Source: Pelomonas sp. KK5
GTDB lineage: Bacteria > Pseudomonadota > Gammaproteobacteria > Burkholderiales > Burkholderiaceae_C
DNA length: 37,349 bases
NCBI RefSeq assembly: GCF_001984095.1
Contig: NZ_LYVQ01000033.1
Location: 1-37,349 of the forward strand
Direction: 5' to 3'
Below the pieces are notes generated by a model. The model saw nothing but the letters and a program-made list of their open reading frames with translations, was not told where the DNA came from and ran no database searches. Below, in pieces: positions 1-37,349 of the stretch (position 1 is the stretch's first letter; every line of letters begins with the position of its first letter). Position numbers and translations under genes: made by a program.

Positions 1-2458
1 GCGCCGACGGTGGCGCGGCGAACAGGTCGATCTGCGCATCGCCGGCCGCGGCCTTGGCCTCCAGCGCTTCCAGCGTCGCCCGCGCCTGGCGCACCAGCGA
101 GGCCGGCATGCCCGCCAGCCGCGCCACCTGCACGCCGTAGCTGCGGCTCGCCGGCCCGGGCTGGATCTCGTGCAGGAAGACGATGTCCTCGCCGCTCTCC
201 ACCGCCGACACATGGCAGTTCACTGCCTGCGGATGCTTGCCCGGGAACTCGGTCAGCTCGAAGTAGTGCGTGGCGAACAGCGTGAAGGCGCGGGTCTTGT
301 CGTGCAGGTGGCTGGCGATGGCCGATGCGAGCGCCAGGCCGTCGAAGGTCGAGGTGCCGCGCCCGATCTCGTCCATCAGCACCAGCGAGTGCTCGGTGGC
401 GCCGTGCAGGATGGCCGCGCCCTCGGTCATCTCCAGCATGAAGGTGGATTGCGCATTGGCCAGGTCGTCCGCGGCGCCGATGCGCGTATGGATCGCATCC
501 ACCGGCCCGAGGCGGCAGCTCTCGGCCGGCACGTACGAGCCCATGGCGGCGAGCAGCGAGATCAGCGCCACCTGGCGCATGAAGGTCGATTTGCCGCCCA
601 TGTTCGGGCCGGTGATGACCAGCATCTTCGTGCGCGCGTCGAGCCGGCAATCGTTGGCCATGAACTCGGCGCCCGCGGTCTCGCGCAGACGCGCCTCGAC
701 GACCGGGTGGCGGCCCGCGACGATGTCGATCGCCGGATGGCCGACGAACTCCGGCCGGCACCAGTTGAGCGTCGCCGCCCGCTCGGCCAGCGCGGCCAGC
801 GCGTCGAGGCTGGCCAGCGCCCGGCCCAGAGCGGTCAGCGCGCCCAGCTCTTCCAGCAGCTGGTCGATCACCAGCTCGTACAGGTACTTCTCGCGCGCCA
901 GCGCCCGCTCGTTGGCCGACAGCGCCTTGTCCTCGAAGGTCTTCAGCTCCGGCGTGATGTAGCGCTCGGCGTTCTTCAGCGTCTGGCGGCGCTGGTAGTC
1001 CATCGGCACCTTGTCCACCTGGCCCTGCGTGACCTCGATGTAGAAGCCGTGGACCTTGTTGAACTGCACTCGCAGGTTGGCGATGCCGGTGCGGGCGCGC
1101 TCGCGGGTCTCCAGGTCGAGCAGGAAGGCGTCGCAGTTGTTCTGGATGCCGCGCAGCTCGTCCAGCTCGGCATCGAAGCCGTCGGCGATCACGCCGCCGT
1201 CGCGCATCAGCACGGCGGGTTCCTCGGCGATGGCGCGGGTCAGCAACTCCTCGATGTGCGGGGAGGGCGCGAGGCTCTCGGCCAGGTGCTCGATCAGGCC
1301 GCCGTCGCTGGGCAGCGTCTCGCGCAGGTCCGGCATCGTCTGCAGCGTGGCGCGCAGGCCGGTCAGCTCGCGCGGGCGCACCTGGCGCAGCGCGATGCGG
1401 GCGGCGATGCGCTCGACGTCGCTCACATGGCGCAGTGCCTCGCGCAGCGGCTCGGGGCTGATGGCGATCAGCGCGGCGATCGCGTCGTGGCGGAAGCTCG
1501 CCTCGCTGCGGGCGCGCTTGGGGTGCAGCAGCCACTGGCGCAGCGTGCGGCTGCCCATGCCGGTGCGGCAGCTGTCGAGCAGCGAGAGCAGCGTCGGCTC
1601 GGTCTCGCCGCGCAACGTGACCGTCAGTTCCAGGTTGCGCTGCGTGGCCGGCGGCAGGTCCAGCAGCTCGCTGGCGCGCTGGACGGTGAGGCTCTTGACG
1701 TGGGCCAGCGCCCGGCCCTGGGTGTGCTCGGCATAGCTGAGCAAGGCAGCGGCGGCGGCCTGCGCGGCGGTCAGCTCCTGCGCATTGAAGCCTTGCAGGC
1801 TGGCGACGCCGAGTTGCTCGCAGAGCTTGCGCGCGCCCAGCGTGCTGTCGAACTGCCAGCTCGGCCGGTTGGTGATCGGCGCCCGGGCGGCCAGCACGGC
1901 GGCCGGCTGCTTCTCGCGGTCCACCAGCACCTCGGCCGGGTTCAAGCGCGCCAGCCATGAAGGCAGCTCGCGCTCCGCGCATTCACCCAGGCCCAGCGTG
2001 CCCTGGGTCAGCGACAGCCAGGCCAGTCCTAACTGCTTGCCTTGACTGACCACCGCCAGCAGCACCGAGTCCTGCTTCTCGTCCAGCAGCTCGCCGTCGG
2101 TGACCGTGCCCGGCGTCACCACGCGGACGATCTTGCGCTCGACCGGGCCCTTGCTCGTCGCCACGTCGCCCACCTGCTCGGCGATCGCCACCGCCTCGCC
2201 CAGCTTGATCAGCTTGGCCAGGTAAGACTCCAGCGCATGCACCGGCACGCCGGCCATCACCACCGGCTGGCCGGCGCTCTGGCCGCGCGTGGTGATGGTG
2301 ATGTCCAGCAGCGCATTGCACTTGCGCGCGTCGTCGTAGAAGACCTCGTAGAAGTCGCCCATGCGGAAGAAGACCAGCGTGTCCGGCTGCTGCGCCTTGA
2401 GGCGCAGGTACTGCTGCATCACGGGCGTGTGGTCGGCGAAGTCCGGGGCTTGGGTCAT
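1..2458 (-). CDS. mutS: DNA mismatch repair ATPase MutS (3' end outside window)
   Basis: MutS recognises base mismatches and small loops and starts methyl-directed mismatch repair in the cytoplasm. The frame is open from the ATG at 2458 to the window edge, giving 819 residues; the family has about 850-880, so only the extreme C-terminus is missing. The N-terminal mismatch-binding motif [12 protein letters not shown] carries Phe36 and Glu38, the Phe-x-Glu pair that contacts the mismatch. The Walker A loop GPNMGGKST lies at about residues 617-625, followed by the Walker B/signature region [13 protein letters not shown] and the FATHYFEL segment. The last visible residues are a helix ([15 protein letters not shown]) and then [11 protein letters not shown], typical of the MutS tail. 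I followed the frame across the gene and saw no frameshift. It points away from the gntR gene at 2618 and is unrelated to the catabolic genes that follow. Confidence 0.97.
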
Positions 2459-2488
2459 GGGGCGGTGAGCGTCGGGGCGCAGAAATGA

Positions 2489-2515
2489 ACAAAGCCCTCG
2501 GTCGGAGGGCTTTGT
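2489..2515. terminator. 11-bp perfect hairpin upstream of mutS
   Basis: ACAAAGCCCTC (2489-2499) pairs perfectly with GAGGGCTTTGT (2505-2515) across a 5-nt loop. The shape is that of an intrinsic terminator, but neither side has a long T-run and it lies between two divergent genes rather than after one. It could be a weak bidirectional terminator or a structure in the mutS leader, about 31 nt upstream of the mutS ATG. Confidence 0.5.
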
Positions 2516-2576
2516 CGTCGCAAAGGCTGGGGCCGAAGTTTAGTCGCTTTGATGGAGGCGATTGGCGTCCCCGGAT

Positions 2577-2595
2577 TTGGTCCGGGAATGGTCTG
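2577..2595 (+). promoter_or_regulatory. Candidate GntR operator, tandem GGT half-sites
   Basis: TTGGTCCGGGAATGGTCTG holds two TGGTC half-sites whose GGT cores (2579, 2590) are 11 bp apart. Fourteen of its 19 positions match the site at 3364-3382 ahead of the receptor gene. It lies 23 bp before the gntR start, as expected for autoregulation. Binding is inferred. Confidence 0.45.
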
Positions 2596-2617
2596 TTCCT
2601 TGCGCTAGACTTGCCGC

Positions 2618-3358
2618 ATGGCTGCCCGCCACCCTTCAGTGCCCGATCCCGCCCAGCCGCGCACCGACAAGCGCGAACGGCTGCGCCAGGGCCTGCTGAG
2701 CTTGATCGCCCAGCAGTCGCCCGGCTCGCGCCTGCCCACCGAGCGCGAGCTCAGCGAGCGCTTCGAGGTGGCCCGCGAGACGCTGCGCCACTGCCTGCGC
2801 GAGCTGGAGGAGGAGGGCGTGCTGCACCGCCGCCAGGGCGCCGGCACCTTCGTCACCACGCAGCCGGTGGTCAAGGAGGCGCGGCTGATGTCCTTCTCGG
2901 AGGAGATGCGCCAGCGCGGCTTGCAGCCGTCCAGCCGGCTGCTGTCCTTCCGCACGCTGCAGGCCGGCGCCAAGCTGGCTCAGCGGCTGATGGTGATGCC
3001 GGGCTCGGCCGTGCTGGAGGTGCGCCGGCTGCGCCTGGCCAACCAGGAGCCGATGGCGCTGGAGACCTCCTGCTTCGCTGCCGAGCGCGTGCCCGGCTTC
3101 GACCCCGCCAGCCTGGAGCAGGGCTCGCTGTACGAGTTGCTGGAGCGCCAGTACGGCCTGCAGCTGCGCGGCGCGCGCCAGCAGATCCAGGCCACGGTGC
3201 TGAGCCGCGAGGAGGCGGAGTTGCTGGCCGTGCCGCCCTTCTTCCCGGCCCTGCTGATCGAACGCACCAGCACCTCGACCACCGGCGAGGTGATCGAGTA
3301 CGCCAAGTCCCTGTACCGCGCGGACCGCTACCGTTTCGAGATCAGCGTCAGCCGCTGA
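2618..3358 (+). CDS. GntR family transcriptional regulator, HutC/UTRA type
   Basis: This 246-residue regulator has an N-terminal winged helix-turn-helix (about residues 20-85), seen in the typical string SRLPTERELSERFEVARETL and the wing motif RRQGAGTFV. A C-terminal UTRA ligand-binding domain follows (about 100-240), with the hallmark VLEVRRLRLANQEPMALE and the ending RADRYRFEISVSR. Regulators of this subfamily usually repress uptake and catabolic genes and are released by a sugar phosphate or similar effector. A possible -10 element TAGACT at 2606-2611 sits only 6 nt before the ATG and no Shine-Dalgarno sequence is visible, so the mRNA may be leaderless. The next genes are a TonB-dependent receptor and a sodium symporter, which are its probable targets. 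The effector is unknown. Confidence 0.9.
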   Translation: MAARHPSVPDPAQPRTDKRERLRQGLLSLIAQQSPGSRLPTERELSERFEVARETLRHCLRELEEEGVLHRRQGAGTFVTTQPVVKEARLMSFSEEMRQRGLQPSSRLLSFRTLQAGAKLAQRLMVMPGSAVLEVRRLRLANQEPMALETSCFAAERVPGFDPASLEQGSLYELLERQYGLQLRGARQQIQATVLSREEAELLAVPPFFPALLIERTSTSTTGEVIEYAKSLYRADRYRFEISVSR

Positions 3359-3363
3359 ATCGC

Positions 3364-3382
3364 TTGGTCTGGAGTTGGTATG
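3364..3382 (+). promoter_or_regulatory. Candidate GntR operator, tandem GGT half-sites (copy 2)
   Basis: TTGGTCTGGAGTTGGTATG has GGT cores at 3366 and 3377, again 11 bp apart, and matches the site before gntR at 14 of 19 positions. It lies just after the gntR stop codon, at the start of the 243-bp space before the receptor gene. Confidence 0.4.
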
Positions 3383-3405
3383 GACGCGGAAGGCGCGTCA
3401 AACGG

Positions 3406-3415
3406 GGTTTATACC
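3406..3415. promoter_or_regulatory. Candidate GntR/HutC palindrome GGT-N4-ACC
   Basis: GGTTTATACC has the GGT-N4-ACC core seen in operators of HutC-family regulators such as DasR and NagR/YvoA (core GGTCTAGACC or GGTATAGACC). It lies between gntR and the TonB-dependent receptor gene. Its role is inferred from the motif and position. Confidence 0.4.
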
Positions 3416-3530
3416 GATCGAAAAGCGGGAATCCCTGATAACCAGGGGCATCTGGCCAATTTCATCCTCATTTAGGCTACTTCCAGAGTGTTGCTGCTTG
3501 TCTAAGCAGTGTTGCGCAGCGCGATCGATA

Positions 3531-3547
3531 GGTATACAAAAGGTCCG
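3531..3547 (+). promoter_or_regulatory. Receptor promoter region with third GGT pair
   Basis: GGTATACAAAAGGTCCG contains GGT cores at 3531 and 3542, a third pair with 11-bp spacing. TATACA (3533-3538) could be the -10 box, with TTGCGC (3512-3517) as a -35 box at a short 15-bp spacing. If so, a regulator bound here would cover the promoter. The receptor ATG follows 64 bp after the proposed -10. Confidence 0.35.
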
Positions 3548-3601
3548 ACCTTAAACGGGCCATTCGTGCCCGGGCCTTCAGACACAACGGAGAGACCGCG
3601 C

Positions 3602-6406
3602 ATGAACTTCAGACCGACCCCGCTGGCCGCCGCCGTGGCCAGCCTGTGCCTGCTTCACCTCGCACCCGCCCGGGCGGCCGATGACGCCGGCAAGATGCTC
3701 GAGACGGTGACCGTGACCGGCATCCGCGCGTCCATCGAGAAGTCGATGGCCACCAAGCGCAATGCCGACACCAACATCGAGGCGGTCTCGGCCGAGGACG
3801 TGGGCAAGATGCCCGACAAGAACATCGCCGACGCGCTCTCCCGCCTGCCCGGCGTGAACGTGCAGTACGGCGGTGCGCTGGCGATGGACGAGGCCGAGCG
3901 GGTGGCCATCCGCGGCACCAGCCCGAACCTGAACTTCGTGACGATCAACGGCCACTCGCTCTCTGCCGGCGACTGGCACCTGGGCGACCAGGCCGGCTCG
4001 GGCCGCAGCGTCGGTTTCGGCCTGATGCCCTCGCAGCTGATCGGCCAGACCATCGTCTACAAGACCGGCCGGGCCGACGTGCCCGAGGGGGGCATCTCCG
4101 GCAGCGTGGACATCATCACCCGCCGGCCGCTGGATTTCGCCAAGTCAATGAACGGTGAAATATCGGTCGGTGCCGCGCACGCCACGCTGGCCAACAAGAC
4201 CGACCCGCAGGTCAGCGGCCTGTTCGCCTGGAAGAACGACGCCAAGACCTTCGGCGTGCTGGTCCAGGCCTTCAAGGAAGACCGCCACCTGCGCCGCGAC
4301 GGCCAGGAGGTGTTCGGCTACAACGTGCTGTCCACCGCGCAGGCCACCGCCGCCGGCCACCCGGAGCTGGCCGGCAAGCGCATGAGCAGCAGCTTCAACG
4401 CGGCGATGTTCGAGGGCGTGCGCAAGCGCAGCGGCGGCTTCCTCGACGTGCAGTTCCGGCCCAGCCAGTCGGTGGAGCTCAACCTCACCGCCTTCAAGGA
4501 CCAGCTCAAGGCCGACAACTACAACAGCTCGGCCTATGCCCAGCCCTATCTGCTGGCCACTTCGGGCGACTACCAGATCGTCAATCCGGTGGTCGACGGC
4601 AACGTGATCACCAGCGCCCAACTGGTGCGCAATGCCACCACGACGAAGCAGTCGGTCGGCGTGGAGTTCGACCACTTCATGCGCCAGGGCGCCAAGTCCA
4701 CCAGCCAGTTCTTCGACCTGGACGGCAAGTGGGCCGCGACCGACAACCTGACGTTCAAGGGCCGCGTCGGCTCCACCAAGGGCGAGGGCCTGACCAACTC
4801 CGAGCCCTCGATGGTCTTCGGCCTGATGAACCCGGCGCAGATGACCTTCTCGCAGTCGGCCGGCTTGCCCGCCTCCTACGCGGTGCTCGATGCGGCGGGC
4901 AAGCCGATCGACCAGGGCAATGTCTCGAACTTCCAGCTGATGACGGCACTGGCGCCGGCGGTCACCTCGATCGACAAGGAGAGCTACGGCCATGTGGACG
5001 GCGAATGGAAGCTCAATTTCAAGGTGTTCACCGCGCTGAAGTTCGGCGTGCGCTATACCCAGCACGAGCGCAGCTATGACCGCTGGGAAGGCCGCTACAA
5101 CGTCCAGGACCAGGCCGGCGGCCCCAACCCGCCGTTCACCAGCGTCAACGGCGGCGTGCTGGTGGGCAACGCGATCCCGGTCTCCGCGCAGCCGGTGCCG
5201 GCCACCAGCTATCCGTCCAACTGGTTCAGTGGCGGTGACGCCAACATCCCGCGCAGCTTCTTCCGCTACGACACCGCGCAGCTGCAGGCCTGGGCGGCGG
5301 CCAACGTCAACTGGGACCGCACCGCCAACCACAACTGGACCAGCGGCTTCCACATCAAGGAAGACAACACGGCCGCCTACGCGATGAGCGAGTTCGAGCT
5401 GAGCCCGGAGGTCGGCGGCAATGTCGGCCTGCGCTATGTCGAGACCAAGCTCGAATCCACCTCCTACCAGAACATCTCGACGACCTGCCCGGCGCTGCAG
5501 ACCTGCTCGGTGCCCGGCGCCATCGTCGGCTCGCGGCTGGGCACCTACGTGCCGCAGACGGTCAACGCCAAGCAGCGCGACTGGCTGCCCAGCCTGAACC
5601 TGCGCTGGGATGTCAGCAAGGACGTGGTGGCCCGCGCCGCGCTGACCCGCAGCCTCGGCCGTGCCAACTACAACGAGCTGGCCGGCGCCGTGATCCTCGA
5701 TGACATCCGCGCCACCGGCTCCAGCGGCAACCCGAACCTGAAGCCGATCACCTCCACCAACGGCGACCTGACCTTCGCCTGGTACTTCGCGCCGCGCGCG
5801 ATGCTCAGCGGCGGCGTGTTCACGCAGCGGGTGCAGAACTACGTGAAGGCAGGCACCTCGCAGGTGGACTTCTTCAATATCACGCAGGGCAAGGTCACCA
5901 GCTACACGGTGACCTCGCGCAAGGGCGTGAAGGCCACGATCAACGGCCTCGAGGCCGCGGTGGAGCTGCCGATCGCCGGCGGCTTCGGCGTCGGCGCCAA
6001 CTACACCTACGTGGACTCGAAGGACGTGGACGGCGTGCCGCTGCTGGGCACCTCGAAGAACACCTACAACCTGCGCGGCTACTACGAGGACGACAAGTTC
6101 AGCGCCAGCCTCGCCTGGAACTACCGCAGCTCCTACGGCTATGCGCTGCTGGGCGACGGCACCAACACGATCCTGCGCGATGCCAACGGCGTGCCCACGC
6201 AGTACAACGGCCTGAACCAATACGCCGGCTACGGTGCGGTCTCGCTGTCGCTGGGCTACAAGATCACGCCCAATTTGAGCGTCCATTTCGACGGCAACAA
6301 CCTCAACGATCCGATCCGCCACACCTACTACATCACCGAAAATGCCACCGGCTATTTCCACCAGAACGGCCGGCAGTACTTCCTCGCCCTGCGCATGAAG
6401 TTCTGA
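3602..6406 (+). CDS. TonB-dependent outer-membrane receptor
   Basis: This 934-residue protein is an outer-membrane beta-barrel gated by TonB, of the type common for carbohydrate or other small-molecule uptake in Xanthomonas, Caulobacter and relatives. I start it at the ATG at 3602, preceded by GGAGA (3589-3593), and not at an in-frame codon 93 bp upstream. From there the protein begins with a clean signal peptide cut near APARA|ADDAG. A TonB-box-like stretch ETVTVTG follows, then the plug domain (about residues 50-170: MPDKNIADALSRLPGVNV, RGTSPNLNFVTINGH) and a long barrel with aromatic girdles. It ends in a terminal beta-strand with a C-terminal Phe (LALRMKF). A symporter follows and a GntR regulator precedes. 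The substrate cannot be read from the sequence. Confidence 0.93.
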   Translation: MNFRPTPLAAAVASLCLLHLAPARAADDAGKMLETVTVTGIRASIEKSMATKRNADTNIEAVSAEDVGKMPDKNIADALSRLPGVNVQYGGALAMDEAERVAIRGTSPNLNFVTINGHSLSAGDWHLGDQAGSGRSVGFGLMPSQLIGQTIVYKTGRADVPEGGISGSVDIITRRPLDFAKSMNGEISVGAAHATLANKTDPQVSGLFAWKNDAKTFGVLVQAFKEDRHLRRDGQEVFGYNVLSTAQATAAGHPELAGKRMSSSFNAAMFEGVRKRSGGFLDVQFRPSQSVELNLTAFKDQLKADNYNSSAYAQPYLLATSGDYQIVNPVVDGNVITSAQLVRNATTTKQSVGVEFDHFMRQGAKSTSQFFDLDGKWAATDNLTFKGRVGSTKGEGLTNSEPSMVFGLMNPAQMTFSQSAGLPASYAVLDAAGKPIDQGNVSNFQLMTALAPAVTSIDKESYGHVDGEWKLNFKVFTALKFGVRYTQHERSYDRWEGRYNVQDQAGGPNPPFTSVNGGVLVGNAIPVSAQPVPATSYPSNWFSGGDANIPRSFFRYDTAQLQAWAAANVNWDRTANHNWTSGFHIKEDNTAAYAMSEFELSPEVGGNVGLRYVETKLESTSYQNISTTCPALQTCSVPGAIVGSRLGTYVPQTVNAKQRDWLPSLNLRWDVSKDVVARAALTRSLGRANYNELAGAVILDDIRATGSSGNPNLKPITSTNGDLTFAWYFAPRAMLSGGVFTQRVQNYVKAGTSQVDFFNITQGKVTSYTVTSRKGVKATINGLEAAVELPIAGGFGVGANYTYVDSKDVDGVPLLGTSKNTYNLRGYYEDDKFSASLAWNYRSSYGYALLGDGTNTILRDANGVPTQYNGLNQYAGYGAVSLSLGYKITPNLSVHFDGNNLNDPIRHTYYITENATGYFHQNGRQYFLALRMKF

Positions 6407-6431
6407 TTCCGGGCGGTCTGCGGACCATTCG

Positions 6432-6466
6432 GGGCGCCAGCCGGGTCAAGGGGCCTGCTGGCGCCC
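6432..6466 (+). terminator. Hairpin between receptor and symporter genes
   Basis: GGGCGCCAGC (6432-6441) pairs perfectly with GCTGGCGCCC (6457-6466) across a 15-nt loop, followed by ATTCCATTT. There is no strong T-run. It lies 26 bp after the receptor stop and 21 bp before the symporter ATG, so a partial terminator or an mRNA-stabilising structure that keeps receptor mRNA in excess is plausible. Confidence 0.45.
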
Positions 6467-6487
6467 ATTCCATTTCGTCGATTGCCC

Positions 6488-7936
6488 ATGAGTCCCATCC
6501 TGCTGCTCGTCTTCATCGCCGCCTACTTCCTGCTGCTGCTGGGCATGGCGCACTGGAAATCGAAAGGCGCGAACAGCGAGAGCTTCTTTGTCGGCAACCG
6601 CGACAGCCACTGGATGCTGGTGGCCTTCGGCATGATCGGCACCTCGCTGTCAGGCGTGACCTTCATCAGCGTGCCGGGCGCCGTGGGCCTCACGGCCTTC
6701 AGCTACCTGCAGATCATCATCGGCCAGTTCTTCGGCTATCTGCTGATCGCCTTCGTGCTGCTGCCGCTGTTCTACCGCCTGCAGCTCAGCTCGATCTACG
6801 ACTACCTGGGCCGCCGCCTCGGGCCGAAGAGCTACCGCACCGGCGCGGGCTTCTTCATCGTCTCACGCACGCTCGGTGCCACGGCGCGGCTGTACCTGGT
6901 TGTCGGCGTGCTGCAGGATGCGGCGCTGTCGGCGATGGGCATCCCGTTCTGGCTCACCACGGCCGTGATCCTGGCGATGATCCTGTTCTACACCTACGAG
7001 GGCGGGGTGAAGACCATCGTCTGGACGGACACGCTGCAGACGGCGGGCATGCTGGCCGGGCTGCTGATCTGCGTCGTCTTCCTGATGAACCATCTCGGCT
7101 ATGGCGTGCCGCAGGCGCTCGATGCGATGCAGGCCAGCGGGCTGTCCAAGGTCTGGGTCAGCGACCCCGACAGCCGCCTCTTCTGGCTCAAGCAGTTGCT
7201 CGCCGGCGCCGCGATCGCCGTCGCGATGACCGGCCTGGACCAGGAGATGATGCAGAAGAACATCTCGGTGAAGACGGTCGGCGGCGCGCAGAAGAACGTG
7301 GTGACGCTGGCGATCATCATGGTCGGCGTGGTCGCGCTGTTCCTGTTCCTGGGCGGCCTGCTGTCGCTGTTCGCGGCGCAGGCCGGCATGAGCGAGAAGG
7401 GCGACCACCTGTTCGTCGCCGTCGTCATGCAGCACCTGCCGGGCTGGGTGCAGATCGTCTTCGTGCTGGCGCTGATCTCGGCGCTGTTCCCCAGCGCCGA
7501 CGGCGCGATCACGGCGCTCACATCGAGCTTCTGCATCGACCTGCTGGGCCTGCAGCGCCGCAGCGACTGGGACGAAGCGACCAAGGTGCGCGTGCGCCAG
7601 CGGGTACACCTGTCCTTCGCCGTCGTGTTCCTGGCGATGGTCCTGCTGTTCCACTGGATCGCCAACCCGAGCATGATTGGCCTGATCCTCAAGCTGGCGG
7701 CCTATACCTACGGCCCGCTGCTCGGCATGTTCGCCTTCGGCATCCTGACGAAGCGGGCGGTGCGGGACGGGATGACGCCGCTCGTCGCCGTGGCGGCGCC
7801 GGCGCTGTGCTGGGTGCTGGAGAGCTTCTCGGCCCGCTGGCTCGGTGGCTACGAGGTCGGGCTGGAACTGCTGCTGCTGAACGGCGCGCTGACCTTCCTG
7901 GGCCTGCTGGCTTTCTCGCGGCGCGGGCCGGCGTAG
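6488..7936 (+). CDS. Sodium:solute symporter family transporter
   Basis: This inner-membrane protein of 482 residues has about 13 hydrophobic segments and the features of the sodium:solute symporter (SSS/SLC5) family. These are an N-terminal hydrophobic helix, the conserved early stretch ESFFVGNRDSHWMLVAFGM, GTSLSGVTFISVPG around the first core helix pair, and the TYEGGVKTIVWTDTLQ motif. It probably carries into the cytoplasm what the TonB-dependent receptor upstream brings into the periplasm, driven by sodium. I start it at the ATG at 6488; an in-frame TTG lies two codons earlier, and no clear Shine-Dalgarno sequence precedes either. SSS members carry sugars, amino acids, organic acids, nucleosides and sialic acid, and the sequence does not decide between them. 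Confidence 0.9.
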   Translation: MSPILLLVFIAAYFLLLLGMAHWKSKGANSESFFVGNRDSHWMLVAFGMIGTSLSGVTFISVPGAVGLTAFSYLQIIIGQFFGYLLIAFVLLPLFYRLQLSSIYDYLGRRLGPKSYRTGAGFFIVSRTLGATARLYLVVGVLQDAALSAMGIPFWLTTAVILAMILFYTYEGGVKTIVWTDTLQTAGMLAGLLICVVFLMNHLGYGVPQALDAMQASGLSKVWVSDPDSRLFWLKQLLAGAAIAVAMTGLDQEMMQKNISVKTVGGAQKNVVTLAIIMVGVVALFLFLGGLLSLFAAQAGMSEKGDHLFVAVVMQHLPGWVQIVFVLALISALFPSADGAITALTSSFCIDLLGLQRRSDWDEATKVRVRQRVHLSFAVVFLAMVLLFHWIANPSMIGLILKLAAYTYGPLLGMFAFGILTKRAVRDGMTPLVAVAAPALCWVLESFSARWLGGYEVGLELLLLNGALTFLGLLAFSRRGPA

Positions 7937-8035
7937 ACCCGGAAGCCGAGCGAGTGCCCATTTCCTCACGGGCACGGCGCTTCTGTCGGCGTCAGGCCTT
8001 GAACGGGCTGTGGCCCTTGGGCAGACTCGCGCCGC

Positions 8036-8650
8036 ATGATGATGAATCGACGTGGACTCCTGGTCTCGATGATGGCGGCGGCCCTGTGCGCCTGCGCTCA
8101 GGCGCCGACGCGCAACCTCGCTCCCGGTGGACGGGCCTTGCACTCGCTGCGCGTTTACGTCTGGGACGGCAATGGCGGCGCCTTGCCCGAGCCTGCTCGC
8201 ACGGCCTTTGTGGCGACGCTAGGTCGCAGTGGCCTGGAGGTTCGCTCTGTCGGTGTGCTGGCGCGCCCGTTCGACAACGCGCAGGCGCTGATGCGGGCCT
8301 GGGATGCGGAACCGCAGCCGGAAGGCGGGCCCGACCATGCGCTGGTGCTGACGCGGCAGTATGAGCAGTCCTATGGCGGCGTGCGCTACGTGCGCTATGA
8401 AGCAGTGCTGTGGGACGCGCAGGCGCGGAGCCTGGTGTGGCAAGGCAAGTTGGCGGCGGCCTTCCAGGCAAGGCCTCGCGTGCTCGAAGAGCCCAAGCTC
8501 GTGCTGGCACCGCAACAAGCCGAGCGGCTTGCCGGTGACCTGCTGCGCGGGCTCGATCGCGATGGACACCTCTCCTTGCGAGGCCTGGCGCCGCGAGACG
8601 GAAAGGGCGACGAGATCCCCGCCACGTTTCTTCCTCTGCAACTGCTTTGA
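8036..8650 (+). CDS. Putative lipoprotein of unknown function
   Basis: I do not recognise this 204-residue protein. It begins with three Met codons in a row, then a short basic region, a hydrophobic stretch (LLVSMMAAALCAC) and a Cys that fits a lipoprotein signal (LCAC followed by AQAP). The mature part mixes alpha and beta segments and ends in a run of Leu. There is no obvious enzyme motif. Its stop codon overlaps the possible TTG start region of the next gene, which also codes for an exported protein, so the two probably form a small operon. They share lengths and a loose pattern (a domain that could bind or assemble at the membrane), but I see no close sequence match between them. The 99-bp gap before it holds only a 6-bp stem (GTGCCC/GGGCAC). 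Confidence 0.75.
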   Translation: MMMNRRGLLVSMMAAALCACAQAPTRNLAPGGRALHSLRVYVWDGNGGALPEPARTAFVATLGRSGLEVRSVGVLARPFDNAQALMRAWDAEPQPEGGPDHALVLTRQYEQSYGGVRYVRYEAVLWDAQARSLVWQGKLAAAFQARPRVLEEPKLVLAPQQAERLAGDLLRGLDRDGHLSLRGLAPRDGKGDEIPATFLPLQLL

Positions 8651-8664
8651 ACCGGAGACCCTTG

Positions 8665-9354
8665 ATGACGATGTCGCGTCTTTCGATCTGCCGTGCTGCT
8701 GGTCTCGGGTTCGGCCTGGGCTTCACGGCACTGGTGCCGGCGTGGGCATCGGATGGCGGACTGAGCGAGACCTGCCGAGCCGAGGCCGCGTCCTCAGCGG
8801 GCACCAGTCCCGAATTGGCGCCGCTCAAGTCGCTCGACCTCATATACATCACGACCAATTTCAAGAAGCCCGGCCTGGTCGAAGAGGCGCCGGATGAACA
8901 CTGGTCGGCATGGAAGCTCGACCAGATCGAGCCGCTGGCGCAGGAGCGCGCGCCCAAGGTCCTGAAGGCCAACGGACTGGAGGGGCAGGTGACCGTCCTT
9001 CCTGCGCCTGCGCCGGGATCCGCCGTGGACCTGGGGACGCTGGATCCGGCACGCCCCGCGCTGCTCCTTCGTCCGATCAAGTACGCCAAGTGGCAGCAGA
9101 AGCCGCTCTACCCCAAGGCGGGCTCCGTGACGTATGCGGTCGAGCTGATCAACGGCGGCCCCGACCGTCCTGCCCTGCCTTGCCGCGTGGAGGTGTGGGG
9201 CGGCGTCGGCGTGGATTCGAAATGGGGCATTCTCAAGACGAACCGTGTCGATGCCGAATGGGTGGACGGCATGCTCACCAACGTGCTTGCCAGCCTGAGT
9301 CGCAAAGGCGTGATCAAGCTCGCCAACGACAAGGCCGTGCGACCGGCGGAGTAG
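8665..9354 (+). CDS. Exported protein of unknown function
   Basis: I choose the ATG at 8665 because GGAGA lies just upstream (8652-8656). An in-frame TTG at 8647 overlaps the previous stop codon and would add six residues without a better ribosome site. The 229-residue product has a signal peptide (RAAGLGFGLGFTALVPAWAS) with cleavage probably after AWA. Two Cys, one near the mature N-terminus (ETCRAE) and one late (LPCRVEVW), could form a disulfide. The rest shows no motif I can name. It follows the lipoprotein gene at a 14-bp distance and is convergent with garR, whose stop codon is 36 bp away. Confidence 0.75.
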   Translation: MTMSRLSICRAAGLGFGLGFTALVPAWASDGGLSETCRAEAASSAGTSPELAPLKSLDLIYITTNFKKPGLVEEAPDEHWSAWKLDQIEPLAQERAPKVLKANGLEGQVTVLPAPAPGSAVDLGTLDPARPALLLRPIKYAKWQQKPLYPKAGSVTYAVELINGGPDRPALPCRVEVWGGVGVDSKWGILKTNRVDAEWVDGMLTNVLASLSRKGVIKLANDKAVRPAE

Positions 9355-9390
9355 CGCTCGACCGCCAGGCGCCCACCCGGCGCTTCGCCG

Positions 9391-10269
9391 TCAACCCAGT
9401 TCGTGCCCGGCCATCAGCTCCAGCGCCCTGACCAGCGCCGAGTGGTCGAGCTCGGCCATGTCGTTGGCCGCGCAGACCTGCATCAGCTGCGCGGCGCCGG
9501 CTGTCTGCGGCAGCGCGACGCCCAGCTCGCGCGCGCCCTGCAGCGCCAGGCCCAGGTCCTTCTGGTGCAGCCCGATGCGGAAGCCGGGATTGAAGGTGCG
9601 CTTGATCATCCGCTCGCCGTGCACCTCCAGGATGCGGCTGGCCGCGAAGCCGCCCATCAGCGCCTGGCGCACCTTGGCCGGGTCGGCGCCGGCCTTGCTG
9701 GCAAAGACCAGCGCCTCGCTGACGGCGGCGATGTTCAGCGCCACGATGATCTGGTTGGCCACCTTGGTGGTCTGGCCATCGCCGTTGCCGCCCACCAGCG
9801 TGATGTTCTTGCCCATTGCCTGCAGCAGCGGCAGCACGCGGTTGAAGACGGCCTCGTCACCGCCGCACATGATGGTCAGCGAGGCGGCCTTTGCACCCAC
9901 CTCGCCGCCGGAGACCGGCGCGTCGATGTAGTCGGCGCCCAGCGCCTTGACCTTGGCGGCGAAGCCCTTGGTGGCCATCGGGGAGATCGAGCTCATGTCG
10001 ATGACGACCTTGCCCGCGCTCAATCCCTCGGCCACGCCGCCCTCGCCGAACAGCACCTGCTCGACGTCCGGCGTGTCCGGCAGCATCGTGATGATGACGT
10101 CGGCATGGCGCGTTACTTCAGCGGCATCGGCGCAGGGCCGTGCGCTGGTGGCGGCGATGCTGTCGGGCAGCTTGCTGCGGGTCTTGACGTACAGCTCGTG
10201 GCCCGCGTTGGCGAGGTTCAGCGCCATCGGGGCGCCCATGATGCCCAGGCCGATGAATCCGACTTTCAT
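9391..10269 (-). CDS. garR: 2-hydroxy-3-oxopropionate (tartronate semialdehyde) reductase
   Basis: The enzyme reduces tartronate semialdehyde to D-glycerate with NAD(P)H. The 292-residue protein has the Rossmann dinucleotide loop GFIGLGIMGAPMA at the N-terminus, the substrate-binding stretch DAPVSGGEVGA and the GDGQTTKVANQ segment with the catalytic Lys of the beta-hydroxyacid dehydrogenase family. An all-helical C-terminal domain follows. It is the last gene of the minus-strand aldarate operon and lies 20 bp after garL, whose product supplies its substrate. A second, closely similar copy (glxR) lies at 23539-24447 beside gcl. The ATG at 10269 is chosen because the family starts exactly here (MKVGFIG) and GAGCG/AAGGAG-like purines precede it. 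Confidence 0.93.
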   Translation of the reverse strand: MKVGFIGLGIMGAPMALNLANAGHELYVKTRSKLPDSIAATSARPCADAAEVTRHADVIITMLPDTPDVEQVLFGEGGVAEGLSAGKVVIDMSSISPMATKGFAAKVKALGADYIDAPVSGGEVGAKAASLTIMCGGDEAVFNRVLPLLQAMGKNITLVGGNGDGQTTKVANQIIVALNIAAVSEALVFASKAGADPAKVRQALMGGFAASRILEVHGERMIKRTFNPGFRIGLHQKDLGLALQGARELGVALPQTAGAAQLMQVCAANDMAELDHSALVRALELMAGHELG

Positions 10270-10289
10270 GATGTCGCTCCTTCTCTTCT

Positions 10290-11078
10290 TCAGTAGCCGT
10301 TGTTCGGGGTGCCCGGCTGGCCGGCCCGCATCACGGCCATCACCTGCTGCGCGCCGGCCGCCATCAGCCGCGCGTCCGAACTGACCGTCACGAACTGGAA
10401 GCCCATGGCGATGCGTTTGAGTGCCGCCTCGGGTGAGCCGTTGTGGATGCCGGCGACGACGCCGTGGGCCTTGGCCCGCGCGAGGATGTGTTCCACGGCC
10501 TGCGCTGCCTTGGGCTCCAGGTCGTCGAAGCTCGGCTTGCAGCCCAGCGCGATCGAGAGGTCCGAGGGGCCGATGTAGATCGCGTCCAGGCCTGGCGTCG
10601 ACAGGATCTCGTCCAGGTTCTCCAGCGCCTGCGCCGTCTCGATCATCGCGAAGACGACGATCTGCTCGTTCGCGTGCAGCGGATAGTCGGCCCCGCCGTA
10701 CAGCGTGGCGCGGATCGGGCCGAAGCTTCTTGTGCCCTGCGGCGCGTAGTGGGTCCACGCGACCAGCTTCTCGGCATCGGCCCGGCTGTTGACCATCGGG
10801 CAGATCAGCGCATAGGCGCCGGCGTCCAGCGACTTCATCAGGATGCCGGGCTCCAGCCAGGGCACGCGCACGACCGGCACGGTCTCGGTGGTCGAGATGG
10901 CCTGCAGCATCGGCAGCATCGTCGCGTAGTCGACCATGCCGTGCTGCAGGTCGATGGTCAGCGAGTCCCAGCCCTGGTGGGCCATGGTCTCAGCGGAGAA
11001 GCCGTTCGGGATGGCCAGCCAGCCATTGACGACGGCGCCGCCTGACGCCCAGATTCGACGGAGTCGGTTTTCACGCAT
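10290..11078 (-). CDS. garL: 2-dehydro-3-deoxyglucarate aldolase, HpcH/HpaI family
   Basis: This is a 262-residue class II aldolase of the HpcH/HpaI family. In this context it should split 5-keto-4-deoxy-D-glucarate (or 2-keto-3-deoxyglucarate) into pyruvate and tartronate semialdehyde. The family's catalytic His is seen in TIDLQHGMVDY (His46), the metal-binding Glu in AMIETAQALENL and the Asp/Gly loop in LDAIYIGPSDLSIALG. The residue before the His is Gln, where E. coli GarL and HpaI have Glu (EH), a variant seen in some relatives. It lies 10 bp after gudP and 20 bp before garR, which supports the GarL role, although other 2-oxo acid aldol substrates are possible. Confidence 0.85.
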   Translation of the reverse strand: MRENRLRRIWASGGAVVNGWLAIPNGFSAETMAHQGWDSLTIDLQHGMVDYATMLPMLQAISTTETVPVVRVPWLEPGILMKSLDAGAYALICPMVNSRADAEKLVAWTHYAPQGTRSFGPIRATLYGGADYPLHANEQIVVFAMIETAQALENLDEILSTPGLDAIYIGPSDLSIALGCKPSFDDLEPKAAQAVEHILARAKAHGVVAGIHNGSPEAALKRIAMGFQFVTVSSDARLMAAGAQQVMAVMRAGQPGTPNNGY

Positions 11079-11088
11079 GACGTGCTCC

Positions 11089-12483
11089 TCACTTCCTCAG
11101 TTCGAAACGCTTGATCTCGCCGACGACGAACAGGTAGCAGCACACTGCCACCAGCGCGTTGGCCGCCACATAGACCAGCGCCGCGTCGAAGCTGCCGCTG
11201 CCCTTGATCAGGTAGCCGATGACGATGGGCGTGGTGATCGCTGCAGTATTGCCGAAGGTGTTGAACAGCGCACCCGAGAGGCCCGAGATTTCCTTCGGCG
11301 AGGTGTCCGACACGACCGCCCAGCCCAGGGCGCCCAGGCCCTTGCCGAAGAAGGCCAGCGCCATGATGGCGACGACCAGCGTCGAGTCGCTCACGTAGTT
11401 GCAGGCGATCATCGAGGTGGACAGCAGCATGCCGATGACGATCGGCGTCTTGCGGGCCAGCGTGAGGGACGCGCCGCGGCGCAGCAGCGCGTCCGAGATG
11501 ATGCCGCCCAGCACGCCGCCGAGAAAACCGCAGATCGCCGGCGCTGCCGCAGCGAAGCCGGCGTTCAGGATCGACATGCCGCGTTCCTTGACGAGATACA
11601 CCGGGAACCAGGTCAGGAAGAAGTAGGTCAGCGTCGTGATGCAGTACTGGCCGATGTACACGCCCATCATCATGCGGCTGGACAGCAACTGGCCGATGTA
11701 GTTCCAGCGCGGGCCGCCGACGGCCTTGGTGTTGGCGGCCGCGGCCTGGTCCATATTGACCAGCGCGCCGCCCTGGCTGATGTAGTCCAGCTCGGCCGCG
11801 TTGATCGTCGGGTGCGTGGCCGGGCTGTAGATCGTCTTCATCCACAGGAAGGCGAAGGCCAGGCCCAGCACGCCCATGAAGGCGAACACCGCATGCCAGC
11901 CCCAGGTGTGCGTGATCCAGGCCATCAGCGGCGAGAACAGCACGGTGGCGAAGTACTGCGCGGAGTTGAAGATGGCCGAGGCGGTGCCGCGCTCGTTGGC
12001 CGGGAACCAGGAGGCGACGATGCGGCCGTTGGCCGGGAAGGAGGGCGCCTCGCCGGCGCCGACCAGCAGCCGCAGCGCGAACAGCGCCACCACCGCCGAG
12101 CCCGCCGTCGCGGTGACGAAGGTGATGCCGCCCTGCAGCAGTGTGAACACCGACCACAGCGCGATGCTCCAGGCGTACACGCGCTTGGAGCCGAAGCGGT
12201 CCAGCAGCCAGCCGCCCGGCAGTTGCGCCAGCACGTAGGACCAGCCGAAGGCCGAGAAGATGTAGCCCATGGCCACCGAGTCGATGCCCAGCTCCTTGGA
12301 CAGCACCGGGCCGGTGATGGCCAGCGTGGCGCGATCGGCGTAGTTGATCGTCGTCACCATGAAGAGCATGGCGAGGATGCCGAAGCGCTTCTTCGTGCGC
12401 GCGGCGGAGGCCGTCTGGGAAGAAGAAGAGGGCGAGGACGTGGCGGCGTCTGCAGGACGCTCGGCGGTCACGGTGGGGGTCAT
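11089..12483 (-). CDS. gudP: D-glucarate/galactarate permease, MFS family
   Basis: This inner-membrane proton symporter of 464 residues has 12 predicted membrane segments and belongs to the anion:cation symporter family that includes GudP and GarP. Typical strings are TTINYADRATLAITGP in the first helix, GWSYVLAQLPGGWLLDRFG with the MFS loop motif, and EAPSFPANGRIVASWFP. It opens with a Ser/Ala/Thr-rich cytoplasmic tail of about 35 residues that is longer than usual. It lies between gudD (65 bp upstream) and garL (10 bp downstream), so it very likely imports D-glucarate or galactarate. GGAGA precedes the ATG at 12483. Confidence 0.9.
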   Translation of the reverse strand: MTPTVTAERPADAATSSPSSSSQTASAARTKKRFGILAMLFMVTTINYADRATLAITGPVLSKELGIDSVAMGYIFSAFGWSYVLAQLPGGWLLDRFGSKRVYAWSIALWSVFTLLQGGITFVTATAGSAVVALFALRLLVGAGEAPSFPANGRIVASWFPANERGTASAIFNSAQYFATVLFSPLMAWITHTWGWHAVFAFMGVLGLAFAFLWMKTIYSPATHPTINAAELDYISQGGALVNMDQAAAANTKAVGGPRWNYIGQLLSSRMMMGVYIGQYCITTLTYFFLTWFPVYLVKERGMSILNAGFAAAAPAICGFLGGVLGGIISDALLRRGASLTLARKTPIVIGMLLSTSMIACNYVSDSTLVVAIMALAFFGKGLGALGWAVVSDTSPKEISGLSGALFNTFGNTAAITTPIVIGYLIKGSGSFDAALVYVAANALVAVCCYLFVVGEIKRFELRK

Positions 12484-12548
12484 GCTTGTCTCCGTGGGTG
12501 CAGCGCCCTCTTCGTGGCTTGCTGCGGGTGGTCAGTTGAGGATCGTCG

Positions 12549-13877
12549 TTAGCGGTCGAGGGCCGGGCGCTTCGGATTGAAGGTCCAGCCGCGGATCAGG
12601 TACTGCATGGCAATCGCGTCGTCGCGCGCGCCGAGCCCGTGCTTGCGGTAGAGCTGGTGGGCCTTCTCGACCTCCACCATGTCCAGCTCCACGCCCAGGC
12701 CCGGCTTGCGCGGCACCTGCACATGGCCGCCCGCGATCTTCAGCGGCTCCTTGGTCAGCCGCTGGCCGTCCTGCCAGATCCAGTGCGTGTCGATCGCGGT
12801 GACCTTGCCCGGCGCGGCCGCGCCGACGTGGGTGAACATCGCCAGCGAGATGTCGAAGTGGTTGTTCGAGTGCGAGCCCCAGGTGAGGCCCCAGTCGCGG
12901 CAGGTCTGGGCCACGCGGACGGAGCCGGCCATGGTCCAGAAATGCGGGTCGGCCAGCGGGATGTCCACGCTCTGCAGGGAGAGCGCGTGCGAGAGCTGGC
13001 GCCAGTCGGTGGCGATCATGTTGGTGGCCGTGGGCAGGCCGGTGGCGCGGCGGAACTCGGCCATCACCTCGCGGCCGGAGAAGCCGTCCTCGGCGCCGCA
13101 GGGGTCCTCGGCATAGGCGACGATGCCGCGCATGCGCTGGCCCAGGCGGATCGCGTCCTTCAGCAGCCAGCCGCCGTTCGGGTCCAGCGTGACGCGGGCC
13201 TCGGGGAAGCGCTCGTGCAGCGCGGTGACGGCGTCGACTTCCTCGTCGCCGCGCAGCACGCCGCCCTTCAACTTGAAGTCGTTGAAGCCGTAGCGTTCGC
13301 GGGCGGCCTCGGCGAGCTTGACGACCGCTTCCGGCGTCAGCGCGACTTCATGGCGCAGGCGGCTCCAGGCATCGTCCGCCGCGGGTTCGCTGTTGTAGGG
13401 CAGGTCCGTCTTCGTGCGGTCGCCGACGTAGAACAGATAACCGAGCATCTCGACGGCATCCCGCTGCTGTCCCTCGCCCAGCAGCGCGGCCACCGGCACG
13501 CCCAGGTGCTGGCCCAGCAGGTCCAGCAGCGCGGACTCGATGGCGGTCACCGCGTGGATGGTGGTGCGCAGGTCGAAGGTCTGCAGGCCGCGGCCGCCGC
13601 TGTCGCGGTCGGCGAACTGGCGCTGCACCGCCTGCAGCACACGCTGATGGGAGCCCAGCGGCTGGCCGACGACCAGCTCGCGCGCATCCTCCAGCGTCTG
13701 GCGGATCTTCTCGCCGCCAGGCACCTCGCCGACGCCGGTGTTGCCGGCGCTGTCCTTCAGGATCAGCAGGTTGCGGGTGAAGAAGGGGGCGTGGGCGCCG
13801 CTGAGGTTCAGCAGCATGCTGTCGCGGCCGGCGACCGGGATCACGCGCAGCTCGGTGATGCGGGGTGTGTTGTTCAT
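12549..13877 (-). CDS. gudD: Glucarate dehydratase
   Basis: GudD (442 residues, the usual length) dehydrates D-glucarate, and usually L-idarate, to 5-keto-4-deoxy-D-glucarate. It belongs to the enolase superfamily. The catalytic Lys-x-Lys is in FNDFKLKGG. The metal ligands are in LDPNGGW (Asp), [10 protein letters not shown] (Glu) and ATNMIATD (Asn), and the general base His is in the stretch [15 protein letters not shown]. The N-terminus [26 protein letters not shown] matches the family, which supports the ATG at 13877, preceded by GAGGAG. It lies 31 bp after kdgD, which uses its product. Confidence 0.95.
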
Positions 13878-13908
13878 CGCTGGACTCCTCGATGATGGGC
13901 TTCGCTGT

Positions 13909-14820
13909 TTACTGCGGGCCGAGCTTGGCGATCAGCTGGCGCAATTCCTCGACCTCCGGGGCGAGCAGGTCCGACAGCGGCGGCCGCACCGGCCCCGCGC
14001 CATGGCCCACCAGCGTGGCGCCGGCCTTCACGATGGAGACGGCATAGCCCTCGCCCTTGTTGCGCAGCGCGACGTAGGGCAGGAAGAACTCGCGCACCAG
14101 GCGGTCGCAGGTGGCGGTGTCGCCGGCGGCATGGGCGCGGTAGAAGTCCATCGCCGTCTTCGGGATGAAGTTGAAGACGGCGGACGAGTACACCGGGCAG
14201 CCCATCGCCTTGTAGGCGCCGGCGAACAGTTCGGCCGTCGGCAGGCCGCCGAGGTAGGCAAAGCGCTCGCCCAGCGTCTGGCGGATGGCGACGAACTTCT
14301 CGATGTCGCCCAGGCCGTCCTTGAAACCGATCAGGTTGGGGCAGCGCTCGGCCAGTTGCTGCAGGCTCTGCGGCGTCAGCTTGCAGGCGCCGCGGTTGTA
14401 GACGATGACGCCGATCTTCACGCTCTTGCAGACCGCTTCCACATGGGCGACCAGGCCGGCCTGGCTGGCTTCGGTCAGGTAGTGGGGCAGCAGCAGCACG
14501 CCTTGCGCGCCCAGGCGCTCAGCCTCCTGCGCGTACTGGATCGCCAGCGTGGTGCCGCCGCCGGCACCGGCGATGATCGGCGTGCGGCCGCGGCAGGTTT
14601 CCAGTGCCACCTGGATCACCAGGCTGTATTCGGTGGGTTCCAGCGAGAAGAATTCGCCCGTGCCGCCGGCGGCGAACAGGGCCGAGGCGCCGTAGGGCTG
14701 CAGCCATTCGAGGCGCTCGGCATAGGGCTTGGGCGCGAACTTCAGCTGCGCATCGAAGTCGGTCAGCGGGAAGGACAGCAGGCCGGATTGGAGGACGGAT
14801 TTCAGTTCGGTGGGGCTCAT
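13909..14820 (-). CDS. kdgD: 5-dehydro-4-deoxyglucarate dehydratase
   Basis: This 303-residue enzyme of the DapA/NAL superfamily dehydrates and decarboxylates 5-keto-4-deoxyglucarate to 2-oxoglutarate semialdehyde, water and carbon dioxide. The family features are [15 protein letters not shown] at the N-terminus, [17 protein letters not shown], the Tyr of [14 protein letters not shown] and the Schiff-base Lys of [13 protein letters not shown]. It is the first enzyme gene after the regulator and precedes gudD. An operator-like sequence lies about 37-49 bp upstream of the start (14857-14869). The downstream enzyme, 2-oxoglutarate semialdehyde dehydrogenase, is not in the window. Confidence 0.94.
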
Positions 14821-14856
14821 CGGATGTCTCGCGGTCGGTTGGCGATTCGTTGTCAG

Positions 14857-14869
14857 TCATCGTACAACT
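14857..14869 (-). promoter_or_regulatory. Candidate second operator before kdgD
   Basis: Read on the minus strand this is AGTTGTACGATGA. It shares AGTTGTACGA with the palindrome in the udh/regulator divergent space and fits the FadR-subfamily consensus TNGT-N3-ACNA at all but one position. It lies in the 89-bp gap between the regulator gene and kdgD, so an internal regulated promoter is likely. Confidence 0.45.
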
Positions 14870-14909
14870 AGGCGAACAACTGACGATCCGGGTAAACCCG
14901 AGAAGAGGG

Positions 14910-15656
14910 CTACTTCAATCCGGCCTGGGCGCGGCGGCGGCGTTCGCGGCTGTTGGCGAGGTGGGTGCGCATCGCGGCGCGCGCGGCGTCGGGATCCTGG
15001 GCGGAGATGGCGTCGAAGATGCTCTCGTGCTCGCCGTTGATGCGGCGCAGGTAGGCGCGGCGCTCGTCGCTGACCGCCGCGGCAGGGGAGGTGCTCCCGT
15101 CGAGCCGGGCGCGCGGGATGATGGTGTTCCCCAGCGTCGTCATCAGCTCGCTGAAGTGGCTGTTCTGCGTGGCGCGGGCGATCTCGAGGTGGAACTGGAA
15201 ATCGGCCGGCACGGAATCGCGGCCGGCCTCCACCGCCTCGACCACTTGATCGAGCGCAGCCCGCATGGCCACGAGGTTCGCCTCGCTGCGCCGCTGGGCG
15301 GCCAGCGCGGCGGCCTCGGTCTCGAGGCCGATGCGCAGCTCGAGGACGGCGATCACGTCCTGCAAGGTGCCGACCTGTTCCTGCGTGATCCGGAATCCCG
15401 GCGCCTCGCCCAGCCCCAGCACGAACGTGCCGATGCCATGCCGCGTCTCGACCAGCCGGGCCTGCTGGAGCTTGGAGATGGCCTCGCGCACGACCGTGCG
15501 GCTGACGCCGTAGGTCTGCATCAGCGCGGCCTCGGTGGGCAGCTTGTCCTCGGGCTGCAACTGCTGGCTGCGGATCTTCTCGCTGAGGTCTTCGACCAGC
15601 GTGTGGGCCAGGCCGCGGCGGGAATTCTGGGGATTACCCTGAGTCACGATCGTCAT
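14910..15656 (-). CDS. GntR family regulator, FadR/FCD type, of the uronate/aldarate genes
   Basis: This 248-residue regulator has an N-terminal winged helix-turn-helix (DKLPTEAALMQTYGVSRTVV, wing RHGIGTFVLG) and a helical FCD effector domain (VLELRIGLETEAAALAA, FQFHLEIARATQNSHF, HESIFDAI) with the metal-ligand Asp/His pattern of that domain. I start it at the ATG at 15656. An in-frame start 60 bp upstream would add residues encoded by the operator and promoter and is unlikely. It sits between divergent operons for uronate and aldarate use, next to a palindrome of the FadR type, so it is most likely a repressor released by an aldarate or uronate intermediate. It probably controls its own operon. 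Confidence 0.9.
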   Translation of the reverse strand: MTIVTQGNPQNSRRGLAHTLVEDLSEKIRSQQLQPEDKLPTEAALMQTYGVSRTVVREAISKLQQARLVETRHGIGTFVLGLGEAPGFRITQEQVGTLQDVIAVLELRIGLETEAAALAAQRRSEANLVAMRAALDQVVEAVEAGRDSVPADFQFHLEIARATQNSHFSELMTTLGNTIIPRARLDGSTSPAAAVSDERRAYLRRINGEHESIFDAISAQDPDAARAAMRTHLANSRERRRRAQAGLK

Positions 15657-15662
15657 CAGGTA

Positions 15663-15693
15663 TTGATAATGAAGTTGTACGACAACGTATATG
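15663..15693 (+). promoter_or_regulatory. Divergent promoter with FadR-type operator GTTGTACGACAAC
   Basis: GTTGTACGACAAC (15674-15686) has 5-bp inverted arms and fits TNGT-N3-ACNA perfectly. It lies between a possible -35 TTGATA (15663-15668) and -10 TATATG (15688-15693, spacing 19 bp) reading toward udh. A bound regulator would block this promoter and, across the 59-bp divergent space, probably the regulator gene too. Confidence 0.6.
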
Positions 15694-15715
15694 CGATGAC
15701 TCAGAGCGTAACCCA

Positions 15716-16534
15716 ATGAAGGACTTCATGCCACCGATGCCGCTCAAGCGGCTGCTGATGACCGGGGCGGCCGGCGGCCTGGGCCGCGAGCTGCGGGCCC
15801 GGCTGGCGCCGTTCGCCGAGCGCCTGCGCCTGTCGGACCTGGCGCCGCTCGCCGCGACGCCAGCGCCGCACGAGGAAGACATGCCTTGCGACCTGGCCGA
15901 CAAGGCCGGCATGCGTGCCTTGCTGGCCGACGTGGACGCGGTCGTGCATTTCGGCGGCGTGTCGGTCGAGCGGCCCTTCGAGCAGATCCTCGAGGCCAAT
16001 CTGCGCGGCGTGTTCCATCTCTACGAGGCGGCGCGGCTGCAGGGCGTCAGGCGCATCGTCTTCGCCAGCTCCAACCACACGATCGGCTTCTATCGCCAGG
16101 GCGAGCGCATCGACACGAGCGCGAAGCAGCGGCCGGACAGCTACTACGGCGTCTCCAAATGCTTCGGCGAGGACATGGCGCAGATGTACTTCGAGCGCTA
16201 CGGCATCGAGACGGTCAGCATCCGCATTGGCTCCGCGCTGCCCGAGCCGCAGAACCGCCGCCAGCTCAGCACCTGGATCAGCCACCGCGACCTGGTCAAC
16301 CTGATCGGCCATGCGCTGTTCACGCCGGGCGTGGGCCACACGATCGTCTACGGCGCGTCCGCCAGCCGCGATACATGGTGGGACAACAGCGGCGCCTCGG
16401 TGCTCGGCTGGGCGCCGCTGGACAGTTCCGAACCGTACCGCGCCGCGATCGAGGCGCAGCCGCCGCTGGCCGACGACGACCCGAACGGCATCTACCAGGG
16501 CGGCTTCTTCGTCAATGAAGGCCCGTTCGACTGA
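15716..16534 (+). CDS. udh: Uronate dehydrogenase (NAD+)
   Basis: Udh oxidises D-glucuronate or D-galacturonate with NAD+ to the corresponding aldarolactone. The 272-residue protein is a short-chain dehydrogenase/epimerase fold with the glycine loop TGAAGGLGRELRARL near residue 17. Asp at about residue 40 (SDLAPL) selects NAD. The catalytic pair is Tyr144/Lys148 in YYGVSK, and FASSNHTIGFY and SIRIGSALPEPQNRRQL are typical of known Udh. The family is about 265 residues long. The ATG at 15716 is the longest form; the ATG at 15728 has AAGGA four bases upstream and could be the true start. It is the first gene of the plus-strand operon with the TRAP transporter, lactonase and garD. Confidence 0.92.
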   Translation: MKDFMPPMPLKRLLMTGAAGGLGRELRARLAPFAERLRLSDLAPLAATPAPHEEDMPCDLADKAGMRALLADVDAVVHFGGVSVERPFEQILEANLRGVFHLYEAARLQGVRRIVFASSNHTIGFYRQGERIDTSAKQRPDSYYGVSKCFGEDMAQMYFERYGIETVSIRIGSALPEPQNRRQLSTWISHRDLVNLIGHALFTPGVGHTIVYGASASRDTWWDNSGASVLGWAPLDSSEPYRAAIEAQPPLADDDPNGIYQGGFFVNEGPFD

Positions 16535-17563
<1,029 letters not shown>

Positions 17564-17570
17564 GCGCTCG

Positions 17571-18065
17571 ATGAACGGCTTGACTGCCCTCAACGCGCGC
17601 CTGTCGCGCTGGGTGATGTACCTCGCCTGCCTCTGCCTGGCCGCGCTGCTGGCCATCGTGGTGTACGGCGTGGTGCTTCGTTATGTGTTCAACGACGCGC
17701 CGGCCTATGTGGAGCAGGTGGCGCTGCTGCTGGTGGTGTCGGTGGCGATGTTCGGCGCCTCGGCCGGCGTGCGCGATGCGGGCCATATCGGCCTGGATTC
17801 GCTGGTCAAGATCCTGCCGAAGCCGGTGCAGCACGCCTGCAAGGTGCTGGTGCTGCTGCTGACGCTGGCCTTCGCGCTGGCGCTGATCGCCGGCGGCGCC
17901 GAGATGGCCGCGTCCACCCATCACGACACGATCCCCACGCTGGGCATCACCGAGTCCGTCCGTTACGTGCCGGTGCTGATCGCCGGCGTCCTGATCTCGC
18001 TGTTCTCGATCGAGCACCTGATCGCGCAGTTCACCGGCAAAGAGGTGCAATCCTCATGGCACTGA
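17571..18065 (+). CDS. dctQ: TRAP transporter small permease, DctQ family
   Basis: This 164-residue membrane protein has four predicted membrane segments: YLACLCLAALLAIVVYGVVL, VEQVALLLVVSVAMFGASAG, a long hydrophobic run VLVLLLTLAFALALIAGG and VPVLIAGVLISLFSIEHL. The pattern FNDAPAYVEQVA with nearby Arg/Glu is typical of DctQ. It starts 7 bp after dctP and its stop codon overlaps the start of dctM by 10 bp, so the three subunits are translated together. Confidence 0.9.
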   Translation: MNGLTALNARLSRWVMYLACLCLAALLAIVVYGVVLRYVFNDAPAYVEQVALLLVVSVAMFGASAGVRDAGHIGLDSLVKILPKPVQHACKVLVLLLTLAFALALIAGGAEMAASTHHDTIPTLGITESVRYVPVLIAGVLISLFSIEHLIAQFTGKEVQSSWH

Positions 18066-19411
18066 CCGTCCTCTCCCTCGGTTTCCTCGTCTTCCTGCTG
18101 CTGGGCATGCCGGTGGCCTTCGCCATCGGCCTGTCCTGTCTGCTGACCTTCGCCTACGAGGGCCTGCCCTTCGAGACCGCCATCCAGATGATGGTCTCGG
18201 GCATGAACGTGTTCTCCTTCCTGGCCATTCCCTTCTTCATCTTCTCGGGCGAGCTGATGCTGCATGGTGGCATCGCCGACAAGATCGTCGCCTTCGCCCG
18301 CAGCCTGGTGGGCCACTGGAAGGGCGGCCTGGGCCTGGCCAACGTGGTGGCGTCCACGCTGTTCGGCGGCGTCTCGGGCTCGCCGGTGGCGGACACCTCC
18401 GCGATGGGCGGCGTGATGATTCCGGTGATGAAGAAGGAGGGCTACGGCGCCGACTACGCGGTCAACGTGACCACCCACGCCTCGCTCTCCGGCGCGCTGA
18501 TGCCGACCTCGCACAACATGATCATCTACGCCTTCGCGGCGCAGGGCGCGGCCGGCGTGATCGCGGGCAACACGATCCGCGGCGTGTCCATCGGCGACCT
18601 GATGTTCGCCGGCCTGATCCCGGTCTTCTGGATCATGGTGTGCATGTTGATCACCGCCTACTGGCAGGCCGCCAAGCACGGTTATCCGAAGCGGGCCGAC
18701 GGCTCCTCGATGGTGTTCGCGCATTTCGCCGGCTGGGGTCAGGTCTTGCGCACCTTCCTGGCGGCGATCCCGGGGCTGGCGGTGATCCTGATCATCCTGG
18801 TCTGCGTGATGAAGGGCATCGCCACGGCCACCGAGGCGGCGGCCATCGCGGTCACCTACTCGCTGCTGCTGACGGTGGTGGTCTACCGCACGATGACGCG
18901 GCAGAACCTCTTGAAGTCGCTGGCCAAGGCGTCCAAGACCACCGGCGTGATCCTGCTGCTGATCGGCGTGTCGAACATGCTGCGCTACCAGATGGCGTAT
19001 CTTGAGATCCCCGACACCATCGAGGCCGCGCTGCTGCAGGCCACCACCCAGCCCTGGCTGATGCTGCTGTACATCAACATCATCCAGATCTTCCTGGGCA
19101 TCTTCCTGGATATGGCGGCCCACATCCTGATCACCACGCCGCTGTTCCTGCCGCTGGCCATCCAGATGGGCGTGGGCCCGGTGCAGTTCGGCATGATGCT
19201 GCTGCTGAACTGCGCGCTGGGGCTGGTGCATCCGCCGGTGGGCACCGTGCAGTTCATCGGCTGTGCGATCGGCAAGATCTCGATCGGCGAGGCCACGCGT
19301 ACCGCTTGGCCGTACTACGCGGCGATCTGCGTGGCGATCACGTTGGTGACCTATGTGCCGGCTTTCTCCACCTGGCTGCCGACGCTGATCACCGGCCACG
19401 TGGTGCAGTAA
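18056..19411 (+). CDS. dctM: TRAP transporter large permease, DctM family
   Basis: This 451-residue inner-membrane protein is the sodium-coupled translocating subunit. It has about 12 membrane helices and the DctM landmarks FLLLGMPVAFAIGLS, AIPFFIFSGELMLHGGIADK, GGVSGSPVADTSAMGGVMIP and a late DMAAHILITTPLFLPL. It pairs with DctQ and DctP upstream to import the uronate oxidised by Udh. The start at 18056 overlaps dctQ by 10 bp. Confidence 0.93.
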   Translation: MALTVLSLGFLVFLLLGMPVAFAIGLSCLLTFAYEGLPFETAIQMMVSGMNVFSFLAIPFFIFSGELMLHGGIADKIVAFARSLVGHWKGGLGLANVVASTLFGGVSGSPVADTSAMGGVMIPVMKKEGYGADYAVNVTTHASLSGALMPTSHNMIIYAFAAQGAAGVIAGNTIRGVSIGDLMFAGLIPVFWIMVCMLITAYWQAAKHGYPKRADGSSMVFAHFAGWGQVLRTFLAAIPGLAVILIILVCVMKGIATATEAAAIAVTYSLLLTVVVYRTMTRQNLLKSLAKASKTTGVILLLIGVSNMLRYQMAYLEIPDTIEAALLQATTQPWLMLLYINIIQIFLGIFLDMAAHILITTPLFLPLAIQMGVGPVQFGMMLLLNCALGLVHPPVGTVQFIGCAIGKISIGEATRTAWPYYAAICVAITLVTYVPAFSTWLPTLITGHVVQ

Positions 19412-19415
19412 GGCC

Positions 19416-20426
19416 ATGTTCGCCGTCTACGTCTCCGGCGCCGAGAGCGGCGACATCAGCGTGCTGCGGCTGGACCCGGCCTCGGGCGCCATCGCCGTGG
19501 TGCAGACCATCGAGCCCGGTGGCGAGCTGATGCCGATGGCGCTGGGGCCGTCGCTTGACCGGCTCTACGTCGCCCGCCGCTCCGAGCCGCGCGAGGCGTT
19601 GAGCTTCGCGATCGACCGTCGCAGCGGCCGGCTGAGCCCGCTGGGCAATGCGGCACTGCCGCACAGCATGGCCTACATTGCCGCCGACCACAGCGGCCGC
19701 TGGCTCTTCAGCGCCTCCTACGGCGGCAACCTGGTGGCGGTGAACGCGATCGATGCGCAGGGCATCGTGCGCGAGACGGTGCAGGTGGAGGCGACCGGCC
19801 CGAAGGCGCATGCGATCCTGCCCGATGCGACGAACCGGCGCGTGCTCGCCACCAGCCTGGGCGGCGGCGTGATCACGCAGTTCGACTTCGATCCCATGAC
19901 GGGCAGGCTCAGCGCACGGGCGACCGTCAGCCCGCATCAGAACGCCAGCCCGCGCCACTTCCGCTTCAGCCCGGACCAGCGCTTCGTCTACTTGCTCAAT
20001 GAGCTGGACGGCGCGCTGGACGTGCTGGGCTATGAGAACGGACGGCTGACGCCGGTGCAGAAGATCAGCACGCTGACGACGGATTTCAGCGGCGAGCCTT
20101 GGGCCGCCGACCTGCAGCTCACGCCCGACGGGCGCTATCTCTACGCTAGCGAGCGCCGCTCCAGCCAGCTCGCGCGCTTCCGGGTCGACCCCGCCAGCGG
20201 GCACCTGGAGTTGCTCGGCCACACGGCGACCGAACCCCAGCCCCGCGGCTTCCGCATCACGCCGGACGGCCGCTACCTGATCAGCGTGGGCCAGTTGTCG
20301 CAGCGCCTGCGCCTGTTCGAGATCGATCCCCGCACCGGCGCCTTGAGCGTGCGCGGGGAAGCCCCGGTCGGCCGCGGCGCCAACTGGGTGGAAGTCATGC
20401 CCCTGCTCGGAGAAGTACCCCGATGA
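19416..20426 (+). CDS. Beta-propeller lactonase, probable aldarolactone hydrolase
   Basis: This 336-residue protein is a seven-bladed beta-propeller of the lactonase family that includes 6-phosphogluconolactonase YbhE/Pgl and muconate-cycloisomerase-type lactonases. Blades are visible as repeats of the kind [31 protein letters not shown] and [15 protein letters not shown]. Catalytic-site candidates are [11 protein letters not shown] and [10 protein letters not shown]. It has no signal peptide, so it acts in the cytoplasm. Udh makes a lactone, and this gene sits between the transporter and garD (4-bp gap to dctM, ATGA overlap with garD). Opening of glucaro- or galactaro-lactone to the free aldarate is therefore the likely job, although the family alone cannot prove it. 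Confidence 0.85.
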
Positions 20427-21970
20427 AGCCCCTCACGATCCTGATGGACGAGCGCGACAACGTCGCCATCGTCGCCAACGACGGCGGCCTGCCCGCCGGC
20501 ACGGTGCTGGCCAGCGGCCTGGTGCTGGTCGACAAGGTGCCGCAGGCGCACAAGGTGGCGCTGGTCGACATTCCCGAAGGCGGCGCGGTGCGGCGCTACA
20601 ACGTGCCCATCGGCTATGCGCTGAAGCCCATCCCGGCCGGCAGCTGGGTGCACGAGCGCCTGCTGCGCATGCCCGAGGCGCGCGAGCTGGAGGGGCTGCC
20701 GATCGCCACCGTGAAGCCCGAACCCCAGCCCGCACTGGAGGGCTACAGCTTCGAGGGCTATGTGAACCCCGACGGCTCTGTCGGCACGCGCAACATCCTC
20801 GCCATCACGCAGACCGTGCAATGCGTGGCCGGCGTCACCGAGTTCGCCGTGCAGCGCATCAAGGCCGAACTGCTGCCGAAGTACCCGAACGTGGACGACG
20901 TCGTGGCCCTGGAACACGGCTACGGCTGCGGCGTGGCCATCGACGCGCCGGACGCGATCATCCCGATCCGCACGCTGCGCAACATCAGCCTGAATCCGAA
21001 CTTCGGCGGCGAGGTGATGGTGGTGAGCCTGGGTTGCGAGAAGCTGCAGCCCGAGCGCCTGCTGCCGCCGGGCAGCATCGAGCTGAAGGACGAGCGCAAG
21101 GATGAGGCGCTGGACGTCGTCTGCCTGCAGGACGAGGCGCATGTGGGCTTCATGTCGATGGTCGATTCCATCGTGCGACAGGCCGAGGTGCATCTGAAGC
21201 GCTTGAATGCACGCCGCCGCCAGACGGTGCCCGCCAGCGCGCTGGTCGTCGGCGTGCAGTGCGGCGGCAGCGATGCCTTCAGCGGCGTCACCGCCAACCC
21301 GGCGGTGGGTTTCTGCACCGACCTGCTGGTGCGCGCAGGCGCCACGGTGATGTTCTCCGAGGTGACCGAGGTGCGCGACGGCATCGACCAGCTCACCTCC
21401 CGCGCCACGACGCCCGAGGTGGCCGAGGCGATGATCCGCGAGATGGCCTGGTACGACGCCTATCTCAAGCGCGGCAGCGCCGACCGCAGCGCCAACACCA
21501 CGCCCGGCAACAAGAAGGGCGGCCTGTCGAACATCGTCGAGAAGGCCATGGGGTCCATCGTCAAGAGCGGCTCTTCGCCGATCTCCGGCGTGGTCTCGCC
21601 GGGCGAGAAGGCGACGCAGAAGGGGCTGCTCTACGCCGCCACGCCGGCCAGCGACTTCATCTGCGGCACGCTGCAGCTGGCGGCCGGCATGAACCTGCAC
21701 GTCTTCACCACCGGCCGCGGCACGCCCTACGGCCTGGCCGAATGCCCGGTGATCAAGGTCGCCACGCGGGACGACCTGGCCCGCCGCTGGCATGACCTGA
21801 TGGACATCAACGCCGGCACCATCGCCACCGGCGAGAAGACGATCGCAGACGTGGGCTGGGAGATGTTCCGGCTGATGCTGGACGTGGCCAGCGGGAGGAA
21901 GAAGACCTGGGCGGAGCAGTGGAAGCTGCACAATGCGCTGGTCTTGTTCAATCCGGCGCCGGTGACCTGA
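20423..21970 (+). CDS. garD: Galactarate dehydratase (D-threo-forming)
   Basis: GarD dehydrates galactarate (mucate) to 5-keto-4-deoxy-D-glucarate, the same intermediate that GudD makes from glucarate. The 515-residue protein has an N-terminal SAF-like domain (about residues 1-100), then the UxaA/GarD core with [61 protein letters not shown] and a C-terminal [15 protein letters not shown]. The conserved Cys residues at these motifs are expected to bind the iron cofactor. Its start overlaps the lactonase stop by 4 bp, so it is translationally coupled. It ends the plus-strand operon; 30 bp separate it from the convergent PEP-CTERM gene, with no obvious terminator. Confidence 0.94.
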
Positions 21971-22000
21971 GCGGCGTCGTCACACCGGACCGGCCACCCG

Positions 22001-22618
22001 TCAGCGCCGGGATTTCTGCCTGGAAAGCGCCAGGCCCAGCATGGCGGCCAGGACCAGCGCGCCGGTTGCCGGCTCCGGCACCGAGGTGCCGTTGGGATTG
22101 CTCTGCGCGGCGGCGATGAACCACAGCGAGTCGTTGCCCGTGGTGGTGAAGCCGGACGTGTCATAGGCCGGGTTGCCCGTGTTGGCGCCGCACAGGAAGC
22201 CGGGCGTGTCGCAGGGGATGAAGGCCGGATTCGCGATGTCCGTGAGGTTGTAGGTCAGCACGAAGTCGTTGGTGCCCACCACGACGAAGTTCGAGTCGTT
22301 GGCCGTTCCGCCCAGGAAGAAGGTGTGGCTGGCCGCGTCGTAGGTGAAGCCGATCGGGGAGTCCACCGTCACGCCGGTGAGCATGTGGACGACGACGTCG
22401 GCCGTGTCGTTGTCGTAGTTGAGCGCGGTGTCGAAGGTCACCGTGAACGAGCCTGTGATCTGGCTCACCGGCGACGGCAGGGCCGGGCTGCCGTTGATGT
22501 CGACGAAGCCGCCCAGCACGAAGCTGAAATCGTGGGCGACCGGCGAGGCCGCCGCGCCGAGGGCCAGCCCCAGGCTCACGGCCGCGGCGGCAGCCTTGAA
22601 GATGCTCGAAGTGCGCAT
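22001..22618 (-). CDS. PEP-CTERM sorting domain protein
   Basis: This 205-residue exported protein has a signal peptide (AAAAAVSLGLALGAAASP) and a C-terminal sorting tail: VPEPATG, a hydrophobic helix of about 12 residues and the basic end RQKSRR. PEP-CTERM proteins are processed by the exosortase EpsH/XrtA and usually linked to exopolysaccharide export. The body is beta-rich and full of Thr, Asn and Asp, as in PEP-CTERM proteins of the PEP-CTERM/beta-sandwich type, with two Cys (CDTPGFLC). I start it at the ATG at 22618 because GGAGGA lies in front. A start 87 bp upstream would spoil the signal peptide. It has no evident link to the catabolic genes around it, and no exosortase is in the window. 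Confidence 0.85.
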   Translation of the reverse strand: MRTSSIFKAAAAAVSLGLALGAAASPVAHDFSFVLGGFVDINGSPALPSPVSQITGSFTVTFDTALNYDNDTADVVVHMLTGVTVDSPIGFTYDAASHTFFLGGTANDSNFVVVGTNDFVLTYNLTDIANPAFIPCDTPGFLCGANTGNPAYDTSGFTTTGNDSLWFIAAAQSNPNGTSVPEPATGALVLAAMLGLALSRQKSRR

Positions 22619-22785
22619 GTCCTGATCCTCCAGTCGAGAAAACAGGGACGCGCCCGCATCAAGCGTGCCATTCATAAAAATCAAGAGCTTGTGTGCGCCC
22701 GTCATCTTCCTTGGAAAGAATTCCGACAGTCAGGCCGCCTGCATCCCGCATCATTGATGGTGGCTGAAAACACAGGAGCGCAGGT

Positions 22786-23523
22786 ATGAGCAAGGCAATC
22801 GAGGGCAAGGTCGTCGTCATCACCGGCGCCAGCAGCGGCCTGGGCGAAGCGGCGGCGCGCGCGCTGGCCGCACGGGGCGCGAAGCTGGTGCTCGGCGCGC
22901 GCCGGCTCGACCGGCTGGAGGCGCTGGCCGCCGAGCTGGGCGGCAGCGAGGTGCTGGTACAGGCCACCGACGTCACCGATGCCGCCCAGGTCCAGGCGCT
23001 GGCCGATGCGGCGCTGGCCCGCTTCGGCCGCATCGACGTGATGCTCAACAACGCCGGGCTGATGCCGCACTCGCCGCTGGAGCGCCTGAAGATCGCCGAC
23101 TGGGACCGGATGATCGACGTCAACATCAAGGGCGTGCTCTACGGCATCGCCGCGGTGCTGCCGGCGATGCAGGCGCAGCGCTCGGGGCATATCGTCAACG
23201 TGGCTTCGGTGGCCGGGCTGAAGGTGAGGGCGGGTGCCACCGTCTATGCCGCGACCAAGCACGCGGTGCGTGCACTGTCCGAAGGGCTACGGCTGGAAGT
23301 GAAGCCGTACAACATCCGCACGACGGTGATCTCGCCCGGCGCGCTGGACACCGAGCTGATCGAGCACATCACCGAGCCGGATGTGCTGGAAGGCGTGCGC
23401 AAGACCTACGCGAACGCAGTGCCGGCGGACACCTTCGCCCGCGCGCTCATCTATGCGCTGGAGCAGCCGCCGGAGGTGGACGTCAACGAGATCGTGCTGA
23501 GGCCCACCATCCAGGAGTTCTGA
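22786..23523 (+). CDS. Short-chain dehydrogenase/reductase
   Basis: This 245-residue classical SDR has the cofactor loop TGASSGLG (residues 13-20), the NNAG motif in MLNNAGLMP, a catalytic Ser in NVASVAG and the catalytic Tyr154/Lys158 in YAATK. Arg residues after the second strand (GARRLDRLE) suggest NADP preference. Its substrate is unknown; close relatives include oxidoreductases annotated only by family. It runs toward glxR with 15 bp between stop codons. The 167-bp space upstream, shared with the PEP-CTERM gene, shows no strong operator. Confidence 0.88.
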
Positions 23524-23538
23524 GTCGCGCGGCCTGCC

Positions 23539-24447
23539 TTACTCGGGCAGCTTGCCGCCGATCTCGAAGTTCGCCATCGTCTCCAGCGCGCGCACCATCG
23601 CCGAATGATCCCAGGCCTTGCCGCCATGGGCCGCGCATGAGCTGAACAGCTGCTGCGCGGTCGACGTGTTGGGCAGCGCCACGCCCAGGGTCTTCGCGGT
23701 GGCCAGCGCCAGGTTCAGGTCCTTCTGGTGCAGCTCGATGCGGAAGCCCGGCTCGAAGGTGCGCTTGATCATGCGCTCGCCGTGCACCTCGAGGATCTTC
23801 GAGGAGGCGAAGCCGCCCATCAGCGCCTGGCGCACCTTGGCTGGATCGGCGCCAGCGCGGGCGGCGAGCAGCAGCGCCTCGCCGACCGCCTCGATCGTCA
23901 GCGCGACGATCACCTGGTTGGCGACCTTGGCGGTCTGGCCGTCGCCGTTGGCGCCGACGTGGGTGATGTTCTTGCCCATCAGCTCGAACAGCGGCTTGGC
24001 GCGCTCGAAGGCCGCCTCGGGGCCGCCGACCATGATGGACAGCGTGGTGTTCTTGGCACCCACCTCGCCGCCGGAGACCGGGGCATCGAGGTAGTCGCAG
24101 CCGATCGCGTTGATCTTCTTGGCGAAGTCCTGCGTGGCCAGCGGGGAGATCGAGCTCATGTCGATCACCAGCTTGCCCTTGCTCAGGCCCGAGGCCAGGC
24201 CCTGCTCGCTGAACAGCACGGCTTCGACGTCGGGCGTGTCAGGGACCATGACGATGACGATGTCCGCACGCTCGGCCACGCCGCGCTGCGTGGTGCAGAC
24301 GGTGGCGGAGCTCTCGGCGATGGCCGGCGGCAGCTTGCCGATCGTGTTGACGAAGAGCTGGTGGCCGGCCTTGATCAGGTGGCCCGCCATCGGCGCGCCC
24401 ATGATGCCGAGGCCGATGAAGCCGATCTTGAGGGAGGGAGTGGTCAT
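23539..24447 (-). CDS. glxR: Tartronate semialdehyde reductase of the glyoxylate pathway
   Basis: This 302-residue beta-hydroxyacid dehydrogenase reduces tartronate semialdehyde to glycerate after glyoxylate carboligase. It has the same landmarks as garR: FIGLGIMGAPMA, DMSSISPLATQDF, DAPVSGGEVGAKN, GDGQTAKVANQ and KVRQALMGGFASSKILEV. Long identical stretches with the garR product show that the two are paralogues with a recent common origin. It is the third gene of gcl-hyi-glxR, separated from hyi by 127 bp that carry a long palindrome, so its expression may differ from the first two. Confidence 0.93.
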   Translation of the reverse strand: MTTPSLKIGFIGLGIMGAPMAGHLIKAGHQLFVNTIGKLPPAIAESSATVCTTQRGVAERADIVIVMVPDTPDVEAVLFSEQGLASGLSKGKLVIDMSSISPLATQDFAKKINAIGCDYLDAPVSGGEVGAKNTTLSIMVGGPEAAFERAKPLFELMGKNITHVGANGDGQTAKVANQVIVALTIEAVGEALLLAARAGADPAKVRQALMGGFASSKILEVHGERMIKRTFEPGFRIELHQKDLNLALATAKTLGVALPNTSTAQQLFSSCAAHGGKAWDHSAMVRALETMANFEIGGKLPE

Positions 24448-24498
24448 GTGTGGATCCGTTTTGATTTGAATTTGATTTGAGGGTGATCGATCGACTTC

Positions 24499-24564
24499 CG
24501 TTCGGGCTGAGGTATCGAAGCCCTCAGCCAGTTGGCAGGGCCCTTCGATACCTCAGGGCGAACG
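24499..24564. repeat. Long inverted repeat of the extragenic palindrome type
   Basis: Two 22-nt arms (24499-24520 and 24543-24564) are complementary at all but two central-left positions and flank a 22-nt loop. The arm contains CTTCGATACCTCAGGGCGAA, which resembles the dispersed proteobacterial element family with the core CTTCGACAAGCTCAGGGCGAA. It lies between hyi and glxR and could form a strong hairpin that ends or protects the upstream mRNA. Confidence 0.75.
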
Positions 24565-24574
24565 GTGAGTGGAT

Positions 24575-25354
24575 CTAGCTCGCAAGACGCTGGCGCCAAT
24601 CGAGGCCCGCCTCAGTCGCTCCCGCCGGCTTGTATTCACAGCCGATCCAGCCTGCATAGCCGATCCGGTCGATGTGCTTGAACAGGAACTCGTAGTTGAT
24701 CTCGCCGCTGCCGGGCTCGTTGCGGCCTGGGTTGTCGGCCAGCTGGATGTGGCCGATGCGGGACAGGTGCTTCTCCATCGTGGCGGCCAGCTCGCCCTCC
24801 ATCCGCTGCGCGTGATAGATGTCGTACTGGACGAAGGCGTTGTCGGCGCCCACCTCGTCCAGGATCGCCAGCGCCTGGTCCGTGCGGTTGACGAAGAAGC
24901 CGGGGATGTCGAAGGTGTTGATCGGCTCGATCAGCAGCTTCAGGCCGTGGACCTTCAGGCCCTTGGCGGCGCAGCGCAGGTTGTCGACCAGGATGCGCTT
25001 GAGCTCGGCGCTGGCCACACCGGCCGGCGCCTTGCCGGCCAGGCAGTTCAGCTGCGGCACGCCCAGGGCGACGGCGTATTCGATCGCGCGGCCGATGCCG
25101 GCCTGGAACTCCTTCTCGCGGCCGGGCAGGCAGGCGATGCCGCGCTCGCCGGCGGCCCAGTCGCCGGCCGGCAGGTTGTGCAGCACCAGCTGCAGGCCGT
25201 TGGCGTCGAGCCGGGCCTTGATCTCCTCGGCCGGGAAGTCATAGGGGAACAGGAACTCGACGGCCTTGAAGCCTGCCTTGGCGGCGCGCTCGAAACGGTC
25301 GAGGAAGGGCACCTCGTTGAAGAGCATCGTGAGGTTGGCGGCGAAGCGGGGCAT
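24575..25354 (-). CDS. hyi: Hydroxypyruvate isomerase
   Basis: Hyi interconverts hydroxypyruvate and tartronate semialdehyde. The 259-residue protein is a TIM barrel of the xylose isomerase-like family, of the usual length. It shows MPRFAANLTMLFNEVPFLDR at the start, GFKAVEFLFPYDF, LLIEPINTFDIPGFF with the metal-binding Glu, FVQYDIYHAQRMEG with Asp and His, and GWIGCEYKPAGATEAGL at the end with the second Glu. The ATG at 25354 is chosen because it gives the conserved N-terminus and GGAG precedes it. It follows gcl by 10 bp. Confidence 0.94.
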   Translation of the reverse strand: MPRFAANLTMLFNEVPFLDRFERAAKAGFKAVEFLFPYDFPAEEIKARLDANGLQLVLHNLPAGDWAAGERGIACLPGREKEFQAGIGRAIEYAVALGVPQLNCLAGKAPAGVASAELKRILVDNLRCAAKGLKVHGLKLLIEPINTFDIPGFFVNRTDQALAILDEVGADNAFVQYDIYHAQRMEGELAATMEKHLSRIGHIQLADNPGRNEPGSGEINYEFLFKHIDRIGYAGWIGCEYKPAGATEAGLDWRQRLAS

Positions 25355-25364
25355 GGTGTTCTCC

Positions 25365-27161
<1,797 letters not shown>

Positions 27162-27240
27162 GGTTCATCTCCTTTTGATCGATGACGCCATGGTGTCTTT
27201 TGCAGTGCGGAGCGTGAATCCAAGCCTGCCGATAACAGAT

Positions 27241-27255
27241 ATTCCACCCTGGAAT
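27241..27255. promoter_or_regulatory. Candidate LysR box between gcl and lysR
   Basis: ATTCCACCCTGGAAT is a perfect 6-bp inverted repeat with a 3-bp spacer and contains the LysR signature T-N11-A. It lies 18 bp before the lysR ATG and about 80 bp before gcl, in the only shared upstream space, as expected for an autoregulated divergent activator. Confidence 0.6.
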
Positions 27256-27272
27256 GGCAAAAGGTGATTTCC

Positions 27273-28184
27273 ATGGACCGCATGCTCGGAATGCAACTCT
27301 TCATCCGCGTCGTCGAGACCGGCTCGTTCAGCAAGGCCTCGGCGGACCTGGGCATCACGCAGCCGACGGCCACCAAGCACGTGGCGGCGCTGGAGAAGCG
27401 CCTGGGCGCGCGCCTGTTCCACCGCAGCACGCGCGGCGTCACGCCCACCGAGATCGGGGCGCTGTACTACGAGAAGTGCATCCTGATCGTGCGGGAGATG
27501 GAGGAGGCGGACAACCTCGCCACGCTGCAGCAGTCGCAGACGCGCGGCGTGCTGCGCATCAGCACCTCGGTGGCCTTCGGGCGGCGCGTGATGGTGCCGC
27601 TGACGATCGGCTTCATGCGGGAGCACCCGCAGCTGCAGATCGACCTGAGCTTCGACGACCGCTACGTGAACCTGGTGGAGCAGGGCGTCGACCTGGCGAT
27701 CCGCATGGGCCAGCTGGCCGACTCATCGCTGGGCGCCAGCTACCTGGGCGTCAACCCCTGGGTGCTGGTGGCCTCGCCGGCCTATCTGCAGGCGCACGGA
27801 ACGCCGACCCACCCGGACGAACTGAGCCGCCATGCCGCGCTGATCTACAGCACGGTGCAGGGGGATGAGCGCTGGCGCTTCGTCGGCAACGGCCAGACGG
27901 TGCAGGTGCCGGTGCAGGGGCCGCTGCGCTCCAACAACCTCTCGGCCCTGCTTGCCGCGGCCCGCGCCGGCCTCGGCGTGGCCGTGCTGCCCTGGTATGT
28001 GGCCCATGCCTCGGTCAGGGACGGCGCGGTGCAACCGCTGCTGGCCGACTGGACGCTGCCCTCCCAGGCCATCCACGCGGTGTTCCCTTCGCCCCGACTT
28101 GTGCCAGCCAAGGTCACCCGGCTGCTGACCTGGCTGCAGGGGAAATTCGACGAAGGCTGGTGGGCGACCAAGCGTGAAGTATGA
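27273..28184 (+). CDS. LysR family regulator, probably of the gcl operon
   Basis: This 303-residue LysR regulator has a helix-turn-helix at about residues 1-60 (FIRVVETGSFSKASADLGIT, QPTATKHVAALEKRLGARLF) and a C-terminal co-inducer domain with RGVLRISTSVAFGRRVMVP and GVDLAIRMGQL. This is the subtype with the GSFSKAS/RLFHRSTRGV pattern. I start it at the ATG at 27273, where AAAGG stands 8 bp upstream; a GTG nine bases earlier is in frame but its ribosome site is poor. Its divergent neighbour is gcl and a candidate box lies between, so it probably controls gcl-hyi-glxR. The effector is unknown. Confidence 0.88.
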   Translation: MDRMLGMQLFIRVVETGSFSKASADLGITQPTATKHVAALEKRLGARLFHRSTRGVTPTEIGALYYEKCILIVREMEEADNLATLQQSQTRGVLRISTSVAFGRRVMVPLTIGFMREHPQLQIDLSFDDRYVNLVEQGVDLAIRMGQLADSSLGASYLGVNPWVLVASPAYLQAHGTPTHPDELSRHAALIYSTVQGDERWRFVGNGQTVQVPVQGPLRSNNLSALLAAARAGLGVAVLPWYVAHASVRDGAVQPLLADWTLPSQAIHAVFPSPRLVPAKVTRLLTWLQGKFDEGWWATKREV

Positions 28185-28275
28185 CTGTTATCAATATTGA
28201 GAATATCTTGTCATCGGGGCGTTGCGCCCAAACTCTGGCAAGAGCCCCGTGTTTACTGGGCTGGATACTGAAAAA

Positions 28276-28289
28276 TTGATCTAGATCAA
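28276..28289. promoter_or_regulatory. Perfect Fnr/Anr-type box
   Basis: TTGATCTAGATCAA is an exact match to the Fnr/Anr consensus TTGAT-N4-ATCAA. It lies 115 bp before a 51-residue small-protein gene in an unusually AT-rich 219-bp space. A Crp/Fnr-type regulator with the matching recognition helix is encoded at 34049-34669, but a genomic Anr/Fnr could also bind. Confidence 0.7.
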
Positions 28290-28403
28290 GAATCTGAAAA
28301 TCACTTGCTGCGACGCACAAATAACGCTTGCGACTATCACGGGTTAACCCGACACTTACGTCATCGAATCTTCACCAACCTTCAACTCTCCGGGAAAACC
28401 ATC

Positions 28404-28559
28404 ATGATCATCAGCACCCTGAATACTCCCGCCGCCAAGTCCCTGATCGCCAACATGCCGATCGTGATCCTGTTCAAGGCGGTCCGCGGCGCCTTCTTCT
28501 CGGCCCCGAAGGCCGATGCCGCGCTGCAAGGCCGCCTTCCGAGCGCTTCGTTCCGCTAA
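28404..28559 (+). CDS. Small protein of 51 residues, unknown function
   Basis: I do not recognise this small protein. It starts at the ATG at 28404; a longer in-frame start at 28305 would place 33 residues with poor codon choice on top. From 28404 on, codons end almost always in G or C, as in the real genes around it, which argues that it is coding. The product has an amphipathic or hydrophobic middle (SLIANMPIVILFKAVRGAFF) and a basic, Ala-rich tail (KADAALQGRLPSASFR). It could attach to the membrane. A perfect Fnr-type box lies 115 bp upstream. The stop codon is 9 bp from the convergent lysR stop. The ribosome site is weak (CGGGA). Confidence 0.55.
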   Translation: MIISTLNTPAAKSLIANMPIVILFKAVRGAFFSAPKADAALQGRLPSASFR

Positions 28560-28568
28560 ATCTCAGAG

Positions 28569-29492
28569 TTACTGCCGGTACGGGACGAACCGCTCGATCA
28601 GTTCCGCCCCGTCCGCCAGCAGGAACTCCTTGAACGCCTGGGCCACCGGCGCCAGGCGTTTGTTTTTCCGGTGCACGACAAACCAGTTGAGCATCAGCGG
28701 AAAACCCTGGACCTTCAGCACCTTGAGGCTGCCCGTGGCCACCTCCTGGCTGATCGTGTGGGCGGATAGAAACGCCAGGCCCATGCCGGCGATCACCGCC
28801 TGCTTGATCGTCTCGGTGCTGCGGATCTCCATCGCGATGTGGATGTCGTCCATCTGCTCGCCGAAGGCCTCGGCCATCGAGTTGCGCGTGTCCGAACCCT
28901 TCTCGCGGGCGACGAAAGGCTCGCGCTTGAGCTCCTCGAAGCGGATGCGCCGGCGCTCGGCCAGCGGGTGCGTGGCGGCGGCGACGATCACGTAAGGGTG
29001 GGGCGCGAAGGCGATCGCCTCGGTGTCGAGGTCGGTCGGCGGGCGCACCATCACGGCGAGGTCGGTCAGGTTGTCCGCGATATGGGTCAGCAGACCTTCG
29101 CGGTTATGGATCGTGAAGTTCAGCGACACGCCGGCGTGTCGCCCGGCGAATTCGACCAGCAGCCGCGGGAAGAAGTAGTCCCCGGCGCTGATCACGCCCA
29201 CATTGAGCTTGCCGCCGCTGACGCCGCGGTAGTGCGTCATCGCCTGCTCGGCCTCCTCGAACTGGGCAATGATGCCGCGGCTGATCTGCAGCAACTGCGA
29301 GCCGGCGGCGGTCAGGTAGATCTTCTTGCCGAACTGCTCGAACAGCAGGTTGCCGGCGTGCGATTCCAGCTTGCGCACCTGCGTGGAGACGGCCGGCTGG
29401 CTCAGGTGCAGTTCCTCGGCCGCGCGGGAGTAGCTGAGCAGCCGGGCGACCGATTCGAAGATTTTCAGCTGGCGGAGGGTGGCGTGCTTCAC
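28569..29492 (-). CDS. LysR family regulator, CbbR-like
   Basis: This 307-residue LysR regulator opens with MKHATLRQLKIFESVARLLS, followed by the helix-turn-helix AAEELHLSQPAVSTQVRKLE, the N-terminal form found in CbbR and its relatives. The co-inducer domain has GKLNVGVISAGDYFFPRLL and HNREGLLTHIADNLTDLAVM. The start codon is GTG at 29492. It is the last gene of the minus-strand run 110-residue protein, FAH, PanE, LysR (40 bp after PanE), so it probably controls that run. The 97-bp space before the run carries an inverted repeat (31748-31765) of possible LysR type. Confidence 0.88.
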   Translation of the reverse strand: MKHATLRQLKIFESVARLLSYSRAAEELHLSQPAVSTQVRKLESHAGNLLFEQFGKKIYLTAAGSQLLQISRGIIAQFEEAEQAMTHYRGVSGGKLNVGVISAGDYFFPRLLVEFAGRHAGVSLNFTIHNREGLLTHIADNLTDLAVMVRPPTDLDTEAIAFAPHPYVIVAAATHPLAERRRIRFEELKREPFVAREKGSDTRNSMAEAFGEQMDDIHIAMEIRSTETIKQAVIAGMGLAFLSAHTISQEVATGSLKVLKVQGFPLMLNWFVVHRKNKRLAPVAQAFKEFLLADGAELIERFVPYRQ

Positions 29493-29532
29493 CCGGCGGA
29501 TTCTGTCCGCCGGGGCGCAAAGCGCACTTGCC

Positions 29533-30549
29533 TCAGGTCAAGGGCTGCAAACTGAGCCGCGCCTTCTCCTCGCCCATCGTCTTCTCCAGCAGCTTGACCA
29601 GCGCGTAGACCGTGTCGATATGCGGCGTCGGCGTCTCGGTCAGCCGGGCCAGCTCGACGACCGAGCCCACCAGCGCGTCGATCTCCGGCGCGCGGCCCGC
29701 TTCCACGTCCTGCAGCATCGAGGTCTTGTGCTTGCCGACCTTCTCGGCCCCGGCGATGCGCTTCTCCAGCGAGACGCGGAAGGTGATGCCCAGCTTGGTG
29801 GCCACCGCCTGCGCCTCGGTCATCATCGCCGCGGCCAGTTCGCGCGAGGGGCCGTACTGGCAGATGTCGACCAGCGTCGACTGCGTGAGGCAGCTGATCG
29901 GGTTGAAGGTCAGGTTGCCCCAGAGCTTGAGCCAGATCTCGGCGCGGATGTCGTCCAGCACGGGCGCCTTGAAGCCGCCGCGGGCCAGCGCATTGGATAC
30001 CGCCTGCACCCGCTCGCTGGTCGTGCCGTCCAGCTCGCCGACCGGGAAGCGCTCGCCCTCGATATGCTGGATCACGCCGGGCCTCACCAGCTCGGAGGCC
30101 GGGTAGACGACGCAGCCGATCACGCGGTCCGAAGGCAGGTTGGCCAGCACCGTACCGCTCGGGTCGGCGCTGCGCACGACGGTGCCGGCCAGCGCGCCGC
30201 CGTGCTTGTGGAAGTACCAGTAGGGAATGCCGTTCTGCATCGGCACGATGACGCCAGTGGGCGAGAGCAGGGCGGCCGCCTTGGCCGCCACCGCCTCCAC
30301 CTGGTGCGCCTTCATCGCCAGGATGACCATGTCGAACTGGCCGGCCTGACCGGCGTAGTCGTCGCTGGCCTGCACCTGCTTCGTCGAGTGCGACACGCCC
30401 TCGGCGTCGATCAGCTCGATGCCATTGGCGCGGATCGCCTCCAGATTGGCGCCGCGCACGAAGAAGGTGACGTCCTCGCCGGCCAGCGCGAGCCGGGCGC
30501 CTACGAGTCCACCGATGGCCCCCGCGCCGATGATTGCGATCTTTTGCAT
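29533..30549 (-). CDS. PanE/ApbA-family reductase, candidate oxalyl-CoA reductase
   Basis: This 338-residue protein has an N-terminal NADPH loop IIGAGAIGGLVGARLA and the ketopantoate reductase landmarks FVRGANLEAIRANGIEL, VPMQNGIPYWYF and KLWGNLTFNPISCLTQ with the catalytic Lys and Asn. Ketopantoate reductase makes pantoate for coenzyme A. In Methylobacterium extorquens a homologue, PanE2, was reported to reduce oxalyl-CoA to glyoxylate. Here the gene lies among oxalate genes (oxc, frc, oxlT) and 2.4 kb from gcl, which uses glyoxylate, so the oxalyl-CoA reductase role is a strong inference rather than a demonstrated one. AAGGAAA precedes the ATG. The alternative is true ketopantoate reductase. 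Confidence 0.85.
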   Translation of the reverse strand: MQKIAIIGAGAIGGLVGARLALAGEDVTFFVRGANLEAIRANGIELIDAEGVSHSTKQVQASDDYAGQAGQFDMVILAMKAHQVEAVAAKAAALLSPTGVIVPMQNGIPYWYFHKHGGALAGTVVRSADPSGTVLANLPSDRVIGCVVYPASELVRPGVIQHIEGERFPVGELDGTTSERVQAVSNALARGGFKAPVLDDIRAEIWLKLWGNLTFNPISCLTQSTLVDICQYGPSRELAAAMMTEAQAVATKLGITFRVSLEKRIAGAEKVGKHKTSMLQDVEAGRAPEIDALVGSVVELARLTETPTPHIDTVYALVKLLEKTMGEEKARLSLQPLT

Positions 30550-30594
30550 GAAGTTTCCTTGGGCATAGTCAAAAAATCTTGTGTGTCGCCGACG

Positions 30595-31368
30595 CTAGAC
30601 GAAGCGGTTGCTCAGGCGGCCGATCCCTTCGATCGCCACCTCGACCAGGCTGTCCGGAATCATCGAGCCGACGCCGACCGAGGTGCCGCACAGGATCACG
30701 TCGCCTGGATACAGGGTCAGGTCTTGCGAGATCAGGCTCACCAGTCGCTGCACCGAGAAGCGCATGTCGCTGATGGGATAGTTCTGCCGCAGCTCGCCGT
30801 TGAGCGTCGTCGTCACGGTGAGGCTTGCAGGATCCAGGCCAGTGGCGACCACCGGGCCCATCGGGCAGAAGGTGTCGAAGCCCTTGGCGCGGTCCCACTG
30901 GGTGAAGGAGGCGTCGCGGTTCAGGATGTCAGCCACCGTCACGTCGTTGGCACAGGTGTAGCCGAACACATGGTCCAGCGCGTCCTCGACGGTGACGCCG
31001 GAGGCGGTCTTTCCGATCACGATGCCCAGTTCGCCCTCGAACACCACCTTGCCCTCGCAGCGCGGGCGGCGGATCGTCTGGCCGGCCGGCAGCCAGGAGT
31101 TCGGCGCCTTCATCAGGTACAGCGGCTCGGGCGGGTCGGCCAGGTTCAGCTTGGCGGCCAGCGCGTGGAAGTTGTTCCACATCGCGATGACCTTGGTCGG
31201 CTGGGTGGGCGTGAGCAGCTTGAGGCGGGCCAGGTCGTAGCGCAGGCCGGTGGGCGCGGGCTGGTCGAACATATTGCCGGCGTGCTCGTGGACGACGTCG
31301 CCGTCACCGAGGGTGCCGAAGCCGACGCGGCCATCATCCAACTCAAAACGAAGCCACTTCTTGCTCAT
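30595..31368 (-). CDS. Fumarylacetoacetate hydrolase (FAH) family protein
   Basis: This 257-residue protein has the FAH fold. The metal ligands are in FEGELGIVIG (Glu and Glu) and YTCANDVTVAD (Asp), with FDTFCPMGPVVA and YPGDVILCGTSVG further on. The family hydrolyses or decarboxylates carbon-carbon bonds in 2-oxo or diketo acids, so the substrate might be a small keto acid connected with oxalate or oxaloacetate metabolism. The start at 31368 overlaps the previous stop codon by 4 bp (ATGA), so it is translationally coupled to the 110-residue protein upstream. PanE follows after 45 bp. The exact reaction is not readable from the sequence. Confidence 0.88.
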   Translation of the reverse strand: MSKKWLRFELDDGRVGFGTLGDGDVVHEHAGNMFDQPAPTGLRYDLARLKLLTPTQPTKVIAMWNNFHALAAKLNLADPPEPLYLMKAPNSWLPAGQTIRRPRCEGKVVFEGELGIVIGKTASGVTVEDALDHVFGYTCANDVTVADILNRDASFTQWDRAKGFDTFCPMGPVVATGLDPASLTVTTTLNGELRQNYPISDMRFSVQRLVSLISQDLTLYPGDVILCGTSVGVGSMIPDSLVEVAIEGIGRLSNRFV

Positions 31369-31697
31369 GCGCCCAGCTCCCTGCCGATCAGTTGCGACCA
31401 GTCCACCGGCCGCGCGGCCAGGTCGGCGATCAGCGAATACTGGCGGCGGCAGGCCGCCTGCTTCTCGACGATCACGCGCAGCAGGAAGGCCGCGTCGTAG
31501 GCCTTCAGCAGGTGGGCCTGCTCGCGGCGCAGGTAGTGCAGCAGCCGTTCGACCGGATCCTCGCTGAAGGCGATCAGCGCCTCGTAGGTCGGGGTATCCC
31601 AATACCAGCGGAAACCCAGTTCGTAGAAGGCCGCGTTATAGGCGCGCAGTTCGAGTTCCTGCGGATTGGCCTGGAGATTCTGGAGATCGTTGTACAT
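31365..31697 (-). CDS. Unrecognised 110-residue protein of the oxalate region
   Basis: I cannot assign this protein to a family. I start it at the ATG at 31697, with GGAG 7-8 bp upstream, giving MYNDLQNLQANPQELELRAY. It is helical in appearance, with aromatic residues clustered in the middle (FYELGFRWYWDTPTYEALIA) and a charged second half (RLLHYLRREQAHLLKAYDAA), one Cys and no signal peptide or membrane segment. It is coupled to the FAH gene by an ATGA overlap, so the two proteins may form a complex or act on the same pathway. It heads the run that also contains PanE and LysR. Confidence 0.7.
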   Translation of the reverse strand: MYNDLQNLQANPQELELRAYNAAFYELGFRWYWDTPTYEALIAFSEDPVERLLHYLRREQAHLLKAYDAAFLLRVIVEKQAACRRQYSLIADLAARPVDWSQLIGRELGA

Positions 31698-31747
31698 GCC
31701 CGGCTCCTTCGCGTTGTGTTGCGTTGAGCAAAATGTAGAGAGCCGGG

Positions 31748-31765
31748 TTGATAAATAACAATCAA
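31748..31765. promoter_or_regulatory. Inverted repeat TTGAT-N8-ATCAA, possible LysR site
   Basis: TTGAT (31748-31752) and ATCAA (31761-31765) flank eight A/T-rich bases, in the space between OsmC and the start of the 110-residue protein gene (51 bp away). It contains T-N11-A, as LysR sites do. The wide spacing argues against an Fnr-type site. Confidence 0.4.
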
Positions 31766-31794
31766 TCTTTGCTTGGCGAACCATTCACTAATAG

Positions 31795-32202
31795 TTATGG
31801 TTCTTCGGCGAGCCGCGTGGTCACCTCGGTGGTCACCTGGGTCATCAGGCGATGCACCGGGCATTTGCCGGCCACGGTCAGCAACTCCTGGCGTTGCTGA
31901 TCGGTCAAGGGGCCGCCGAACTTCATCGTCGCGTCGAGCTTGTAGACGCCCTGGCGCTCCTGGCTGTCGTCGCGCTCGAGCTGCACTTCCACGTCTTCCA
32001 GCGGGATGCCCTTGCGGTTGGCGTACCAGACGACGGTCAGCGCCTTGCAGCTGGCCAACGCGGCGTCATAGAGCTCGTGCGGCGTGGGGCCGAGGTCGTC
32101 GCCGCCGTTCGCCGGCGGCTCGTCGACGATGAATTCATGCTGGCGCACCGACACCCGGTGCTTCATCTTGCCGCTGCGGTCGCGGGTGACGACGAGGGTC
32201 AT
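31795..32202 (-). CDS. OsmC/Ohr-family protein
   Basis: This 135-residue protein belongs to the OsmC/Ohr family of thiol-dependent peroxidases that reduce organic hydroperoxides. The two reactive cysteines are Cys52 in ALASCKALT and Cys114 in AGKCPVHRLM. The family string GPTPHELYDAALASC is complete. This form, lacking the long N-terminal extension of Ohr, is the YhfA-like OsmC type, whose natural substrate is less certain. It is divergent from oxlT across a 297-bp space and may form an operon with the 110-residue protein gene, 97 bp downstream, although a likely promoter separates them. Confidence 0.88.
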   Translation of the reverse strand: MTLVVTRDRSGKMKHRVSVRQHEFIVDEPPANGGDDLGPTPHELYDAALASCKALTVVWYANRKGIPLEDVEVQLERDDSQERQGVYKLDATMKFGGPLTDQQRQELLTVAGKCPVHRLMTQVTTEVTTRLAEEP

Positions 32203-32282
32203 TTTTCACTGTCCTTTTCTGATGCGCTCGAATTGCGCGTTAGCTCTGGGAAGATGCCTTTTCTTATATCACCCCGATTGGT

Positions 32283-32298
32283 GTTCATCCGGGTGAAC
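32283..32298. promoter_or_regulatory. 16-bp near-palindrome in the osmC-oxlT space
   Basis: GTTCATCCGGGTGAAC is self-complementary at 14 of 16 positions. It lies about 81 bp before the osmC start and 24 bp from the Fnr-like box at 32322, in a shared divergent regulatory region. Its regulator is unknown. Confidence 0.4.
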
Positions 32299-32321
32299 CA
32301 GAACGCAGGTTTTTGAAAAAC

Positions 32322-32335
32322 TTGCTTCGGATCAA
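32322..32335. promoter_or_regulatory. Fnr-like box upstream of oxlT
   Basis: TTGCTTCGGATCAA fits TTGAT-N4-ATCAA at 9 of 10 defined positions. It lies 165 bp before the oxlT start, in the 297-bp space divergent from osmC. The rest of that space (to 32499) shows no other clear signal except the ribosome site AAAGGA before oxlT. Confidence 0.5.
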
Positions 32336-32499
32336 GAGAATTTCGGCGGCGGCGTCCGACAGTGAATCCACCCCGGAAATGGTCCGAAGCGGCTGGCGGG
32401 GCAAACAAACAAGAGGAAGTCCGCGAGGCGGCGTGGCGAGCGCGCTGCCCCTGCGTGGCAGGACAAACGAGAGACAACACCCGCAAAGGAATCGCCATC

Positions 32500-33801
32500 A
32501 TGATTCGACCGCCCGTAGCCGTCGCCACGGCCTCAGACACCCACGCGGCGCCCGACGCCACCCAGCACACCAGCAGCGCCTATCGATGGGGCCAGCTCTT
32601 GCTGGGCATCCTGTGCATGGCGATGATCGCCAACCTGCAATACGGCTGGACGCTGTTCGTCAACCCGATCTCCGAGAAATACGGCTGGAGCCGCGCCGCC
32701 ATCCAGGTGGCCTTCACGATCTTCGTGCTCACTGAAACCTGGCTCGTGCCGATCGAGGGCTACCTGGTCGACCGCTTCGGCCCGCGCCCGGTGGTGATGG
32801 GCGGCGGCATCCTCTGCGGTATCGGGTGGGCGATGAACTCGGTGGCCGACACGCTGCCGATGCTGTACTTCGCTGCCGCCGTCGCCGGTGTGGGCGCTGG
32901 TGCGGTCTACGGCACCTGCGTGGGCAATGCGCTGAAGTGGTTCCCCGATCGCCGCGGCCTTGCCGCCGGCCTGACGGCGGCCGGCTTCGGGGCGGGCTCG
33001 GCGCTGACCATCATCCCGATCTCCAACTTCATCAAGTCCAACGGCTACCAGGATGCCTTCCTGTACTTCGGCATCGGCCAGGGCCTGATCGTGTTCCTGG
33101 CCTCCTGGGCCCTGAGCCGCGCGCCGGAGACGCTGAAGAAGCTGGCCCCGAGCACGCTGCAGCAGAGCAAGCGCAGCTACACGCCGGGCGAGGTTGCCAA
33201 GACGCCGGTGTTCTGGGTCATGTACGCCATGTTCGTGATGGTGGCTGCCGGCGGCCTGATGGCCACCGCGCAGCTCGGCCCGATCGCCAAGGACTTCAAG
33301 ATCGACGGTGTGCCGGTCAACATCATGGGCCTGGTGCTGCCGGCGCTGACCTTCGCGCTGGCCATCGACCGGGTGCTGAACGGCCTGACGCGTCCCTTCT
33401 TCGGCTGGGTGTCCGACCAGATCGGCCGCGAGCTGACGATGTTCATCGCCTTCGCCATCGAATCGGTGGGCATCCTGGCGCTGTACAAGTTCGGCCAGAA
33501 CCCGGTGGCCTTCGTGATCCTGACCGGCATCGTGTTCTTCGCCTGGGGCGAGATCTACAGCCTGTTCCCGTCCACCTGCGCCGACACCTTCGGCTCCAAG
33601 TACGCGGCCTCCAACGCCGGCATGCTGTACACCGCGAAGGGCACGGCCTCGCTGCTGGTTCCGCTCTCCAGCGTGCTGGCCGCCAGCACCGGCAGCTGGC
33701 ACTCGGTGTTCATCGTGGCCAGCGTGATGAACGCAGCCGCCGCGTTGATGGCTTGGTTCGTGTTGCGCCCGATGCGCAAGGCGCAAATGGAAAAATCGTG
33801 A
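32500..33801 (+). CDS. oxlT: Oxalate/formate antiporter, MFS family
   Basis: OxlT exchanges extracellular oxalate for intracellular formate in the inner membrane. The 433-residue protein has 12 predicted helices. Landmarks are LQYGWTLFVNPISEKYGWSR in the first helix, GAVYGTCVGNALKWFPDRRG in the loop region, GLTRPFFGWVSDQIGREL and a Lys (residue 380) in NAGMLYTAKGTASLL, which matches the helix-11 Lys shown to bind oxalate in Oxalobacter OxlT. I start it at the ATG at 32500, just after AAAGGA. A longer in-frame start 138 bp upstream would add an Arg/Gly-rich stretch unlike OxlT. It is isolated on the plus strand between osmC (divergent) and the Crp/Fnr gene (convergent). Confidence 0.93.
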   Translation: MIRPPVAVATASDTHAAPDATQHTSSAYRWGQLLLGILCMAMIANLQYGWTLFVNPISEKYGWSRAAIQVAFTIFVLTETWLVPIEGYLVDRFGPRPVVMGGGILCGIGWAMNSVADTLPMLYFAAAVAGVGAGAVYGTCVGNALKWFPDRRGLAAGLTAAGFGAGSALTIIPISNFIKSNGYQDAFLYFGIGQGLIVFLASWALSRAPETLKKLAPSTLQQSKRSYTPGEVAKTPVFWVMYAMFVMVAAGGLMATAQLGPIAKDFKIDGVPVNIMGLVLPALTFALAIDRVLNGLTRPFFGWVSDQIGRELTMFIAFAIESVGILALYKFGQNPVAFVILTGIVFFAWGEIYSLFPSTCADTFGSKYAASNAGMLYTAKGTASLLVPLSSVLAASTGSWHSVFIVASVMNAAAALMAWFVLRPMRKAQMEKS

Positions 33802-33811
33802 TCTGAACCCG

Positions 33812-33862
33812 ACCCGTCGGCATGACGGGTTATGTCAGCGGAGCCCTCCCGGGCTCCGCTTT
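33812..33862 (+). terminator. Tandem hairpins after oxlT
   Basis: Two hairpins follow the oxlT stop codon. ACCCGTC (33812-33818) pairs with GACGGGT (33824-33830). GCGGAGCCC (33838-33846) pairs perfectly with GGGCTCCGC (33851-33859) across a 4-nt loop and is followed by TTTGCATTTC. The second is a good intrinsic-terminator candidate. Confidence 0.75.
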
Positions 33863-33961
33863 GCATTTCAATTGGCCATGGCGCCGCGCGCTACCCGCAG
33901 CTGATGACGCGCGTTGGTATTTCGGGCCGTCGCGCCGGGCCGCTCCCAAGCAGGCCCGCGT

Positions 33962-34033
33962 GGCGATGTGCGAGCGGGGCAACCCCCGCGAGCATCGCCG
34001 TCCCCTCGGGGGACCGGCCAAGGTACTCCTTGG
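33962..34033. repeat. Multi-hairpin extragenic palindromic element
   Basis: Three palindromes stand in a row. The first is GGCGATG (33962-33968) with CATCGCC (33993-33999), enclosing GCGGGG/CCCCGC. The second is GTCCCC/GGGGAC (34000-34005 and 34009-34014), and the third is CCAAGG/CCTTGG (34018-34023 and 34028-34033). The string resembles dispersed Burkholderiales extragenic elements. It lies 16 bp before the end of the Crp/Fnr gene and may end that transcript. Confidence 0.65.
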
Positions 34034-34048
34034 ACGAGGGGCTCCATG

Positions 34049-34669
34049 TCAAGGCGGATTCGCGATCTTCCCGCTATGGCGCAGCCGGCTCAGCGTTTCC
34101 GCCGACAGGTTCAGGTAGGAGGCCAACTCCTTCTGCGGAATGCGGTCCACCAGGTCCGCATGCTTGCGCAGGAAGCGCTGCACGCGGCCCGGCGCGTCCA
34201 GCAGGTGCAGCGTGATCGTGTGGGCCATGATGTCGCTCATTACCTTCATCACGTCGTACTCGAAGCGCTGCTTGTGCTCGGGGCGGGCGTCGAGGAAGCT
34301 GCCCCAGTCCTTCATCGGCAGGCTGGCCACGCGGGCCTTGCTGACGCCGACGATGCCGTAAGGCGTGGGCGTGCCCAGGCGCCAGGCGGCGTAGACCGTC
34401 TCCATGTCGCGCTCGCAGGCGAAGCGCAGGATCATCTCCTTGCCTTCGGGGTTCGAGACGACGCGCTTGAGCACGCCGTCGACGATGAAGTACTGCGCCA
34501 TCTCCCGCGCGCCCTGCTGCTGCAGGAATTCGCCCTTGCCGCTGTCGGTGATCAGCAACTGGGCTTCCAGCTCCTTCAGATCCTCGTCGGTAAGCCCGGC
34601 CAAGGCGACGTTCTGCCTCAGCTGCAGGCGGATCACGTTGCGCTCCGGATGATTCACCAGGAATGTCAT
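34049..34669 (-). CDS. Crp/Fnr family regulator without an iron-sulfur cysteine cluster
   Basis: This 206-residue regulator has an N-terminal cyclic-nucleotide-binding-type fold (LRQNVALAGLTDEDLKELEA, QYFIVDGVLKRVV, GKEMILRFACERDMETVYA), a dimer helix and a C-terminal helix-turn-helix. The recognition helix LSAETLSRLR carries Glu191, Ser194 and Arg195 in the same E-x-x-S-R order that Fnr uses to read TTGAT. It has one Cys and none of the N-terminal Cys cluster that holds the oxygen-sensing iron-sulfur centre of Fnr. I start it at the ATG at 34669 because a start further out would place the box at 34700-34713 inside the gene. It is divergent from oxc and probably controls it; the signal is unknown. 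Confidence 0.88.
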   Translation of the reverse strand: MTFLVNHPERNVIRLQLRQNVALAGLTDEDLKELEAQLLITDSGKGEFLQQQGAREMAQYFIVDGVLKRVVSNPEGKEMILRFACERDMETVYAAWRLGTPTPYGIVGVSKARVASLPMKDWGSFLDARPEHKQRFEYDVMKVMSDIMAHTITLHLLDAPGRVQRFLRKHADLVDRIPQKELASYLNLSAETLSRLRHSGKIANPP

Positions 34670-34699
34670 TGCAGGGTTTGCCTCTGTTTTTTCGGAATC

Positions 34700-34713
34700 T
34701 TGACTGGCGTCAA
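34700..34713. promoter_or_regulatory. Fnr-like box between the Crp/Fnr gene and oxc
   Basis: TTGACTGGCGTCAA is a symmetrical TTG-N8-CAA box (TTGAC/GTCAA). It is 31 bp before the regulator ATG and 84 bp before the oxc start, a fitting place for activation of oxc and autoregulation. Confidence 0.6.
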
Positions 34714-34796
34714 CCGCCTCCGTTCCTCCCGCAATCATAGTCACCACACGCACTCGGTGAGAGCCGAGGGGTGTTGTCAAGAACAAGGAGAGAGAC

Positions 34797-36551
34797 TTGT
34801 CTACCGTACTCGAATCCAAGCCGGTCGCTCAGGCCGCAACGCAGTCCGCCAATGAGCCCGAACTGACCGACGGCTTCCATCTCGTCATCGACGCGCTGAA
34901 GCTCAACGGCCTGGACACCATCTACGGCCTGGTGGGCATTCCCATCACCGACCTGGCCCGCCTGGCCCAGGCCGAGGGCATGCGCTTCATCGGCTTCCGC
35001 CATGAGCAGCACGCCGGCAACGCCGCCGCCATCGCCGGCTACATGACCCAGAAGCCCGGCATCTGCCTGACGGTGTCCGCCCCCGGCTTCCTGAACGGCC
35101 TGACCGCGCTGGCCAACGCCACCACCAACTGCTTCCCGATGATCCTGATCTCCGGCTCCAGCGAGCGCGAGATCGTCGACCTGCAGCAGGGTGACTATGA
35201 GGAGATGGACCAACTGGCCATCGCCCGCCCGCACTGCAAGGCTGCCTTCCGCGTGCTGCATGCCGAGGACATCGGCGTCGGCTTCGCCCGCGCCATCCGC
35301 GCCGCCGTCTCGGGCCGCCCGGGCGGCGTCTACCTGGACCTGCCGGCCAAGCTGCTCGCGCAGACGATGGACGCGGCCAAGGGCAAGGCCTCGCTGATCA
35401 AGGTCGTGGACCCGGCTCCGCGCCAGCTGCCCGCGCCCGACACGGTCGCCAAGGCCCTGGACGTGCTGAAGAACGCCAAGCGCCCGCTGATCCTGCTGGG
35501 CAAGGGCGCCGCTTACGCGCAGGCGGATGAAGACATCCGCGCGCTGGTCGAGAAGACCGGCATCCCCTACCTGCCGATGTCCATGGCCAAGGGCCTGCTG
35601 CCCGACACGCACGCGCAGTCGGCTTCCGCCGCCCGCTCCTACGTGCTGGCCGAGGCCGACGTGGTGATGCTGGTCGGCGCGCGGCTGAACTGGCTGCTCT
35701 CGCACGGCAAGGGCAAGACCTGGGGCCAGGAGAAGGGCGCCAAGAAGTTCATCCAGATCGACATCTCGCCGACCGAGATCGACAGCAACGTGCCGATCGA
35801 GGCCCCGCTGATCGGCGATATCGCCTCCTGCGTCGGTGAACTGCTGAAGGGCGTGGACGCCAGCTTCCCGAAGCCGCCGGCCGACTGGCTCGCCAACATC
35901 GCCTCGCGCAAGGACAAGAACCTGACCTCGATGGCCGCCAAGCTGGCGCAGAACCCCAGCCCGATGAACTTCCACAGCGCCTTGGGCGCCATCAAGGAAG
36001 TGCTGAAGGACCATCCGGACATCAACCTGGTCAACGAAGGCGCCAACACGCTGGACTTCGCCCGCTCGATCATCGACCAGTACCAGCCCCGCAAGCGTTT
36101 CGATTCGGGCACCTGGGGGATCATGGGCATCGGCATGGGCTACTCGATCGGCGCTGCCGTCACCAGCGGCAAGCCGGTCGTCGCGATCGAGGGCGACAGC
36201 GCCTTCGGCTTCAGCGGCATGGAGCTGGAAACGATCTGCCGCTATGACCTGCCGGTCACGACGATCATCTTCAACAACAACGGCGTCTACCGCGGCACCG
36301 ACGTGAACCCCACCGGCGGCAAGGACGTGGCCCCGACGGTCTTCGTCAAGGACGCCCGCTACGACAAGATGATCGAGGCCTTCGGCGGCGTGGGCTACCA
36401 CGTGACGACGCCGGAAGAGCTGACGGCCGCGCTGAAGGAATCGATCGCCGCCGGCAAGCCGGCCCTGATCAATGCGGTCATCGACGAGGCTGCGGGCACC
36501 GAAAGCGGGCGCCTGACCAACCTCAATCCGCAAAGCGGCAAGACGAAGTAA
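34797..36551 (+). CDS. oxc: Oxalyl-CoA decarboxylase
   Basis: Oxc removes carbon dioxide from oxalyl-CoA to give formyl-CoA in the cytoplasm, with thiamine diphosphate and magnesium. The start is a TTG at 34797, six bases after AAGGAG; no upstream ATG fits. The 584-residue protein has the cofactor-activating Glu70 in [11 protein letters not shown], the magnesium/thiamine motif from GDS at 466-468 to [19 protein letters not shown] in the central domain, and the C-terminal stretch [12 protein letters not shown]. The family is about 565-580 long, so the N-terminus carries a few extra residues. It precedes frc by 33 bp, with its own ribosome site (AAGGAG). Confidence 0.96.
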
Positions 36552-36584
36552 CGCGTTACCAGCACTGACAAGGAGATAGCCAAA

Positions 36585-37349
36585 ATGACCAAAGCACTCG
36601 ACGACATCAAGATCATCGACTTCACCCACGTGCAGGCCGGCCCCGCCTGCACGCAGATGCTGGCCTGGTTCGGCGCGGACGTGATCAAGGTCGAGCGCCC
36701 CGGCTCCGGCGACGTCACCCGCAGCCAGCTGCGCGACATCCCCGACGTGGACGCGCTCTACTTCACCCAGCTCAACGGCAACAAGCGCTCGCTGACGCTG
36801 GACACCAAGACCCCCGAGGGCAAGGAAATCCTGGAGAAGCTGATCAAGGTCTCGGACGTCATGGTCGAGAACTTCGGCCCCGGCGCGCTGGACCGCATGG
36901 GCTTCACCTGGGAACGGATCATGGAGCTGAATCCGAAGATGATCCTGGCCTCGGTCAAGGGCTTCTCGGACGGCCACCACTACGAGGACCTGAAGGTCTA
37001 CGAGAACGTGGCCCAGTGCGCCGGCGGCGCCGCCTCCACCACCGGCTTCTGGGACGGCCCGCCGACGGTCTCTGCCGCCGCGCTGGGTGACAGCAACACC
37101 GGCATGCACCTGGCCATCGGCATCCTGACCGCGCTGCGCCAGCGTGACAAGACCGGCCGCGGCCAGAAGGTGGCCTGCTCGATGCAGGACGCGGTGATCA
37201 ACCTGGTGCGCGTCAAGCTGCGCGACCAGCTGCGCCTGGACCGCCTGGGCTACCTGGAAGAGTACCCGCAGTACCCGCACGGCACCTTCACCGACGTCGT
37301 GCCGCGCGGCGGCAATGCCGGCGGCGGCGGCCAGCCGGGCTGGGTGCTG
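36585..37349 (+). CDS. frc: Formyl-CoA:oxalate CoA-transferase (3' end outside window)
   Basis: Frc moves CoA from formyl-CoA to oxalate, making oxalyl-CoA for Oxc and releasing formate. It is a class III CoA-transferase; 255 residues are visible, and the family has about 416-428. Gln17 in FTHVQAGPA and the catalytic Asp169 in GDSNTG match the known active site, and a glycine-rich loop GGGGQPGW begins at residue 246, where the YfdW type has it. [16 protein letters not shown] and [17 protein letters not shown] are also family strings. The ATG at 36585 is preceded by AAGGAG. It forms an operon with oxc. Confidence 0.95.

Follow-up and report, generated by a model that had tools for sequence, protein, structure and literature searches.

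A predicted oxalate regulon under a Crp/Fnr-type protein without iron-sulfur cysteines in Pelomonas sp. KK5 and its relatives

Here, we describe what is very probably a dedicated Crp/Fnr activator of oxalate catabolism with a conserved operator, class II promoter geometry and a pocket that may respond to an anion, encoded in a 37,349-nucleotide stretch of DNA from Pelomonas sp. KK5 (the window, by which we mean the whole stretch analyzed). An oxalate regulon under this cluster-less protein, predicted to comprise oxc and, via a weak site with perfect orthologues, oxlT, is strongly supported. The first-pass annotation of the window already contained an oxc/oxlT regulon, but missed the spacing between operator and -10 element, the target tctC in relatives, the loss of the cAMP contacts and the missing wing of the DNA-binding domain. 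The features that carry the argument are as follows.

34052-34669, minus strand: Crp/Fnr-type regulator of 206 aa, assigned from its family of relatives and its AlphaFold2 fold; stop codon at 34049-34051
34797-36551, plus strand: oxc, oxalyl-CoA decarboxylase, above the curated cut-offs of NF006721 and TIGR03254
36585-37349, plus strand: frc, formyl-CoA transferase (NF003809, 502.7 bits against a cut-off of 442)
32500-33801, plus strand: oxlT, oxalate/formate antiporter of the MFS type (TIGR04259, 648.9 bits against a cut-off of 335)
34700-34713, no strand assigned: predicted operator TTGACTGGCGTCAA in the regulator-oxc gap, with an equivalent box in 75/76 divergent loci
34736-34741, plus strand: CATAGT, the -10-like hexamer for oxc, which begins 29.5 bp away from the center of the box
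32322-32335, plus strand: weak candidate operator TTGCTTCGGATCAA before oxlT, aligned with perfect boxes in loci L006 and L106
32358-32363, plus strand: -10-like hexamer GACAGT before oxlT, with conserved counterparts in L006 and L106

The end of oxlT lies about 250 bp from the stop codon of the regulator, tail to tail. In most relatives where both genes are visible frc is directly 3' of oxc, and the two are presumed to form one operon in the window, where frc runs off the end; its score against TIGR03253 (478.8 bits) falls below the cut-off of 504.2 because the gene is cut there.

A scan of GTDB genomes returned 61 relatives of the regulator at 55-75% identity, with source names of Variovorax, other Burkholderiales or Betaproteobacteria and unclassified Proteobacteria, and one metagenome-assembled genome labeled Lysobacter. 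Counting its own genome each time, the family occurred in 26 of 150 genomes at the family level, 54 of 300 at the order level and 8 of 398 at the phylum level, the last every one from the same order. We regard the family as sharply bounded because order-level matches had E values of 4e-110 to 2e-97 and no further genome matched at the limit of 1e-25. With two exact duplicates dropped, 85 unique loci were compared, the window counted. Loci from 34 of the 54 order-level genomes were considered, and the 31 loci added later (flanks of about 1.5 kb) are the new ones minus four already seen and the window's own (L144). A divergent oxc stands beside the regulator in 76 of the 85, a set that leaves out L018, where the box is present but the thiamine diphosphate (ThDP) enzyme next door is 26% identical to Oxc.

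Several variations on this neighborhood were seen in passing. In eight loci (L018, L143, L154, L157 and L159-L162) regulator and box face a different ThDP enzyme that has 23-26% identity to Oxc; for the three scanned, the best models, all below cut-off, were of the acetolactate-synthase-like and 2-hydroxyacyl-CoA lyase types, and oxlT or frc is visible in some of these loci. The enzyme is perhaps an unrelated replacement for oxalyl-CoA decarboxylase. Second paralogues of the regulator, about 45% identical and with the helix ETLCR instead of ETLSR, occur near oxlT in L034 (6748-7371) and L105 (13807-14433), the latter also near tctC and with a strict box of its own. A further paralogue frame (L106, 881-1468, minus strand), with its middle replaced by a CheY-like receiver piece, is possibly an assembly chimera, which we suspect because its contig is small and carries a frameshifted oxlT. 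Genes for a TauE/SafE-type transporter and a formyl transferase-like protein are often found inside the oxalate cluster (L058, 8292-9104; L056, 3152-3949; and others). A cluster of LysR, PanE-like and FAH-hydrolase genes with a small ORF, ORF31365 (window 28569-31700), likewise recurs near oxalate genes, whole or in part, in L104 (equal to L006), L112, L121 and L122, and is mostly box-less.

The regulator is tied to these genes by its predicted operator. Of the 76 unique loci in which oxc is divergent, 75 carry a strict box, TTGAY-N4-RTCAA, between regulator and oxc; L035, the one exception, has TTGACCTCGGTCAT and, at the proper spacing, a -10. The consensus is TTGACC-N2-GGTCAA; 10 of 84 half-sites have T rather than C at their fifth position. 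Among the first 62 loci, 53 had the box within 200 bp upstream, compared to a mean of 0.03 and a maximum of 1 in shuffles. When the 350 bp before each start codon were examined, strict boxes preceded oxc in 75 of 76 rows (a slightly different set from the 76 divergent loci) and tctC in 59 of 60. The rows behind these counts are not independent because many Variovorax loci are near-duplicates; the 75 and 59 condense to 42 and 35 representatives, respectively. The tctC and tctB genes of relatives match Pfam TctC and TctB; tctC is the uptake gene of many relatives, and we count it as an independent target because it usually lies several kilobases from oxc. In the Pelomonas genome itself, a search for the Variovorax-type tctC gave no match at E<=1e-60, a weak result since it ran without a positive control. 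The internal controls tctB (0/56) and ORF31365 (0/36) had no strict box upstream, and counts were also low for LysR (0/5, the window's own counted), FAH (0/4), panE (1/8), the TauE-type gene (2/11) and the formyl-transferase-like gene (1/20). The low count for frc (4/126) arises because frc mostly follows oxc. Upstream of oxlT, 3 of 15 regions held a strict box and 5 of 15 passed the matrix cut-off.

Comparison shows this putative operator staying with the promoters of oxc or frc through rearrangement. Among the 31 later loci, 22 have the strict box upstream of the regulator; in five of the nine misses (L147-L150 and L176) oxc lies downstream of the regulator with the box directly before oxc, and in the other four (L146, L155, L164 and L178) no strict box is in view, in a stretch that excludes any oxc promoter. 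Where oxc and frc are apart (L166 and L177), each has its own box, and the usual spacing separates this from TATAGT or TATGAT. No strict box accompanies the regulator itself in the eight deep loci L050-L057. Of these, L050 has a nondivergent oxc preceded by two boxes, L051, L053, L056 and L057 have a box before frc, and the compared DNA of L052, L054 and L055 holds no strict box.

Class II activators bind a site centered about 41.5 bp upstream of the transcription start, next to the -10 element. On the oxc side, across the 42 representatives, the start of a -10-like hexamer is 29.5-30.5 bp away from the box center, and the mean TATAAT match reaches 3.02 at 30.5 bp, above the largest of 500 shuffle maxima (1.93); on the tctC side the peak has the same offset (2.23 against a shuffle maximum of 1.91, 35 representatives). 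This spacing would put the box near -41.5, the geometry expected of a class II activator, and because the box sits at that position control is likely to be activation of oxc and the uptake genes. The regulator side has a peak of its own (2.17 at 14.5 bp, above its shuffle maximum of 1.77), which we ascribe to a conserved TTTC..AAAA beside the box, too close for a class II -10. In a joint model of box and -10, trained on 76 promoters with the window excluded, the oxc site scores higher than any other window position on either strand (24.6, against a training 5% quantile of 22.4).

All three TTG-N8-CAA sites reported in the first-pass annotation are present, at 34700, 32322 and 28276. The bare pattern is common, with 11 occurrences in the window where 3.7 are expected and 8 of the 11 elsewhere than these sites, whereas the strict box occurs twice (28276 and 34700). 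Scored with the box matrix, 28276, 34700 and 32322 reach 22.8, 17.8 and 10.6 and rank 1, 2 and 5 in the window, against a range of 14.7-34.1 and a median of 28.0 for the training boxes. At the level of sequence, footprinting confirms the predicted oxc box at 34700, though it is low-scoring within the set. The site at 32322 is taken as a weakened but genuine oxlT operator. Relatives have perfect boxes before oxlT (TTGACCCGGGTCAA in L006 and TTGACTCGGGTCAA in L106), and the oxlT promoters of the window, L006 and L106 have in common GAGAA directly behind the box and GACAGTG at the same spacing. Its matrix score lies below that of every training box (10.6 against a minimum of 14.7), and its joint score of 9.7, which ranks seventh, lies under the training minimum of 11.8; scores of 9.7 or higher turned up in 2 of 134 upstream regions used as controls and in 42 of 2,000 random window stretches. 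Three further features belong to the remaining candidates in the window.

28276-28289, plus strand: perfect Fnr-type box TTGATCTAGATCAA, the best window box by sequence, its role uncorroborated
28404-28559, plus strand: orphan ORF of 51 aa behind this box, of doubtful gene status
29528-29541, minus strand: second-ranked candidate of the joint model (score 18.4), before the LysR gene at 28569-29492

The proposed small-protein gene behind 28276 was rejected as a regulon member. Among 150 genomes of the family the ORF was found in its own genome only (1/150), it has no Pfam match, and no -10 at the family spacing was found from the box on either strand, the joint model ranking the site fifth and sixth. 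Thus, of the local regulon claimed earlier, the oxc part stands firmly and the oxlT part stands through its orthologous weak site, whereas the small-protein gene does not. The stretch 28276-28570 is, in itself, an intergenic region that contains both the orphan ORF and the perfect Fnr-type box; it could hold an unannotated small RNA, and no Rfam family matched in the window at gathering scores. The candidate at 29528 was likewise rejected as a regulon site of the LysR gene, given the absence of strict boxes upstream of that gene in all five loci, and is probably a chance match.

A genome-wide scan for the boxes, a check the first-pass annotation had suggested, gave a divided answer. The strict box is unremarkable by itself (12 sites against 10 in a reversed control), so that conservation makes the case, while the perfect form TTGAT-N4-ATCAA occurred five times against none, 28276 being one of the five. 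Two of the 12 strict sites lie in the window; the 10 outside were rejected as regulon members, since all but one overlap mechanically listed ORFs, some of which are surely non-genes. The exception, C118:3055, lies between convergent ORFs and resembles a terminator stem. One of the others, TTGATCGGCATCAA at C117:18113 (L096:3114), is the only outside strict site with a well-spaced -10 towards a gene (TAGAAT); it stands about 210 bp upstream of an ORF for a TonB-dependent siderophore receptor (TIGR01783), and may be an extra target or a chance occurrence.

The protein has the FNR-type E-x-x-S-R recognition helix without the FNR-type sensor. The translated coding sequence bears out the earlier description of an E-T-x-S-R helix with Glu191, Ser194 and Arg195 (motif SAETLSRL) and of a single cysteine, C85. 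In the alignment of 58 relatives, which takes in the chimera-like L106:881-1468 and the two second paralogues, E191 and R195 are present in 58/58 and S194 in 55/58, with C in the other three. The FNR-type set of cysteine ligands for a 4Fe-4S cluster is absent, as the one cysteine is not at a conserved position. The commonest cysteine position among those looked at, 108, is C in 28/58 and G in the window protein, and 6/58 have no cysteine at all, which disfavors a 4Fe-4S cluster as the input and supports the earlier suggestion that the signal is another. The FNR model NF008365 did not match the window protein up to an E value of 0.01 and matched 3 of the 58 family members (best E value, 0.0002); Pfam PF00027 and PF13545 match the regulator below their cut-offs only.

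An AlphaFold2 model built from 37 sequences (pLDDT 92.2, pTM 0.86) has a CNB-type beta roll, a long helix at 130-156 and a helix-turn-helix at 179-185/190-198, and so shows the beta roll, long dimer helix and C-terminal helix-turn-helix of the Crp/Fnr superfamily. Its closest folds, at a Z of about 20, are cAMP-bound GlxR, MtbCRP and the A. fischeri holo-FNR. A wing is usual, not universal, in this superfamily. We judge it missing here because the model has no strand past residue 118, and the chain stops just past the recognition helix at 190-198. In CRP, cAMP is contacted by G71, E72, R82, S83, T127 and S128. In an ungapped alignment these correspond to T91, V92, T102, P103, I147 and M148 of the regulator, so that all six are replaced, including the phosphate-binding arginine (T102) and the glycine (T91); V92 is found in the window protein alone, and 54/58 have S at that position. 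Two other arginines, R69 (58/58) and R82 (57/58), align with V49 and S62 of CRP, positions that presumably lie in the cyclic nucleotide cavity. R69, R82, T91, Y93, P103 and Y104 are near-invariant in the family, as are H7 (58/58), H150 (57/58) and H155 (56/58), and the acids E78 (58/58) and E86 are conserved near the two arginines. The cassette Arg and Gly and two C-helix cAMP contacts are also given, numbered one higher, in the excerpted text of PMC12937710.

We propose the following mechanism. Comparison places the regulator together with, and usually divergent from, oxc, and places its putative operator about 30 bp upstream of the -10 of oxc and, in relatives, of that of tctC, frc or oxlT. 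A dimer would read the two half-sites with its E-T-x-S-R helices and would touch RNA polymerase as a class II activator; as the same box lies close to the start of the regulator gene, autoregulation is possible. The rebuilt pocket with R69 and R82 may bind an anion of the pathway (oxalate, oxalyl-CoA or formyl-CoA), an oxalate-pathway anion being our leading guess for the inducer, and oxalate might thereby turn on its own uptake and breakdown. The fuller form of this proposal, in which a wing-less family senses oxalate or its CoA thioesters directly through a two-arginine pocket and, as a class II activator, recruits whatever uptake system the host has (TctCBA or OxlT), we hold tentatively, as somewhat short of probable. 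Less likely than this, in our estimate, is a nonallosteric protein of the FixK2 type that binds DNA constitutively, its R69 and R82 salt-bridged to nearby acids and oxalate control exerted through protein amount or another regulator. Several family members are described as taking their DNA-binding form without ligand, with salt bridges able to fill a polar cavity (PMC12937710, excerpt), FixK2 itself (4i2o) is a structural neighbor at Z 17.8, and E78 and E86 would be suitable partners close by; against this, near-invariance across R69, R82, T91, Y93, P103 and Y104 exceeds what a filler would seem to need, and a search of the window's genes and a few from relatives turned up no other regulator consistently at the locus.

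A gas or redox sensor, dependent on haem or NO like DNR or HcpR and coupling oxalate use to respiration, seems improbable. The box is the same as that of delta-proteobacterial HcpR, TTGACnnnnGTCAA, and close to that of DNR (PMC1274295, excerpt), DNR is among the sequence matches (E value, 2.8e-9) and histidines 7, 150 and 155 are nearly invariant; yet the neighboring genes found are oxalate genes, and cysteine is unconserved, position 108 included. It is very improbable that the boxes are bound instead by a genomic Fnr/Anr or another Crp paralogue of the ExxSR type, as might be imagined from the perfect Fnr-type site at 28276 and from one paralogue in the same genome (L125, C167) whose REMVSR helix might, in theory, recognize TTGA sites. 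Searched with NF008365, the genome (99.67% complete) had no match at E<=1e-10 in a run whose E. coli positive control matched, which makes Anr/Fnr an unlikely rival; by eye, none of the best 12 of 18 PF13545 matches combines Fnr cysteines with an ExxSR helix, and throughout the order the box goes with the locus of the regulator. That the three boxes are mere chance matches in a GC-rich genome has next to no probability as a general account, despite the excess of the bare pattern in 37 kb and the unremarkable genome-wide count of the strict one, since the 75/76 conservation and fixed -10 spacing exclude it for the oxc box and orthology to perfect boxes makes it unlikely for the oxlT box; it perhaps holds for 28276. 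The dedicated activator, possibly anion-responsive, remains our preferred reading.

Oxalate use matters for soil carbon. It also matters for root colonization (PMC3886118, excerpt). The excerpted texts of the oxalotrophy papers PMC12927642, PMC10192776, PMC3886118 and PMC9476978 do not contain the term regulator, those of PMC5996035 and PMC8305402 mention oxc and frc without a tie to a regulator, and the matches listed from open-license PMC literature include no Crp/Fnr-type regulator of oxalate genes. Searches of open-license papers turned up no regulator of oxc or frc in these bacteria. The gene, operator, promoter geometry and short regulon presented here are directly testable. The system may also be a switch that responds to oxalate, with potential use as a biosensor, and it exemplifies how a single operator can track its genes through rearrangement and transporter exchange.

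Compared to known systems, the regulator resembles FNR and ANR in fold (holo-FNR of A. fischeri), in its E-x-x-S-R helix and in its TTGA half-sites, but lacks the cysteine set and the wing strands, prefers TTGAC and is linked to oxalate genes. With HcpR of delta-proteobacteria and cyanobacteria it shares the operator TTGACnnnnGTCAA (PMC1274295, excerpt), the family boxes conforming to TTGAC-N4-GTCAA, and HcpR is also divergent from its target in two cyanobacteria (PMC1274295, excerpt); HcpR sites, however, precede hcp, frdX or norB (PMC1274295, excerpt), whereas those of the regulator precede oxc, frc, tctC and oxlT. NtcA is a Crp/Fnr activator whose former cAMP site reads a small dicarboxylate by means of arginines (PMC12937710, excerpt), and the regulator may work in the same way, although NtcA binds 2-oxoglutarate and has retained both the Arg and the Gly of the cassette (PMC12937710, excerpt), while the regulator has T at these two positions. 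The best PDB sequence match is 3dn7, a 'cyclic nucleotide binding regulatory protein' (E value, 5.9e-17). We take it to come from Cytophaga, and it appears to be wing-less too, because it has 194 residues and the alignment ends three residues before its end; in contrast to the regulator, it has L in place of R69, Q in place of R82 and E-Y-L-S-E instead of E-T-L-S-R. Operator, fold and helix are of known kinds, and it is its targets, its missing wing and its lost sensor residues that set the regulator apart from HcpR and Fnr.
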